Under the pieces are notes generated by a model. It was not told the origin of the DNA. It did no database searches and was given only the letters and a program-made list of their open reading frames with translations. DNA of 64,000 bases from Streptomyces sp. NBC_00569 (GTDB lineage Bacteria; Actinomycetota; Actinomycetes; Streptomycetales; Streptomycetaceae). Below, in pieces: positions 1 to 64,000 of the stretch. The stretch lies in assembly GCF_036345255.1 (NCBI RefSeq), contig NZ_CP107783.1, forward strand, positions 4,389,501 to 4,453,500, read 5' to 3'. Numbering within the stretch: position 1 is the first letter of the stretch; each line of letters opens with the position of its first letter. Made by a program: the position numbers and the translations under genes.

Positions 1-701
1 GGATCGACCTCCTGGCCCGCGGAGCCTCGATGGGCCGCTCGGTACTGACCCGCGGTGATCACGCTCCGCTGGACGCCGTTCCCGCACGGGCGCGCAGGGC
101 GCCATTGACGTTCCGCCCCAGGCAGCTTCCGGCCGCACCCGGATTCGTACCCGAAGGACTCCTTGGCCGCAGGACCGTCGGCCTCTTCAACGAGCTCTGG
201 TACCGCAAGGCCCCCACGTCGCGCGTCGGCGAGATCCAGAGGCTCTCCTCCTTCTTCCACCCCCTCGACGGCGTACCGCACTGGAATCGCATCTACGGGC
301 GCAGTGGATTCGTCCAGTACCAATTCGTCGTCGGATATGGCCAGGAGGAAGCACTTCGTCGCATCGTGCAGCGCATCTCCGAACGCCGGTGCCCCTCCTT
401 CCTGGCGGTCCTCAAGCGCTTCGGCGACGCGGATCCCGGCTGGCTGTCCTTTCCCATGCCCGGCTGGACGCTGGCCCTCGACATTCCCGCGAACCTGCCG
501 GGACTCGGCGTGTTCCTCGACGAACTCGACGAGGAGGTGGCCGCGGCAGACGGACGCATCTACCTCGCCAAGGACTCGCGGCTGAGGCCCGAACTGCTCT
601 CGGCGATGTATCCCCATCTCGATGAATTCCGCTCCCTGCGAGCCCAGTTGGACCCACGAGGCGTGTTCCGCTCGGATCTGTCCCGGCGCCTCGGACTCTG
701 A
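1..701 (+). CDS. DprE1-like FAD-dependent oxidoreductase, C-terminal part
   Basis: This is the 3' part of a gene cut by the window edge; the frame is open from base 3. The visible 232 residues match the C-terminal substrate domain of decaprenylphosphoryl-ribose 2'-oxidase (DprE1): the FFHPLDG..WNRIYGRSGFVQYQF stretch, then LSFPMPGW, then LAKDSR with the conserved lysine, then the final arginine-rich end. In mycobacteria DprE1 oxidises decaprenylphosphoryl-ribose in the first step of its epimerisation to the arabinose donor. Streptomyces walls lack arabinogalactan, so the polyprenyl sugar made here is unknown. The DprE2-like reductase follows 199 bp downstream, which supports the assignment. 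The residue at the benzothiazinone-reactive Cys387 position of the mycobacterial enzyme is Ala here (bases 474-476). Confidence 0.85.
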   Translation, partial: IDLLARGASMGRSVLTRGDHAPLDAVPARARRAPLTFRPRQLPAAPGFVPEGLLGRRTVGLFNELWYRKAPTSRVGEIQRLSSFFHPLDGVPHWNRIYGRSGFVQYQFVVGYGQEEALRRIVQRISERRCPSFLAVLKRFGDADPGWLSFPMPGWTLALDIPANLPGLGVFLDELDEEVAAADGRIYLAKDSRLRPELLSAMYPHLDEFRSLRAQLDPRGVFRSDLSRRLGL

Positions 702-900
702 CCGGACTGGGAACGGGTGCCGTGTCCGGGGCTCTCGCACCTACCGACAGTCCCGCTCCCCCTCATCGCACGCACGTCGTATCCCCCTCACCCGGCACGG
801 CCCCTCCGCACCGATTCACTTCTGTTACACCGCTCGGGCCGTCCGGGTTCCCATCCCGCCCCCACCGATTTCGGTCCCGCCCATTTGGAGTTTGGTTCTC

Positions 901-1656
901 ATGAAGGACGCCTTCGGCACCCCCCAGTCCTTGCTCGTCCTCGGCGGCACCTCCGAGATCGCGCTCGCCACCGCCCGACGCCTCGTGGCCCGGCGGACAC
1001 GAACGGTGTGGCTGGCCGGCCGCCCGTCCCCCGCCCTCGACCGTGCGGCCGCCGAACTCCGCGACATGGGCGCCGACGCCCGTACCGTCGCCTTCGACGC
1101 GCTCGACTCCGAGGCGCACGAGGTGACGCTGGGCAAGGTGTTCGCCGAGGGCGACATCGACATGGTGCTGCTGGCCTTCGGGATCCTCGGCGACCAGGCC
1201 CGCGACGAGGACGAGCCGCTGGCCGCGGTGCGCGTCGCGCAGACCAACTACACGGGCGCCGTGTCGGCGGGCCTCATCTGTGCCCGCGCCCTGCAGAGCC
1301 AGGGCCACGGCTCGCTGGTGGTGCTCTCGTCGGTCGCGGGTGAGCGGGCCCGCCGGTCCAACTTCATCTATGGGTCGAGCAAGGCCGGCCTGGACGCCTT
1401 CGCGCAGGGCCTCGGCGACGCGCTGCACGGCACCGGCGTGCATGTGATGGTCGTGCGCCCCGGCTTCGTACGGTCAAAGATGACGGCAGGCATGGCGGAG
1501 GCGCCCATGGCCACCACCCCGGAGGCGGTGGCACAGGCCATCGAGACGGGACTCAGGCGCCGGTCGGAGACCGTGTGGGTGCCGGGGGCGCTGCGCGTGG
1601 TGATGTCGGCGCTGCGGCATGTCCCGCGTCCGGTGTTCCGGCGGCTGCCGATGTAG
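901..1656 (+). CDS. DprE2-like short-chain dehydrogenase/reductase
   Basis: The product is a 251-residue SDR protein. It has an N-terminal nucleotide-binding motif LVLGGTSEIA and the catalytic YGSSK pair in a setting typical of DprE2 (AGERARRSNFIYGSSKAGLD). The C-terminal half ends in a hydrophobic stretch, LRHVPRPVFRRLPM, close to the mycobacterial DprE2 end. DprE2 reduces the 2'-keto intermediate made by DprE1, giving the epimerised polyprenyl-phosphate pentose. I chose the ATG at 901 because it begins the SDR fold directly and has GGAG about ten bases upstream; the frame is open further upstream but that part looks non-coding. The pair with the preceding gene is probably an operon. Confidence 0.88.
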   Translation: MKDAFGTPQSLLVLGGTSEIALATARRLVARRTRTVWLAGRPSPALDRAAAELRDMGADARTVAFDALDSEAHEVTLGKVFAEGDIDMVLLAFGILGDQARDEDEPLAAVRVAQTNYTGAVSAGLICARALQSQGHGSLVVLSSVAGERARRSNFIYGSSKAGLDAFAQGLGDALHGTGVHVMVVRPGFVRSKMTAGMAEAPMATTPEAVAQAIETGLRRRSETVWVPGALRVVMSALRHVPRPVFRRLPM

Positions 1657-1692
1657 GCCGAGTCGCACAGCGACCGGCCGACTCGCTGCGCG

Positions 1693-2274
1693 TCAGCGAG
1701 CCGGCTGTCGGCCCCGCTTCGAGCGGTCGGGGCCCTGCGCGGGAACGGCCGGGCCGCCGAAGGGGAACTCGCGCAACTTGCGCCAGATACCGTCGGCGCC
1801 CTGCTCGTACAGCGCGAACCCGGTGCACGGCCACGCCGCCTCGTACCCGGCGAGCTCCGTGTACGCCCGGTCCATCGCTTCCTCCGCGATGCCGTGCGCC
1901 ACCGTGACGTGCGGGTGGTAGGGAAACTGCAGCTCGCGGGCGACCGGACCGGACTCGTCACGGACCTGCTTCTGCAGCCAGGTACAGGCCTCGGCGCCCT
2001 CGACGACCTGTACGAACACAACGGGAGACAGCGGACGGAACGTTCCCGTCCCCGCGAGCCGCATCGTGAAGTTCCGCCCCGCGGCGGCGACCGCCTCGAG
2101 ATGGGCCTCGACCGAGCGCAGCGACCTGTCCTCCACCTCGGTCGGCGGGAGCAGCGTGACGTGCGTGGGGATGCCGTGCGCAGCGGGGTCACCGAAGCCC
2201 GCGCGCCGCTCCTGGAGCTGGCTGCCGTGTGGCTCCGGAACCGCGATCGAAACGCCGATCGTTACGGTCCCCAC
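1693..2274 (-). CDS. 2'-5' RNA ligase family protein
   Basis: The 193-residue protein belongs to the 2H phosphoesterase superfamily. It has two H-x-T motifs, HVTLLPP near residue 39 and HVTVAHG near residue 122, which form the paired catalytic histidines of this fold. Length fits a single-domain cytosolic member. Bacterial members act on 2'-5' RNA linkages or cyclic phosphates in vitro, and the in vivo substrate is generally unknown. The C-terminal 20 residues are basic and probably disordered. It is convergent with the DprE2-like gene and lies 63 bp downstream of trpS on the same strand, so it may be cotranscribed with trpS. Confidence 0.8.
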   Translation of the reverse strand: MGTVTIGVSIAVPEPHGSQLQERRAGFGDPAAHGIPTHVTLLPPTEVEDRSLRSVEAHLEAVAAAGRNFTMRLAGTGTFRPLSPVVFVQVVEGAEACTWLQKQVRDESGPVARELQFPYHPHVTVAHGIAEEAMDRAYTELAGYEAAWPCTGFALYEQGADGIWRKLREFPFGGPAVPAQGPDRSKRGRQPAR

Positions 2275-2337
2275 GTCGTACTCCTGTCGTCGTGTGGTGG
2301 GCGGATGTCGGTATGGCGGTTCAGGCCGGGCTGAGGC

Positions 2338-3375
<1,038 letters not shown>

Positions 3376-3542
3376 TCATTGGTTGGAAACAGGTGGGCGA
3401 CGGGTGCACGACAAGTGCTGAAACCGTGTACGGAGCGCTGTCGCCCACCCCTCCCGGCGTGTCGCCGGAACCCGGCTCCGGGACCTGGCCACCAGACCTG
3501 GCCACGGACCTGGCTTCAAGACCCGGCTTCGCTCTCGCTTCG

Positions 3543-3611
3543 GACCTGCCTTTCGGGCCGGTACAGACCTGCCTTGCGGGACGGTACGGACCTGCCTTGC
3601 GGGACGGTACG
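3543..3611. repeat. Three tandem 23-bp repeats upstream of the ECF sigma gene
   Basis: Three consecutive 23-bp units start at 3543, 3566 and 3589, each of the form GACCTGCCTTGCGGGACGGT plus three bases. Units 2 and 3 are identical and unit 1 differs at three positions. Just upstream (about 3480-3540) a looser array of GACCTGG-type units spaced 12-13 bp continues the pattern. The array ends about 20 bp before the -35 element of the sigma gene. Confidence 0.85.
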
Positions 3612-3631
3612 GAAAAACCTGTGCGACGGGT

Positions 3632-3660
3632 GGGAACCGATGCGCGGGGTGCGGTGTATC
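3632..3660 (+). promoter_or_regulatory. ECF-type promoter of the sigma gene
   Basis: GGGAACC at 3632-3638 is followed by 14 bases and then GGTGTATC at 3653-3660. The same arrangement, with identical spacing, lies upstream of the gene at 5278. GGAAC-type -35 elements are typical of ECF sigma promoters. It would place the transcript start close to the GTG at 3667. Confidence 0.6.
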
Positions 3661-3666
3661 AACGAT

Positions 3667-4287
3667 GTGAGGACACAGGGGGAGGTCCTGGAGGGGGGCC
3701 GCGTCGTCGACGACGAGCGTGCGGTGATCGCTCGCGTGCGCGCCGGAGACGTGGAGGCGTACGCGGTGCTGGTGCGCGCCTTCACCGGGCTGGCGCTGCG
3801 GGCGGCCCGGGCCCTCGGGGCAGGAGCGGACGCGGAGGACGTGGTGCAGCAGGCCTTCTTCAAGGCGTACTGCGCCCTGAGACAGTTTCGGGACGACGCG
3901 TCGTTCAAGCCGTGGCTGCTCGCGATCGTCGCCAATGAGACGAGGAACACAGTGCGCTCGGCGGTGCGACAGCGTTCGGTCGTGGGGCGGGAAGCGACGT
4001 TGATAGAGGCCGAGCCGCTGATACCCGAGACCACGGATCCGGCGGTCGCGGCCGTCCACGACGAGCGGCGGACGGCGTTGCTCGCCGCGCTCGAGGAGCT
4101 GAGCGAGGACCATCGGCTGGTCGTCACGTACCGGTATCTGCTCGAGATGGACGAGGCGGAGACGGCCGAGGCGCTCGGCTGGCCGCGCGGCACCGTGAAA
4201 TCGAGGCTCAATCGCGCGCTGCGGAAGCTGAAGCGGATTCTTCCGGCGGAGCTGGACCCGCGGGAGGGAGGTGATGAGCATGAGTGA
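3667..4287 (+). CDS. ECF-family RNA polymerase sigma factor
   Basis: The protein has the two-domain layout of ECF sigma factors. Region 2 runs from about residue 20 (ARVRAGDVEAYAVLVRAF) through DAEDVVQQAFFKAYCAL and FKPWLLAIVANETRN. Region 4 contains LEELSEDHRLVVTYRYLLEMDEAETAEALGWPRGTVKSRL, a clear helix-turn-helix. The start is uncertain. An ATG at 3640 is in frame but lies inside the ECF-type promoter at 3632-3660. The GTG at 3667 is about seven bases past its -10, which would make a leaderless message, so I chose it. The stop overlaps the start of the next gene, a membrane protein likely to control this sigma factor. The matching promoter at 5199 suggests autoregulation plus control of the gene at 5278. 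Confidence 0.85.
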   Translation: MRTQGEVLEGGRVVDDERAVIARVRAGDVEAYAVLVRAFTGLALRAARALGAGADAEDVVQQAFFKAYCALRQFRDDASFKPWLLAIVANETRNTVRSAVRQRSVVGREATLIEAEPLIPETTDPAVAAVHDERRTALLAALEELSEDHRLVVTYRYLLEMDEAETAEALGWPRGTVKSRLNRALRKLKRILPAELDPREGGDEHE

Positions 4288-5143
4288 ACCGCGTCACGAG
4301 GACGACGGGAGCCGGCGCACCGGCAAGGAGCACGGGCCCCGCGCGGACCGTGGGCTGCCGGCTGAGCTGCGGGCGCTGGGCAGGTCCCTGGACGGCCTGG
4401 GCCCCGGCGGCGAGTCGATGGCCGAGCGGGTGCTGGCACAGATACTCGCCGAGTCCGTTCCGGCACCGGTCGCCGAGCCGGGGGCGGGCCCTGTCCGGGT
4501 GCGGCGGGCGCGTCGCTGGATACGGGAGCGGTGGCGGATGCTCACGGCGGGGCTGTGCGGAGTGCTGACCGTGCTCGTGCTCACGCCTCCGGTGCGGGCT
4601 GCGGTCGCCGAGTGGTTCGGCTTCGGCGGGGTGGAGGTCCGGTACGACCCGTCGGCCCTGCCGTCGTCCGGTGTGCACGTCCCCGGGTGCGGCTCGTCGC
4701 TCTCGCTGGGCGAGGCCCGACGAGACGCCGGATTCGAACCGCTGGTGCCGGGCGAGCTGGGAATGCCGGACGCCGTGACGGTGACACGGGAACCGAAGTC
4801 GCGCTTCTTGATCACACTGTGCTGGCGCGAGGACGGGCACACGATCCGACTCGACGAGTACCCGGCGCAGCTCGACATCGGGTACATGAAATCGGTGCGC
4901 ACGCAGCTGCACTGGGTCGACCTGGGCCGGGGTACGGGCCTGTGGTTCGCCCAGCCGCATCTGCTCGGTTTTTGGATGCTCGACGGCAACGGCGACCGGT
5001 GGACCCGTTCGGAACGCACCGCGGGCCCGACACTCCTGTGGACCCGCCGACAGGAGATGACGCTCCGCCTGGAGGGAGTCGATTCCCGGGAGCGGGCGAT
5101 GGAGATCGCACGGTCGGTACGAAAGCCGGACGCCCACCGCTGA
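4280..5143 (+). CDS. Membrane protein cotranscribed with ECF sigma factor, putative anti-sigma
   Basis: The 287-residue protein has an acidic and basic cytosolic N-terminus (about 80 residues). One transmembrane helix follows, near residues 84-105 (MLTAGLCGVLTVLVLTPPV), then a roughly 180-residue extracytoplasmic domain. That topology and the overlap with the sigma gene stop fit an anti-sigma or sensor partner. I see no classical zinc-binding H-x3-C-x2-C motif, so it is not a ZAS anti-sigma factor; the resemblance is to sigma-linked membrane proteins with DUF4367-like outer domains. GTG 4271, ATG 4274 and ATG 4280 are all in frame; ATG 4280 is best spaced from GGGAGG. Function is inferred from context. 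Confidence 0.7.
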   Translation: MSEPRHEDDGSRRTGKEHGPRADRGLPAELRALGRSLDGLGPGGESMAERVLAQILAESVPAPVAEPGAGPVRVRRARRWIRERWRMLTAGLCGVLTVLVLTPPVRAAVAEWFGFGGVEVRYDPSALPSSGVHVPGCGSSLSLGEARRDAGFEPLVPGELGMPDAVTVTREPKSRFLITLCWREDGHTIRLDEYPAQLDIGYMKSVRTQLHWVDLGRGTGLWFAQPHLLGFWMLDGNGDRWTRSERTAGPTLLWTRRQEMTLRLEGVDSRERAMEIARSVRKPDAHR

Positions 5144-5198
5144 TGTCCGCGGGCTGGGCCGGCGAGCTCACGCAACCGAGAACTCGCACACCGAAGTT

Positions 5199-5227
5199 GG
5201 GAACCCGGTCGGGTCGAGCGGTGTACC
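5199..5227 (+). promoter_or_regulatory. Second copy of the ECF-type promoter
   Basis: GGGAACC at 5199-5205, a 14-base spacer and GGTGTACC at 5220-5227 repeat the element in front of the sigma gene with only one difference in the -10 block. It would give a leader of about 45 bases before the ATG at 5278, which has a GGGGGA ribosome binding site. Confidence 0.6.
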
Positions 5228-5277
5228 AGAAGTGAATCGACACGGGCGGGCCGTGCCGGGAGCAGCTGGGGGATCGG

Positions 5278-6033
5278 ATGCGAACACTACGAAGGCCGGC
5301 CGCGCTGGCGGTGGCACTGACGGCGGCAATCGCCGCGATGCTGCTGAGCGCGTCAGGGGCGTCGGCCGGCGGACCGACGAGCGTTCTGGTGGTGTCGCCC
5401 GAGAGCGGCCAGAGCGCGTCGCTCTATTTCAGTGACAAGAAGTACGGGCCGCTGGAGAGTCTCCTGGGCGAGCCGGATCAGGGGCGAAGGGAGGAGCCGC
5501 CCGGCTTGGGCATAGGCGCGGGGCGTCAGCTCAATGTCACATGGCTGGTGCACGACGTGCTGCCGTGGCGGGTCGACCGGGTCTATCCGGACTCGCCGGG
5601 CACGAAGGACGTCTGGATACACACAGCGACGCACGTGCCTGACTCCTACAACGGGTACTGGCACAAGGCCCGTAAGCCTGCGGAGCTGCGCGCGCTCCTG
5701 AAGGATCTCGGGGTCATGGGCGCGCGGTCCGAAAAGGGCGGGAGTCCGATCTTCCCGGCGCCCTGGCAGTCACCCGACCGGTCCAAGGAAGCGCTGGGTG
5801 GAGCTCCGGCTCCGACAGCCGACGGTCGCGATACCGGGTCGTCCTCAGGCGCGCGGGCCTCGGCAGCCGGGCCGAACGACGGGGTGGACTGGTGGTGGGC
5901 GATACCGGGGCTGGTGGCGGGCGCCGCGCTGGCTCTGGTGCTGCGGCCCCTGGCCGACAGGCTGCCGGGTCGTCGCGGGACGGGTGGGACCCCGCCCGAC
6001 GCGGGACCACGGCAGCAGCTGATCGATTCCTGA
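5278..6033 (+). CDS. Exported, C-terminally anchored protein of unknown function
   Basis: I do not recognise a named family. The 251 residues begin with a signal peptide (basic MRTLRRP, hydrophobic core, ASA-GG cleavage-like site near residue 31). A globular segment of about 110 residues follows, containing YFSDKKYGPLESLLG and NVTWLVHDVLPWRVDRVYP. Next comes a Ser/Ala/Gly-rich linker (about 165-200) and a transmembrane helix near 210-225 (WWWAIPGLVAGAALALVL) with a basic cytosolic tail. The topology is an outer domain tethered to the membrane. The promoter matches that of the ECF sigma gene 1.5 kb upstream, so it is probably a regulon member. Confidence 0.7.
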   Translation: MRTLRRPAALAVALTAAIAAMLLSASGASAGGPTSVLVVSPESGQSASLYFSDKKYGPLESLLGEPDQGRREEPPGLGIGAGRQLNVTWLVHDVLPWRVDRVYPDSPGTKDVWIHTATHVPDSYNGYWHKARKPAELRALLKDLGVMGARSEKGGSPIFPAPWQSPDRSKEALGGAPAPTADGRDTGSSSGARASAAGPNDGVDWWWAIPGLVAGAALALVLRPLADRLPGRRGTGGTPPDAGPRQQLIDS

Positions 6034-6113
6034 GAGGCGCTCTCCAGCTCTCACGGCTGGGGGAACGCACTGACCGACCCGCCGGTGCGGCTGGTGACGG
6101 GCCGGTCAAGCGA

Positions 6114-7562
6114 TCAGGTGAGGTCGACCTCGGGGTAGAGCGGGAAGCCGCTCAGCAGGTCGGACGCTCGCGTGGAGACCTCGTCGGCGATCTTCTCGTC
6201 CAGGACGTGCTGCGCCTTGGAGGGCGCGCCCTTGCTGGTGGTGCCCGCTTCGGCGGCAGTGAGCACGCGGTCGATGAGGCCCGCGACCTCGTCCATCTCC
6301 GCGGTGCCCAGGCCACGGGTGGTCAGGGCAGGGGTGCCGATGCGGATGCCGGACGTGTACCAGGCACCGTTCGGGTCGGAGGGGATGGAGTTGCGGTTGG
6401 TGACGATGCCGGAGTCGAGGAGCGCGTTCTCGGCCTGGCGGCCGGTGAGCTCGTAGGAGGTGGCGACATCGATCAGGTTGAGGTGGTTGTCCGTGCCGCC
6501 CGTGACGAGGGTGGCGCCACGGCGGGTCAGGCCCTCGGCCAGGGCTCGGGCGTTGTCGACGACGGACTGGGCGTACTCGCGGAACTCGGGACGGCGGGCC
6601 TCCGCCAGGGCGACGGCCTTGGCGGCCATGACGTGCGGCAGCGGACCGCCGAGGACCATGGGGCAGCCACGGTCGACCTGGTCGGCGAGCGAGTCGTCGC
6701 AGAGCACCATGCCGCCGCGCGGGCCGCGCAGCGACTTGTGCGTCGTGGTGGTGACGATCTGGGCGTGCGGCACCGGGTCGAAGTCGCCGGTGAGGACCTT
6801 GCCGGCGACCAGGCCCGCGAAGTGCGCCATGTCGACCATGAGGGTCGCCCCGACCTCGTCGGCGATCTCGCGCATGATGCGGAAGTTCACCAGGCGGGGG
6901 TAGGCGGAGTAGCCGGCGACGATGATCAGCGGCTTGAAGTCGCGGGCGGTGGCGCGCAGGGCTTCGTAGTCGACGAGGCCGGTCTGCGGGTCGGTGCCGT
7001 AGCTGCGCTGGTCGAACATCTTGCCGGAGATGTTCGGGCGGAAGCCGTGGGTGAGGTGGCCGCCGGCGTCCAGGGACATGCCGAGCATGCGCTGGTTGCC
7101 GAAGGCCTGACGGAGCTCGGCCCAGTCGGCGTCGGAGAGGTCGTTCACGTTGCGAACGCCGGCCAGCTCCAGGGCGGGCGCCTCGACGCGCTGGGCGAGA
7201 ACGGCCCAGAAGGCGACGAGGTTGGCGTCGATGCCGGAGTGCGGCTGTACATAGGCGTGGCGGGCGCCGAAGAGCTCGCGGGCGTGTTCGGCGGCGAGGG
7301 CCTCGACGGTGTCGACGTTGCGGCAGCCGGCGTAGAAGCGGCGGCCGACGGTGCCCTCGGCGTACTTGTCGCTGAACCAGTTACCCATCGCGAGGAGGGT
7401 GGCCGGGGACGCGTAGTTCTCGCTGGCGATCAGCTTGAGCATCTCGCGCTGGTCGGCGATCTCCTGGCCGATGGCGTCGGCCACGCGGGGCTCGACAGCC
7501 CGGATCACGTCGAGGGCGCTGCGGAACGCTACGGACTCGGTGGAGAGGGTGGGCTCTGACAT
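6114..7562 (-). CDS. glyA: Serine hydroxymethyltransferase
   Basis: SHMT interconverts serine plus tetrahydrofolate with glycine plus 5,10-methylene-tetrahydrofolate and uses PLP. The 482-residue protein is longer than E. coli GlyA (417) but has the usual landmarks: [63 protein letters not shown] and the PLP-lysine motif [14 protein letters not shown]. The length and extra insertions fit the long actinobacterial form. The ATG at 7562 is preceded by GGAGG with good spacing. Expression is almost certainly controlled by the ZTP riboswitch at 7629-7707, which matches its role in one-carbon and purine metabolism. Confidence 0.95.
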
Positions 7563-7584
7563 GACGGACCTCCGGACGGATGGG

Positions 7585-7620
7585 ACCTCCTCTGCTCGAG
7601 CGAGGTCGAGAGCAGGAGGT
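7585..7620 (-). promoter_or_regulatory. Hairpin downstream of the ZTP aptamer (expression platform)
   Basis: On the minus strand ACCTCCTGCTC (from 7620) pairs with GAGC..AGGAGGT ending at 7585, with a 2-base bulge. The 5' arm contains CCTCC, complementary both to this GGAGG and to the true ribosome binding site GGAGG about 6 bases before the glyA ATG. A switch between the two pairings would suit translational control; this is inference. Confidence 0.55.
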
Positions 7621-7628
7621 TCACGGGT

Positions 7629-7707
7629 CGGCCCAGGCGCACGGCACACAGTTCACAGGCCGCTCCCCGATGGTCGGTCCCATCCCAGCGCGCCAGTCAC
7701 GGCCCTG
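7629..7707 (-). promoter_or_regulatory. ZTP (pfl) riboswitch upstream of glyA
   Basis: Read on the minus strand, the leader contains GGGCCGTGACTGGCG (from 7705), a hairpin with ACCATCGGGGAGCGGCC, a short linker, and GTGCGCCTGGGC (ending at 7631). These are the conserved blocks of the pfl RNA, in the right order; the second block closes P1 with the first, and the 3' CGCCTGGGC subdomain is typical. ZTP (AICAR triphosphate) accumulates when 10-formyl-tetrahydrofolate is short, and this class controls glyA, folD, purH and similar genes. A -10 element TAGTGT at 7714-7719 would start the transcript right at the aptamer. Confidence 0.9.
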
Positions 7708-7827
7708 CGGGCCACACTACCGGGCGCGCCGCAGGACGGGGTTTCCCGGTCCACGATGCGAGCGACGATAGGAAGGGGCCACAAGCCCACGTCTTCGCGC
7801 CATCAGAGCTGTAAGAACGGAGATCCC

Positions 7828-9054
7828 GTGACTGCTGTGACTCCTCCGAATGCCGCAACGGAAGCCTTCATCACCGCGTCCGAGGCGCACAGTGCGCACA
7901 ACTACCATCCGCTGCCCGTCGTGGTCGCGACGGCGGAGGGCGCCTGGATGACGGATGTCGAGGGGCGCCGGTACCTCGACATGCTCGCCGGCTACTCAGC
8001 CCTCAACTTCGGCCATGGAAACCGGCGGCTCATCGAGGCCGCCAAGGCGCAGCTGGAGCGGGTGACGCTGACGTCCCGGGCCTTCTACCACGACCGGTTC
8101 GCCGCGTTCTGCAACCAGCTCGCGGAGCTGTGCGGCATGGACATGGTGCTGCCGATGAACACAGGGGCGGAGGCGGTCGAGACCGCCGTGAAGACGGCGA
8201 GAAAGTGGGGGTACCAGGTCAAGGGGGTGCTCGACGGGAGAGCGAAGATCGTCGTGGCGGGCAACAACTTCCACGGGCGCACCACGACCATCGTCAGCTT
8301 CTCCACGGACCATGAGGCGCGCGCGGACTTCGGTCCCTACACGCCGGGGTTCGAGATCGTGCCGTACGGCGATCTGACGGCGTTGCGCGGCGCTGTCACC
8401 GAGAACACCGTCGCGGTGCTGCTCGAACCGATCCAGGGCGAGGCCGGTGTCCTCGTACCGCCGGCCGGATATCTGCCGGCGGTAAGGGAGTTGACCCGCG
8501 AGCGGAACGTGTTGTTCATCGCGGACGAGATCCAGTCGGGACTCGGACGGACCGGGCGGACGTTCGCCTGTGAGCACGAGGGCGTGGTGCCCGACATGTA
8601 CGTGCTGGGCAAGGCGCTCGGCGGTGGGGTCGTGCCGGTGTCGGCGGTGGTGTCCAGCAGTGAGGTGCTCGGGGTGTTCAAGCCGGGTGAGCACGGGTCG
8701 ACGTTCGGCGGGAATCCGCTGGCCTGTGCGGTGGCGCTCGAGGTCATCGCGATGCTGCGCACCGGGGAGTTCCAGCAGCGGGCGGCCGAGCTGGGCGAGC
8801 ATCTCCACGCGGAGCTCGGGCTGCTGACGGACACGGGCAAGGTGACGCAGGTGCGGGGACGCGGGCTGTGGGCGGGGATCGACATCGATCCGTCGTACGG
8901 GACGGGAAGGGAGATCTCGCAGAAGTTGATGGCCAAGGGCGTCCTGGTCAAGGACACCCACGGCAGCACGATCCGGATCGCTCCCCCTCTGGTGATCAGT
9001 AAAGAGGACCTGGACTGGGGGCTCGACCGGCTCCGGGCGGTCCTGGCGGTCTGA
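7828..9054 (+). CDS. rocD: Ornithine--oxo-acid aminotransferase
   Basis: The product is a 408-residue class III PLP aminotransferase. It shows LDMLAGYSALNFGHGN, MNTGAEAVETAVKTARKWGY, NNFHGRTTTIVSFS, the LFIADEIQSGLGRTG Asp motif and the PLP lysine in LGKALGGGVVPVSAV, all typical of ornithine aminotransferase (ornithine to glutamate-5-semialdehyde, arginine and proline metabolism). The GTG start at 7828 has GGAG five bases upstream. The gene is divergent from glyA. No partner arginine catabolic gene is adjacent. Confidence 0.92.
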   Translation: MTAVTPPNAATEAFITASEAHSAHNYHPLPVVVATAEGAWMTDVEGRRYLDMLAGYSALNFGHGNRRLIEAAKAQLERVTLTSRAFYHDRFAAFCNQLAELCGMDMVLPMNTGAEAVETAVKTARKWGYQVKGVLDGRAKIVVAGNNFHGRTTTIVSFSTDHEARADFGPYTPGFEIVPYGDLTALRGAVTENTVAVLLEPIQGEAGVLVPPAGYLPAVRELTRERNVLFIADEIQSGLGRTGRTFACEHEGVVPDMYVLGKALGGGVVPVSAVVSSSEVLGVFKPGEHGSTFGGNPLACAVALEVIAMLRTGEFQQRAAELGEHLHAELGLLTDTGKVTQVRGRGLWAGIDIDPSYGTGREISQKLMAKGVLVKDTHGSTIRIAPPLVISKEDLDWGLDRLRAVLAV

Positions 9055-9162
9055 CGGTGGTGCGCCTCCGGCGCACGGGCGGCCCACTCGTGGTCCGGCC
9101 ACTGACGGGGGCGCCCCCGGACGGGGAGCCGCTCACCGGCCGGTCGGCGTAGGCACAACCTC

Positions 9163-9174
9163 TACAGTCGCTTT
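9163..9174 (+). promoter_or_regulatory. -10 element giving a leaderless message
   Basis: TACAGT at 9163-9168 lies six bases before the GTG at 9175, with no ribosome binding site between. The layout predicts a leaderless transcript for the transporter gene. Confidence 0.5.
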
Positions 9175-10032
9175 GTGCTTCTTGGAATGCTTTGCGCGCT
9201 CGGGGCGGCGGTCTGTTTCGGTACGGCTTCCGTGTTGCAGGCGATGGCCGCGCGAGCCGCGGAGCCGGGGACGGGGTCCGGTGTCGACGCCGCGCTGTTG
9301 CTACGGGCGCTGCGGCAGTGGCGTTATGTCGCCGGGCTGGGGCTCGACCTGCTCGGGTTCGTGTTGCAGGTCGTGGCGCTGCGGTCCATTCCGATCTACG
9401 CCGTCGGGGCGGCGCTCGCCGCGAGTCTGGCGGTGACGGCGGTGGTCTCCACGCGGCTGCTGGACGTACGGCTGAGCGGCGTCGAGTGGGGCGCTGTCGG
9501 GCTGGTGGTGGCGGGGCTCGCAATGTTGGGGCTGGCGTCCGGGACGGAGGGAGAGGAGACCGGTTCGGTCACGTTGCGGTACGCGATGCTGGGGACGGCG
9601 CTCGGGGTGCTGTTGATCGGGGCGGTGGCCGGGCGGCTGCCGGGGCGGGGCCGGGCGCTCGCGCTGGGGCTCGGCTCGGGGTTCGGGTTCGGGGTGGTGG
9701 AGGTGTCGGTACGGCTCATCGACGACGTGTCGCCCGGCGCGCTGCTGAGCAATCCGGCGACGTACGCACTGCTGCTCGGTGGGGGTGCGGCGTTTCTGCT
9801 GCTGACCTCGGCGTTGCAGAAGGGGTCGGTCACCACGGCCACGGCGGGGATGGTCGTGGGCGAGACGGTGTGGCCGGCGCTGGTCGGGGTGATCTGGCTC
9901 GGGGATCGCACGCGCGAGGGGCTGGGCTGGCTGGCGGTTCTCGGATTCGTGGTGGCCGTGGCGGGGGCGTTGGCGTTGGCGCGCTTCGGGGAGGCACCGG
10001 TGGAGGACGCGTCCGCACCGGCCCGGGTCTGA
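9175..10032 (+). CDS. DMT-superfamily (EamA-like) integral membrane transporter
   Basis: The 285 residues form about nine to ten hydrophobic helices with short loops, from MLLGMLCALGAAVCFGTASVLQ at the N-terminus to WLAVLGFVVAVAGALALARF at the end. The two-halved layout with small-residue-rich helices fits drug/metabolite transporter-like proteins. The substrate cannot be told from sequence. The GTG at 9175 follows a -10 element directly, so the gene is probably leaderless. It is convergent with the MocR-type regulator. Confidence 0.75.
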   Translation: MLLGMLCALGAAVCFGTASVLQAMAARAAEPGTGSGVDAALLLRALRQWRYVAGLGLDLLGFVLQVVALRSIPIYAVGAALAASLAVTAVVSTRLLDVRLSGVEWGAVGLVVAGLAMLGLASGTEGEETGSVTLRYAMLGTALGVLLIGAVAGRLPGRGRALALGLGSGFGFGVVEVSVRLIDDVSPGALLSNPATYALLLGGGAAFLLLTSALQKGSVTTATAGMVVGETVWPALVGVIWLGDRTREGLGWLAVLGFVVAVAGALALARFGEAPVEDASAPARV

Positions 10033-10105
10033 CCCGAACCTTGGCCGCGCCGGACGTTGGCCGCCCCGACCCGACCCGAGACGCCTGCCGCCCGATGCCG
10101 GTCCC

Positions 10106-11530
10106 TTATGGCAGCGCCCGGCACAAGGCCTCCAGCGCGCTTGTCCAGGCGTGGTCCGGTGGGGTTCCGTAGCCGACCACCAGGGCGTCCAAGGGTGGTT
10201 CGGTGGTGGCCGCGTCGTGGCGGAAGCTGGAGAGGCCGGAGACTCCCAGTCGCTGCCAGGCGGCGGCGCGGACCACGGACTGTTCGGTGCCGGGCGGGAG
10301 TTGGAGGACGGCGTGCAGGCCGGCGGCGATTCCGGTGGCGCGGACGTCGGGGGCGCGTTCGGCGAGGGCGGCGACAAGCTGGTCGCGGCGGCGGCGGTAG
10401 CGCAGGCGGGCACCGCGGACATGGCGGTCGTAGGCGCCCGAGTCGATGAACTCCGCGAGGGTCAGCTGGCCGAGGACGCCGCACGACCAGTCGGCGGCGC
10501 CCTTCGCCTCGATCACCTCCCCGATGACGGAGGGCGGCAGCACCAGCCAGCCGAGGCGCAGGCCGGGTGCGAGGGATTTGCTGGCCGTGCCGAAGTAGAC
10601 GACGCGGTCGGGGTCGAGTCCCTGGAGGGCGCCGACAGGCTGACGGTCGTAGCGGAACTCGCCGTCGTAGTCGTCCTCCAGGATCAGTCCGCCGGTGCGG
10701 CGGGCCCAGTCGACGACGGCGGTGCGGCGGTCGGGGTGCAGGGCCCCGCCCATCGGGAACTGGTGGGCGGGGGTCAGGAGCGCGGCGCCCACATCCGGTT
10801 CGCCGGTCGCCAACTCATCGGTGCGGGTGCCGAGTTGATCGAGGGGAAGGGGGTGGGTGCGCAGGCCGGACCGCGTCAGGACGTCCCAGTGGACGTCGAG
10901 CCCGTACGTCTCCACGGCGACGTCGCGCACGCCCCTGTTGCGCAGCACCTCGCCGAGCAGCATCAGGCCGTGGACGAAGCCGGAGCAGATGACGATGCGG
11001 TCCGGGTCGGCGTGGACGCCTCGGGCGCGGGCGAGGTAGCCGGCGAGTGCGGTGCGCAGTTCGATGCGGCCGCGGGGATCGCCGTAACCGAGAGCGTCGT
11101 TCGGGGCGGCGTTGAGGGCACGGCGCGAGGCCTTGAGCCATTCGGCGCGGGGGAACGAGGAGAGGTCGGGGGTGCCGGGGTGCAGGTCGTGGCGGAGGCC
11201 GGCCGGAGCGCGCCGCCCGCGGGTCGAGGCCGGCCGGGGCGCCTCGACCGGTCGCTCCGCGACGCGCGTCCCCGAGCCCTGGCGCGCGGTGAGCCAGCCC
11301 TCGGCGACGAGGTCGGCGTAGGCATCGGCGACCGTGTTGCGGGCGATGCCCAGATCGGCGGCGAGTGTGCGGGACGAAGGGAGGCGGACACCGGGGGCGA
11401 GACGTCCGCCGCGTACGGCGTCACGGAGCGCGTCGGTGAGGCCTTTGCGCAGGCCGGAGCCGGTCGGCTCGAGGTGCAGATCGATACCGAGCGCCTGACC
11501 GGAGGGCGAAGTGGCCCAGGATTTCACCAT
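10106..11530 (-). CDS. MocR/PdxR-type GntR regulator with aminotransferase domain
   Basis: The 474-residue protein fuses an N-terminal GntR winged helix (about residues 15-90; GVRLPSSRTLAADLGIARNTVADAY) to a type I aminotransferase fold (from about 115). The PLP lysine motif is VYFGTASKSLAPGLRLGW, and LILEDDYDGEFRYDRQ is the MocR signature. Such proteins sense PLP or an amino-acid-PLP adduct and usually regulate the divergent neighbour. Here that is the AhpD-like pair starting 48 bp away. A TATGGT -10 element eight bases before the ATG indicates a leaderless transcript. Confidence 0.9.
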   Translation of the reverse strand: MVKSWATSPSGQALGIDLHLEPTGSGLRKGLTDALRDAVRGGRLAPGVRLPSSRTLAADLGIARNTVADAYADLVAEGWLTARQGSGTRVAERPVEAPRPASTRGRRAPAGLRHDLHPGTPDLSSFPRAEWLKASRRALNAAPNDALGYGDPRGRIELRTALAGYLARARGVHADPDRIVICSGFVHGLMLLGEVLRNRGVRDVAVETYGLDVHWDVLTRSGLRTHPLPLDQLGTRTDELATGEPDVGAALLTPAHQFPMGGALHPDRRTAVVDWARRTGGLILEDDYDGEFRYDRQPVGALQGLDPDRVVYFGTASKSLAPGLRLGWLVLPPSVIGEVIEAKGAADWSCGVLGQLTLAEFIDSGAYDRHVRGARLRYRRRRDQLVAALAERAPDVRATGIAAGLHAVLQLPPGTEQSVVRAAAWQRLGVSGLSSFRHDAATTEPPLDALVVGYGTPPDHAWTSALEALCRALP

Positions 11531-11577
11531 GGAAATGGACCATACCTGTGGGCTACTCCGCTCGTAGGGTCGATGTC
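11531..11577. promoter_or_regulatory. Divergent leaderless promoters between the MocR gene and its neighbour
   Basis: On the minus strand TATGGT (11544-11539) lies eight bases before the regulator ATG. On the plus strand TAGGGT (11565-11570) lies seven bases before the ATG at 11578. The two -10 boxes are 20 bp apart, so each -35 region overlaps the other promoter. One bound regulator dimer would control both. Confidence 0.6.
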
Positions 11578-12102
11578 ATGACGACGAACGAGAACACCAC
11601 CGACAGCACCGGCCCGGCCACCAAGGAGTACGTCCACGAGCACACGCCCCGGCTGGCCTGGGCCAAGCATGCTCCGGAGGTCTACAAGGCCATGATCCGG
11701 CTCGACGCGGAGGCCCGTAAGGGTGTCGATCCGGTGACGCTGGAACTGGTCAAGATCCGTGCTTCGCAGCTCAACCACTGCGCGTTCTGCCTCGACATGC
11801 ACTCCAAGGACGCGCTCGCCGCGGGCGAGAGCGTGGAGCGGATCATCCAGCTCGGCGCGTGGGAGGAGTCCCAGCACTTCTACACGCCCAGGGAGATCGC
11901 GGCGATCGAGCTGACCGAGGCGATCACCGTGCTCACGGACGGGTTCGTGCCGGACGAGACGTACGAGAAGGCGGCGAAGCTGTACGACGAGAAGGAGCTG
12001 ACGCAGCTGATCGCCGCGATCACGGTGATCAACGCGTGGAACCGGTTCGGTGTGTCGACGCGGATGGTGCCCGGTCACTACACCGCGGGCGACTTCAAGT
12101 GA
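11578..12102 (+). CDS. Carboxymuconolactone decarboxylase (AhpD-like) family protein, copy 1
   Basis: The 174-residue protein belongs to the CMD/AhpD superfamily. The redox motif is CAFCLDMH near residues 66-73 within KIRASQLNHCAFCLDMHSKDAL. A C-terminal INAWNRFGVSTRM stretch recurs in its neighbour. Family members act as alkylhydroperoxidases or have unknown thiol chemistry. It starts at ATG 11578, leaderless. It overlaps copy 2 in the GTGA arrangement and is divergent from the MocR-type regulator, its likely controller. Confidence 0.88.
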   Translation: MTTNENTTDSTGPATKEYVHEHTPRLAWAKHAPEVYKAMIRLDAEARKGVDPVTLELVKIRASQLNHCAFCLDMHSKDALAAGESVERIIQLGAWEESQHFYTPREIAAIELTEAITVLTDGFVPDETYEKAAKLYDEKELTQLIAAITVINAWNRFGVSTRMVPGHYTAGDFK

Positions 12103-12548
12103 CAGCCCGTACGACGTACCTGGACGCCGGTGTGCGCGACGCGATGATCGCGCTTGGCGCCGCCGCGAAGAAGGGGCTCGGCGACCCGGTTCTCGCCGAG
12201 CTGGTGATGATCCGGGCGTCGCAGCTCAACGAGTGCGCGTTCTGCCTGGACATGCACGTGGACCTCGCCGTCGAGAAGAACGGCGAGAGCGCCAAGCAGA
12301 TCGCGCTGCTCAACGCGTGGGCGGAGGCCCCCGAGCGGTTCACCGAGCGCGAGCGGGCCGCGCTCGCACTCACCGAGGCCGTCACCGTCCTCACCGACGG
12401 CTTCGTGCCGGACGAGACGTATGCGGCGGCGGCCGAGCACTTCGGCGAGGACGAGCTCGCCCATCTCCTCGGCGTGATCACCGTCATCAACAGTTGGAAC
12501 CGGCTCATGGTGAGCCGCCGGATCGCGCCGGGCGGACCGCAGTGGTGA
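12099..12548 (+). CDS. Carboxymuconolactone decarboxylase (AhpD-like) family protein, copy 2
   Basis: The 149-residue paralogue of the preceding protein keeps MIRASQLNECAFCLDMHVDLAV and VTVLTDGFVPDETYAAAAEHF, which match copy 1 closely. It lacks the N-terminal 25 residues of copy 1. The GTG at 12099 overlaps the upstream stop by four bases, implying translational coupling. The two may form a hetero-oligomer, since CMD proteins are oligomeric; this is inference. Confidence 0.87.
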   Translation: MTARTTYLDAGVRDAMIALGAAAKKGLGDPVLAELVMIRASQLNECAFCLDMHVDLAVEKNGESAKQIALLNAWAEAPERFTERERAALALTEAVTVLTDGFVPDETYAAAAEHFGEDELAHLLGVITVINSWNRLMVSRRIAPGGPQW

Positions 12549-12549
12549 C

Positions 12550-12585
12550 GTGCCGGGTGCCCCCGTCAGGAAAGGCACCCGGCAC
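12550..12585. terminator. Bidirectional intrinsic-type hairpin
   Basis: GTGCCGGGTGCC (12550-12561) pairs perfectly with GGCACCCGGCAC (12574-12585). It lies between the convergent AhpD-like and OpuAC genes and probably ends both transcripts. Confidence 0.75.
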
Positions 12586-12608
12586 GCGCGCGAGGAGGAG
12601 GCGTACGG

Positions 12609-13598
12609 CTACTTCGGCAGCCAGGACCGCCACGTCGACTCGTGCTCGTCGATCCACTTCTTCGCCGCCTCGTCCGGCGACAGCTTCTGGTCGGCGATGA
12701 GCAGGGAGACCTCGTTCTGGTCCTCGGTGGTCCACTTGAAGTTCTTCAGGAAGGCCGCCGCCTTGCCGCCCTTCTTCGAGAAGTCCGCGTTGAGGTACTT
12801 CTGGAGCGGCGTCTTCGGATAGGCGCAGGCCACCTTCTTCGGATCGGCGTCACAGCCGTCCTTGTAGGCCGGCAGCTTCACCTCCGTCATCGGCACCTTC
12901 TTGAACAGCCACTGCGGCTGGTACCAGTACGTCAGGAACGGCTTCTTGGCCTTGGCGAACTGCTTGATCTGGGTGATCTGAGCCGCCTCGGAACCGGAGA
13001 ACACGACCTGGTACTTCAGCTTCAGGTTGTTGACCAGCGCCTTGTCGTTGGTGACGTACGACGGGGAGCCGTCGAGGAGCTGGCCCTTGCCGCCGCTCTC
13101 CGCGGTCCGGAGCTGGGACGCGTACTTGTTGAGGTTCTTCCAGTCGGTGACGTCCGGGTGCTGCTTGGCGAAGTACGTGGGGACGAACCAGCCGATGTGT
13201 CCGGTGACGCCGAGGTCGCCGCCGTTCACGATCGTCTTCTTGTCCTTGACGTACCGCTGCTCCTGGTCGGGGTGGCCCCAGTCCTCCATGATCGCGTCGA
13301 CGCGACCCTGGCTGAGCGCGTCCCACGCGGGGACCTCGTCGACCTGGACGGTGTCGACTCGGTAGCCGAGCTCGTGCTTGAGCAGGTACTCGGCCACGGC
13401 GATGTTGGACTGCGCGCCGACCCAGGACTGCACGGACAGGGTCACCGTCTTCGCGCCCTGCGCGTTGGCGTACGGGGAGGACTGCTTGGTCATGTCGGCG
13501 GCACCGCAGCCGGTCGCCACCAACAGGGTGCCCGCGGCCGCGAGCCCCATGGTCGTCCTGCGTGCCCGCACCGGGCGGAAAGATCGAAGTGCTCGCAT
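12609..13598 (-). CDS. Glycine betaine/choline ABC transporter substrate-binding lipoprotein
   Basis: The 329-residue protein starts with a lipoprotein signal (basic RARR, hydrophobic AAAGTLLVATGC, Cys near residue 31). An OpuAC/ProX-type domain follows, with LSVQSWVGAQSNIAVAEYLL near the N-terminus, EDWGHPDQEQRY, and a Trp-rich TYWYQPQWLF stretch of the kind that forms the aromatic cage for trimethylammonium ligands. It is the last gene of the betB-betA-ATPase-permease cluster and lies five bases after the permease stop. ATG 13598 has AAGGGAG about ten bases upstream; a GTG nine bases earlier is less likely. Confidence 0.9.
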   Translation of the reverse strand: MRALRSFRPVRARRTTMGLAAAGTLLVATGCGAADMTKQSSPYANAQGAKTVTLSVQSWVGAQSNIAVAEYLLKHELGYRVDTVQVDEVPAWDALSQGRVDAIMEDWGHPDQEQRYVKDKKTIVNGGDLGVTGHIGWFVPTYFAKQHPDVTDWKNLNKYASQLRTAESGGKGQLLDGSPSYVTNDKALVNNLKLKYQVVFSGSEAAQITQIKQFAKAKKPFLTYWYQPQWLFKKVPMTEVKLPAYKDGCDADPKKVACAYPKTPLQKYLNADFSKKGGKAAAFLKNFKWTTEDQNEVSLLIADQKLSPDEAAKKWIDEHESTWRSWLPK

Positions 13599-13603
13599 CG
13601 CGA

Positions 13604-15577
13604 TCACGCTCCCTTCTTCGCGCGGCGTTCGGTCGGCTGGGTGACCCGGTCGAGCATGAGACCGAGGCACACGATCGCCGCGCCGCCGACGAGCCCGGTC
13701 GCCAGGTCGCCCTGGGCGAGACCGAACACGACCTCGTAGCCGAGCGCGCCACCGCCCACCAGACCGCCGATGATCACGACGGCGAGAACGAGGACGACGC
13801 CCTGGTTCACGGCCAGGAGCAGCGCGGGCCGGGCCAGCGGCAACTGGACCTGGCGCAGTTGCTGCCCGCTCGTCGCGCCCATCGACCGGGCCGACTCCAT
13901 GGCGGCGGCATCGACCTGGCGGAGTCCCTGCGTGGTGATGCGGATGACGGCCGGCAGCGCGTAGACGACGGCGGCGGCGACCGCGGGGGCACGGCCGACG
14001 CCGAACAGCGCGACCACGGGGATCAGATACACGAACTGCGGCATCGTCTGGAAGACGTCGAGCACCGGCCTGAGCAGGCGTTCGATCCGCCCGCTGCGGG
14101 CCGCCGCGATCCCGATCGCGAAGCCGACGACGAGCGTCACGGCGACAGCCGCGAGCACCTGCGACAGCGTGTCGAGCGACGGCTTCCACACACCGAGGAC
14201 ACCGATCGCGGCCATGGCGAGCACGGCCGTCAGGGCAGTGCGCCAGGTGCCGATCAGCCAGGCCAGCGCGGCGACGATGAGGAGCACGGACCACCAGGGC
14301 AGCCACTGCAGCCCGTCGCGCAGCGGGTCGAGGATCCAGGTGGTGAAGTGCCCGGCCCAGTCGGCGGTTCCGCCGATGTAGGGGACACCGGAGTAGAGGT
14401 GGTCGGTCATCCAGTCGACGGCGTTGTTGACCGGGTCCGCGATGTTCACGGTCCAGGCCTCGGGCCAGTCGATCCGGTCCGCGAGACGGGCCACGAGGGC
14501 GACGGCCACCGTGAGAACCGCGGCGACGCCCCAGCCGTACGCGCCGTGCAGGCGGCGGCCGTCGGGCTCGGCGGCGCCGAGCCGCTCCCCCGCCGCGGCC
14601 GTCGTACGGTCCAGGATCACGGCGAGCAGCACGATCGGGATGCCGGCGGCGAGGGCCGCGCCGACGTCCACGGAGGCCAGCGCCTGGTACACGCGGTCGC
14701 CGAGGCCGCCCGCGCCGATCACCGACGCGATGACGGCCATCGAGAGCGCCATCATGATCGTCTGGTTGAGCCCGAGGAGCAGTTGCTTGCGGGCGAGCGG
14801 GAGGCGGGCCGTCAGGAGCCGCTGACGCGCGGTCGCGCCGAGCGAGGCGACGGCCTCCATCACACCGCCGTCGGCGCCGCGCAGGCCGAGCGCCGTCAGA
14901 CGGGCCATCGGCGGGGCCGCGTAGACGACGGTCGCGAGGACGGCGGCGGGGACGCCGATGCCGAACACCAGGACGACCGGCAGCAGATACGCGTATGCGG
15001 GAAAGACCTGCATCGTGTCGAGGACGGGCCGCAGCGCCCGGTACGTGCGGTCGGAGAGTCCGGCCGCGAGTCCCAGGAGCATGCCGAGCACGACCGAGGC
15101 GAGGACCGCGACGATCATCAGCGCGAGGGTCTGCATGGTCGGCACCCACATGCCGAACCAGCCGCACACGAGGATCGCGACGACGGCGGACGCCGCGAGC
15201 TTCAGGCCCGCGACCCGCCAGGCGATGAGCCCGGCCGCGGCAGTGACGCCGGCCCAGCCGGCGGCGAGGAGCACCAGGTAGACGCCGCGCACGCTCACGA
15301 CGACGGCGTTGCTGATGTGGCCGAAGAAGTAGAGGAACAGCGGGTGGCTGTCCCGGTTGTCGATGATCCAGTCACTGGTCTTGCCCAGCGGTCCGGTCAG
15401 ATCGACGGTGAGCGCGTGCGGCCAGCTGCCGCTCGCCCACTTGGCGTTCACGATCGGTACGAGTACGGCCGCGACGACGGCGAGCAACAGGAGCTTGCCG
15501 AGGACCCGGTTGCGCAGGAGCGCGCCGAAGCGCGGGGTGTCCGCCGCGGGGGCGGTGGCGGTACTGGCGGCAGCCAT
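13604..15577 (-). CDS. Fused double-domain betaine/choline ABC permease
   Basis: The 657-residue protein contains two ProW/OpuAB-type permease domains in one chain. The first spans roughly residues 130-320 (GMLLGLAAGLSDRTYRALRPVLDTMQVFPAYAYLLP and the EAVASLGATARQRLL EAA loop). The second spans roughly 450-645 (RIERLLRPVLDVFQTMPQFVYLIP and ESARSMGATSGQQLRQVQLPLARP). Each domain has its own EAA-like loop, so a single chain can serve as the membrane dimer. Its start codon overlaps the ATPase stop as TGATG, showing coupling. Confidence 0.9.
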   Translation of the reverse strand: MAAASTATAPAADTPRFGALLRNRVLGKLLLLAVVAAVLVPIVNAKWASGSWPHALTVDLTGPLGKTSDWIIDNRDSHPLFLYFFGHISNAVVVSVRGVYLVLLAAGWAGVTAAAGLIAWRVAGLKLAASAVVAILVCGWFGMWVPTMQTLALMIVAVLASVVLGMLLGLAAGLSDRTYRALRPVLDTMQVFPAYAYLLPVVLVFGIGVPAAVLATVVYAAPPMARLTALGLRGADGGVMEAVASLGATARQRLLTARLPLARKQLLLGLNQTIMMALSMAVIASVIGAGGLGDRVYQALASVDVGAALAAGIPIVLLAVILDRTTAAAGERLGAAEPDGRRLHGAYGWGVAAVLTVAVALVARLADRIDWPEAWTVNIADPVNNAVDWMTDHLYSGVPYIGGTADWAGHFTTWILDPLRDGLQWLPWWSVLLIVAALAWLIGTWRTALTAVLAMAAIGVLGVWKPSLDTLSQVLAAVAVTLVVGFAIGIAAARSGRIERLLRPVLDVFQTMPQFVYLIPVVALFGVGRAPAVAAAVVYALPAVIRITTQGLRQVDAAAMESARSMGATSGQQLRQVQLPLARPALLLAVNQGVVLVLAVVIIGGLVGGGALGYEVVFGLAQGDLATGLVGGAAIVCLGLMLDRVTQPTERRAKKGA

Positions 15578-16851
15578 CAGGCGACCTCCTCGCCCGGCGG
15601 CGTGACGGGCGCGGGCGCTTCGGCGCCGGCGTCGGCTTCGGCGCCTGCCACAGCCGAACCGGAACCCGAAGCCTCGGCCCCGGCCGAACCGGAAGCGTCA
15701 GCCCCGGCCGACCCGGAACCCGAACCGGAAGCGTCAGCCCCGGCCACGTCCGCCCCTCCGGAGAACCCCTCCCCCGAGGACACGTCCGTCCCCGCCACCA
15801 CACCCAGCAGCCGCGCATGGTCCACGACGCCCAGGCAGCGACCCTCGTCCATGACCCGCACCGCGAACCCGGTCCTGGCGACCGCCTCGATCGCCTCCGA
15901 CACGGTCGCGCCGGGCGCGACGGCCGGTCCGCGGCCCTTTTCGTCGGCGTCGGCGGGCCGCATCGCGCGGCGCACCGTCATGACCTGCTCGCGCGGCACG
16001 TCCCGGACGAACTCGCGTACGTAGTCGTCGGCGGGCGAGCCCACGATCTCCTCGGGCGTACCCAGCTGCACGATCCGGCCGTCGCGCATCAGCGCGATCC
16101 GGTCGCCGAGCCGCAGCGCCTCGCTGAGGTCGTGCGTGATGAAGACCATGGTCCGGCCCTCCTCGCGGTGGAGCCGGATGACCTCCTCCTGCATGTCACG
16201 GCGGATCAGCGGGTCGAGGGCGCTGAACGGCTCGTCGAACAGCAGCACTTCGGGATCGACCGCGAGGGCGCGCGCGAGCCCGACACGCTGCTGCTGACCG
16301 CCGGACAGCTGCCCGGGTCGCCGCTGCTCAAGGCCGTCGAGGCCGACCTTCGCGACGACCTCCGCCGCCTTGGCCCGCCGCTCGGCGCGGCCCACGCCCT
16401 GGATCTCCAGGCCGTACGCGACGTTGTCGAGCACGGTGCGATGCGGAAGGAGCCCGAAGTGCTGGAAGACCATCGCGGCGCGGTGCCGGCGCAGTTCGCG
16501 CAGGCGCCCCTTGTCCATGCCGAGGACGTCCTCGCCGTCGATGGATATGCCGCCGGAGGTCGGCTCGATGAGCCGGGTCAGGCAGCGTACGAGGGTGGAC
16601 TTGCCGGAGCCGGAGAGGCCCATGACGACGAAGACCTCGCCCTTGCGCACGTCGAAGCTGACGTCGCGGACCGCGGCGGTGCACCCGGTGCGGGCGCGCA
16701 GCTCGGCGGCGCTCAGGGCGGCCAGCTCCGCGTCACCCGGCACCCGGTCGGCCTTCGGTCCGAAGACCTTCCACAGGTTGTTCACGGAGAACACCGGCGA
16801 TCCCGCCTGCGCGTCCGTCACCTCAGCGTTCGCCATCGTGTTCGTACTCAT
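15577..16851 (-). CDS. Glycine betaine/choline ABC transporter ATP-binding protein with low-complexity tail
   Basis: The product is a ProV/OpuAA-type ATPase. Walker A is GLSGSGKST, signature [15 protein letters not shown], Walker [13 protein letters not shown] and H-loop [13 protein letters not shown]-like regulatory segment follows from about residue 275 ([28 protein letters not shown]). The last 70 residues are an unusual Gly/Ser/Ala/Asp/Glu-rich tail. Start ATG 16851 overlaps the stop of betA (TGATG); a GTG three bases upstream is also possible. It energises import of betaine or choline with the following two genes. Confidence 0.9.
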
Positions 16852-18389
16852 CACGCATCACCACCCAGCAACTCGGCACACTTCTCCCCGACCATGAGCA
16901 CCCCGATCATCGGGTTCACCGCCGGCATCGTCGGGAAGACGGACGCGTCGGCAATGCGGATCGCCTCAAGACCCCGGATCCTCAACTCCGGGTCCACAAC
17001 GGCGAGTTCATCATTCTTCGCGCCCATACGACAGGTCCCGGCGGGGTGGTAGACGGTGTGCGCGACCTTGCGCGCGTACTCGCCGAGCTCCTCGTCGTCC
17101 ACGACGTCGGGCCCGGGGCACACCTCCCGCTTGAGCCAGCCGGCGAGCGGCTCGGTCTTCGCGATCTCCCGCGCGATCTTGATGCCGTCGACCAGCGTGC
17201 GGCCGTCGTAGTCGTCCTCGTCCGTGAAGTAACGGAAGTCGAGGGCGGGCTTCTCCTCCGGGTCCGCGCTGGTCAGGTAGAGGCGGCCGCGGCTGCGCGG
17301 CTTGGGGATGTTCGGCGTCATCGACACCCCGTGCTCCGGCCTGACATAGCCGAGGCGCTCCGGGTTGTCGGTGAACGGGATTTGGTAGAAGTGGAACATC
17401 AGGTCCGGCCCGCTCGCCTCCGGATCACGCTGCACGAAGAGGCCCGCGTCGCTGTCCATCGCGGAGTTGTCGGGGATCGGCCCGTTCGTCTCCCACACGA
17501 TCACGGACTCAGGGTGGTCGAGCAGGTTCTCGCCGACGCCCGGCAGATCGTGCAGGACCGGGATGCCGAGCTTCTCCAGGTCGGCCTTCGGCCCGATGCC
17601 GGAGTGCATGAGCAGCCGCGGCGTGTCGACGGCGCCGGCGCACACGACGACCTCGTGCCGCGCCTCGACGAGCAGTTCCTCGCCGTCCTTCGTCCGCACG
17701 TGGACGCCCCGCGCCCGCGTGCCGTCCATCTCCAGCCGGTACGCCCAGGTCTCGAGGAGGAGCGTCAGGTTGGGCCGGTCACCGGCCTCCATGTGCGGGT
17801 GCAGATAGGCGACGGAGGCGCTGGAGCGCTTGTTGTTCTCCGGGTGGTACGCGAGGTCGAAGAAGCCGACGCCGTCCTTGAACGGCGCCTTGTTGAAGCC
17901 GTCCACGCGCGGCACGCCCGTGGCACTCTGCGCGGCGTCGACGAAGTCGCGGGCGATCGCGTTCCGGTCCTTCTCGTCGACCGCCACGATGTTGTTGCGC
18001 AGCTTGCCGAAGTACGGGTCCATCGCCTTGTGGTCCCAGCCCTCGGCACCGGCCGCGGCCCACTCGTCCCAGTCGCCGGGCAGCGGCTTGAACGAGATGA
18101 GCGTGTTGTGCGACGAGCAGCCGCCGAGCACCTTGGCGCGGCTGTGCAGGATGTGCGAGTTGCCGCGCGGCTGCTCGGTGGTGGTGTAGCCGTAGTCGAG
18201 GTCGCCCCCGAGGAGGCCGAGCCAGCGGCGCAGGGTCAGGACGTCGTCGCGGTCGATGTCGCTCGGGCCGCCCTCGATGACGGCGACGGTGACGTCGGGG
18301 TTCTGGGTCAGCCGGGACGCTATGACGGATCCGGCGGTGCCGCCGCCGACGACGACGTAGTCGTAGGTGTTCACGGACTTCTCAGGCAT
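16851..18389 (-). CDS. betA: GMC oxidoreductase, probable choline dehydrogenase
   Basis: The 512-residue flavoprotein has the GMC fold. The dinucleotide-binding motif is [19 protein letters not shown], with the first GMC signature around [12 protein letters not shown]. The active-site region is [11 protein letters not shown] with its catalytic His, and the C-terminus is [27 protein letters not shown]. The context of a betaine aldehyde dehydrogenase upstream and a betaine/choline importer downstream points to oxidation of choline to betaine aldehyde. GMC substrate specificity is not readable from sequence alone, so betA rests on the neighbours. Confidence 0.85.
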
Positions 18390-18491
18390 GCGTCAACTCC
18401 AAGGTTCTGCGCGTAATGGGCAGTGCGAAGTGCGATCGGCCGGCCCAGCGCGAAAGAAACGGGTGGTCAGCCCGGTGCGAAGGGTGGGTGA

Positions 18492-20036
18492 TCAGCCCGC
18501 GAACCAGCGCACGGGCTTCGGCGCCAGGTTCTGGTAGACGTGCTTGGTCTCGCGGTACTCGGCGAGCCCGGCCGGGCCCAGTTCGCGGCCGATGCCGCTC
18601 TTGCCGAAGCCGCCCCACTCCGCCTGCGGAAGATAGGGGTGGAAGTCGTTGATCCAGACAGTGCCGTGGCGAAGCCGTCCGGCGACGCGCCGCGCGCGGC
18701 CCGCGTCGGCGGTCCAGACGGCGCCGGCGAGCCCGTACTCGGTGTCGTTGGCGAGCGCGACGGCCTCGTCCTCGGTGCGGAACGTCTCGACCGTCAGGAC
18801 GGGCCCGAAGACCTCCTCGCGGACGACGCGCATCTCGCGGTGGCACTGGTCGAGGACGGTCGGCTCGTAGAAGTACCCGTCGGCGGGGCGTACTTCGCTG
18901 GGCTCGGGCCGTTTGCCGCCGCTGCGCAGCACGGCGCCTTCGGCGAGGGCCGACGCCACGTACGACTCGGTCTTGTCGCGCTGCTGCGCGGAGACGAGGG
19001 GGCCGCACTCGACGCCGTCCTCGGTACCGCGGCCGAGCCTGATCCTCTCGGCGCGGCGGGCGAGTTCGGCGACGAAGCGCTCGCGCACGGACTCCTCGAC
19101 GATAAGCCGGGATCCGGCGGAGCAGACCTGTCCGCTGTGGATGAAGGCGGCGTTCAGCGCCTGGTCGACGGCGGTGTCGAAGCCCTCTTCGGTGTCGCAG
19201 GAGTCGGCGAAGACGACGTTCGGGTTCTTGCCGCCCAGTTCGAGGGCGATCTTCTTCACGTCGGCGGCCGCGGCCTGCGCGACCTTCGTGCCGCTGATCA
19301 GGCCGCCGGTGAAGGAGACGAGGTCGACGTCCGGATGCTCGGCGAGCCGGGCGCCCACGGTGTGGCCGGGTCCGGTCACGATGTTGGCGACGCCCGCGGG
19401 AAGACCGGCCTCCGCCAGGAGCTCGATGAGGACCACGGTGGTCAGCGGCGTGATCTCGCTCGGCTTGATGACGAAGGTGTTTCCGGCGGCGAGGGCCGGG
19501 GCGACCTTCCAACTGGCCTGGAGGAGCGGGTAGTTCCACGGCGTGATCAGGGAGCAGACACCGACGGGCTCGTGCACGACGACACTGTGGATCTCGTCGG
19601 ACCCGGCGTCGACGACGCGTCCGCCGCCCTCTCCGACGACCAGATCGGCGAAGTACCGGAAGGCGTCGGCGACACAGTCGACGTCGACGCGCCCCTCCTC
19701 GACGGTCTTGCCCGCGTCGCGGCTCTCCAGCAGACCGATCTTCTCCCGGTCGCGTACGAGGAGATCGGCGACGCGGCGCAGCAGAGCGGCGCGCTCGGCG
19801 ACAGGGGTCGCGGGCCACGTTCCTTCGTCGAAGGCACGGCGGGCGGCGGCGACCGCGGCGTCCGCGTCCTGCGTGCCACCCTCGGCGATCAGCGCGAACG
19901 GCTGGGCATCCGCCGGGTCGAGGATCTCGCGCGTGGCCCCGGAGGCGGCGCTGCGCCACTCTCCGTCCACGAAAATGCTCTGGTTTTCAGACACGTCCCG
20001 TTTTGCCTTCCGTTCCCGAACAGTCCCCCTGAACAT
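18492..20036 (-). CDS. betB: Betaine-aldehyde dehydrogenase family protein
   Basis: The 514-residue ALDH superfamily protein has TPWNYPLLQASWKVAPALAAG, the GSxxxG-type site SFTGGLISGTKV, the catalytic Glu in LELGGKNPNVVF and the catalytic Cys in HSGQVCSAGSRL. It oxidises betaine aldehyde to glycine betaine with NAD(P)+. ATG 20036 has AAGGGAG eight bases upstream; a GTG at 19994 is the alternative and would remove a basic 14-residue extension. It is the first gene of the five-gene choline/betaine cluster. Confidence 0.88.
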   Translation of the reverse strand: MFRGTVRERKAKRDVSENQSIFVDGEWRSAASGATREILDPADAQPFALIAEGGTQDADAAVAAARRAFDEGTWPATPVAERAALLRRVADLLVRDREKIGLLESRDAGKTVEEGRVDVDCVADAFRYFADLVVGEGGGRVVDAGSDEIHSVVVHEPVGVCSLITPWNYPLLQASWKVAPALAAGNTFVIKPSEITPLTTVVLIELLAEAGLPAGVANIVTGPGHTVGARLAEHPDVDLVSFTGGLISGTKVAQAAAADVKKIALELGGKNPNVVFADSCDTEEGFDTAVDQALNAAFIHSGQVCSAGSRLIVEESVRERFVAELARRAERIRLGRGTEDGVECGPLVSAQQRDKTESYVASALAEGAVLRSGGKRPEPSEVRPADGYFYEPTVLDQCHREMRVVREEVFGPVLTVETFRTEDEAVALANDTEYGLAGAVWTADAGRARRVAGRLRHGTVWINDFHPYLPQAEWGGFGKSGIGRELGPAGLAEYRETKHVYQNLAPKPVRWFAG

Positions 20037-20190
20037 CGCGAGACTCCCTTTTCACGAAGAGCCTGCGACGTCGGAAGCCCCTGCCCTGGGGATCGGAAAG
20101 CATGCACAACCCGTGGCCGAAAGTGGTCCGCGTCACCGCATACATGGCCAATAAGTCCGAAAAGTCACGACCGGCGCGACTACTCGTGGT

Positions 20191-20276
20191 ACATGCCCTG
20201 TACAAACATGCCCCGTACAGGCACGCCGGGCACAAGAAGTCTGGGCACATACACACCCAGCACGCACATGCCCGGA
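20191..20276. repeat. Imperfect 15-bp tandem repeats upstream of betB
   Basis: ACATGCCCTGTACAA (20191), ACATGCCCCGTACAG (20206) and GCACGCCGGGCACAA (20221) follow each other with 15-bp periodicity. A further ACATGCCCGGACAAAC copy lies at about 20266. The array is about 155 bp upstream of the betB start, in the 337-bp gap between betB and mdh, which otherwise shows no convincing gene. Confidence 0.6.
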
Positions 20277-20373
20277 CAAACGCCGCACCCCCGCCCCTCC
20301 GGATCGACCGGACGGACGGGGGTGCGGGTAGGGCCGCGTGCAGGTGACTACGGGTACCTGCGGGACGCGTGGA

Positions 20374-21424
<1,051 letters not shown>

Positions 21425-21556
21425 CGCCGTCAGGCTATCGCGCCCCGGACCCCCCGCACCTCCGGGTGCATGTGGCCCGCCCCACAGACCACCCACTCCC
21501 CGCAACGGGCGGCGACGCGACGGGAGAGGCGTCGTGACGCGAGAGGTGACACAGCG

Positions 21557-21600
21557 GCAGACGGCCGCCTGCTCGGGAGAGGTGGGCAGACGGCCGCCTG
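21557..21600. repeat. 15-bp direct repeat between mdh and the DUF2690 gene
   Basis: GCAGACGGCCGCCTG occurs at 21557-21571 and again at 21586-21600. GAGAGGTG-type sequences lie just before each copy, so the longer unit is about 29 bp. No function is evident. The 342-bp gap otherwise holds the mdh promoter and the terminator at 21645. Confidence 0.7.
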
Positions 21601-21644
21601 TGGGGGGTGCCACTTGGTGACGACTCCCGTGGGGGTACTGCTCC

Positions 21645-21667
21645 GCCTGCCCCGGACCGGGGCAGGC
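21645..21667 (-). terminator. Hairpin terminator after the DUF2690 gene
   Basis: GCCTGCCCC (21645-21653) pairs with GGGGCAGGC (21659-21667) around a 5-base loop, 40 bases past the stop of the minus-strand gene at 21709. Confidence 0.65.
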
Positions 21668-21708
21668 ATGCCCCCCATGCCGCATCGAATTTCGCGACGC
21701 CTCCGCCG

Positions 21709-22845
21709 TTACTGCGTGCAGCCCTTCTGGCCGGCCTTCAGCGTCGCGCAGGCCTTCGCCTCGCTCGCCTTCGTGACGGCCACCATCGGGGTGTACGCGT
21801 CGAGGTCCGCGTTGACGATGCCCTTCTGCACACCGGTCGCGCCGGCCTGCTGGATCCGGACCTCGTCACCCGGCGCGGCCTGCGTGATGCGCGCCCACGC
21901 GGCCCCGCACGTCTTGCTGTAGCGGACCTCGATCTTGGCCTGGCCGACGAGCACGGAGTCCGTGGTCCGCGCGAACTCGCCTCCGCAGCCCATCGCCTCG
22001 GGGTCCTTGCCGGTGCAGTCCTTGCCGCTGCACCGAACTCCCGCGGGCAGTTCGGGGGCGCTGCTGGTCGGCGTCGCCTGCGGCTTCGCGCCGTCGTCTT
22101 TCTCGCCCTTGCCCGCGCCCGTGAGGTACACGGCCGCGGCGATGACGACGAGCGCGCCCACGACACCCGCGAGGAACATCGTCAGCCGGCGCTTGCGCCG
22201 CTGCCGGTCCGGCGAACCGCCGCCGGTCCCCGGCTGCCCGGCCGGTCCGGGGCCGCCTCCGCCCGCATAGGCCCCCGCCCCGTCCGCGTACGGAACGCCT
22301 CCCCCGGCGCGCTCGCCCGGACGGAACCCCTGCTCCCTCTCGCTCCCGTACGGCAGCGAGTCCTCCAGCGGGGCCCGACCCTGTGGCGGCACGGTCGGTG
22401 CGACGCCCGCGGGCCCCGCGACGCCGGTCGCGCCGCCGCCGGACGGCCTGGCCGCCCCGCCGCCGCCCACGCCGCCGTTCTTGCCGCTCTTCGTGGCCGT
22501 GGGCCCGAACTCCCCGAGCGCCGCGCGCGCCTGGGAGATCCGTATCGCCTCCATCGTCATGTCGTGACGCATCTCGGAGCGGCTCCAGGCGCGCTCCGCG
22601 AGCTCCCACATGGTGGTCAGATGGACCGGATTGGTGCCCGTCACCTCGGCCAAAGTCACGATCGCGCGCTTGGGCGCGAGCAGCCGGCCGTTCAGATACC
22701 GCTCCCAGGACGTCTTGCTGTACCCGGTGCGGTCCGCGACCGCGGCGATGCTCAGTCCGCTGCGGTCGACGAGCCTGCGGAGCTGGCTTGCGAACTCCCT
22801 GACCTGCGGGTCGAGTTCATCCGGTAGCGCCCTCCAACGAGGCAT
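21709..22845 (-). CDS. XRE-family HTH protein with transmembrane helix and DUF2690-type outer domain
   Basis: The 378-residue protein begins with an XRE-like helix-turn-helix (about residues 15-70; LSIAAVADRTGYSKTSWERYLNGRLLAPK). A long Gly/Pro-rich linker leads to one transmembrane helix near 225-245 (LTMFLAGVVGALVVIAAAVYL). The C-terminal domain has paired cysteines (CSGKDCTGKDPEAMGCGG) typical of DUF2690. The layout puts DNA binding inside the cell and a Cys-rich domain outside, as in several Streptomyces membrane-tethered regulators. GGGGGAAG precedes the ATG. The ligand and targets are unknown. Confidence 0.8.
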   Translation of the reverse strand: MPRWRALPDELDPQVREFASQLRRLVDRSGLSIAAVADRTGYSKTSWERYLNGRLLAPKRAIVTLAEVTGTNPVHLTTMWELAERAWSRSEMRHDMTMEAIRISQARAALGEFGPTATKSGKNGGVGGGGAARPSGGGATGVAGPAGVAPTVPPQGRAPLEDSLPYGSEREQGFRPGERAGGGVPYADGAGAYAGGGGPGPAGQPGTGGGSPDRQRRKRRLTMFLAGVVGALVVIAAAVYLTGAGKGEKDDGAKPQATPTSSAPELPAGVRCSGKDCTGKDPEAMGCGGEFARTTDSVLVGQAKIEVRYSKTCGAAWARITQAAPGDEVRIQQAGATGVQKGIVNADLDAYTPMVAVTKASEAKACATLKAGQKGCTQ

Positions 22846-23230
22846 TACTTCCCCCTATTCCCCCCGTACGTGCCCTGATCCCCCACGCCGCGCCGCACCC
22901 CTCGCGCCGACCACGGCCGGCGTCGGACCCGCCGGCCCACTCTGGCTACCCAGTGGGATGCGCGAAGCCAGGATGTCAGTTCCGGGGGCGGGGGCGCACG
23001 GGGGCATTCGACGGCGTTCGGCCCACCGGCGTGCACCGTTGCACAACCGGAGGCCCGCGGTCCAGTGTCCCACCGGGGTCCCCCGCCCCCGCGTGGAACC
23101 CCGAACGCCCCAGCTCAGCGCCTGGGTCGCCCCGGACCGTCCCGATTACCCACGTTAACCCCGCTGTTGAGGCAACCGATGGTAAATCCGCGAACTTGTC
23201 GATACATCAACACACTTCGGCACAGGAGGA

Positions 23231-23353
23231 ATGGAGCATTACGGGAAGCGTCCGGCGGACCGATCGTTGCCGTCCTCGCACACCGTGGCGGAATGGTCAC
23301 TTCCGTGCCACAGCGGCCCGCTCAACCTTGAAGGACACCTGACGCGTCCATGA
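23231..23353 (+). CDS. Possible 40-residue small ORF
   Basis: An ATG directly behind AGGAGGA opens a 40-codon frame starting MEHYGKRPADRSL. The spacing from the ribosome binding site is only one to two bases, and third-position GC is about 72%, well below neighbouring genes, so it may be chance. The 644-bp gap from 22846 to 23489 contains this frame and the terminator at 23427, and nothing else that I can support. Confidence 0.18.
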   Translation: MEHYGKRPADRSLPSSHTVAEWSLPCHSGPLNLEGHLTRP

Positions 23354-23426
23354 CTCTGATGACCACGGCGAGGAGATCTCCACGGCGAGGGCGAGGCCCA
23401 CGTGGACGACCCGGACCCCAAAGACC

Positions 23427-23468
23427 GGCGGCGCCCGTCCTCCCTCGGGGGAGAGGACGGGCGCCGCC
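23427..23468 (-). terminator. Terminator of the folD-DUF3017 operon
   Basis: GGCGGCGCCCGTCCTC (23427-23442) pairs perfectly with GAGGACGGGCGCCGCC (23453-23468), a 16-bp stem. It starts about 20 bases past the DUF3017 stop on the minus strand. Confidence 0.8.
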
Positions 23469-23489
23469 TCTGTGCGTGCGCCGCGGGTC

Positions 23490-23957
23490 TCAGCTGATCG
23501 TGAAGTGCAGCGTGTCGTTCAGGAACGGGATGACCAGCCAGGGGCTCGGCTGCACCATCAGCGCGAGCAGCACGATGACGACGCCCAGGAACCCGTACGT
23601 CACCATGTCGGTGAAACGGGAGCGCACCGCGAGCATGCCCACGGACGGGAGCGTCCAGCGCAGCACCGCACCGCCGATCAGGGCGACGCCGATCAGCAGC
23701 GTCCCGACGCGGAACACGTCGAACGCGGTGAGCAGCAGTCCGACGCCCACCAGCGATATCACCGCGAGGATCGGCCACTGCCGCGCCGGGGCCGGGGCAT
23801 CGCCCGGCGCCGCGCGGCCGCCGCCCTCGGGGCGCGCCGTGTCCCTGGTGAAGAGCGGGAACCGGCGCGAGACGCGCCGCGGCTTCCCCTCGGGGTCCGG
23901 GGCCGACACCACACCCTCGGCACCTTCCGGGGTGCCGGTGCCGGCGTCAGCCGACAC
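23490..23957 (-). CDS. DUF3017 domain membrane protein
   Basis: The 155-residue protein has a charged, disordered N-terminal 60 residues. Three hydrophobic helices follow ([54 protein letters not shown]). This is the DUF3017 family, which commonly follows folD in actinobacteria. Function is unknown. The GTG start lies 11 bases inside the folD reading frame, so the two are translationally coupled. Confidence 0.82.
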
Positions 23958-24810
23958 CGTTCGCGTTCCTTTCGGCCGCCTCGACCACGTTCACGAGGAG
24001 CTGGGCACGGGTCATGGGGCCGACGCCGCCCGGGTTCGGGGAGATCCACCCGGCGACCTCGGTGACGCCCGGGTGGACATCGCCGACGATCTTGCCGTTC
24101 TCGTCGCGCGAGACGCCGACGTCGAGCACGGCGGCGCCCGGCTTGATGTCCTCGGGCTTGATCAGATGCGGGACGCCCGCGGCGGCGACGACGATGTCGG
24201 CGCGCTTGAGGTGGGCGGCCAGGTCACGGGTGCCGGTGTGGCACTGGGTGACGGTCGCGTTCTCGGACTTGCGGGTGAGCAGCAGCGGCATCGGACGGCC
24301 GATGGTGACGCCGCGGCCGACGACCACGACCTCCGCGCCGTTGATCTGCACGCCGTGCTCGCGCAGCAGCGTGATGATGCCGAAGGGGGTGCAGGGCAGC
24401 GGCGCCGGCTCGTTCAGGACGAGGCGGCCGAGGTTCATCGGGTGCAGGCCGTCCGCGTCCTTGGCCGGGTCCATCAGCTCCAGGATGCGGTTCTCGTCGA
24501 TGCCCTTGGGCAGCGGGAGCTGGACGATGTAGCCGGTGCAGGCGGGGTCCTCGTTGAGCTCGCGGACGACCGCCTCGATCTCCTCCTGCGTGGCGGTGGC
24601 CGGCAGGTGGCGCTGAATGGAGGCGATCCCGACCTGGGCGCAGTCGCGGTGCTTGCCCGCGACGTACTTCTGGCTGCCCGGGTCCTCACCGACCAGGACG
24701 GTGCCGAGGCCGGGCGTGACGCCCTTCTCCCTCAGGGCCGCCACGCGGGCGGACAGATCGGACTTGATCGTGGCTGCGGTGGCCTTGCCATCGAGAATCT
24801 GGGCGGTCAT
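23947..24810 (-). CDS. folD: Bifunctional methylenetetrahydrofolate dehydrogenase/cyclohydrolase
   Basis: The 287-residue FolD oxidises 5,10-methylene-THF to 5,10-methenyl-THF with NADP+ and hydrolyses that to 10-formyl-THF for purine synthesis. The catalytic Tyr-x3-Lys is in [13 protein letters not shown], the folate-site motif is [10 protein letters not shown], and the NADP loop is [17 protein letters not shown] precedes the ATG. It links glyA (supplying methylene-THF) with purH and purN (using formyl-THF), all in this window. I find no ZTP aptamer in its leader. Confidence 0.96.
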
Positions 24811-24900
24811 GCCCCCATCTTCGCGGATGGGACCGCCCCGGTTCCAATCCGGGCGTCCCAGCTTGATCACCGTTGTTGCACTTCCACAACGCATACGGAA

Positions 24901-24923
24901 TGCGGCTGGACAAATAAGCCGCA
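24901..24923. other. Short perfect inverted repeat between folD and the next gene
   Basis: TGCGGCT (24901-24907) pairs with AGCCGCA (24917-24923) across GGACAAATA. It lies in the divergent promoter region 24811-25045 and could be an operator or a leader hairpin. No known motif is recognised. Confidence 0.4.
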
Positions 24924-25045
24924 CCTAAAGAACCATGAGCGGCAACAGTGCCGCGGGCAGTACCGGGGGGACGACCGCTCTGTAGACCTTTCCTCCACTT
25001 GGTGCCGCGCGTTGTCCCCGCACTAAGGCAACGGAGGAAACAGCC

Positions 25046-25678
25046 ATGAGTTTCGGCGACCCGAACAACCCCTACGGTCCGCCGCAGGGCCAGCCCGGCC
25101 AGCAGCCCGGCTACCCGCCGCAGGCTCCCCAGGGCCAGCCCGGTTACGGCTACCCGCAGGCACCGCAGGGCGTCCCGCCGCAGCAGGGTTACGGCTACCC
25201 GCAGGGCCAGCCCGCGTACCCCGGCTTCCCCGGCGGCAATGTCATGCCGATCGAGATGCCCGGCCTGATGAAGACCGCGCGCGTGCTCCTGTTCATCCTC
25301 GCCGGCTTCCAGCTCCTCTTCGGCATCATCGCGGGCATCGCGGTCGGCGCGGCCCAGGACGTGTCCAACGGCGTCGGCTCCGGTGACGCCACGGACACGC
25401 TGGCCGGGCTCGGCTTCGTCATCGCGGCTCTCATGGTGGCCCTCGGCGCCCTGTCGATCTTCCTGGGCGTCAAGTTCAAGAACGGCGGAAGCGGCATCCG
25501 CATCACGACGATCGTCTACGCGTCGCTGATGATCATCGGTGGCCTCGTGAACACGGTCAACGGCGGCGGCGGTTCGGCGACCTTCGGCGGACTCATCTCG
25601 CTCGCCATCGCCGGCATCATCCTCGGCTCCATGGTGAACAGCGCCGCGTCCACCTGGTTCAACCGCCCGCGCTACTGA
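25046..25678 (+). CDS. Pro/Gln/Gly-rich membrane protein of unknown function
   Basis: The 210-residue protein begins with a 65-residue cytosolic stretch of PQGQPG, GYPPQ and YGYPQ units, followed by four predicted helices (LLFILAGFQLLFGIIAGIAVG, LGFVIAALMVALGALSIFLG, ITTIVYASLMIIGGLV, LISLAIAGIILGSMV). Such YPQ-rich tails occur in many actinobacterial membrane proteins and may interact or phase-separate; no function is known. The ATG has GGAGG eight bases upstream. A terminator follows at 25721. Confidence 0.78.
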   Translation: MSFGDPNNPYGPPQGQPGQQPGYPPQAPQGQPGYGYPQAPQGVPPQQGYGYPQGQPAYPGFPGGNVMPIEMPGLMKTARVLLFILAGFQLLFGIIAGIAVGAAQDVSNGVGSGDATDTLAGLGFVIAALMVALGALSIFLGVKFKNGGSGIRITTIVYASLMIIGGLVNTVNGGGGSATFGGLISLAIAGIILGSMVNSAASTWFNRPRY

Positions 25679-26006
25679 TCGAGTTCACAGCGAACCAGGG
25701 GTTTTCCACGCTTGACCCGTAAGGGCCGCTCTCTCCCGTCGCAAGGGGAGCGCGGCCCTTCGAGGTAGGGGCGTGCAGGGCGGCCAACAGCTTCGACTTC
25801 GGCTTCTGCAGGTGCCGGCCCCGGCACGTCCGCAACTGGACGGGGGACGGCCCGTTCACCGGCAACCGGACGCCCGGCACCGCCTCGAAGTTCTCCGACA
25901 GGGACAGCAGCGCCCGCCGGACGTCGACGGCCTGCCGGTCCGGACGGGCGACGCGGGACCGAACCGGTCCCTCAAGCCCCGCGGACCCTGACCGCCGGAG
26001 CGCCAC
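25659..26006 (-). pseudogene. Possible gene remnant in a 395-bp gap
   Basis: This minus-strand frame of 115 codons has almost only G or C at third positions over about 60 codons (roughly 25770-25960), which is more coding-like than the other frames there. Its 3' end runs through the terminator at 25721-25760 and into the neighbouring gene, and no ribosome binding site precedes the GTG at 26006. No domain is recognised. It could be the decayed core of an old gene or chance in GC-rich DNA. Confidence 0.25.
25721..25760 (+). terminator. Terminator after the Pro-rich membrane protein gene
   Basis: AAGGGCCGC (25721-25729) pairs with GCGGCCCTT (25752-25760), with an inner CTCCC/GGGAG extension, 43 bases past the stop. 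Confidence 0.7.
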
Positions 26007-26012
26007 GGGGAA

Positions 26013-26057
26013 CGACCGCGGGCCGTGCCTTCACAGGGAAGGCACGGCCCGCGGTCG
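26013..26057. terminator. Strong 20-bp hairpin after purH
   Basis: The arms at 26013-26032 and 26038-26057 are perfect complements over 20 bp with a 5-base loop. It begins 16 bases past the purH stop on the minus strand. Confidence 0.85.
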
Positions 26058-26073
26058 TGTGCGAGGGGTCCGC

Positions 26074-27636
26074 TCAGTGGAAGAAGTGGCGCGTGCCGGT
26101 GAAGTACATCGTCACGCCCGCCTTCTTCGCGGCCTCGATGACCTGCTCGTCACGGATGGACCCGCCGGGCTGGACGATCGCCTTCACGCCGGCGTCGATC
26201 AGGATCTGCGGCCCGTCCGGGAACGGGAAGAACGCGTCCGACGCGGCGAAGGAGCCGCGCGCCCGCTCCGCGCCCGCGCGCTCCACGGCCAGCTTGCAGG
26301 AGTCGACGCGGTTGACCTGACCCATGCCGACGCCGACCGAGGCGCCGTCCTTGGCCAGCAGGATCGCGTTGGACTTCACCGCGCGGCACGCCTTCCAGGC
26401 GAACGCCAGCTCGTCGAGCTCGCCCGGGGACAGCGCGTCGCCCGTGGCGAGGGTCCAGCTCGCCGGGTTGTCGCCGTCGGCCTGGACGCGGTCGGTGACC
26501 TGGAGGAGCGCGCCGCCGTCGATCTGCTTCGTCTCGACGACCGCCGACGGGCCCTGGTGGGCTCGCAGCACGCGGATGTTCTTCTTCTTGGTGAGGGCCT
26601 CGAGCGCGCCGTCCTCGTACTCGGGCGCGACGATGACCTCGGTGAAGATCTCCGCGACCTGCTCGGCCATCTCCTTGGTGACCGGGCGGTTCACGGCGAT
26701 CACACCGCCGTACGCGGAGACCGGGTCACAGGCGTGCGCCTTGCGGTGCGCCTCGGCGACGCTCGACGCGACCGCGACGCCGCACGGGTTGGCGTGCTTG
26801 ATGATCGCGACGCACGGGTCGTCGTGGTCGTACGCGGCACGGCGCGCGGCGTCCGTGTCCGTGTAGTTGTTGTACGACATCTCCTTGCCGTGCAGCTGCT
26901 CGGCCTCGGCGAGACCGCCGGTGCCGTCGACGTAGAGGGCGGCGCCCTGGTGCGGGTTCTCGCCGTAGCGCAGGACGTTCTTGCGCTCGTACGTCGCGCC
27001 GAGGAACTCGGGGAAGCCGCTCTCGTCGGCGGCCGCGTAGCCGTCGGCGAACCAGGACGCCACCGCGACGTCGTACGCCGCCGTGTGCTGGAAGGCCTCA
27101 CCGGCGAGACGCTTGCGGGCGGTCAGGTCGAAGCCGCCGTCGCGGACGGCCGAGAGGACGTCGGCGTACCGGGCGGGGCTGGTGACGACGGCCACCGACG
27201 GGTGGTTCTTGGCGGCGGCGCGCACCATCGAGGGGCCGCCGATGTCGATCTGCTCGACACACTCGTCGGGAGTGGCGCCCGAGGCGACGGTCTCCTTGAA
27301 GGGGTACAGGTTCACGACGACGAGCTGGAAGGGCTCCACGCCGAGCTCGGCGAGCTGGCGCTGGTGGTCCTCCAGGCGCAGGTCGGCGAGGATGCCCGCG
27401 TGGATCTTCGGGTGCAGCGTCTTGACGCGCCCGTCGAGGCACTCGGGGAAGCCCGTGAGCTCCTCGACCTTCGTGACGGGAACCCCGGCGGCGGCGATCT
27501 TCGCAGCGGTCGAGCCGGTCGACACCAGCTCCACGCCCGCCTCGTGCAGCCCGCGCGCGAGGTCTTCCAGACCGGTCTTGTCGTAGACGCTGACGAGCGC
27601 CCGGCGAATGGGCCGCTTGTTGCTCTCGGCGGTCAC
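26074..27636 (-). CDS. purH: Bifunctional AICAR formyltransferase/IMP cyclohydrolase
   Basis: The 520-residue enzyme carries out the last two steps of IMP synthesis. The N-terminal MGS-like cyclohydrolase domain shows [17 protein letters not shown] and [11 protein letters not shown]. The C-terminal transformylase has [27 protein letters not shown] and the terminal TGTRHFFH. Its substrate AICAR is the precursor of ZTP, the ligand of the riboswitch upstream of glyA. The GTG start overlaps the purN stop as GTGA, so translation is coupled. Confidence 0.97.
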
Positions 27637-28247
27637 TGGATAACTACCTTTCGTCCCTCAATGCGATAGCCGTTGCGGGCCAGACGCCCCACGACATCGA
27701 CGAGCAGCCTGCGCTCGACTTCCTTGATGCGCTCGTGCAGAGCGCTCGCGTCGTCCTCGTCCCGGACCTCGACCACGCCCTGAGCGATGATCGGGCCGGT
27801 GTCGACGCCGTCGTCGACGAAGTGGACGGTGCATCCGGTGACCTTGGCGCCGTACGCGAGCGCGTCGCGCACACCATGGGCCCCGGGAAAACTGGGGAGC
27901 AGGGCGGGGTGCGTGTTCACGAACCGCCCCCCGAACCGGGCGAGGAACTCCTTGCCCACGATCTTCATGAACCCGGCCGAGACCACCAGGTCCGGTTCGT
28001 ACGCCGCCGTGGCCTCGGCGAGCGCCCGGTCCCACTCGTCACGGGTGGCGAAGTCCTTCACCCGGCAGACGAAGGTGGGCAGGCCGGCGCGTTCGGCGCG
28101 CTCGAGCCCGGCGATGGAGTCACGGTCGGCGCCGACGGCCACGATCTCGGCGCCGTAGCCCTCCGCGCCCTCGGCCGCGAGGGCGTCGAGCAGAGCCTGC
28201 AGATTCGTGCCTGATCCGGAGACCAGCACGACGAGCCGCTTGGCCAC
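27633..28247 (-). CDS. purN: Phosphoribosylglycinamide formyltransferase
   Basis: The 204-residue PurN transfers formyl from 10-formyl-THF to GAR in purine synthesis. It shows [14 protein letters not shown] at the N-terminus, [27 protein letters not shown] with the catalytic His, and [13 protein letters not shown] with the catalytic Asp. I chose the GTG at 28247, which starts directly before the first beta strand and has AAAGG upstream; the open frame further upstream has no family match. It is the first gene of purN-purH. Confidence 0.95.
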
Positions 28248-28511
28248 AGCGAGGGCCTTTCTCGGGAGTGCGTTTGTAGGGTCGCACAAAGGCTTCATGG
28301 TTCCCGATACGGGGAACTCTACGAAGCGGTCGACCGTCAGCAACGATACCGGCACATGGAGCGGCCCCCACGGGACGGGGGCGCGGCCGGAAGGTAGCGT
28401 CTGTGGCGGATTCGCCGACCGAAGGAACGCCGCCCGCTCGCGGGACGTTCACTTCAGGACGGGCTCGCCCGCAGCCGCGCCACGATCGACCTAGGGGAAG
28501 ACGCACACCTG

Positions 28512-29354
28512 ATGCCGGACCGAAGCCTCCGCCTGCCGCTGCTGCCCGCCGGCTCGACCCTGTTGCGCGAAGGCCGTCCCACGCCTCCTCCGCCCCAGGA
28601 CACACCACCCGACTCCTCGGATTCCTCCAAGAAGTCCCCTGAGTCCCCCGAGTCGTCCAAGCTCTCCAAGCCCTCCAAGGACGACAACCCGTTCGCGCCG
28701 CCGCCCGAGGGCTCGCCCGACCGCCCGTGGCAGCCGCGCCGCCCCGAGGGCGGCCAGGACGGGCAGGGCGACGGGTCGGGCGGGGGCCGGAACCCGTGGG
28801 GCGGCCAGTGGAGCGACCGGCAGCCGGGCCGCGCCCAGGGCGGCGGCTTCGGCGACCGCCCCGGCCAGGGCGGACCCGGCGGCCAGGGTGGACCCGGCGG
28901 CCAAGGCGGGCCCGAAGGCCCCCAGGGGCCCGGCTCCGGCATGCGCTGGGACCCGACGGACCCGGCCCAGCGCCGCGCGCGGTACGCCCTGCTCTCCGGC
29001 ATGTGGGGCTTCTTCTTCGCCCTGTTCAGCTGGCCCTACGTGGCGCTGCTGCTCGGCGCGCTCGCCCTGTACTGGGGCATCAGCGCCCTGCGCGCCAAGC
29101 CCCGCAAGCCGAACCCGGACGCCCCGGCCCCCACGGGTCCCGCCACCGGATCGAGACCGCAGACCACGGCGGCCGTCAGCGGCCTGGTCACCGGCTCCCT
29201 CGCCCTGGCACTGGTCGCCGCCACGTTCACGGCACAGCTGGTCTACAGCGACTACTACACGTGCGTGAACGACGCGCTGACCAGCGCGTCCCAGAAGGCG
29301 TGCAACGACAAGCTCCCCAAGGAACTGCGGACGCTGCTCGGCACGCGCGACTAG
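28512..29354 (+). CDS. Membrane protein with long disordered N-terminus
   Basis: The 280-residue protein has a 155-residue disordered N-terminus with Ser/Lys/Pro runs and [20 protein letters not shown] repeats. One or two helices follow near 160-190 ([33 protein letters not shown]), then a third near 225 ([19 protein letters not shown]). A short outer tail carries two cysteines ([16 protein letters not shown]). This resembles DUF4190-like small membrane proteins, with low certainty. Its stop overlaps the stop of the convergent gene by four bases. Confidence 0.72.
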
Positions 29355-31012
29355 GACGGGTCCCGCGGCTCCTCGGGGGCCGCGCCTCCGCGCTCGCCGG
29401 CCCCCTCGTCCGGGTCCGTGTCCCTGCTCGTGTCCGACGCGTCCTTGAGCGCTGCCCAGCGCGCTTCCCTCGTGGCCTCGTCCGGCCAGAGCCCGTCCGG
29501 GAAGGGGTCCGCGGAGAACGGGTCCGCGGGGAAGAAGTCGTACGGCTCGAACGCGGCGTCGTGCGACTTTGCCCGCACTGCCTGGGTCGCCCCCTCCCGG
29601 CTCCGGCGCGGCAGCCAGCTCTTCGGGGACGGGAACCGGGGGCGCCGCCACCACGACGCGGCCCGCTCCTCCAGCGCTTCCCCGTCCCCCTCCTCGAGCG
29701 GCTCAACGACCCGCTCATCGCGCGGCACCCTGACCCGCCCGGCCCGTAGTCCCACTGCCACCGGCACCCCCACCAGCGCCGTCCACCCCGTAGCCGCGAG
29801 CCCTGTCAGCCACCCCACGGGCCCGAACTCCGCGAGTCCCGCGACGCCCATCGGCCCGCCGGCCGCCCTCGCGAGCCCCGCGAAGACCAGCCCGCACAGC
29901 ACCGCCGCGACGGCCGCCGCCATCGCCGTACTCCCCCGCGACCACGCCTCGTCCCGCTTCCCGCGCCGGGGAGCCGCCGCCCCCGCCACGAACCACGCCA
30001 CCGTCAGCCCGGCCACGACCGGCACCGCCCCCGCCGACCAGGTGAGCGGCGACCCGGGACCCGGCTCCGGCACCACCGCGAGCAGTGGGAACGCGGGCAG
30101 CAGCGGCCCCGACGACACCCCGAGCGGCCCGGCCACGCTTCCCCCGCCGAGCGCGACGCCGGGCCCGAGCGCGTAAGCGGCGCCCCACACCGCCGCGTTG
30201 GGCACCAGCGCGGCGGCCAGCAGGAGCACCGCGAGCCGTCCCGACCACACGTTCGTCATCTGCTCGAACGAATGCCGCACCGCCCCTTCGTGCCACACCG
30301 TCGACGCCGCCACGATCAGCGCGCCGCCCGCCACGAGCACGAGCACCCCGGCGGCCGCGGCCCGCGCGGCGACCGGCAGCAGACGTCGTACGAACACCTC
30401 GCGCCTGCCGTCCGGGAGGGCGTCGAGGCGATGGCGCAGGGATGCGGGCAGCGGGGTGGGCGGGCGGCCGTGGGCCGTCCAGATCCCGGCGCCCGCGGCG
30501 GCCACGGCGACGGCCGTCAGATGCGCGGTGACGCTCGGCCAGGCCGGCCGCAGTTCACCGCCCGAGGCGTAGAACGCGGCGCCGCCGCCCACCAGCAGAT
30601 ACCCGGCCACCACCCAGCACCACGCTGTCCGCCAGGCCAACTGCGGGCCGTCGCCCTCGCTCTCCGCCGCGTCGCGTGCCCCACGGTGCAGCAGCCACAC
30701 CGGAAGCACCAGAAGGAGCAGCGGCGCGACACCGATCGGCGCAGGGGTCCCGGAGAGGGTGTCCGTCCTGATGACCTCGGCGCCGTGCGCGAGCAGCCAC
30801 AGCGCGGCGGCGGCGTGCAGAGCACCGCCGGGACCGCTGTCCGGATAGGGCGAACTGATCCACAGCACCATGACGAGCACGGCGGACGAGCCGAGCCCGA
30901 GCCCGGCCGCGAGGACCCCGCCGAGGAAGCAGGCGGCAGGCCCCGAAGAGCGGTCACGCACACGGGAGAGCAGGAGCGGCAACGACAGGCCACGGTCGGT
31001 CATTTGGGTCAC
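29351..31012 (-). CDS. DUF6350-like polytopic membrane protein
   Basis: The 553-residue protein has about ten to twelve hydrophobic segments from residue 30 to about 430 and a charged C-terminal tail of 120 residues with repeated PF motifs ([18 protein letters not shown]). It fits the actinobacterial DUF6350 family often found beside purN-purH, whose function is unknown. I chose the GTG at 31012 because GGGAG lies nine bases upstream. ATG 31003 and ATG 31036 are alternatives. It is divergent from the HTH/sigma-like gene. Confidence 0.75.
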
Positions 31013-31125
31013 GCGGCCATGCTCCCAATGACACACGCTTTAGTCGCGTAACAGGCGAAGACCGGATGTGTCGCCCAAGATACGTTTATGTAGTTTTTCA
31101 CGCGAAAGGGTGTGTTGAGTTCCCT

Positions 31126-32304
31126 ATGACACAGAGCCCTGCCTCCCCGCTGCCGCCCCCCAAGGAGCGCCGTAGGCTCCGCGAGTCGACGTCGCTGACC
31201 CAGGCTCAGGTCGCCGCGAAGATAGGCGTCACCAGCGAAACGGTCCGCGCATGGGAATCCGGACGGAGCACCCCGAGAGGCCACAAGAGGGAGACGTACG
31301 CGAAGTTCCTGGCGAGCGTCGAGGCGGAGGGACCGGCACCGGCCGCCAAGGCCGCGGCCACCGCCACGGCGACGCCCGTCCGGAGCAGACGATCCGTCGG
31401 GCGTTGGGACTCCGCCCCGCTCGACCAGGGCCAGGAGCGCGGCGGAGGGTGGGTGCGGGCGGCGGCCGAGGCCGCAGCGGGCGAGAGCCCCGGACCGGCG
31501 GCGTCCCCGGACGACGCCACGGAGGCCTTCGACCGGCTCTACGCCTACGCGGCCCCCGGCCTGGTCCGCCAGGCCTACCTCCTCACCGGCCGCCGCACCC
31601 TCGCCAGGGAGTCCGTGGAGCGCGCCTTCCAGCTCGCCTGGGAGCGCTGGCCCGAGGTCGCCGTGGACCGCGATCCCGCCGGCTGGGTCAGGGCCGCCGC
31701 GTACGAGTACGCCATGTCGCCCTGGCACCGGCTCCGCCCGAGCCACCGGCACCCCGAGGCGCCGCCCGCCGACGCCGACGACCGCGCGCTGCTCGACGTA
31801 CTCCTGAGCCTGCCGTCCTCGTACCGCCGCACCCTGCTCCTCTACGACGGGGTCGGGCTCGATCTGCCCGAGACCGCGGCCGAGACGGAGGCCACCACGC
31901 CCGCGGCGGCGCAGCGGCTGCTCCATGCGCGGGAGGCCGTCGCCGAGCAGCTGCCCGCCCTCGCCGTGCCCGACCAGCTCCACCGGCGCCTGACCGAACT
32001 CGCGGGCGCCGAGAAGCTCCAGGCCCCCAAGTCGACCCTCGTCCGCACGGAGGGCGAGCGCCGGACCCGGTTCTGGACCCGTTCGGCCATCGCCTTCACC
32101 GTCCTGATCGTCGGCGCGACGGCCTTCACGGTGCGCATGGCCCCGGCCCGCTACGAACCCGTCCCCGCCCCTGGCGCCGTGATCAGCGGCGTACCGCCGC
32201 GGACGGGGCCGGGACCGCTCACGCAGGCCGACAAGAAGCTGCGCGACAAGCTGCACAAGTCGGCGATGAGCGGCCCGCACCGCCTCGCCCCCGAGGTCGA
32301 CTGA
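31126..32304 (+). CDS. HTH / sigma-like fusion with C-terminal transmembrane helix
   Basis: The 392-residue protein has an N-terminal XRE helix-turn-helix (about residues 12-60; LREST-SLTQAQVAAKIGVTSETVRAWESGR). After a linker comes a sigma-factor-like segment (about 128-285): FDRLYAYAAPGLVRQAYLLT resembles region 2, and LLSLPSSYRRTLLLYDGVG resembles the start of region 4. A transmembrane helix follows near 325-345 (FWTRSAIAFTVLIVGATAF), then an outer tail. The combination suggests a membrane-tethered transcription regulator. The start at 31126 was chosen because the HTH begins just after it. Its promoter region (31013-31125) is unusually AT-rich. Confidence 0.75.
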   Translation: MTQSPASPLPPPKERRRLRESTSLTQAQVAAKIGVTSETVRAWESGRSTPRGHKRETYAKFLASVEAEGPAPAAKAAATATATPVRSRRSVGRWDSAPLDQGQERGGGWVRAAAEAAAGESPGPAASPDDATEAFDRLYAYAAPGLVRQAYLLTGRRTLARESVERAFQLAWERWPEVAVDRDPAGWVRAAAYEYAMSPWHRLRPSHRHPEAPPADADDRALLDVLLSLPSSYRRTLLLYDGVGLDLPETAAETEATTPAAAQRLLHAREAVAEQLPALAVPDQLHRRLTELAGAEKLQAPKSTLVRTEGERRTRFWTRSAIAFTVLIVGATAFTVRMAPARYEPVPAPGAVISGVPPRTGPGPLTQADKKLRDKLHKSAMSGPHRLAPEVD

Positions 32305-32361
32305 GCCTCCACGGGCTTTCCCGTACGGCGTGCCGCAGGGGCTTCTCGCGCGGACGAACGC

Positions 32362-32399
32362 CAGTGGGCCCGCACCCCCGGAAGGGTGCGGGCCCACTG
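32362..32399. terminator. Bidirectional 16-bp hairpin terminator
   Basis: CAGTGGGCCCGCACCC (32362-32377) pairs perfectly with GGGTGCGGGCCCACTG (32384-32399), between the convergent HTH/sigma-like gene and sucD. Confidence 0.85.
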
Positions 32400-32419
32400 A
32401 TGTCAGGCAGGTGGCGGAA

Positions 32420-33301
32420 CTACGAGAGCAGCTCGCGCGCCAGCTTGGCCGTCTCGGTCGGCGTCTTGCCGACCTTCACGCCGGCGGCCTCGAGGGCCTC
32501 CTTCTTGGCCTGTGCGGTGCCAGAAGAGCCGGACACGATCGCGCCCGCGTGACCCATCGTCTTGCCCTCGGGGGCGGTGAAGCCCGCGACGTAGCCGACG
32601 ACCGGCTTGGTGACGTGCTTGGCGATGTAGTCCGCCGCACGCTCCTCGGCGTCGCCGCCGATCTCGCCGATCATGACGATCAGGTCGGTGTCGGGGTCGG
32701 CCTCGAACGCCTCGAGGGCGTCGATGTGCGTCGTACCGATGACCGGGTCGCCACCGATGCCGACGGCGGACGAGAAGCCGATGTCACGGAGCTCGTACAT
32801 CATCTGGTACGTCAGCGTGCCGGACTTCGAGACCAGACCGATGCGGCCCGGCTTCGTGATGTCGCCCGGGATGATGCCGGCGTTCGACTGGCCCGGGGTG
32901 ATGAGACCGGGGCAGTTCGGGCCGATGATGCGGGTCTTGTTGCCCTTCGACTTCGCGTACGCCCAGAAGGCGGCGGAGTCGTGGACGGCGATGCCCTCGG
33001 TGATGACGACCGCGAGGGGGATCTCGGCGTCGATCGCCTCGACGACGGCGGCCTTGGAGAAGGCCGGCGGCACGAAGAGGACGGACACGTTGGCGCCCGT
33101 CGCCTCCATGGCCTCCTTGACCGTCCCGAAGACCGGGACCTCGGTGCCGTCGAAGTCGACGGAGGTGCCGGCCTTGCGCGGGTTCACGCCGCCGACGATG
33201 TTCGTGCCGTCACCGAGCATGAGCTTGGTGTGCTTCATGCCCGTGGCACCGGTCATGCCCTGGACGATGACCTTGCTGTCCTTGGTGAGGAAGATAGCCA
33301 T
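32420..33301 (-). CDS. sucD: Succinate--CoA ligase, alpha subunit
   Basis: The 293-residue CoA-binding subunit interconverts succinyl-CoA and succinate with nucleotide synthesis in the TCA cycle. N-terminal [20 protein letters not shown] is the CoA fold. The phospho-histidine lies in [18 protein letters not shown], and [11 protein letters not shown] is conserved. It follows sucC by 21 bases. Confidence 0.97.
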
Positions 33302-33322
33302 GGTGGTCTGAGTCCCTCTTCC

Positions 33323-34504
33323 TTACTTCGCAGCCGCGGCGAGCTCGGCGGCCTTGTCGGCCGCGCCGTCCATGGTGTCCACACGCTGGACGAGCGGGTG
33401 GTTGGCGTCGCTGAGGATCTTGCGACCCAGCTCCGCGTTGTTGCCGTCGAGTCGCACGACCAGCGGCTTGGTGACCTCTTCGCCCTTGTCGGCGAGGAGC
33501 GCCAGGGCCTGCACGATGCCGTTGGCGACCTCGTCACACGCGGTGATGCCACCGAAGACGTTGACGAACACGGACTTGACGTCCGGGTCGCCGAGGATGA
33601 TCTCCAGGCCGTTCGCCATCACCTGGGCGGACGCGCCGCCACCGATGTCGAGGAAGTTGGCCGGCTTCACGCCGCCGTGGTTCTCACCGGCGTACGCGAC
33701 GACGTCCAGGGTCGACATGACCAGACCGGCACCGTTACCGATGATGCCGACCTCGCCGTCGAGCTTGACGTAGTTGAGGTTCTTGGCCTTGGCGGCAGCC
33801 TCGAGCGGGTTGGCTGCGTCCTTGTCCTCGAGCGCCTCGTGCTCGGGCTGGCGGAAGTCCGCGTTCTCGTCGAGGGAGACCTTGCCGTCAAGGGCGATGA
33901 CCTTGCCGGAGGCGACCTTGGCGAGCGGGTTCACCTCGACCAGGAGGGCGTCCTCCTTGATGAAGGTGTCCCACAGGGTGACGAGGATGTCGGCGACCTG
34001 GTCGGCGACCTCGGCCGGGAACTTCGCCTTGGCGACGATCTCCTGGGCCTTCTCCTTGGAGACACCCTCGTTGGCGTCGACCGGCACCTTCGCGAGGGCG
34101 TCGGGGTTCTCCTCCGCGACGACTTCGATCTCCACGCCGCCCTGGACGGACGCCATGGCGAGGAAGGTGCGGTTGGTGCGGTCGAGGAGGTACGAGACGT
34201 AGTACTCCTCGAGGATCTCCGGAGCGGTCTCGGCGATCATCACCTTGTGGACCGTGTGGCCCTTGATGTCCATCCCGAGGATGTCCGTCGCGCGGGCGAC
34301 GGCCTCGTCCGGGGTGGCGGCGAGCTTGACGCCGCCTGCCTTGCCACGGCCGCCGACCTTCACCTGCGCCTTGACGACCGACTTGCCGCCCAGTCGCTCG
34401 GTGGCCTCGCGCGCCGCCTCAGGCGTGTCGATGACTTCACCGGCCAGCACCGGTACACCGTGCTTGGCGAAGAGGTCCCTCGCCTGGTACTCGAACAGGT
34501 CCAC
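33323..34504 (-). CDS. sucC: Succinate--CoA ligase, beta subunit
   Basis: The 393-residue ATP-grasp subunit starts [18 protein letters not shown], and shows [18 protein letters not shown], the VEVNPLAKV metal/nucleotide region and [19 protein letters not shown]. It pairs with sucD. The GTG at 34504 begins the conserved N-terminus exactly, with AAAGGGA upstream. Confidence 0.97.
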
Positions 34505-34721
34505 GCGCGTCCGTCCCTTTTCCGTGATCTCGCTGCGATCTCGCTGCTTTGTGGTCAGCTGTCTGCGTGGGCGTGCCGCGAAGGGCAACGTGACTGCGCT
34601 GTCACAGGGGAGGCGTAGGACGGAGTCCGGTACGCGGCATGTCCGTCTCGCAGGTTATCGCCGCTCGCCCGGGGTCCCTAAATCGCAGATCACACCTGAG
34701 CGGTGATAACAGTCACAGAGC

Positions 34722-34759
34722 GGGGCCCCACCGGCCTGGGGTGCGCCCGGTGGGGCCCC
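34722..34759 (-). terminator. 13-bp hairpin upstream of sucC
   Basis: GGGGCCCCACCGG (34722-34734) pairs with CCGGTGGGGCCCC (34747-34759). It probably ends the transcript of the secreted repeat protein, since both genes run on the minus strand. The rest of the 488-bp gap (34505-34992) holds the sucC promoter region and no supported gene. Confidence 0.65.
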
Positions 34760-34992
34760 TGAGAGCCCCTGAAAGACCCGGTGGGAGGACCTGGAGAGCC
34801 CTGCCACCGGACCGCGAAGGGCCCGGGCGGGTGATCCTCACCCCAATGGGGACCACCCGCCGCCATCTGCCGGGCCGGGCCCGGCCTGTCACTCCGGTCC
34901 CCGGCTGCCCGCAGACGACGTATTCAGTCCGCCTGCTTCAGTGCGCCGACGCGCCCCGCGGTTGCGGAGGCGGACTTCTCAGTTGCGGAACC

Positions 34993-36378
34993 TCAGATGC
35001 CGAAGCCGTTGGCGGCGGCGTCCGTGGCGCTCGTCAGGTAGCTGGGGGCGACCGAGGCGGCCACGCCCTGGACACCCTGGACCGCGTTCCCGGCGAGCGG
35101 CTGCGCGTCGGCGCCGACCGTGCCGGTCAGGTCCCGCGCGAACGGCGAGACCTCACCGACGACCCCGCCGGCGAACGGCGTCACGTCGCCGACCACACCA
35201 CCGGCGAACGGCGCGACGTCGCCCACGACGCCCTGCGCCAGGTACGTCGCGCTGCCGCCGACGCCCTGCACGACCGGCTGAACCTGGTCGTACACGGCCT
35301 GCACGAGGGGCTGGACCGCGCCGACGACACCGCCCGTGAACGGCGTCACGTCGTCCGCGACGACCGACTGCGCGAAGGGCTGGACCTGGCCCACGACCCC
35401 GTCCGTGAACGGCGTGACGTGGCCGACGACGCCGCCGGCGAACGGCGTCACGTCGCCGACCGCACCGCCCGCGAGCGTGCCGACGTCACCGACGGCCTGT
35501 CCGGCGACCGGGACCACGCCGTGCACGGCGGTCGCGGCGATGGGGGGAAGCGCCGCGGCCGAGGTCTCGTCGACGACGGGACCGGCGGCGGTCGTCACTC
35601 CGCCCACGGCACCGGAGGCGGCGGCCGGAACGTTCTGGGCGTAGCCCGGGACCTGCGCCGCGGTGCCGTACGCCTGGGCGGCGATGCCCTGGACCTGGGC
35701 GGTGGCGCCCTGGACCCGGCCCTGCGCGCCGGTCACCGTGCGGTCGACGTCGGGGGCGAACGCGGACAGGGGGCCGAACAGGTAGTCGATCTCCTGGGTG
35801 GCGCCGTCCTGGACGGCTGCGGCCCGGTCGCCGGCGTTCTGCGCGACGGCGCCCGCCGACACGTCCGGGACCCCGGCGGTGTGGGCGTGCGCGGCACGGG
35901 CGGCGGCAGTGCGGGCGGTGTCGGCGACGGTGGTGACGCCCTCGACGTAGGTGCGGGCCTGCTGCTTGGCGTGCGCGGCGGCCGCCTCGACCCGGGCGTC
36001 GGCGTGCCGGACGGTGCCCTGGGCGCCGGTGACAGCCGGACCGGCCTGGGGAGCGGCCTTGGCGGCGGTGCCGGAGACCGTGCCGGAGACGGTGGTGGCG
36101 GCGCCGGACGCGGTCGTCCGGGCCTGGCCGGTCACGCCCGTCACGGTGTCCTGGGCCTTGCCGGTGACCGAGCCGACGGTGCCGTGGGTGACGTCGTCGA
36201 CGGTGCCCTGGACGTGGGAGACCGTGCCCTGCACGTCGGCGACCACGTCGCCGGCAAGGTCGGGCACCGCCACGGAGTGGGCGGGCATTTCGTCGGCGCT
36301 GGCGACGGCGGAGCCGAGCGCCCACGCTCCGGAGACGCCGGCGGCTATCACGATGGAACGGCGGATGTTCTTGTTCAT
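34993..36378 (-). CDS. Secreted Ala/Val/Gly-rich repeat protein of unknown function
   Basis: The 461 residues begin with a signal peptide (MNKNIRRSIVIAAGVSGAWALGSAVASA, cleavage near residue 28). No catalytic domain is seen. The middle is rich in Thr/Ala/Val with repeated GTV and TVTG units. From about residue 295 to 430 there are many 11-residue units of the form G-D-V-T-P-F-A-G-G-V-V, some degenerate (GQVQPFAQSVV, GEVSPFARDLT). There is no LPxTG sorting signal and no cysteine. An 11-residue period suggests amphipathic helix or a filamentous or surface-active role; that is inference. A second secreted protein lies just upstream. Confidence 0.72.
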   Translation of the reverse strand: MNKNIRRSIVIAAGVSGAWALGSAVASADEMPAHSVAVPDLAGDVVADVQGTVSHVQGTVDDVTHGTVGSVTGKAQDTVTGVTGQARTTASGAATTVSGTVSGTAAKAAPQAGPAVTGAQGTVRHADARVEAAAAHAKQQARTYVEGVTTVADTARTAAARAAHAHTAGVPDVSAGAVAQNAGDRAAAVQDGATQEIDYLFGPLSAFAPDVDRTVTGAQGRVQGATAQVQGIAAQAYGTAAQVPGYAQNVPAAASGAVGGVTTAAGPVVDETSAAALPPIAATAVHGVVPVAGQAVGDVGTLAGGAVGDVTPFAGGVVGHVTPFTDGVVGQVQPFAQSVVADDVTPFTGGVVGAVQPLVQAVYDQVQPVVQGVGGSATYLAQGVVGDVAPFAGGVVGDVTPFAGGVVGEVSPFARDLTGTVGADAQPLAGNAVQGVQGVAASVAPSYLTSATDAAANGFGI

Positions 36379-36527
36379 GCTTGCGTCAGATCCTTCGAAT
36401 TCTCATGTCCGGTCCCGCGCTGGAGTGGTCCAGCGGTGGGCCGGCGGCGTCCGGCCGGAGTGGTCCGGTCGGCGGGCAGACCTGTGCCGCCCCCGCGCGG
36501 CAGGTCACGTGCGGGGAACGGGCTGCC

Positions 36528-37496
36528 CTAGCCGGGGAATTCGGGGATGTCTCGGTGCCTGTCGCGGGTGGGCGCGGCGTGGGAGGGCGCCGTCGCCCCG
36601 GGCACCAGCCGGGCCGTCGCGCCGCTGCCGAAGGCCGCCGCGGCGAGATCGGAGTGCCGCGTCGAACTGCCGTCCCCAGCCGACTGACCGACCGCACTGC
36701 CACTGGGGAACGCGGGGGCGGGGGTCGAGGCTCCGGCCGCCTTTGCGGCCGGGGTCCGTGCGGGTACGACATCGGCGCCTGCCGGGGCGAACACGTCGCC
36801 GACGGCTTCGGCTGCCTCTCGCTTGCCGGGCCGCGCGGCATCACTGTGCCCGGCGGCCGCATGAGTTCCGGCGCTCGGAGCCGGTGCCGCGTGGGCGCCG
36901 TCCCCTGCCGGACCGAGGGTGCCGGGCTCGCCGGGCCCGCCCGGGATGCCGGGCAGGCCCGGCATCGACGGCGGTGCGGGCAGGAAGCGCGGCGGCGCCT
37001 CGTCGGCGAGCTCACCGACGATCCCTCCGGCGAACTCACCCGCTTCCCGGACCTCTTCCCGTACGGCGTCCCGGACCGTTCCCCGCACTTCGCGTACTTC
37101 TCGTGCGACGGGTGCGGCGACCCGGGTCCGGACCGGCTCGACCACGCGCTTCCTGACGGGCTCCACGGCTTGCTCCCGCACGGCCCCGACTGCGCGGGAA
37201 CCGGTGGCGGCACGCGTGTGGTGTGCCGCCCGCTCGGGGACGGATGCGTGAACCGGCGCGTGAGCGGTGGCGTTCACGGTCGTGTGCACGGCTGTGTGAA
37301 CCGTCTGCTCTCCGGCGGCATCCGTCGGCGGCAGAACTCCCTCCGCCGCATGCGCCCTCCCCCCGCACAGCAGGCCCAGCACGATCAGGCCGCCCGCAAG
37401 GAACATCACCCGGAGCGCCACGTTCAGCGCACGCCGCCCGGCCGCTGCGCGCACGACGCGCGGAGCGGCAACAGGCAGAGCGATCGGGGAAGCCAA
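36528..37496 (-). CDS. Secreted Ala/Pro-rich protein with Arg/Val heptad-like segment
   Basis: The 322-residue protein has a signal peptide (hydrophobic VMFLAGGLIVLGLLCGG, AHA-AEG cleavage near residue 50). A segment follows, about 105-160, of VREQAVEPVRKRVVEPVRTR type repeats and EVREVRGTVRDAVREEVREAGE, which look like amphipathic helix or coiled coil. The rest is a long disordered Pro/Gly/Ala-rich region. No family is recognised. The start is uncertain: TTG 37496 is used here, and GTG codons near residues 15 and 26-30 are possible. It is probably cotranscribed with the downstream repeat protein. Confidence 0.6.
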   Translation of the reverse strand: MASPIALPVAAPRVVRAAAGRRALNVALRVMFLAGGLIVLGLLCGGRAHAAEGVLPPTDAAGEQTVHTAVHTTVNATAHAPVHASVPERAAHHTRAATGSRAVGAVREQAVEPVRKRVVEPVRTRVAAPVAREVREVRGTVRDAVREEVREAGEFAGGIVGELADEAPPRFLPAPPSMPGLPGIPGGPGEPGTLGPAGDGAHAAPAPSAGTHAAAGHSDAARPGKREAAEAVGDVFAPAGADVVPARTPAAKAAGASTPAPAFPSGSAVGQSAGDGSSTRHSDLAAAAFGSGATARLVPGATAPSHAAPTRDRHRDIPEFPG

Positions 37497-37636
37497 GGTG
37501 GGGGAACCCTCCCGTACGAGGGGCGCGGGGACGCGGGACGCGTGGGCGCGGGGATGAGAACAGCCGCACCGATCCTTGCACGGGACGCCCGAGGTTGCGC
37601 AAGCCCCCTGTTACCGATGGGTAGTCATGTCCTGAT

Positions 37637-38839
37637 TTACGGCCTCGCGTTCGCCGGGTTCCCTGCGTCCGGTATCGGCAGCGGCCGCTTCTCGATCGCC
37701 GCCGCCATCACCTCCGGGAAGAGATCCGGAGTGCACGCGAAGGCCGGTGCCCCCAAGGCCGCGAGCGCCGCCGCGTGCTCCCTGTCGTACGCGGGTGCCC
37801 CCTCGTCGGACAGCGCGAGCAACGTGACGAACTGCACTCCCGACGCCTTCATCGCGCTGACCCGCTTCAGCATCTCGTTCCGGATGCCGCCTTCGTAGAG
37901 GTCACTGATGAGGACGACGACGGTCTCTGCGGGGCGGGTGATCTGCGACTGGCAGTACGCGAGCGCTCTGTTGATGTCGGTGCCCCCGCCGAGCTGCGTG
38001 CCGAACAGGACATCGACCGGGTCGTCGAGCTGGTCGGTGAGGTCGACAACGGCCGTGTCGAACACGACGAGCCTCGTGTTGATGGACCGCATCGAGGCCA
38101 GCACGGCGCCGAACACGGAGGCGTAGACGACGGACGCCGCCATCGAGCCCGACTGGTCGATGCAGAGGATGACCTCTTTCTTCACCGACTGGGACGCGCG
38201 TCCGTATCCGATGAGCCGCTCGGGGACGACCGTGCGGTACTCCGGCAGATAGTTCTTGAGGTTGGCCGCGATCGTGCGGTTCCAGTCGATGTCGTGGTGG
38301 CGGGGCCTGTCGATACGGGCGCTGCGGTCGAGCGCGCCGGTGAGGGTCGCGCGGGTCCGCGTGGCGAGGCGCTTCTCCAGGTCCTCGACGACCTTGCGCA
38401 CGACGGCGCGTGCGGTCTCCTTCGTCGTCTCCGGCATCGCTTTGTTGAGGGAGAGCAGCGTGCCGACGAGGTGCACGTCGGCGTCGACCGCTTCCAGCAT
38501 CTCCGGTTCGAGCAGGAGCGCGGACAGGCCGAGGCGGTCGATGGCATCACGCTGCATGACCTGCACGACGGAGGACGGGAAGTACGTCCGGATGTCGCCG
38601 AGCCAGCGCGCCACGGACGGCGCGGACGCCCCGAGGCCGGCCGAACGGTCACGCCCCCGCCCCTCCTTCCTGTCCCCTCCCCCGTAGAGGGCGGTCAGGG
38701 CGCCGTCCATCGCCGCGTCCTGACCCGCCAGCGCGCGGCCGGTGCCGTCCGCCTCGTCCCCGCCGAGTACGAGCCGCCAGCGCCGCATCCGCTCGTCCCG
38801 GGCTCCCCCGCTGAGCTCGTCCATCTGGTCGACCGCCAT
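37637..38839 (-). CDS. VWA domain protein of the MoxR cluster
   Basis: The 400-residue protein has a helical N-terminal half and a von Willebrand factor A domain from about residue 215. The MIDAS motif is complete: D-Q-S-G-S in ILCIDQSGSMAASVVYAS, a Thr in LGGGTDINRAL and an Asp in VVLISDLYEGG. No transmembrane segment is present, so it is cytosolic. MoxR-associated VWA proteins act with the AAA+ ATPase as chaperone or metal-insertion factors. The start overlaps the DUF5682 stop (TGATG). Confidence 0.87.
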   Translation of the reverse strand: MAVDQMDELSGGARDERMRRWRLVLGGDEADGTGRALAGQDAAMDGALTALYGGGDRKEGRGRDRSAGLGASAPSVARWLGDIRTYFPSSVVQVMQRDAIDRLGLSALLLEPEMLEAVDADVHLVGTLLSLNKAMPETTKETARAVVRKVVEDLEKRLATRTRATLTGALDRSARIDRPRHHDIDWNRTIAANLKNYLPEYRTVVPERLIGYGRASQSVKKEVILCIDQSGSMAASVVYASVFGAVLASMRSINTRLVVFDTAVVDLTDQLDDPVDVLFGTQLGGGTDINRALAYCQSQITRPAETVVVLISDLYEGGIRNEMLKRVSAMKASGVQFVTLLALSDEGAPAYDREHAAALAALGAPAFACTPDLFPEVMAAAIEKRPLPIPDAGNPANARP

Positions 38840-41229
38840 CAGGCCACCCCCACAAGGTCGTTGTCACCCCGGCCGGAACCGGAGCCGGAACCGGAACGGG
38901 ATGTGGCGTCGGCGTCCGCGTCGTCCGTCCCGAGCAGCAGCTGCAGCACGGGCAGCACCGCGTCAGCGCGCGCCCGGTCGAGGCCGGGCCCGAACCCCGG
39001 CGGTGCCGTGCCCACGGCCGCCGTGGGTCCCGCCCCCGCGGGCCCGCGCCGCACCAGCTCGCCCAGCGTGCGGCGCACACCGGATTCGTAGGCGGAGAAC
39101 GTGCGGCGCAGCAGCGGCAGCACGTCCGTGAACGCGTCGGCGGAGACACCCGTCAGCCAGTCGTCGACGAGCGTGAGCAGCCGCTCGTCATGTACGAGGA
39201 GCAGCCCGCCGCCGGAGCCGCCGCCGACGAACCCCTCGATCCAGGCGGCGGCCTCGGCGGGCCCGGTGCCGGGCGAGAGGGCGAGCCCCATCAGCCGCGC
39301 GGCCTCGCCCTCGGCCAGCTGTCCGTCGTCGAGGAGCAGCCGCGCGCACCGCCCGCGGATCACGCCGGCCACGCTGTCGCGTGCGGCGAGGACCCGCAGC
39401 ACGGAGTGCCAGCGGCCTCTGTGTCCGGCCGTCCCGTCGTCCTCCAGGAGCCCCACCGCCGCGTGGACCGCCTCCACGTGGCCGCGCATCTCGGCCGCGG
39501 CGTCCCCGTCGAGTCCCGCGCACGCGGGTGGCAGGCCCACGAAGACGCGCTCGGCGAGACCGGCCGCGACCTCGCTCAGTGCCTGGGTGTCCGTGCCCCG
39601 CACGTCGCCGTAGCGCAGGGAGCGGACGAGGGCGGGCAGGGCCTGGGCGAGATGGCCGACGTCCGCGTCCATCGCGGCGCGGTCGGCCAGTACGCGCATC
39701 ACCACCGGGAGGGCTTCCGGCAGTTCGGCGAGGAGGCAGCGCTCGGCGAGGGCCGTGACGTCGGCGAGGGCCTGTGCGCCGATCGCGTCCGCCTCGGCTC
39801 TGGCGGTGGCGGCCGAGAGCACGGTCGTGCCCCAGACCCCCGCCTCGGCGACGCGCACGGACAACTCGGGTTCCCAGCGCAGCCGCCAGGTCTCCCGGAA
39901 CGTGCCGGTGGAGGCGCGCACGGACCGGGCCGGCTCGCCCCAGCCGACGTCGAGGAGGCGGAGCCGGTGCAGAAGCCGGCTGCGCGCCGCGTCGGTCTCC
40001 TTGCGCAGGTCGAGCTCCAACTCCCGCTCCAAGGGCTCCGGTTTGAGCCGCAGGGAGCGCTGAAGCCGTGTGAGGTCGCGTTGCAGCGGCACGGCGGGCG
40101 CCGCGTCCGGGACCTCGCCGAGCACGTCCCCCACGACGAGCTTGTCGTGGACGAGCGCCAGGGGTACGTCCGACCCCTCGCACATCACGGCGCGGATCGC
40201 GTCCGTCGTCTCGGTCAGCCCGGCCAGCGGACGTCCCCGCATCGCGGCCAGTGTCTCGGCCAGCCGTACCGCCTCGATCACGTGTGCCGAGGACACGACT
40301 CTGTCCTCGTCCCTGAACAGCCCGGCGACCTTGGTCATCCAGCGTTCGACGGGCCGGTCCGGGGCGCTGAACAGATGCCCGTACCAGCCGGGCGAGTCGA
40401 TGCCCGCTCCGTATCCCCCGGCCCGCGCGAGACGGCGGTGCGTCCAGGGCACCCAGGTCATGTCGACCTTGGCCTTGGGCAGTCCCTTGAGGACGGCCCG
40501 GTCCGCGGCGAGGGTCGTCTTCACACGCAGCGCCGGCACGTGCCACGCACCGCACACCACGGCGACCTCGTCCGCGAACTCCTTCTGCGCGGCGCGCAGT
40601 TGAAGGCGCATATAGGCCTCCCGCACGAGGTCCCGCTCGTGCCCCCCGTCCCCGTACTCCTCCCGCAGCGCCCCCATCGCCTCACCGAGCGCCTCGAACG
40701 GCGCGAACGCGTCCCCCGCCCCGGCCCGGTGCTCGACGACGTCCTCCCACCAGCGCTCCGGGTCGTCGTGTCCCGCGGTCTCGGCGAGTACGGCGAGCGG
40801 ATCGACGCGCATCGCTTCCCTGACGTCGTCCCCGCTCTGGTCCTCGCCCTGTTCCCCGGTCCTCTCGGGGTCGTCAGGCGTCGTGGCCTGCGCGCGCAGG
40901 GCCAGGCTGTGCGCCGCCGGCAGGTCGATGAAACGGACCGGCACGCCCCGCTCCAGGGCCCAGCGGATCGCGACCCACTCCGGGGAGAACTCGGCCAGCG
41001 GCCAGAACGCGGAGCGCCCCGGCTCGTCCACGACATGCGCCAGCAGCGCGACCGGCGGCACCATGTCCTCGTCGGCGGCGAGCGACACCAGGGCGTCCGC
41101 CTCGGGTGGCCCCTCGACCAGGACGACACCCGGACCGGCCGCGTCGAGCGCGGCCCTCACAGCCCTGGCCGAACCGGGGCCGTGATGGCGCACCCCCAGC
41201 AGCAGCGGCCCCCTCCCCCGCTCGCTCAT
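38839..41229 (-). CDS. DUF5682 family protein
   Basis: The 796-residue protein matches the DUF5682 family found between MoxR and VWA genes. The N-terminus LLLGVRHHGPGSARAVRAALD, with VLVEGPPEADALV, recalls the EreA/ChaN/TraB-like fold (conserved HHGP and EGP motifs). The middle carries CGAWHVPAL, another conserved His motif, and the C-terminal half is a long helical repeat-like region. A hydrolase-like or metal-dependent activity is possible but unproven. It overlaps moxR by four bases (ATGA) and the VWA gene by one, so all three are coupled. Confidence 0.82.
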   Translation of the reverse strand: MSERGRGPLLLGVRHHGPGSARAVRAALDAAGPGVVLVEGPPEADALVSLAADEDMVPPVALLAHVVDEPGRSAFWPLAEFSPEWVAIRWALERGVPVRFIDLPAAHSLALRAQATTPDDPERTGEQGEDQSGDDVREAMRVDPLAVLAETAGHDDPERWWEDVVEHRAGAGDAFAPFEALGEAMGALREEYGDGGHERDLVREAYMRLQLRAAQKEFADEVAVVCGAWHVPALRVKTTLAADRAVLKGLPKAKVDMTWVPWTHRRLARAGGYGAGIDSPGWYGHLFSAPDRPVERWMTKVAGLFRDEDRVVSSAHVIEAVRLAETLAAMRGRPLAGLTETTDAIRAVMCEGSDVPLALVHDKLVVGDVLGEVPDAAPAVPLQRDLTRLQRSLRLKPEPLERELELDLRKETDAARSRLLHRLRLLDVGWGEPARSVRASTGTFRETWRLRWEPELSVRVAEAGVWGTTVLSAATARAEADAIGAQALADVTALAERCLLAELPEALPVVMRVLADRAAMDADVGHLAQALPALVRSLRYGDVRGTDTQALSEVAAGLAERVFVGLPPACAGLDGDAAAEMRGHVEAVHAAVGLLEDDGTAGHRGRWHSVLRVLAARDSVAGVIRGRCARLLLDDGQLAEGEAARLMGLALSPGTGPAEAAAWIEGFVGGGSGGGLLLVHDERLLTLVDDWLTGVSADAFTDVLPLLRRTFSAYESGVRRTLGELVRRGPAGAGPTAAVGTAPPGFGPGLDRARADAVLPVLQLLLGTDDADADATSRSGSGSGSGRGDNDLVGVA

Positions 41230-42365
41230 ACGCTCACCTCACGGCACGCGCGGTAGAAGTCCTTCCAGCCGTCCCGCTCGCGCACCACGGCCTCCAGGTA
41301 CTCCTGCCAGATCACGCGGTCCGCGGCCGGGTCACGCACGACGGCGCCGAGGATGCCCGCCGCGACGTCCGACGGCCGCAGCACCCCGTCCCCGAAGTGG
41401 GCGGCCAGCGCGAGCCCGCTCGTCACGACGGAGATGGCCTCGGCCGTGGACAGCGTGCCGCTCGGCGACTTCAGCTTCGTACGCCCGTCCTCGGTGACGC
41501 CTGCGCGCAGCTCGCGGAAGACCGTGACGATGCGGCGGATCTCGTCCGAACCGTCCGGAGCGGCCGGCAGGTCGAGGGAGCGGCCGATCTGGTCGACGCG
41601 GCGCGAGACGATGTCGACCTCCGCCTCGGCGCTCTCCGGCAGCGGAAGCACCACGGTGTTGAAGCGTCGGCGCAGCGCGCTCGACAGGTCGTTGACCCCC
41701 CGGTCCCGGTCGTTCGCCGTGGCGATCAGGTTGAAGCCCCTGACGGCCTGCACCTCCTGACCCAACTCCGGTATCGGCAGGGTCTTCTCCGACAGGATCG
41801 TGATCAGCGTGTCCTGCACGTCGGCCGGGATGCGGGTCAGCTCCTCGACCCGGGCCGTCATGCCCTCGGACATGGCGCGCATGACGGGGCTGGGCACGAG
41901 GGCGTCGCGGCTGGGGCCGTGCGCGAGCAGCCGCGCGTAGTTCCACCCGTACCGGATCGCCTCCTCGGGCGTGCCCGCCGTGCCCTGGACGAGCAGCGTG
42001 GAGTCGCCGCTGACGGCCGCCGCGAGATGCTCGGAGACCCATGTCTTCGCGGTGCCCGGCACGCCGAGCAGCAGCAGGGCGCGGTCCGTGGCGAGCGTGG
42101 TGACGGCGACCTCGACGATGCGGCGCGGCCCCACGTACTTCGGCGTGATGACCGTCCCGTCGGACAGCGTCCCGCCGAGCAGATACGTGGCGACGGCCCA
42201 CGGCGAGAGACGCCAGCGCTCCGGGCGCGGCCGGTCGTCCTGCGCGGCCAGCGCCGCGAGTTCGGCGGCGAAGGCGCCTTCGGCATGCGGCCGCAGCGCC
42301 TGCGCGGCTCCCTGATCCCCCGCGGACGCGGCGCTCTTCTCGGTCGGTTCGACGGACACGGTCAT
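41226..42365 (-). CDS. MoxR-type AAA+ ATPase
   Basis: The 379-residue ATPase has Walker A LGVPGTAKTWVSEHL. The Walker-B region around the GMTARVEELTRIP segment is followed by a sensor-1-type NLIATANDRDRGVNDLSSALRRRF, with arginines that fit the finger. MoxR ATPases work with VWA proteins in complex assembly or remodelling. It heads the three-gene operon. Its predicted promoter (42443-42465) faces the SWIM gene promoter in the same 179-bp gap. Confidence 0.88.
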   Translation of the reverse strand: MTVSVEPTEKSAASAGDQGAAQALRPHAEGAFAAELAALAAQDDRPRPERWRLSPWAVATYLLGGTLSDGTVITPKYVGPRRIVEVAVTTLATDRALLLLGVPGTAKTWVSEHLAAAVSGDSTLLVQGTAGTPEEAIRYGWNYARLLAHGPSRDALVPSPVMRAMSEGMTARVEELTRIPADVQDTLITILSEKTLPIPELGQEVQAVRGFNLIATANDRDRGVNDLSSALRRRFNTVVLPLPESAEAEVDIVSRRVDQIGRSLDLPAAPDGSDEIRRIVTVFRELRAGVTEDGRTKLKSPSGTLSTAEAISVVTSGLALAAHFGDGVLRPSDVAAGILGAVVRDPAADRVIWQEYLEAVVRERDGWKDFYRACREVSV

Positions 42366-42442
42366 GGCGATCCCCCTCGATTTCGGCCGGGCTCAGCCGG
42401 CACGTCCCGCACATTCCGAGCACTCGGCCGGGATGTGACTCC

Positions 42443-42465
42443 ACCGTGCACCACGCCACTGACAA
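42443..42465 (-). promoter_or_regulatory. DNA-damage-type promoter in front of moxR (weaker -10)
   Basis: On the minus strand TTGTCAGTG (42465-42457), eight bases, then CACGGT (42448-42443). The -35 half matches the RecA-NDp consensus perfectly. The -10 keeps only the A and final T of TAnnnT. It would give a leader of about 70 bases. Confidence 0.5.
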
Positions 42466-42526
42466 TCACCGGTCACACGCCGTTGACCTGCGCCAACACC
42501 CGCGCCACCGACGATTGTCAGTGGCG
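42454..42526. repeat. Perfect 14-bp inverted repeat between divergent operons
   Basis: CGCCACTGACAATC (42454-42467) and GATTGTCAGTGGCG (42513-42526) are exact complements 45 bases apart. Each arm contains the -35 block of a damage-type promoter pointing outwards. Confidence 0.9.
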
Positions 42527-42544
42527 GGACCTACCTTCGGGAAC
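42515..42544 (+). promoter_or_regulatory. DNA-damage-type (RecA-NDp/PafBC) promoter of the SWIM gene
   Basis: TTGTCAGTG (42515-42523), eight bases, TACCTT (42532-42537): this fits TTGTCRGTG-N8-TAnnnT exactly. The ATG follows seven bases later, so the message is leaderless. Confidence 0.75.
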
Positions 42545-43942
42545 ATGACTCAGCAGGGGGTGCGCTGGACGGCGGACCAGGTGCTGGCACTGGCGCCTGA
42601 CGCCCCGTCACGCAAGGCGGGAAGCAAACTCGGCGTCGCCGGACCGTGGTCGGAGGCGGGAAGTTCGGGCGAGGGGATGGTGTGGGGGCTCTGCAAGGGC
42701 AGTGGCAGCAAGCCGTATCAGACGGTCGTGGATGTCGCGGACGCGGCGGGACCGGCCTACAAGTGCAGTTGTCCGAGCCGTAAGTTCCCGTGCAAGCACG
42801 CACTCGGGCTGCTCCTGCTGTGGGCAGGGGCGGACGGCTCGGTACCTGATGCGCAGACGCTTCCGGACTGGGCGGAGCAGTGGGCCGAAGGGCGCAGGAA
42901 GCGGGCGCGGACCAAGCGGGAGACGGATGCGGCCGGGGGCGCTGCCGCCGATCCCGAGGCCGCGCGCCGCCGGGCCGAGCGCCGTGCCGAACGGGTCACG
43001 GCGGGCGCGGGCGAGCTGGAGCAGCGGCTCACGGACCTGCTGCGCGGCGGCCTCGCCTCGGCCGAACAGGCCGGTTACGGGATGTGGGAGGAGACCGCGG
43101 CCCGCATGGTGGACGCGCAGGCGCCCGGACTCGCCGCGCGAGTGAGGGAGTTGGGAGCGATACCCGCGTCAGGCCCCGGCTGGCCGATGCGGCTCCTGGA
43201 GGAATGCGCGCTACTGCACCTCCTCGACCGCGGCTGGCTGCGCCGCGACCTGCTCCCCGCCGGACTCGCGGCGACGGTCCGCTCCCGCGTCGGGCTGCCG
43301 TCATCGGCGGACGGGCGCCCCACCCGGGACCGATGGCTGGTCCTGGCGCAGTACGACGCGGCCGACAGCCGGCTCACCACCCGCCGAATATGGCTGTACG
43401 GGACGGAGTCCGGCCACACGGCGCTCCTCCTCTCCTACGGGGCGGCGGGCCGCGCCCCGGCGCTCTCGCTGCCGGTCGGCCTCGCGCTGGACGCCGAGCT
43501 CTCCGCGTACGCGGGGGACGGTCAGCTCCGCGCGGACCTGGGCGAGCAGTTCACGGCGCCCGCCCCAAGTCCCGTACGTCCCAAGGGGGCCGGCGTTGCG
43601 GAGGCGGCGGCGCGGTACGGGGACGCGCTGGGCCGCGACCCATGGCTGGAGTCCTGGCCGGTGACGCTGAGCCGGGTCATACCGACCCCGGACGACGCGG
43701 GCGGCGGCTGGCAACTGGCGGACGCGGAGGACGATTCGGCGCCGGCGGATCCGGCGGGAGCGGCTTCGGAACGACTGGCGGTCCCGATCACCCCGAAGGC
43801 GGCGTCCGGGCCCGGGCTGTGGCGGCTGGCCGCACTGTCCGGCGGAGCCCCGGTCACCGTCTTCGGCGAATGCGGCCACCGAGGTTTCACCCCTCTTACG
43901 GCCTGGCCCGAAGGCCCCGGGGAAGCGGTGGCGCTGTGCTGA
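42545..43942 (+). CDS. SWIM zinc finger protein
   Basis: The 465-residue protein carries an N-terminal SWIM zinc finger near residues 60-85 (YKCSCPSRKFPCKHALGLLLLW, the C-x-C-xn-C-x-H pattern). SWIM fingers bind DNA or proteins. The rest is helical with a basic segment after the finger (KRARTKRE) and no other recognised domain. The ATG at 42545 was chosen for the -10 element seven bases upstream. It pairs with the DUF5691 gene downstream, and the divergent moxR operon is its usual neighbour. Confidence 0.87.
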   Translation: MTQQGVRWTADQVLALAPDAPSRKAGSKLGVAGPWSEAGSSGEGMVWGLCKGSGSKPYQTVVDVADAAGPAYKCSCPSRKFPCKHALGLLLLWAGADGSVPDAQTLPDWAEQWAEGRRKRARTKRETDAAGGAAADPEAARRRAERRAERVTAGAGELEQRLTDLLRGGLASAEQAGYGMWEETAARMVDAQAPGLAARVRELGAIPASGPGWPMRLLEECALLHLLDRGWLRRDLLPAGLAATVRSRVGLPSSADGRPTRDRWLVLAQYDAADSRLTTRRIWLYGTESGHTALLLSYGAAGRAPALSLPVGLALDAELSAYAGDGQLRADLGEQFTAPAPSPVRPKGAGVAEAAARYGDALGRDPWLESWPVTLSRVIPTPDDAGGGWQLADAEDDSAPADPAGAASERLAVPITPKAASGPGLWRLAALSGGAPVTVFGECGHRGFTPLTAWPEGPGEAVALC

Positions 43943-44004
43943 CGAGCCGGACGCCGAAGACGACGGAGACACCCGGACGGGCTCATTCCATGGAGAGGAG
44001 CGAC

Positions 44005-45639
44005 ATGAACGGCCCTTCGACCGCCGACGCCACGAGCGCCGGCATCACCGCCACCGGTGACCCATGGGAAGAGCTGGTCACCGTGGCCCTGCTGGGAACG
44101 GACCGGCGGACGCCACCAGAGCACTCGACCGGCGTCGACGCACCCACCGCGCTGCTCGACGCCGCCGCCGTACAGACCGTACGACGGCGGGCCGGGCTGC
44201 GGCCGGCGCCCGCTGCCGCGCCCCCGGCACGCGCGGCGGGCGACCCGCGGCCCCCGCTCCCGGCCCCCGCGCGGCGCAGACTCGCGATGCTGCTCACCGA
44301 CCGCCCCGGCTCCGGAGGCGGCCGCCGCGGAACGGCCCCCGACCTGATGGAGCTGCTGCCCCAGTGGCTGGCCGGGGCCAACGCACAGGGGTACGCGGCG
44401 CCCCCGGATCTCCTCCCCGCGCTCCTCGACGCGGCCCGCGGGCGCACGGATCTGCGGCCGCAGGCCCTCACGTTCGCCGGCCCGCGCGCGCTGTGGCTGG
44501 CCCGGCTGAACCCGGACTGGAAGTTCGCGCTGCGCTCGACCCCCGGTGGCGGGACAGCCCTCCCGGCGCCTGGTGATGCGGCCGACGTGCGGCGTCTTTG
44601 GGAGGAGGGCCTGTTCGCCGAACGGGTCACGCTCCTGGCAACGGTACGTGCGCACAGCCCGGCAGCGGCACGCGAACTGCTCGCCACCACCTGGTCCGCC
44701 GAGCGGGCAGAGGACCGGCTGATGTTCCTCGACTCGCTGCGGTCGGGGCTCACCGACGCCGACGAGCCGTTCCTGGAACAGGCGTTGTCCGACCGCAGCC
44801 GCAACGTCAGAGCCACCGCCGCGGAGCTGCTCTCGGCACTCCCCGGTTCGGCCCTCGCGGCCCGGATGGCATCGCGCGCCGCCTCCTGTGTCGCCGTCGA
44901 CCGCACCCAGGGCGCGGCGACGATCACCGTCGAGGCGCCGCACGAGTGCGACGCGGGCATGGAGCGCGACGGCGTCGTCGCCAAGCCACCGACAGGCCGG
45001 GGCGAACGGTCGTGGTGGCTGGGGCAGTTGGTCGAGGCGACGCCGCTCGGCGGCTGGACCGCGCGGTTCGGAGGCCGCACCCCGGAAGAGATCGTCACCT
45101 TGCCGGTGGCCGACGACTGGCAGGGCGAGCTCCACGCCGCCTGGTGCCGGGCCGCGGTGCGCCAGCGGGACGCCATATGGTCGCGCGCACTCCTGGGCGC
45201 GCCCGCGTCACCGGATGCCGGGGGCCCCGGCGCCGTATCGCTGTCCGAGCGGGCGAAGCTTCTCGGCGCGCTGCCCGACGGCGAACGCGCCGCGTGGGTG
45301 GCGGGGTTCATCGCGACGCACGGCCTGTCCGAGGCGTTCCAGTTGCTCGGGGTCTGCGCCCAGCCGTGGGCCGAGCCACTCGGGCGGGCAGTGGTGGACG
45401 CGCTGAACATCGCGCGGGACGCGGGCAGTTACCCCTGGAGCTTCAGCGGCGTCATGGGCCTGGCCGAACGCTGCCTGGATCCCGCGGAGGCGTCCCGCCT
45501 CGACGGCCTCACCGCCACCCCGGACGAACCGGAGGACGCGGCCCCCGGAGCCGGCAGCTACTGGTCGGAAGCGTTCCAGCGCCTGGTCAGCACATTGCGC
45601 CTGCGGCAGGCGATGCGGGACGAGTTGAGAGGCACGTAG
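44005..45639 (+). CDS. DUF5691 family protein
   Basis: The 544-residue protein opens with WEELVTVALLGTDRR and matches the DUF5691 family, which co-occurs with SWIM, MoxR, VWA and DUF5682 genes. It is cytosolic. The middle shows LSDRSRNVRATAAELLSALPGSALA, a HEAT-like repeat, suggesting a helical scaffold. ATG 44005 has AGGAG five bases upstream; ATG 43990 in frame is the alternative. The gap to the SWIM gene is 62 bp. Confidence 0.82.
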   Translation: MNGPSTADATSAGITATGDPWEELVTVALLGTDRRTPPEHSTGVDAPTALLDAAAVQTVRRRAGLRPAPAAAPPARAAGDPRPPLPAPARRRLAMLLTDRPGSGGGRRGTAPDLMELLPQWLAGANAQGYAAPPDLLPALLDAARGRTDLRPQALTFAGPRALWLARLNPDWKFALRSTPGGGTALPAPGDAADVRRLWEEGLFAERVTLLATVRAHSPAAARELLATTWSAERAEDRLMFLDSLRSGLTDADEPFLEQALSDRSRNVRATAAELLSALPGSALAARMASRAASCVAVDRTQGAATITVEAPHECDAGMERDGVVAKPPTGRGERSWWLGQLVEATPLGGWTARFGGRTPEEIVTLPVADDWQGELHAAWCRAAVRQRDAIWSRALLGAPASPDAGGPGAVSLSERAKLLGALPDGERAAWVAGFIATHGLSEAFQLLGVCAQPWAEPLGRAVVDALNIARDAGSYPWSFSGVMGLAERCLDPAEASRLDGLTATPDEPEDAAPGAGSYWSEAFQRLVSTLRLRQAMRDELRGT

Positions 45640-45677
45640 GCGCTGGAGGCAACGGCGAGGCAGGGCAGGGGAACGGT

Positions 45678-45715
45678 CCGGTTCGGGCGGGAGCGCGACC
45701 CACGCACCGAACCGG
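45678..45715. terminator. Hairpin between convergent DUF5691 and icmB genes
   Basis: CCGGTTCGG (45678-45686) pairs with CCGAACCGG (45707-45715), with an overlapping alternative GCGGGAG/CTCCCGC pairing. It probably ends transcription in both directions. Confidence 0.6.
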
Positions 45716-45752
45716 CACTCCCGCGGCCTCACCTGGGAGGGGACCGGAGAGA

Positions 45753-46169
45753 TCAAGCCCCGGCAGGCTGGCGGACGTTCGCGTTGACCCAGTCCACGAT
45801 CGACGCCGTCGTCGCGCCCGGGGTGAAGATCTCCGCGACGCCCTTCTCCTTGAGCGGAGCGATGTCCGCCTCAGGGATGATCCCGCCGCCGAACACCTTG
45901 ATGTCCGCGGCGTCGCGCTCCACGAGGAGCTCGATGACGCGCGCGAAGAGCGTGTTGTGCGCCCCGGAGAGAATCGAGAGACCGATCGCGTCGGCGTCCT
46001 CCTGGATCGCCGTGTCGACGATCTGCTCCGGCGTCTGGTGCAGGCCGGTGTAGATGACCTCCATACCGGCGTCGCGCAGCGCCCGCGCGATCACCTTGGC
46101 CCCGCGATCGTGACCGTCGAGCCCCGGCTTGGCGACCACCACGCGGATCGGACCGGCTGCCACACCCAT
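45753..46169 (-). CDS. icmB: Isobutyryl-CoA mutase small (cobalamin-binding) subunit
   Basis: The 138-residue protein is a stand-alone B12-binding domain with the base-off motif DGHDRG (residues 18-23), then [19 protein letters not shown] and [20 protein letters not shown]. Size and sequence fit IcmB, which binds coenzyme B12 and joins a separate large subunit (IcmA) to interconvert isobutyryl-CoA and n-butyryl-CoA. The large subunit is not in this window, which is the usual situation in Streptomyces. ATG 46169 has GGAGG five bases upstream; an ATG at 46181 overlaps that site. Confidence 0.88.
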
Positions 46170-46295
46170 CACTGCCTCCATGAAGCGACTTCTACCCGAT
46201 ACCTGACCTATGCGTACCCGGGAAGTGAACGAACGTTATCGACAGCATCCCGCAACCGGCCGTTTCGCGGTGCGGAGCGAGGGGGAAATCACACG

Positions 46296-46466
46296 ATGGG
46301 ACACGTTCGCTGCGCGCCACAGCCGCCGCAGGCGGCTCAGAAGCCGCATACGGGGGCCACGGGCGCAAGGGGAGCCGCAAAGAGACAGCCGCACCACACC
46401 GCCGCGGGCCGCGCGGCGGGCGGCACGGCGCGCGTCAGCGGGGCGGGACGTACGGGTATTTCGTGA
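46296..46466 (+). CDS. Possible 56-residue basic ORF
   Basis: ATG 46296 opens a 56-codon frame starting MGHVRCAPQPPQAAQ. Third-position GC is about 77%, AGA and AGG occur, and GAGGGGG is 11 bases upstream. It may be chance. The 437-bp gap 46170-46606 otherwise holds only presumed promoters of icmB and the hydrolase. Confidence 0.15.
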   Translation: MGHVRCAPQPPQAAQKPHTGATGARGAAKRQPHHTAAGRAAGGTARVSGAGRTGIS

Positions 46467-46606
46467 CGCACCGCGACCGTCACTCACGGGCATCGACTGA
46501 TCACCGCTCGCGTACGACGCGCATCGTCGGCCACCTCGGCGCATGCTTCCCATGAGGGCACACGGGAGACAGAGCCGTTTTCCCGGGTGCCGACGGGAGG
46601 TCGGCC

Positions 46607-47599
46607 ATGAAGGTCACGATGACCCTGCCTTTTCGCCCACTCTGTCAGCTGATCCCTGCCAGGCTGGTGTTCCCCGCCAGACTGACCGGAGTCTCCGTCT
46701 CACTGCTGAAGGCGACCGCTCTCGAGGTCGCGATTCTCGCCGGACACCTCTTGCTGTACCCGTCCGGCATCATCCAGGAGCGCAGGGCCGCCCCCGCACT
46801 CCCTCCGCTCGGCTACGCCCCCGCCCCGGAGGGCATGGACGAGGGTGACGACGAGGCCACGTACCTGACGGAGAGCGGCACCCTGCCCGGTCCTGGCGCC
46901 CAGAGCGCCCACAGCGACGACACGTGCGGCGCACGCCTGCCGGCCCCCGACAGCAAGCCGCCGGTCCTTCTCCTGCACGGTTTCATCGACAACCGCTCCG
47001 TCTTCGTCCTGCTGCGCCGCTCGCTCGCCCAGCACGGCCGGGACCACGTGGAGTCACTCAACTACTCGCCGCTGACCTACGACATCCGCACCGCCGCCGC
47101 GCTGCTCGCCCGCCACGTCGAGGAGATCTGCGAACGTACGGGCCACGACCGGGTGGACATCGTGGGGCACAGCCTCGGCGGCCTCATCGCCCGCTACTAC
47201 GTGCAATGCCTGGGTGGCGATCTGCGCGTACGCACCCTCGTGTCGCTCGGCACCCCGCACAGCGGGACCACGGTCGCGCCGCTGATGGACGCGCACCCGA
47301 TCGTCCGGCAGATGCGACCCGGCTCGACCGTCATCGAGGAGCTGTCGCGGCCCGCCCCCGGCTGCCGCACCCACTTCGTGAGCTTCTGGAGCGACCTCGA
47401 CCAGGTCATGGTTCCGCTGGAGACGGCCTGCATCGACCACCCCGACCTGATCGCGCAGAACGTCCGCGTCACGGGCGTCGGCCACCTCGCGCTCCCCGTC
47501 CACCCGGCGGTCGCCGCCGGTATCCGCCAGGCACTCGACGCCGCGGAGGCGGAAGGAGCGCGCACCACCGACGCGGTGAATGGCCTGACGGTCGCCTGA
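46607..47599 (+). CDS. Lipase-like alpha/beta hydrolase
   Basis: The 330-residue hydrolase has the oxyanion motif VLLLHGFIDNRSVF, the nucleophile elbow IVGHSLGGLIARYYVQ, a FVSFWSDLDQVMVP acidic region and the catalytic His in VTGVGHLALPVHP. This fits a lipase or PGAP1-like esterase. The N-terminus has a hydrophobic segment (TALEVAILAGHLLLYPSG) that may be an uncleaved anchor or signal. Substrate is unknown. Confidence 0.82.
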   Translation: MKVTMTLPFRPLCQLIPARLVFPARLTGVSVSLLKATALEVAILAGHLLLYPSGIIQERRAAPALPPLGYAPAPEGMDEGDDEATYLTESGTLPGPGAQSAHSDDTCGARLPAPDSKPPVLLLHGFIDNRSVFVLLRRSLAQHGRDHVESLNYSPLTYDIRTAAALLARHVEEICERTGHDRVDIVGHSLGGLIARYYVQCLGGDLRVRTLVSLGTPHSGTTVAPLMDAHPIVRQMRPGSTVIEELSRPAPGCRTHFVSFWSDLDQVMVPLETACIDHPDLIAQNVRVTGVGHLALPVHPAVAAGIRQALDAAEAEGARTTDAVNGLTVA

Positions 47600-47820
47600 C
47601 TCCGGCCTGAACCTGCCCCCGGAACGGTCCCCGAACTGGCCAAACGTCGAACGATTCTCGAACGCAGGGCCAAGGCTCTGCCCACAGTCCGCCGAAAGAC
47701 GGCCGAATGCCCGTTTCCTGCGAGCGGGAAACCTGCTGAAGATTGTCGTGCCCGCATACCGCCGGGTACAGTCACCGCACTGCTCTGGCAGCCCCTGTTG
47801 TCGAGGCGAAAGAGAAGTTG

Positions 47821-49407
47821 GTGAACGACCGTCACCCGTCGGGGACTCAGACCACCCCGGCCCCGGCTCAGGACGCCGACTACGCGCCCTACGCTGCATA
47901 TGACCAGCAGAGCGCCCAGTACGGCGGCCACACCGGTTACGACGGCTACGCCACCGGCGGTTTTGCCGCCGACCCCCTCTTCGGCGACCTGCCCGGCGCG
48001 CAGAACACCGGCACGTACGACAACAGCCAGTGGTCGAACGGGGCGCACCAGACGCTGACGACGCAGGAACCCCAGCACCTCGACCCGTACGCGGCGCAGC
48101 AGCACGCCGTCGCGTACGGCACCGGCGGCTACGACACCACCGCTGTCTGGGGGACCGCCGCTCACGAGCAACTCGGCGGTATTCCGGCCCAGTCCGGACC
48201 GGACCATTCCGGCCAGTGGGACAACAGCGCCTGGGCCGACCAGACCGGGCAGTGGGACGCGAACGCCTTCGGGGCTCAGGCTCAGGGATTCACCACACAG
48301 GACGCGTTCGCCACGCAGACCTTCCAGGCACCGGCGGCCTTCGAGACCCAGGCGTTCGACGCGCAGGCCTATGAGACACAGGTCTTCGAGACTCAGGCCT
48401 TCGAGGCCCAGCCCTTCGCGACGCAGACCTTCGAAGCGCCAATCTTCGACACCGGCGCGTACGACGCCACCGCGTGGAACTCCGCGGGCGCCGAAGGTGA
48501 CGACAGCGCCCCCGACGCCCGACACGACTACGGCCAACCCGAAGCTCCCGAGCCGGAGTTGAGCCACGACGACAGTCATCACGACAGCTACAGCGAGGGT
48601 CTCGACGACGTCGAGGAAATCGTCGCCCGCGACGAGCGGCCCGCCCCGTTCACGCCGGCCCAGCGCGCACGCTCCCGCCGCCGCTCCCCCGCCAAGCGCT
48701 CCGCGCTGCTCACGGTCGCGGTGCCCTCGGTGTGCGTGATGGGCGTCGCGGGAGTCGCCGCGGCCTCCGTCGGCGGGCTCGGCGGCGACGACAGCAAGGA
48801 CACGACGGCGGCCTCCGCGCCCGACGCGACCGCGGTGAAGCCCTCCGTAGCCAACAACAAGCTCGACACCCAGCTCGCGGACCTCTCCGCGGACGCGGGC
48901 GACTTCGCCGACCGTGCGAGCCGCACCCAGGAACGTATCGACCTCAGGGCCAAGCAGCAGGCCGAGCGGAAGCAGGCGGCGGAGGAAGCGGCGCGCAAGG
49001 AGCGTCTGCGGCCCAAGTTCGTCCTCCCGGTCAAGCAGCGCGGGCTGAGCGCGTACTACGGGCAGGCCGGCATCAACTGGATGTCCGTGCACACCGGCAT
49101 CGACTTCCCCGTCTCGTACGGCACTCCGGTGATGGCCGCGACCGACGGCACCGTCCGTACGCAGTGGAACAGCGCGTACGGGAACATGACGATCCTGACG
49201 GCGAAGGACGGCACGGAGACCTGGTACTGCCACCTCTCCAGCCACACCGTGATGAGCGGACCGGTCAAGGCCGGTGACGTCATCGCGCACTCCGGGAACT
49301 CCGGCAACTCCACCGGTCCGCACCTGCACTTCGAGGTGCGTCCCGGCGGCGGCTCGGCCGTCGACCCGCTCCCGTGGCTCCGCAGCCACGGGCTCGACCC
49401 GACGTAG
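47821..49407 (+). CDS. M23-family peptidoglycan endopeptidase with repetitive N-terminus
   Basis: The 528-residue protein starts with a 280-residue cytosolic disordered region, including FETQAFDAQAYETQVF-type units about every five residues near 155-205. A transmembrane helix follows near 300-320 (LLTVAVPSVCVMGVAGVAAAS), then a coiled coil (about 350-395), then a LytM/M23 domain. Zn ligands are visible in HTGIDFPVSYGTPV and HLHFEVRPGG, with HSGNSGNSTGP between. It is a membrane-anchored outer cell-wall hydrolase. GTG 47821 was chosen because GAGAAG lies just upstream. Such long inner tails are unusual for M23 enzymes. Confidence 0.86.
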   Translation: MNDRHPSGTQTTPAPAQDADYAPYAAYDQQSAQYGGHTGYDGYATGGFAADPLFGDLPGAQNTGTYDNSQWSNGAHQTLTTQEPQHLDPYAAQQHAVAYGTGGYDTTAVWGTAAHEQLGGIPAQSGPDHSGQWDNSAWADQTGQWDANAFGAQAQGFTTQDAFATQTFQAPAAFETQAFDAQAYETQVFETQAFEAQPFATQTFEAPIFDTGAYDATAWNSAGAEGDDSAPDARHDYGQPEAPEPELSHDDSHHDSYSEGLDDVEEIVARDERPAPFTPAQRARSRRRSPAKRSALLTVAVPSVCVMGVAGVAAASVGGLGGDDSKDTTAASAPDATAVKPSVANNKLDTQLADLSADAGDFADRASRTQERIDLRAKQQAERKQAAEEAARKERLRPKFVLPVKQRGLSAYYGQAGINWMSVHTGIDFPVSYGTPVMAATDGTVRTQWNSAYGNMTILTAKDGTETWYCHLSSHTVMSGPVKAGDVIAHSGNSGNSTGPHLHFEVRPGGGSAVDPLPWLRSHGLDPT

Positions 49408-49436
49408 GGCCGAGCCTCTCCCGGCAGCGGCCTTCC

Positions 49437-51947
49437 CTACAGCTTCTCCACCGGCGCGTACCGCAGCAGCAGGCGCTTCGGCTTGGGCTCGCCGAAGTCG
49501 ACCGTGGCCTCCGCGTTCGCCCCCGTGCCCTTGACGCCGACGACCGTGCCGAGGCCGAACTGGTCGTGCGTCACCCGGTCTCCCACCGAGAGCGCGACGA
49601 CGGGCTTCTCCGTCGCCCGGCGCGTGGCGAACGCCGGTGTCGAGCGCGAGCGCGACGACGAGAGGGACGCGGCGATGCCGCTCGTCGGCCCCGCCGACTT
49701 GACGGGCGCCATGGCACCCGTCCGCTTCCACTCCAGATGCGCATCCGGGATCTCCTCCAGGAAGCGCGACGGCGGGTTGTACGAGGGCTGGCCCCAGGCG
49801 CTGCGCAGCGTGGAGCGCGTCAGATACAGGCGCTCACGCGCGCGCGTGATGCCGACGTAGGCGAGCCGGCGCTCCTCCTCCAGCTCCTTGACCTGGCCGA
49901 GGGAGCGCATGTGCGGGAAGACGCCGTCCTCCATGCCGGTCAGGAAGACGACCGGGAACTCAAGACCCTTGGCGGTGTGCAGCGTCATCAGCGTGATGAC
50001 ACCGGAGCCGTCGTCCTCCTCGTCCGGGATCTGGTCGGAGTCGGCGACGAGCGCGACCCGCTCCAGGAACTCGGAGAGCGTACCGACGCTCGCCTCGCCC
50101 TCACCCTCGGCCGCGCCGTCCGCCGTCGCGCTCTCCTGCTCGAACTCCAGGGCCACGGCCGCGAGTTCCTGAAGGTTCTCGATGCGGGTCTCGTCCTGCG
50201 GGTCCGTCGACGACTGCAACTCGGCGAGATAGCCGGTCCGTTCGAGCACGGCCTCCAGGACCGTGGCCGGGCCCGCGCCCGACTCGACGATCGTGCGGAG
50301 GTCCTCCATCAGCGTGTTGAACCGCTTCACCGCGTTCGTCGAGCGGGCCGCCATTCCGTACGCCTCGTCGACGCGGCGCAGCGCCTGCGGGAAGGAGATC
50401 TTCTCCCGCTGGGAGAGCGCGTCGATCATCGCTTCGGCGCGGTCGCCGATGCCGCGTTTCGGCACATTGAGAATGCGGCGCAGGGGGACGGAGTCCTCGG
50501 GGTTGGCGAGCACCCGCAGATAGGCCAGGACGTCCCTGACCTCCTTGCGCTCGTAGAAGCGGACTCCGCCGACGACCTTGTAGGGCAGGCCGACGCGGAT
50601 GAAGATCTCTTCGAAGACACGGGACTGCGCGTTCGTCCGGTAGAAGACGGCGACGTCGCCGGCCTTCGCGTCGCGCGCGTCCGTGAGCCGGTCGATCTCG
50701 TCGGCGACGAACTGCGCCTCGTCGTGCTCGGTGTCCGCGACGTAGCCGGTGATCTGCGCGCCCGCGCCCGCGTTCGTCCACAGATTCTTGGGGCGGCGGG
50801 ATTCGTTGCGCTCGATGACCGCGTTGGCGGCGGAGAGGATGGTCTGCGTCGAGCGGTAGTTCTGCTCGAGCAGGATCGTCGTTGCGTCGGCGTAGTCCTC
50901 CTCGAACTGGAGGATGTTGCGGATGGTGGCTCCGCGGAACGCGTAGATCGACTGGTCGGCGTCACCCACGACGCACAGCTCGGCCGGCGGGAGGTCGCCC
51001 TCACGCGGCGGCTCGTCCTCCGCCCGGCCGCCGCCGGCCGTCCCCACCAGCTCCCTGACCAGCGCGTACTGCGCGTGGTTCGTGTCCTGGTACTCGTCGA
51101 CCAGGACGTGGCGGAAGCGGCGGTGGTAGTGCTCGGCGACGTCCGGGAAGGCACGCAGGAGGTTCACCGTCGTCATGATCAGGTCGTCGAAGTCCAGCGC
51201 GTTCGCCTCGCGGAGGCGGGACTGGTACATCGCGTAGGCCTGGGCGAGGGTCTTCTCGAAGCCGTCGGCGGCCTGAGCCGCGAAGTCCTCCTCGTCGATC
51301 AGCTCGTTCTTCAGGTTCGAGATCTTGGCGCTGAAGGACTTCGGGGGGAACTTCTTCGGGTCCAGGTCGAGGTCGCGGCAGACCAGGGCCATGAGGCGCT
51401 TGGAATCGGCCGCGTCGTAGATCGAGAACGACGACGTGAAGCCGAGCTTCTTCGACTCGCGGCGCAGGATACGGACGCAGGCGCTGTGGAACGTCGACAC
51501 CCACATCGCGTTCGCCCGCGGGCCGACGAGGGACTCGACGCGCTCCTTCATCTCGCCCGCGGCCTTGTTCGTGAACGTGATCGCGAGGATCTGGCCGGGG
51601 TGCACGCCGCGCTCGCCGAGGAGATACGCGATGCGGTGCGTGAGCACACGGGTCTTGCCGGAGCCCGCGCCCGCCACGATGAGCAGCGGGGAGCCGCCGT
51701 GGACGACGGCCGCCTTCTGGTTCTCGTTCAGCCCGTCGAGGAGCGCCGCCGGGTCGAGCGCCGGGCGCGGGGCGCCGTCCCGGTAGTACGCGTCCCTGGC
51801 CGGGGGCACGTCGAACTTCCCGTCGAACAGGTCGTCCGGAACGTGCTCCGGAGCCGTGTCGTCCTCGGGCGGCGGCGGGGCATGCTCCTCACTGGCCTTC
51901 GAAGCCGTGAGGTCCGCCAGGAAGCTGTCGTCAAAGAGGCTGCTCAT
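49437..51947 (-). CDS. pcrA: ATP-dependent DNA helicase UvrD/PcrA
   Basis: The 836-residue superfamily 1A 3'-5' helicase has Walker A VAGAGSGKTRVL, Walker B/DExx LVDEYQDTNHAQY, VVGDADQSIYAFRGA (motif III), and VTLMTLHTAKGLEFPVVFLTGMEDGVFPH (motif V/VI region). A C-terminal PcrA-type domain of about 50 residues has the VGDRVTHDQFGLGTVVGV Tudor-like fold that binds RNA polymerase. It acts in nucleotide excision and mismatch-linked repair and in replication-transcription conflicts. The ATG at 51947 lies ten bases from a damage-type -10 element, so the gene is likely DNA-damage induced. Confidence 0.95.
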   Translation of the reverse strand: MSSLFDDSFLADLTASKASEEHAPPPPEDDTAPEHVPDDLFDGKFDVPPARDAYYRDGAPRPALDPAALLDGLNENQKAAVVHGGSPLLIVAGAGSGKTRVLTHRIAYLLGERGVHPGQILAITFTNKAAGEMKERVESLVGPRANAMWVSTFHSACVRILRRESKKLGFTSSFSIYDAADSKRLMALVCRDLDLDPKKFPPKSFSAKISNLKNELIDEEDFAAQAADGFEKTLAQAYAMYQSRLREANALDFDDLIMTTVNLLRAFPDVAEHYHRRFRHVLVDEYQDTNHAQYALVRELVGTAGGGRAEDEPPREGDLPPAELCVVGDADQSIYAFRGATIRNILQFEEDYADATTILLEQNYRSTQTILSAANAVIERNESRRPKNLWTNAGAGAQITGYVADTEHDEAQFVADEIDRLTDARDAKAGDVAVFYRTNAQSRVFEEIFIRVGLPYKVVGGVRFYERKEVRDVLAYLRVLANPEDSVPLRRILNVPKRGIGDRAEAMIDALSQREKISFPQALRRVDEAYGMAARSTNAVKRFNTLMEDLRTIVESGAGPATVLEAVLERTGYLAELQSSTDPQDETRIENLQELAAVALEFEQESATADGAAEGEGEASVGTLSEFLERVALVADSDQIPDEEDDGSGVITLMTLHTAKGLEFPVVFLTGMEDGVFPHMRSLGQVKELEEERRLAYVGITRARERLYLTRSTLRSAWGQPSYNPPSRFLEEIPDAHLEWKRTGAMAPVKSAGPTSGIAASLSSSRSRSTPAFATRRATEKPVVALSVGDRVTHDQFGLGTVVGVKGTGANAEATVDFGEPKPKRLLLRYAPVEKL

Positions 51948-51956
51948 CGCTCTACG

Positions 51957-51979
51957 AGTCTAGGCCGCCCCACTGACAC
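51957..51979 (-). promoter_or_regulatory. DNA-damage-type promoter of pcrA
   Basis: On the minus strand GTGTCAGTG (51979-51971), eight bases, TAGACT (51962-51957), then nine bases to the ATG. It matches the RecA-NDp consensus except for the first base. Confidence 0.7.
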
Positions 51980-52067
51980 CCACGGCCGCCCCGGAAACTT
52001 CCCCCCGACTTCGTGAACCCGGCCACCTCTCGTAGTGCGGGAATCACCTTCCGTGAGGGTTACCGGG

Positions 52068-52156
52068 GGTCACGAACAAGATTGACGAAGGTCACGAAAA
52101 TGTATCGGGCATATCGAACATCAACCTTCACAGCAGCCACACGAGTTGGTTAGCGT
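52068..52156 (+). promoter_or_regulatory. Promoter region with GGTCACGAA direct repeats
   Basis: GGTCACGAA occurs at 52068-52076 and 52090-52098, 22 bp apart, on one face of the helix. A -10 TAGCGT lies at 52151-52156, just before the riboswitch. The second NlpC/P60 gene has the same GGTCAC and TAGCGT elements (54958, 55032). Confidence 0.45.
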
Positions 52157-52178
52157 GCTCCGCGGGCCACCCGTCCCC

Positions 52179-52351
52179 CCGCCGGCAACCGCGCCGCGAA
52201 CGGGTCGCCCCCGCTGAGTTCAGTACGCCGAGAGGCATGGAACCGGGGACCCACGACCTTTGGGGTGAATCAGCCGACGACCCGTCAGGGTGCGGCCGTA
52301 GGGCAGCCTTCCGAATCTCCGCCCGAACCCGACAGCTAACCCGGTAGGCGG
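52179..52351 (+). promoter_or_regulatory. ydaO/yuaA (c-di-AMP) riboswitch
   Basis: The leader contains the conserved blocks of this class in order: GGAACCGGGGACCCA, GGGGTGAATC, GTAGGGCAGCCTTCCG and CCCGAACCCGACAGCTAACC followed by CGGTAGGC. CCGCC at 52179 pairs with GGCGG ending at 52351 to close P1. The ribosome binding site GGAAGGAG follows at once. In Streptomyces this riboswitch controls cell-wall hydrolases, which is what follows here. Confidence 0.92.
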
Positions 52352-52373
52352 TCATGGGAAGGAGACGCGCCCC

Positions 52374-53543
52374 TTGGCGTCGCACCGCAAGCCGCGCAGC
52401 AGGACAGCCGGTCCCCGCACGGCCCCCGTCGTCGGAATCACCACGGCGGCCCTCACGTCCATAGCCCTGCTCTCGCAGAGCGCGACCGCCGCCCCCTCCG
52501 CGCCTCCGAAGCCGAGCCTGGAAGAGGTCCAGAAGAAGGTCGACACCCTCTACCACCAGGCGGGCGTCGCCACGGAGAAGTACAACGCGGCCAAGGAGCG
52601 CACCACCAAGCAGCAGAAGCGCGTCGGCGACCTGCTCGACGACGTCGCGCAGCGGACCGAGAAGCTCAACAAGGCCCGCCAGGAGCTCGGCACCTTCGCC
52701 GCCGCCCAGTACCGCACGGGCGCCGTCTCGGACACCGCGACGCTGCTCCTCGCCGACGACGCGCAGGACTACTTCGACCAGGACCAGCTGATGAGCCGGC
52801 TCACGAGCCGCCAGAAACAGGCCGTCGACGACTACCAGACCGAGCAGGCCGCCACCACGAAGAAGCGCACCGAGGCGGCCAAGAGCCTGGAGACGCTGAC
52901 CACTTCGCAGGCCACGCTCAGGAGCACGAAGAGGGACGTCCAGCAGAAGCTCGGCGACGCCCGCGAACTCCTGTCGAAGCTGACCGCCGAGGAGAAGGCG
53001 CGCCTCGCGGCGATCGAGAAGAAGAAGCAGGAGGCCGCCAGGAAGAAGGCGGAGGAGCTGGCGCGCCAGCAGGCCGAGGCGGAGGCCAAGCGCAAGGCGG
53101 CCGAGGAGGCACAACAGAAGGAGAACCCGGGCACGGGCAGCGGTTCCGGCACGGGTACGGGTACGGGCTCCGGCAGCACCGGCAGCGGCTATGCCGCCAA
53201 GGCCGCGAAGGTCATCGCCTTCGCCGAGTCCCAGATGGGCAAGCCGTACGTGTGGGGCGCCACGGGCCCGGACTCGTACGACTGCTCGGGCCTCACGCAG
53301 GCCGCGTGGAAGGCGGCCGGCATCTCGCTGCCGCGCACGACCTGGGACCAGGTCAAGGTCGGAACGACCGTCACCACTGCCAACGCACAGCCCGGTGACC
53401 TGGTCTTCTTCTACGACGACATCAGCCACGTCGGCATCTACATCGGCGACGGCAAGATGATCCACGCCCCGAAGCCGGGCGCGAACGTCCGCGTCGAGTC
53501 GATCTACTACATGCCGATCCACAGCGTGGTGCGCCCGGCCTGA
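52374..53543 (+). CDS. Secreted NlpC/P60 peptidoglycan hydrolase, riboswitch-controlled
   Basis: The 389-residue protein begins with a basic signal peptide, followed by a long coiled coil (about residues 45-240; rich in Glu, Lys and Ala), a Gly/Ser/Thr linker and an NlpC/P60 domain from about 272. The catalytic Cys is in SYDCSGLTQAAW, the His in ISHVGIYIGDGKMIHAP. It cleaves peptidoglycan stem peptides outside the cell. TTG 52374 was chosen because it opens the signal peptide and has GGAAGGAG ten bases upstream; an ATG at 52354 is out of frame. c-di-AMP should reduce its expression, as in related genes. Confidence 0.9.
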   Translation: MASHRKPRSRTAGPRTAPVVGITTAALTSIALLSQSATAAPSAPPKPSLEEVQKKVDTLYHQAGVATEKYNAAKERTTKQQKRVGDLLDDVAQRTEKLNKARQELGTFAAAQYRTGAVSDTATLLLADDAQDYFDQDQLMSRLTSRQKQAVDDYQTEQAATTKKRTEAAKSLETLTTSQATLRSTKRDVQQKLGDARELLSKLTAEEKARLAAIEKKKQEAARKKAEELARQQAEAEAKRKAAEEAQQKENPGTGSGSGTGTGTGSGSTGSGYAAKAAKVIAFAESQMGKPYVWGATGPDSYDCSGLTQAAWKAAGISLPRTTWDQVKVGTTVTTANAQPGDLVFFYDDISHVGIYIGDGKMIHAPKPGANVRVESIYYMPIHSVVRPA

Positions 53544-53570
53544 CCGCCTTCGTGGGGTTACGTTCGGGCG

Positions 53571-54518
53571 GTGCGCGGCCCGAACGCAACCCCAGGTCCC
53601 GGACCCACGTGGTCCCAGCTCCCGCCGGCCGCCGGTGCCGCCGTCATGGCCACCGGCATCATCTCGGTCGGCCTGAACCTGACCGGTCACTCGGTGCTGT
53701 CCGGCATCTTCCTGGCGCTCGCAGCCGCCCTCTGGATCGTCCTCGCGGCGGACTTCGCGAGCCGGCTGGTGCGGGAGCACGACCGCTGGCGGTCCGAGGC
53801 CGACACCCCGCCCGCGCTCACCGCGGTGGCGGCGACGACCGTCCTCGGCACCCGGATCTCCATGTTCGGCTGGCAGACCCTGGCCGAGGCGCTCCTCGCC
53901 CTGGCCGCGCTCGTCTGGCCGGTGCTCCTGGTCAACGTCGTACGGCACTGGAAGCCGCGGATGCCGGGGGGCGTGTTCCTCGGCTGTGTCGCGACACAGG
54001 GCCTCGTCGTCCTGGCGGCGACGCTCGCGTCCGCGGTCGGCGCGCACTGGCTCGCGTACACCGGGATGGTGCTCTTCTGGGGCGGGGTCGTCCTGTACTG
54101 CCTCGCGCTGCTCCACTTCGACCTGCGCGAGGTGGCCCACGGCGCCGGGGACCAGTGGGTCGCGGGTGGCGCACTCGCCATCTCCGCCCTCGCCGCGTCG
54201 AAGCTCGTCGCGACGGGCCTGTGGAACGAGGACGACACGGACGTCCTGCGCACCATGAGCTTTCTGCTGTTCGCGCTCGATGCGGCCTGGTACGTCGTGC
54301 TGGCGCTGGCGGAGGTGCGGTGGCCCCGGCCGCGCTACGACGTGCGGCGCTGGTCGACGGTCTTCCCGCTGGGAATGACAGCGGCGGCGGCACTGTCCGT
54401 GGGCGCCGCCGCCGATGTGCCCTGGCTGAGAGGGCCGGGGCAGGTACTGGTGTGGATCGCGGTGGCCGTGTGGCTCGCCACCCTGATCGGGACGTTCAGG
54501 TCCCGGACACTCGCCTGA
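53571..54518 (+). CDS. TDT-family (TehA/SLAC-like) membrane protein
   Basis: The 315-residue protein has about ten helices, beginning PPAAGAAVMATGIISVGL, and fits the tellurite-resistance/dicarboxylate transporter family. The conserved GxAxATGI-like start and repeated WxxY helices support this. Substrate is unknown. The GTG follows TACGTT (53559-53564) by six bases, indicating a leaderless message. Confidence 0.75.
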   Translation: MRGPNATPGPGPTWSQLPPAAGAAVMATGIISVGLNLTGHSVLSGIFLALAAALWIVLAADFASRLVREHDRWRSEADTPPALTAVAATTVLGTRISMFGWQTLAEALLALAALVWPVLLVNVVRHWKPRMPGGVFLGCVATQGLVVLAATLASAVGAHWLAYTGMVLFWGGVVLYCLALLHFDLREVAHGAGDQWVAGGALAISALAASKLVATGLWNEDDTDVLRTMSFLLFALDAAWYVVLALAEVRWPRPRYDVRRWSTVFPLGMTAAAALSVGAAADVPWLRGPGQVLVWIAVAVWLATLIGTFRSRTLA

Positions 54519-54543
54519 CCCGGATCCCGGGGGCCGTGAGGGC

Positions 54544-54895
54544 TCAGGTCCAGAGCACCGCGATGAAGATGTTCGCGGTGGTCAGGAGGCCGACGAGACC
54601 GAACAGGCCCTTGTCCACCTTCTCGTCGTCGCTTCACGTACACGAGGCCGAGGATCACGATCAGCAGCGCGAGCTTCACGCCGATCTTGATGTTGTCGAC
54701 GGTGTTGCCGTCCGCCTGGTTCAGGCCCACCAGGACGACACCCGTGACCAGCATGGTCAGCGCACCGTGCAGCATCGCCGGGACGAACCGGGCCGTTCCC
54801 TTGCCCATCGCCTTCATCTGGGTGAGGAACCCACCGAGGAGCGAGGCGATGCCGATGATGTGCAGGCCGACGAAGAGGTGGATGAGTACGTCCAT
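54544..54895 (-). pseudogene. Frameshifted small membrane protein
   Basis: From ATG 54895 the frame gives MDVLIHLFVGLHIIGIASL through VKLALLIVILGLVYVK, an integral membrane protein of about 117 residues. At about 54630 a run of CGTCGTCG shifts the frame. The intact continuation in another frame reads KVDKGLFGLVGLLTTANIF and stops at 54544, matching the hydrophobic C-terminal helix expected. The 352-base length is one base off a multiple of three. It is either a real frameshift (pseudogene) or a sequence error. A TAGGCT -10 eight bases before the ATG suggests it was leaderless. Confidence 0.7.
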
Positions 54896-54957
54896 GACCG
54901 GCGAGCCTAGCCGGGGCCTCACTGCCGCCATGAACCGGCCCGCACCGATCCCTCACC

Positions 54958-55037
54958 GGTCACATACGGTCACACGCGGAACACAAGGGCCAGTTGAGGG
55001 CAATCCGTCACCAACCCGTGACGGTCGGGTTTAGCGT
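54958..55037 (+). promoter_or_regulatory. Promoter region with GGTCACA direct repeats
   Basis: GGTCACATAC (54958-54967) is followed directly by GGTCACACGC (54968-54977). TAGCGT lies at 55032-55037. The parts match those upstream of the first NlpC/P60 gene. Confidence 0.45.
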
Positions 55038-55110
55038 CCTTCCTCAGGTGACCGGCTCCCCACCGCCGCCCCGCTCAGGGGCGGCAGTCGGGCACCTACC
55101 GCCGAGAAAG

Positions 55111-55153
55111 GTCCGGCGGCGGCCCGCTCCCCCTGTGCGGGCCGCCGCCGGAC
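55111..55153 (+). other. Perfect 17-bp hairpin in the leader of the second NlpC/P60 gene
   Basis: GTCCGGCGGCGGCCCGC (55111-55127) pairs perfectly with 55137-55153 around a 9-base loop. It lies 35 bases before the start codon and could act as an attenuator or insulator. No ydaO aptamer is seen in front of it. Confidence 0.65.
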
Positions 55154-55188
55154 GCGTAAGCAGTACGTACCGGAAGGACGTGCCCCTC

Positions 55189-56259
55189 GTGTCGGCAGCG
55201 CACCGCAAGCCCCGACAGCGCTCGCTCACCGGCCCCACGGCCCGCACCGCGGCGACCCTCGCTCTCGCCTCCGCGGCGACCGCCACCGCCCTGGACGGCG
55301 CGGCGCACGCGGACCCCCGGCTCACCCCCAGCCAGGTGAAGGCGAAGGTCGACCGGCTCTACCAGGAGGCCGAGAAGGCCACCGAGAAGTACAACGGCGC
55401 CAAGGAGAAGGCGGACAAGGCCGAGAAGAAGCTCGGCTCCCTGCGCGACGAGGCGGCCCGCAGGACGGACCGGCTTAACACCCAGCGCGAGGCGCTCGGT
55501 TCGGCCGCCGCCGCGCAGTACCGCACCGGCGCCCTCGACCCCGCGGTCCAGCTCGTCCTGTCCTCCGACCCCGCCCGGTACCTCGACAACGCGGCGCTCG
55601 CCGACCGGCTCGGCACCCGGCAGGCCTCCGCGGTGGGGCGCGTGCAGCGCGAGCTCCGGCAGATCGACCAGCTGCGGGCCGAGGCGGACGGCCGGCTCGC
55701 CGAGCTGCGCAGGCGGCAGGGCGAGCTGAAGAAGCAGAAGAAGGCGGTCACCGGGAAGCTGGCCGAGGCGAAGCGTCTGCTCGACCAGCTTCCGGCCGCC
55801 GAGCGCACCGGCGTCGGAGCGGGCGCCGGCGACACCGGCGCGGCCGGCCGCGCCTCCCGCTCGGACTCCTCCCGCGACATGCCGTCCGGCGCCCTGCCCA
55901 AGGCCCCGGACTCCCGCACGGCGGCGGCCATCGCCTACGCCTACAACGCCCTCGGCAGCCCCTACGTATGGGGCGCCACGGGCCCGAACTCCTTCGACTG
56001 CTCCGGCCTCACCCAGGCCGCGTACCGCTCCGCGGGCATCTCCCTGCCCCGCACGACGTACTCCCAGATCAACGCGGGCCCGCGCATCCCACGCTCCCAA
56101 CTGCAGCCGGGTGACCTGGTGTTCTTCTACTCGGGCATCAGCCACGTGGGGCTCTACATCGGCAACGGCAAGATGATCCACGCCCCGAACCCGAGCGCCC
56201 CGGTCCGCATCGCCCCGATCGACCAGATGCCGTTCGCGGGGGCTACGCGGGTGGCGTGA
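55189..56259 (+). CDS. Secreted NlpC/P60 peptidoglycan hydrolase, second copy
   Basis: The 356-residue paralogue shares the layout of the first: signal peptide with basic start, coiled coil (about residues 45-205), linker, NlpC/P60 domain from about 240. Catalytic Cys is in SFDCSGLTQAAYRS and His in ISHVGLYIGNGKMIHAP. GTG 55189 has GGAAGGA ten bases upstream; a GTG nine bases earlier is too close to that site. The two hydrolases are separated by the TDT gene and the frameshifted gene. Confidence 0.9.
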   Translation: MSAAHRKPRQRSLTGPTARTAATLALASAATATALDGAAHADPRLTPSQVKAKVDRLYQEAEKATEKYNGAKEKADKAEKKLGSLRDEAARRTDRLNTQREALGSAAAAQYRTGALDPAVQLVLSSDPARYLDNAALADRLGTRQASAVGRVQRELRQIDQLRAEADGRLAELRRRQGELKKQKKAVTGKLAEAKRLLDQLPAAERTGVGAGAGDTGAAGRASRSDSSRDMPSGALPKAPDSRTAAAIAYAYNALGSPYVWGATGPNSFDCSGLTQAAYRSAGISLPRTTYSQINAGPRIPRSQLQPGDLVFFYSGISHVGLYIGNGKMIHAPNPSAPVRIAPIDQMPFAGATRVA

Positions 56260-56291
56260 GCCGGGCGGTGCCCGCCGGTACTGTCAGGGTC

Positions 56292-56930
56292 ATGCCTAGC
56301 CGTGCGCTGCCGCCGCCTCCGCCCCCTGTCCGACTCCGTGCGTGGCCGGACCGGCAGACGCTGCTCACCGACCGCGGCATGGCCCTCGACGAGCTGCGCA
56401 GGGCATACCTCGCGGCGCACCGGCTCCTGCTGCTGTGGCTGTGCGCTTTCGGCGGCGTCATCGGCTGGGCACTGCTGGTCCAGCCGTTCCAGCTCATCGA
56501 GGACAAGGATCCGCTCACCTTCGTCTTCGGCCCGGTCTTCGTGATCCTCGGCCTGGCGGCGCTCGCCCCCGCGGTCGTCGGCGTGGTCCTCGGCATGCGC
56601 CGCGACCGGCACATTCGCGAACTCACCGATGCCTGGGCCGCGTTGGACACCGACCCCGCGGCCGATGCCCGGCTGCGCTCCCCCGGCGCCAGTCTCACCT
56701 GGTGCCTGTCGTCACTCGTGGTGTGCGCGCTCGGCCTGTGGGCATCTCTCGGCACGGCCGCGTACGCCGAACCGGGGCGGGACACGTACGTGGATGTCAC
56801 CTTCGGCATGGGCGCGGGCATCATCCTCTGGCTGACGGGCCTCATCGGCATCAGGAAGGCACTGGGCCACTACCGCTGGGCGATGCGGAGGCTCAGCCCG
56901 GCGCCCGCACGGAGCGGCGCGCACCGCTGA
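56292..56930 (+). CDS. Small integral membrane protein
   Basis: The 212-residue protein has four hydrophobic segments (LLLLWLCAFGGVIGWALLVQ, VFGPVFVILGLAALAPAVVGVVLG, LTWCLSSLVVCALGLWASLG, GMGAGIILWLTGLIGI). No family is recognised. ATG 56292 follows TACTGT by seven bases, indicating a leaderless message; a GTG at 56256 would overlap the upstream stop. Confidence 0.65.
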   Translation: MPSRALPPPPPPVRLRAWPDRQTLLTDRGMALDELRRAYLAAHRLLLLWLCAFGGVIGWALLVQPFQLIEDKDPLTFVFGPVFVILGLAALAPAVVGVVLGMRRDRHIRELTDAWAALDTDPAADARLRSPGASLTWCLSSLVVCALGLWASLGTAAYAEPGRDTYVDVTFGMGAGIILWLTGLIGIRKALGHYRWAMRRLSPAPARSGAHR

Positions 56931-56954
56931 CGGCGCGCACCGGCCCCCGGACCG

Positions 56955-57677
56955 TCACACCAGGCGCCGCGCCGTGGCCCACCGGGTCAGCTCATGGCGG
57001 TTCGACAGCTGGAGCTTTCTCAGGACCGCCGAGACATGGGACTCGACCGTCTTGACGGAGATGAACAGCTGCTTGGCGATCTCCTTGTACGCATAGCCGC
57101 GGGCGATGAGGCGCAGGACCTCGCGCTCGCGCTGCGTCAGTCGGTCGAGGTCCTCGTCGACCGGCGGAGCGTCGGTCGAGGCGAACGCGTCGAGGACGAA
57201 GCCCGCCAGACGCGGCGAGAAGACCGCGTCGCCGTCCTGGACGCGGAAGATCGAGTCGACCAGGTCCGTGCCGGTGATCGTCTTGGTGACGTATCCGCGG
57301 GCGCCGCCGCGGATGACGCCGATGACGTCCTCCGCCGCGTCCGAGACGGACAGGGCCAGGAAGCGGACCGGGTTGTCGGCGGCCGCCATCAACGGGGCAC
57401 AGCGGCGCAGGACTTCGACACCGCCGCCACCGGGAAGGTGCACGTCGAGGAGGACGACCTCGGGGCGCGTGGCCGTGATGACCGTGACCGCCTGGTCCAC
57501 GTCCGCGGCTTCGCCGACCACCTCGACGCCCGTCGTCTCCGTGCGACCGATCTCCGCCTGGACGCCGGTGCGGAACATCCGGTGGTCGTCGACAAGGACC
57601 ACGCGCGCGTGACGGCCGACCGGCTCCGTCTCCGGTGCGTTCGCCGCGCTCGCGTCAGGCTTGAGCTCGTCACTCAT
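56955..57677 (-). CDS. LuxR/NarL-type response regulator
   Basis: The 240-residue regulator has a receiver domain (VVLVDDHRMFRTGV, phospho-Asp in VVLLDVHLPGGG, Lys in RGYVTKTI) and a C-terminal LuxR HTH (LTQREREVLRLIARGYAYKEIAKQLFISVKTVESHVSAVL). The ATG overlaps the kinase stop by four bases. With the PspC-domain kinase and the divergent PspC/LiaF-like membrane protein it forms a LiaFSR-like envelope-stress locus. Confidence 0.93.
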   Translation of the reverse strand: MSDELKPDASAANAPETEPVGRHARVVLVDDHRMFRTGVQAEIGRTETTGVEVVGEAADVDQAVTVITATRPEVVLLDVHLPGGGGVEVLRRCAPLMAAADNPVRFLALSVSDAAEDVIGVIRGGARGYVTKTITGTDLVDSIFRVQDGDAVFSPRLAGFVLDAFASTDAPPVDEDLDRLTQREREVLRLIARGYAYKEIAKQLFISVKTVESHVSAVLRKLQLSNRHELTRWATARRLV

Positions 57678-58978
57678 GGGGTCTTCTCCGCCCTCTTCAT
57701 GGTCAGTTCGACCTCCGTGCCACCGTCCGGCACCGCGCGCAGCCGCGCCGTGCCGCCGTTGCGCTCCATCCGGCCGATGATCGATTCTCGTACGCCCATC
57801 CGGTCCGCGGGAATCGAGTCGAGGTCGAAGCCGGGGCCCCGGTCGCGTACGGACACGAACACCGTCTCCTCCTCGACCTCGGCATAGACCTGGACCGCAC
57901 CGCCCTCGCCACCGTACTTGGCGGCATTCACCATCGCTTCCCGCGCGGCCTGCATCTGTGCCGAGAGACCGTCGTCGAGCGGGCAGTCGCCGACCACCAC
58001 GACCTCGAGGGGTACTCCGTGCTTGTCCTCGACCTCGGCCGCGCTGCGTTTGACCGCCTCCGCGACCGTGCCGGGCTCCTCCGCCTCGTCCTTCCCGTTC
58101 CCCTCGGGTCTGTAGAGCCAGGCCCGCAGATCGCGCTCCTGGGCACGGGCCAGGCGCCGCACCTCGCTCGCACTCTCCGCGTTCCGCTGGATCAGCGTGA
58201 GCGTGTGCAGCACCGAGTCATGGACATGGGCGGCGACCTCGGCCCGCTCCTGCGCGCGGATCCGCATGAGGCGCTCCTCGGACAGATCCTGCGTCATGCG
58301 CACGAGATAGGGGCCGGCGAGGAGTGCGATTCCGACGAGGACGGCGAGGGCGGCCTGAAGGATGGAGCCGAGGTGCTCGGCCGACCCCTGGAGCACGAAG
58401 ATCCCGGTGACACCGGCCCCGACCAGTAAGACGCCGGCCGCGGCCCGCGCCAGATTCAGCGTGCGCTTGCGGCGCCCGGCCTCCATCCAGCGGGCCCGGC
58501 GCGCATTGTCGGCCTGGCGCCAGACGAGGGCCACGCCCGCACCGACGAGGAGCGTCGGCCACAGATACGCCTTCGCGTTGCCCGCCAGATTCACGTTGCC
58601 GACGAACACCATCGACACGACGACCATGAGGAGCAGGGCGACGATCTGCCCCTTGTCCGGCTTGCGGGCGACGAGTCGGCGCCGCCCGTCCTGCGCCGTC
58701 TCCGTGGTGAAAGCCGGAGGTCGCTCGCTGCCCACGCCGCCGACGCCGAGCGGGACGAAGAACCAGAACGCCGCGTACAGGAGCGCGCCGAGGCCGTCCG
58801 CCATGAACAGGCCCACGAAGACCAGCCGCACCCAGATCACGGGCAGGCCGAGATGCCCGGCGAGCCCCCGCGCCACTCCACCGAGCCAGCGTCCGTCGCT
58901 GGAGCGGTAGAGCTTGCGCGGCGGCCGCGGGACGTCAACGGGTGGTGCTGCGGCTTCCGGCATGCCATCGATGGTCAC
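57674..58978 (-). CDS. PspC-domain sensor histidine kinase
   Basis: The 434-residue kinase has an N-terminal PspC domain (residues 18-85; DGRWLGGVARGLAGHLGLPVIWVRLVF), about four more helices, a HisKA_3 segment (RAEVAAHVHDSVLHTLTLIQ with the phospho-His) and a HATPase_c domain (EAMVNAAKYGGEGG, SVRDRGPGFDLDSI). The PspC domain probably senses membrane state. GTG 58978 and ATG 58963 are both possible starts. Confidence 0.92.
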   Translation of the reverse strand: MTIDGMPEAAAPPVDVPRPPRKLYRSSDGRWLGGVARGLAGHLGLPVIWVRLVFVGLFMADGLGALLYAAFWFFVPLGVGGVGSERPPAFTTETAQDGRRRLVARKPDKGQIVALLLMVVVSMVFVGNVNLAGNAKAYLWPTLLVGAGVALVWRQADNARRARWMEAGRRKRTLNLARAAAGVLLVGAGVTGIFVLQGSAEHLGSILQAALAVLVGIALLAGPYLVRMTQDLSEERLMRIRAQERAEVAAHVHDSVLHTLTLIQRNAESASEVRRLARAQERDLRAWLYRPEGNGKDEAEEPGTVAEAVKRSAAEVEDKHGVPLEVVVVGDCPLDDGLSAQMQAAREAMVNAAKYGGEGGAVQVYAEVEEETVFVSVRDRGPGFDLDSIPADRMGVRESIIGRMERNGGTARLRAVPDGGTEVELTMKRAEKTP

Positions 58979-59125
58979 ACGTGGAGCGGACCCCGGGCAT
59001 CAGGGTCGAGCCCGGAGAATCCCCTGATCTCCGGCCCGGCCCCGAGCGCCGTCAGGGGCGATTTCAGGGTTCGTCCAGGGTCGTCCCGACTGCCGCGGCG
59101 GACCTGCGCCCGTCACCATGGACGC

Positions 59126-60517
59126 ATGACAGATCACCAGCACGCCTCGACGGGAGCGCAGGCCGGGCAGCCGCAGGACGCGGTGTCCGGGCGCGGCTCC
59201 GGCGGTGCGTCCGCGCCGCCCGCACCGGGACAGGAGCCCGGCGTCCCCGCGCCGCCGGGCAAGTTCCGGCGCGACCGGCGGCACGGGACGCTGGGCGGGG
59301 TGTGCGCGGGCCTCGGCCGGCACTGCGACATGGATCCGGTGATCTTCCGGATCGGGCTCGCGGTACTCGCCGCGACCGGCGGGCTCGGCCTGATCTTCTA
59401 CGGCTTCGCCTGGCTCTTCGTCCCGTACGACGACGAGGAGGAGAACGAGGCGCGCAAGCTCCTCTCCGGCCGTGTGGACGGCCCGGCGCTGACGGCCGTG
59501 CTCTTCGCGCTCGTCGGCTGCGGACTCTTCCTCTCCATGCTGAACAACGGCGGGGTGCTCACCTTCGCCGCCGTCCTCGCCCTGCTCCTCGCGGGCGCGG
59601 GGTACTGGTCCCAGCAGCGCGGCGCGGCCGACCCCGACCCCCTGGCCGCGCAGACCGTGGCCGACGCGCCACCAGAGGCCCAGGCGCCGCCCGTCACCGG
59701 GGCGCCTTCCTGGTGGCGGGACCCGATAGTCAAGGACGGCACGCACGTCGGCGGGACCGGGTACTTCTGGGGGCCCGACAGCGGCGTCGACATCCGGTAC
59801 GAGCCCACGGCGCACGCGCACCGTACGGTCTGGGGCCCTGACGTCCCCTCCCGCGGTCCGGAAAGCCGAGCACCCAAGCAGCGCGGGCCGCGCTGGATCG
59901 GTGGCTGGACGTTCCTCCTCGCACTGGCCGCTGGCTGCGCGGGCACCGCCTCGACGTGGCACGGCCACCCGCTCGGCACGTCTCTCCAGGCCGGTCTCGC
60001 GTGCGCGCTCGTCGTGTTCGGCCTGGGCATCGCGCTCAGCGCCTTCGTCGGGCGGACCGGCGCCGGCTCGATCGTCCTCGCGGTCATCACGGCCGGGCTC
60101 CTCGCCGCTTCGGCCGCACTCCCCTCCAACATCACCACCCACTGGGTGCGCACCGACTGGACCCCGGCATCCGTCGCCCAGGTCGCGCCGCGATACGAGC
60201 TCGGGACGGGCGTCGGCACGCTGGATCTGAGCGGGATCGACATCGGCAAGGGCAAGACGCTGACGACGCGGGCGGAGGTCGGGGCGGGGCAGCTCAAGGT
60301 CGTCGTGCCGAGAGACGCGACGGTCGTGCTGCGGGCCGAGGTGGGCGTCGGGGACATCCGGCTGCCGGACGAGAAGACACAGGACGTGGACATCCGTCCG
60401 GGACAGGAGCAAAGGGTGACCCTCGCACCGTCGGTGGGCAGCAAGGACGGCGGCACGATCGAGCTGCGGCTCGAAGTCGGTGTCGGACAGGCGGAGGTGG
60501 CCCGTGCCACGTCATGA
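59126..60517 (+). CDS. PspC-domain, LiaF-like membrane protein
   Basis: The 463-residue protein has a disordered N-terminus and a PspC domain (about 50-110; FRRDRRHGTLGGVCAGLGRHCDMDP). Several helices follow, and then a C-terminal LiaF-like beta-rich domain (about 365-460; GTLDLSGIDIGKGKTLTTRA, VGVGDIRLPDEKT). LiaF proteins inhibit their cognate kinase when the envelope is intact. It is divergent from the PspC kinase gene, 147 bp away. The ATG at 59126 is the first after the promoter gap. Confidence 0.87.
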   Translation: MTDHQHASTGAQAGQPQDAVSGRGSGGASAPPAPGQEPGVPAPPGKFRRDRRHGTLGGVCAGLGRHCDMDPVIFRIGLAVLAATGGLGLIFYGFAWLFVPYDDEEENEARKLLSGRVDGPALTAVLFALVGCGLFLSMLNNGGVLTFAAVLALLLAGAGYWSQQRGAADPDPLAAQTVADAPPEAQAPPVTGAPSWWRDPIVKDGTHVGGTGYFWGPDSGVDIRYEPTAHAHRTVWGPDVPSRGPESRAPKQRGPRWIGGWTFLLALAAGCAGTASTWHGHPLGTSLQAGLACALVVFGLGIALSAFVGRTGAGSIVLAVITAGLLAASAALPSNITTHWVRTDWTPASVAQVAPRYELGTGVGTLDLSGIDIGKGKTLTTRAEVGAGQLKVVVPRDATVVLRAEVGVGDIRLPDEKTQDVDIRPGQEQRVTLAPSVGSKDGGTIELRLEVGVGQAEVARATS

Positions 60518-60749
60518 GTTCCAGCCGGGAAAGCTGATCGCGGGCCTGTTCCTGACCGCGGCCGGAGCCCTCTACCTGGGCGACGCGCTGGGAAGCTGGC
60601 GGCTGCCGTGGTTCACGGTGCTCCCCATGGTCGTCGCCGGCCTGTCCCTGGCCGGAGCGGCAGGCACGGCAACCTACGCGATCCGTCGCCGCCAAAGACC
60701 CCACGTAACGGATTCCGGCTCCGTGAAGGGCGTGAGAGACACCCCGTGA
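60504..60749 (+). CDS. Small two-helix membrane protein
   Basis: The 81-residue protein has two helices (LIAGLFLTAAGALYLGDAL and FTVLPMVVAGLSLAGAAG) and a basic tail. The GTG at 60504 has GGAGG six bases upstream, inside the end of the LiaF-like gene (14-base overlap), so it is translationally coupled to it. It is probably an accessory of the PspC locus. Confidence 0.7.
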   Translation: MPRHEFQPGKLIAGLFLTAAGALYLGDALGSWRLPWFTVLPMVVAGLSLAGAAGTATYAIRRRQRPHVTDSGSVKGVRDTP

Positions 60750-60848
60750 GGGGCACGGGGGACTGCGCGCCCAGCTCCACCCGCCCCGCGACCGAACCAC
60801 GACACGGGCCCCCGGAAAAAGGACGCGTCGCCGAACACAAGGATCCCG

Positions 60849-61430
60849 TCAGCCCAGCCCACCCCGGGCCCGGCGCCGAGCCGCAAGCATCGCATCCACC
60901 GAGAACACCGACGCTCCCGCAAGCACCAGCGGCAGCCACGCCATCAGATAGGCGAGATCGTTGCCCAGGTAATAGGGCTCGGTCGCCCAGCTCACCGTCA
61001 GCCACAGGCTCAGCGAGATCAGCATCCCCCCGACCGCGGCGAGCCGGGCGAGCAGACCGATCAACGTGCCGATGCCGACGGCCAGTTCACCGAAGGCGAT
61101 CGCGTAGCCGAAGCCGGCCGGGTTCTTGAGCGCCAGGTCGACCATGGCGGGGATGGCGGAGATGTCCCGCACGCCGCGCATCTGCTCACCGATCGACCCC
61201 GATCCGGTGGCGTGGAAGAACGCGCTGTTGGTCAGTTTGTCGAGCCCCGCGTAGATGAAGGTGACGCCGAGGAAGATCCGCAAGGGAAGGAGCGCGAACC
61301 GTTGAGCACTGTCCCGCCAGCTGCCTCTGCCGTTGACGTAATCGGTATGGGTGTCCGTCCGCATGCCATGAGCCATCGCCCGTCTGCCGCCTCTCGCGCC
61401 CGCATCGGTGCCCTCAAAATTGCCCGTCAC
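60849..61430 (-). CDS. DoxX family membrane protein
   Basis: The 193-residue protein has the DoxX layout: LRIFLGVTFIYAGLDKL in the first helix, GYAIAFGELAVGIGTLIGLLARLAAVGGMLIS, and a terminal helix. DoxX proteins are linked to thiol redox control or quinone oxidation in other bacteria. Start is uncertain: GTG 61430 follows a TACGTA -10-like box by seven bases; ATG 61376 is the alternative. Confidence 0.8.
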   Translation of the reverse strand: MTGNFEGTDAGARGGRRAMAHGMRTDTHTDYVNGRGSWRDSAQRFALLPLRIFLGVTFIYAGLDKLTNSAFFHATGSGSIGEQMRGVRDISAIPAMVDLALKNPAGFGYAIAFGELAVGIGTLIGLLARLAAVGGMLISLSLWLTVSWATEPYYLGNDLAYLMAWLPLVLAGASVFSVDAMLAARRRARGGLG

Positions 61431-61501
61431 CAGACCATACGTACGAGTGGACGCGACTGCTCAGTAACGTTTGGTCATTGCCGCAGGCCGGACGCGGGCA
61501 C

Positions 61502-62818
61502 TCAGTCCGAAACGTCGATCGCGCACCGGTTCGTCTCCACGCCCGCCGCGGTGACGACCTGGACGTCGACCCGCCCCGGCTCGACGTCCACGGGGACCGG
61601 GACCGTCAGGGCCGAGTCGGTGGGGTTGGTGAAGCCGCCCTGCACCGGGACGAGAGGCACATGGACGTGCACGGGTCCGATGCGGACGACCATGCGGGCG
61701 AGCCGGTCCGCGGTGGCCGCGCCGGGCGGCACGAAGCCGGCTCCGCGGATCTCGATGTCGTCGCCGGTACGGATCGGCGCGTCCAGGTCCCCGGCCTCGC
61801 GGGACCGTACGACCGAAAGGATCACGGGCCGGCCGCCCTCCGCGTACTTGGCCGCGAGATACGTGGCCGCCGAGACCAGGACCAGCAGGGCAAGCCCCCA
61901 GGGCAGATCCGGCAGTTGTCCGGGGCGGCGGGCGAGGCGCACCGCGACGAACACCAGGGAGACGGCCGAGATCAGCACGTACTGGATGTCGGCGAAGGTG
62001 CCGCGTCCTGAGTCGTCGGTGAGCAGGTCGGCGGCGCGCGGCCGGTCCGCGCGCACCTTCTGCAGGCGCTGGCCGAGCACGCGCAGCCCCACGACCCGGC
62101 GCACCAGGACGGCGACCCCGCAGACGACGGCGAGGACGGTCACCACCCCGGCTCCCCGGGCGAGTGCAAGACCCGCGATCAGCGCGTCCCGTTCACGGTG
62201 GCCGGAGGCGCCGGCCAGCTCGCCCGCCAGGACAAGCACGGCGTACACCACGACGAGGACCCAGCAGGCGGCGACGGCGCGGGAGGTGGACAGGCGGTTG
62301 TCCTCGCCGACGACCGGGGCGAGCACTCCGCCGGCCGACCGGTGGACGTAGGCCGCGCCGGTCAGGAGGCCGCCCACGACGACCGCCGCCAGCAGCCCGG
62401 CCGTGCGCGCCGTCGTCCAGCCCGCGCCGATCGCCGTGAGCGCCTGCACGATCAGGAGCAGCGCGCACCCGCCCCACACCACGCCGACGGTGCGCGGCCA
62501 CAGCCCCGCGAGCCACGCGTCACCCTCGGCGCGCCCGCGATCGGCCATGTCCCGCGCGGACTGCGTCAGCTCGTCCGAGACCCACTGGCGGGACGCGCCC
62601 GCCGAGTGCGCGACAGCGGCGGGCAGCCCCTGTCCGGCCGCCAGTTCGTCCCGCTTCGCGAGGAACGCGGCCACGGCCCTGCGGTGCCCTTCGCGCGCTC
62701 CGTGCGGGCAGTCGCCGCAGGTGCAGCCCCCGCTGTGCGTTCCCTCTCGCGCCTCCTGGACCGCCACCCGGTACGCCCACCTTCCCATCCGGAGCCCGCC
62801 CGACCCGAACGGCCGCAC
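61502..62818 (-). CDS. Polytopic membrane protein with Ig/IPT-like C-terminal domain
   Basis: The 438-residue protein starts with a Cys motif, CTCGDCPHGAREGH (four Cys/His residues, zinc-binding-like). A soluble helical segment and about eight hydrophobic helices (about 105-320) follow, then a beta-rich C-terminal domain with GDDIEIRGAGFVPPGAATADRLARM typical of IPT/TIG-like folds. No named family. ATG 62788 is an alternative start. Confidence 0.62.
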   Translation of the reverse strand: MRPFGSGGLRMGRWAYRVAVQEAREGTHSGGCTCGDCPHGAREGHRRAVAAFLAKRDELAAGQGLPAAVAHSAGASRQWVSDELTQSARDMADRGRAEGDAWLAGLWPRTVGVVWGGCALLLIVQALTAIGAGWTTARTAGLLAAVVVGGLLTGAAYVHRSAGGVLAPVVGEDNRLSTSRAVAACWVLVVVYAVLVLAGELAGASGHRERDALIAGLALARGAGVVTVLAVVCGVAVLVRRVVGLRVLGQRLQKVRADRPRAADLLTDDSGRGTFADIQYVLISAVSLVFVAVRLARRPGQLPDLPWGLALLVLVSAATYLAAKYAEGGRPVILSVVRSREAGDLDAPIRTGDDIEIRGAGFVPPGAATADRLARMVVRIGPVHVHVPLVPVQGGFTNPTDSALTVPVPVDVEPGRVDVQVVTAAGVETNRCAIDVSD

Positions 62819-62940
62819 GTCAACTTCCGTGTAATGACTGGGAATTGTGCCGTACGCAAGGCCCTCCAGGGCCGCCAGGTCCGGTCAGAGGGGGTGAACG
62901 GCGAACGCCCGTGTTGACCCCCGAGGCCACAGCCCCGTGC

Positions 62941-63732
62941 TCAGGACAGCAGATCCGGCTCCGCGCTGCTGATGTCCTGCCACAGGGGCTGATGGTTGAT
63001 CCACGCGACCAGGTCGCCGCCCAGCTGTTCCCGCGACGCCACGGCCTGGTGGTAGTCGATCAGGATCGGGCGACCCGCGGCCCGCGCGGCGAGCTGCACC
63101 TGGCAGGAGCGCTCCATCGACAGGAACCACCACGCGGCCGAGTCGACGGAGTCACCCACGGTGAGCAGCCCGTGGTTGCGCAGGATGAGTGCCTTGTACG
63201 AGCCGAGCGCGGCCGCGATCCGCCGCCCCTCGTCGGGGTCCACGGCCACGCCGGTGTACTCGTCGAGCAGCGCGTGGTCCTCGTAGAAGGCGCACGCCTC
63301 CTGGGTGATCGGGTCGATCAGCTCGCCCAGCGTGGACAGGGCCCGCCCGTACAGCGAGTGGCAGTGTGCGACGGCGACGACGTCGGGCCGCGCCCGGTGG
63401 ACCTGGGCGTGGACGGTGAACGCGGCCTGGTTCACATGGCGGCGGCCCTCGACGACCTGCCCGTCCCCGTTGGCGAGGACCAGGTCGGACACGGTGACGT
63501 GCTTGAACGGCATCCCGAACGGGTTCACCCAGTAGCAGTCGTCGTACTCCGGGTCCCGCGCCGTGATGTGCCCCGACACCCCGTCCTCGTAGCCGAGACG
63601 CCCGAAGATGCGCAGCGCGCCCGCGAGCCGCTCCTTGCGGTGCCGGCGCTCGTCGGCCGCGGAGTCATGGATGGGGGGCATCGCGAACTGGAGGTGTTCG
63701 GCGGGCACCGGCGGGGGCATCTGCGTGGACAT
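62941..63732 (-). CDS. Class II aldolase/adducin family protein
   Basis: The 263-residue protein has the class II aldolase layout. It shows DGVSGHITARDPEYDDCYWVNPFG, the zinc-site pair VVAVAHCHSLYGRALS, and RNHGLLTVGDSVDSAAWWF with a third His. Length fits the stand-alone family, whose substrates are varied sugar phosphates or similar. The zinc ligands look intact, so it is probably active. It is divergent from the PPOX-like gene. Confidence 0.85.
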   Translation of the reverse strand: MSTQMPPPVPAEHLQFAMPPIHDSAADERRHRKERLAGALRIFGRLGYEDGVSGHITARDPEYDDCYWVNPFGMPFKHVTVSDLVLANGDGQVVEGRRHVNQAAFTVHAQVHRARPDVVAVAHCHSLYGRALSTLGELIDPITQEACAFYEDHALLDEYTGVAVDPDEGRRIAAALGSYKALILRNHGLLTVGDSVDSAAWWFLSMERSCQVQLAARAAGRPILIDYHQAVASREQLGGDLVAWINHQPLWQDISSAEPDLLS

Positions 63733-63849
63733 GGAGCGGAAGTTACCTCCGAGGAGCGCAGGAGGACAGAGGCGGGCGGTGAAGAGAGTGCGCCGAACTG
63801 CCGCTCATACCGGACAGCGGGTGTCGGGTATCCGCGACAGACTCGACGT

Positions 63850-64000
63850 ATGACGTCGAACTGGGCCACCTTCACCGCCGCCGAACCGGAACTCGCCAAG
63901 ACGGTCGAGGAACGCTTCGGTCAGTTCCAGCACCACACCCTGGCGACCCTGCGCAGGGACGGTTCGCCGCGCACGAGCGGACTGGAGGTGCGGTTCCTGC
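63850..64000 (+). CDS. Pyridoxamine 5'-phosphate oxidase-family protein, N-terminal part
   Basis: The 50 visible residues begin MTSNWATFTAAEPELAKTVE and contain HHTLATLRRDGSPRTSGLEV, typical of the start of the flavin-binding split barrel of PPOX-like proteins (F420- or FMN-dependent). The gene runs off the window end. Nothing more can be told. Confidence 0.7.
   Translation, partial: MTSNWATFTAAEPELAKTVEERFGQFQHHTLATLRRDGSPRTSGLEVRFL

Follow-up and report, generated by a model that had tools for sequence, protein, structure and literature searches.

Which task is served by five genes that lie in two divergent operons on either side of a short intergenic gap in Streptomyces sp. NBC_00569? The window analysed here is a 64-kb stretch of this single-contig genome of 10.32 Mb (4,389,501-4,453,500), and the five genes lie within positions 37637-45639 of it (Table 1). 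A first-pass annotation had described them as one system of unknown function, coupled by gene overlaps and by a shared promoter gap. All five genes were confirmed at their place by open reading frames and Pfam matches, and the gap between MoxR and SWIM, flanked by the two operons, is exactly 179 bp long and holds two divergent damage-type promoters. Coupling by overlaps holds for MoxR and DUF5682 (4 nt) as well as for DUF5682 and VWA (1 nt), but is doubtful for SWIM and DUF5691. Here, an in-frame GTG at 43936 would give an overlap with SWIM, while the ATG at 44005, preceded by GAGAGGAG, is the likelier DUF5691 start and lies 62 nt from SWIM; in Deinococcus and Rhizobium, the two genes overlap by 4 nt. 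The best protein matches of DUF5682 from the window are found in Streptomyces, the top one being 97% identical.

Table 1 Features of the five-gene locus, with positions counted from the first nucleotide of the window
Feature	Position	Strand	Basis or remark
VWA (CoxE-like) protein, ddrX / yehP counterpart	37637..38839	-	Pfam PF05762 (VWA_CoxE), E 1.6e-60
DUF5682 protein, ddrW / yehM counterpart	38839..41229	-	Pfam PF18934, E 8.6e-302
MoxR-type AAA+ ATPase, ddrV / yehL counterpart	41226..42365	-	Pfam PF07728 (AAA_5), E 4e-37
RecA-NDp (PafBC-type) promoter toward MoxR, TTGTCAGTGGC-N6-CACGGT	42443..42465	-	begins 100 nt before MoxR ATG
RecA-NDp (PafBC-type) promoter toward SWIM, TTGTCAGTGGC-N6-TACCTT	42515..42537	+	begins 30 nt before SWIM ATG
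SWIM zinc-finger protein (CSCPSRKFPCKH), ddrT counterpart	42545..43942	+	Pfam PF04434, E 5.9e-6; alignment
DUF5691 protein, ddrU counterpart	44005..45639	+	Pfam PF18944, E 7.9e-178 (searched from 43939); putative start codon

Both promoter motifs in the gap keep the spacing of the UV-inducible recA promoter of Streptomyces rimosus, which reads TTGTCAGTGGC-N6-TAGggT (Ahel et al. 2002, cited in PMC2375139). The consensus TTGTCAGTGGC-N6-TANNNT quoted in that paper is present in the gap, with CA replacing TA on the MoxR side. On the other side, the mRNA of SWIM is probably leaderless, as judged from sequence, because its start codon (42515-42547 region) sits about where transcription should begin. 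Across the 10.3-Mb genome, the pattern TTGTCAGTGGC-N6-YANNNT, in which TA had been widened to YA after sight of the second site of the window, occurs at 22 sites (15 with TA, 7 with CA) compared with none in the backward control, and two of the 22 are the gap sites. According to Pfam matches and position, the genes behind other sites include recA, thyX, DNA polymerase III delta' (holB), O6-methylguanine methyltransferase (ogt), uracil-DNA glycosylase (ung) and a DEAD helicase, with ssb following as second ORF after one resembling rpsF and ClpP likewise as second ORF. YjbR, a methyltransferase, an FAD oxidoreductase and DUF4132 were found behind further sites, and an LTD protein lies 0.7 kb from another. 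Altogether, about 8 of the 20 other sites precede genes of DNA repair, replication or DNA binding.

Further genes behind such sites are those for a HEPN protein (SAV_6107-like, L014:1572-2126), TerD (L016:1501-2181), a pentapeptide protein (L013:1530-2231) and an HU-like protein (L024:1574-1873). In addition, three TnpB/Cas12f-like transposon genes of this genome (L003, L004, L022) follow perfect RecA-NDp sites, beginning approximately 30-35 nt behind the first base of the site, and the elements may accordingly be damage-responsive.

Conservation of the two promoters was followed in Streptomyces and close kin, where the best 80 of 570 loci were fetched and 76 of them hold both MoxR and SWIM; the four dropped loci (L035, L039, L068, L103) are short or end-of-contig stretches that lack SWIM, or SWIM and MoxR. 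Toward MoxR, TTGTCAGTG is exact in 75 of the 76 loci and the single exception carries TGTCAGTG, while toward SWIM it is exact in 68, the other 8 having TGTCAGTG; a first, narrower count had given 71 and 64, respectively. All 143 copies of TTGTCAGTG fall in the gap windows, which make up 41,367 of the 1,561,858 bases of these loci. Furthermore, two columns outside the selection show no variation in 77 MoxR-side and 70 SWIM-side sites taken from all 80 loci, with A at +18 and T at +22 throughout; the 70 SWIM-side sites also share an invariant T at +17. As the 76 loci are related, these counts measure conservation and not 76 independent events. The damage-type promoters claimed earlier are therefore present and conserved across the 76 loci, and the module is very probably damage-regulated in Streptomyces as far as promoter sequences can tell. 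The regulator may well be PafBC: the genome encodes a gene of the Pup-ligase family, taken as pafA, which is followed at a distance of 2.4 kb by a pair of adjacent WYL genes that, from their position, would be PafB and PafC. The main texts searched gave no listing of the module in the RecA-NDp/PafBC regulon. The counts also show that promoters of the RecA-NDp type persist well in Streptomyces, a genus for which one study reported that the mycobacterial motif is not conserved.

That the genes form one module, as the first-pass annotation had it, is borne out by their distribution. In a survey of 246 genomes sampled evenly across the phylum, DUF5682 is present in 19 and DUF5691 exceeds the cut-off in 17, although 5 of these 17 matches are confined to the beginning of the profile and reach no further than position 210. 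Every one of the 17 belongs to the 19 genomes with DUF5682 (Fisher p 2.4e-24), and the two genes always share a contig, no more than about 4 kb apart. DUF5691 alone was over the cut-off in none of the 246 genomes, three having sub-cut-off matches only, while two genomes (G124 and G204) carry DUF5682 without DUF5691. Within the genus Streptomyces, all eight genomes listed carry both. The plasmid collection contributes 16 records with a DUF5682 coverage of at least 80%, of which 15 also encode DUF5691 (14 by tblastn, Deinococcus by annotation), the Fusobacterium record being the one without it. Hymenobacter sp. HDW8 has SWIM and DUF5691 fused into a single 1009-residue protein. Across the 76 loci with MoxR and SWIM, the genes found come in identical order; some of these loci lack DUF5691 or VWA, usually at a contig end, and L040 is without VWA with 1.7 kb left.

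The set is not undescribed, contrary to what had been assumed: it is the Streptomyces counterpart of the Deinococcus operon ddrTUVWX, named in 2017, and it is related to yehLMPQ of E. coli. The order in D. taeanensis is SWIM-DUF5691-MoxR-(78 aa)-DUF5682-VWA, and the operon is called ddrTUVWX in the D. taeanensis paper, which places a 78-residue ORF between ddrV and ddrW (PMC9510100). Hence, T corresponds to SWIM, U to DUF5691, V to MoxR, W to DUF5682 and X to VWA. All five families are common to Deinococcus and Streptomyces and a damage-type site stands upstream in both; however, the single operon T-U-V-W-X is split here into two divergent ones, T-U and V-W-X, with the order kept within each, and RDRM/DdrO control is replaced by RecA-NDp sites. 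Upstream of the D. taeanensis operon, TTACGCCAGAAACATAA forms an RDRM-like site matching 12 of 15 positions of the consensus TATGYYHTTARCRKA printed in PMC8533742; the search pattern, written after sight of the Deinococcus upstream stretch, has a chance expectation of 0.00 in the 18-kb locus. Reading of the 179-bp gap of the window gave no RDRM (DdrO) site. For D. deserti, Blanchard et al. (2017, PMC5552922) report a more than 10-fold radiation induction of ddrT and a more than 5-fold induction of Deide_18720, 18710 and 18690 of the operon, with like fold changes relative to an irrE mutant, i.e., IrrE-dependent induction; Deide_18700, which by its position is ddrW, does not appear there among the induced genes. 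According to the same authors, each ddrTUVWX homolog that occurs has an RDRM upstream, the operon is missing from D. radiodurans and D. geothermalis, and its function is unknown.

In E. coli K-12, the order is yehI-yehK-yehL-yehM-yehP-yehQ. By sequence, the relationship to the window appears in MoxR, DUF5682 and VWA, which follow in the same order and of which MoxR is 40% identical to YehL and VWA 36% to YehP. In contrast, E. coli has DUF4132 (yehI) where the window has DUF5691, and only the zinc finger of YehQ resembles the SWIM protein (comparison E 2.7). DUF4132 is neither among the five genes of the window nor in the two flanking ORFs scanned, but it is present in a second module of this genome. 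No LexA-type box was found in the upstream stretches scanned from E. coli, Rhizobium and Hymenobacter, nor was any recognised damage box seen upstream in these three. The link between the Deinococcus, E. coli and Streptomyces operons is new here. In the literature searched, neither ddrTUVWX nor yehLMPQ has an assigned function, and the statement that SWIM, DUF5682 and DUF5691 have no known biochemical role still stands there. Joining the two operons with the Streptomyces module and its two conserved damage-type promoters opens the question to experiments in tractable laboratory hosts.

The second MoxR-DUF5682-VWA module of the genome was observed at approximately 7.836-7.850 Mb (L025:7979-16012, L002:1402-5175, L026:788-2953). 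It is arranged as DUF4132, a large ORF, MoxR, a DUF5682/VWA fusion in one 1257-residue protein and a last ORF, and has a RecA-NDp site 69 nt before its first gene (DUF4132); its last gene encodes a CxC-x5-CxH stretch. Among seven such type-2 modules (this one and L169-L174), five have a RecA-NDp site at the head, L170 and L174 being those without. Another genome of the genus (L175) carries an E. coli-type DUF4132-MoxR-DUF5682-VWA-SWIM operon with a RecA-NDp site just before the estimated start. A third, very divergent type, VWA-MoxR-DUF5682, occurs in other genomes of the phylum (L176, L177, L178), where candidate sites lie 2.5-2.7 kb from the first recognised gene in two of three loci, so far away that they can be linked to the module only tentatively. 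PafBC-type sites at further MoxR-DUF5682-VWA modules are a new observation of this work. At the promoter of the nine type-1 loci fetched from outside the genus (L159-L167), neither the RecA-NDp motif nor any other recognised damage box was found; in L161, TTGTCGGT lies 0.44 kb upstream, but the remainder of the motif is missing.

What the proteins might do was approached from their motifs and predicted folds. MoxR has the Walker A motif GVPGTAKT, and VWA has the MIDAS residues DQSGS..GGGTD..SD (alignment with four homologs). The AAA+ chaperone with a MIDAS adaptor proposed earlier is thus sound with respect to the motifs, while the motor role derives from the family, in which MoxR-VWA pairs are known as motors and MoxR, by analogy, forms a hexamer. 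NorQ/NorD and RavA/ViaA likewise combine a MoxR-kind AAA+ protein with a VWA partner, and NorQ is also a sequence match of the window MoxR; here, in contrast, the pair is accompanied by DUF5682, SWIM and DUF5691. The presumed Walker B of MoxR reads EE instead of DE in all six aligned homologs including E. coli YehL. For DUF5691, fold comparison of a model with pLDDT 70.8 predicts an all-helical protein of HEAT/ARM-like arrangement.

DUF5682 is predicted by AlphaFold2 (pLDDT 86.6, pTM 0.81) to consist of an N-terminal alpha/beta domain (~1-262) followed by a helical part, and its invariant residues are H15 H16, E39, R203 E204, G227 and H230. The HHGP and CGAWH motifs, which the first-pass annotation had listed for this protein, are invariant in a 52-row alignment, but in seven more widely spread sequences only HH, G and H are kept while the other motif letters vary. 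Weakly to moderately, the model suggests that the N-domain is TraB/TIKI-like, a likeness new here: the conserved His, Glu and GAxH-like motif of the TraB/TIKI/PrgY fold occur in the same order in DUF5682, which adds a long helical C-terminal part. From the 2His/2Glu set of the TIKI enzymes, His, Glu and His are conserved, whereas the position of the first Glu is apparently taken by Arg14. Pfam TraB (PF01963) gave no match for the five window proteins at E up to 10. A TraB-like domain would be a concrete enzyme candidate to test, and the chances that DUF5682 is an effector hydrolase are, in our estimation, evenly balanced.

Taken together, these features lead to a reading that we regard as about equally likely to be right or wrong, namely that the module is the Streptomyces form of ddrTUVWX with a MoxR-VWA motor, a TraB-like DUF5682 effector and SWIM-DUF5691 for targeting. 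The five-gene set would be produced on demand after DNA damage via the PafBC-type promoters, and the MoxR ATPase with its VWA adaptor would act as a motor pulling on or remodelling a client protein. DUF5682 would be the likely effector because of its putative TraB/TIKI-like N-domain with the conserved His-Glu-His set. It would then be a hydrolase, possibly of peptidase type, that the motor feeds or switches, and its helical part would serve for docking. SWIM and DUF5691, which form one protein in Hymenobacter, would act as a unit that directs the machine to its target, in the simplest case a protein on damaged DNA. PafBC control in this genome, the hydrolase, its coupling to the motor and the target are the steps that we infer. 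A more specific version, unlikely as it stands, makes the five proteins an ATP-driven machine clearing protein from damaged DNA: SWIM-DUF5691 would find the lesion, the MoxR-VWA ring would unfold the bound or crosslinked protein, and DUF5682 as a cytosolic TIKI/TraB-type peptidase would cut the unfolded chain. If true, the machine would be a bacterial parallel to p97-SPRTN of eukaryotes, and the damage regulons of Streptomyces (PafBC) and Deinococcus (DdrO) would have acquired it independently of each other.

Other explanations differ mainly in the fate of the client. MoxR-VWA might instead load a metal or cofactor into a client enzyme or reactivate it, as NorQ/NorD do, with nothing being degraded and with DUF5682 itself or a repair enzyme elsewhere as client. 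This possibility, although doubtful, draws on known MoxR-VWA pairs, which act on enzymes in this way, and on midasins and NorQ being the only solved structures that match the window MoxR by sequence at E <= 0.001; de Groot et al. (2009) had already suggested a MoxR-VWA chaperone for the Deinococcus operon. However, DUF5682 has its own conserved His-Glu-His set, which suits an effector, and the five genes come without a known cofactor enzyme. A damage-triggered anti-phage or self-killing system, comparable to the ternary systems with MoxR and VWA described by Kaur et al. (2020, PMC7159879), would fit the patchy spread in the phylum and the plasmid-collection records carrying the module, and a weak bpMoxR profile match (23.3 bits against a cut-off of 27) points the same way. 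Such a role is nonetheless rather unlikely, given that PADLOC matched none of the five proteins (E <= 0.001), that presence in all eight listed genomes of the genus and constant order in 76 loci are atypical of defence islands, that the viral collection holds no relative and only 1 of 50,697 phage records has one, and that SWIM, YehL, YehM and TraB are absent from the main text of Kaur et al. (PMC7159879).

Least probable of all is a role in general stress, with the damage promoter being a local peculiarity of Streptomyces and Deinococcus from which little can be learned about the target. This view would fit the upstream stretches of E. coli, Rhizobium and Hymenobacter and the promoters of the nine other actinobacterial type-1 loci, where no damage box was seen. 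It is opposed by the diverged modules in the genus, which keep the RecA-NDp type, and by the two unrelated kinds of damage site, RecA-NDp and RDRM, that precede one and the same gene set. This double occurrence provides good evidence that the set functions in survival of DNA damage. Hence, of the earlier proposal of DNA repair or protein quality control under genotoxic stress, the damage-type control is upheld by the promoters here and the published D. deserti expression, while no result decides between repair and quality control.

Apart from this, DUF5682 is also encoded on an unannotated 14-kb faecal contig filed as 'Bacteriophage sp.' (H60, MT835988.1), which may be a misfiled bacterial contig.
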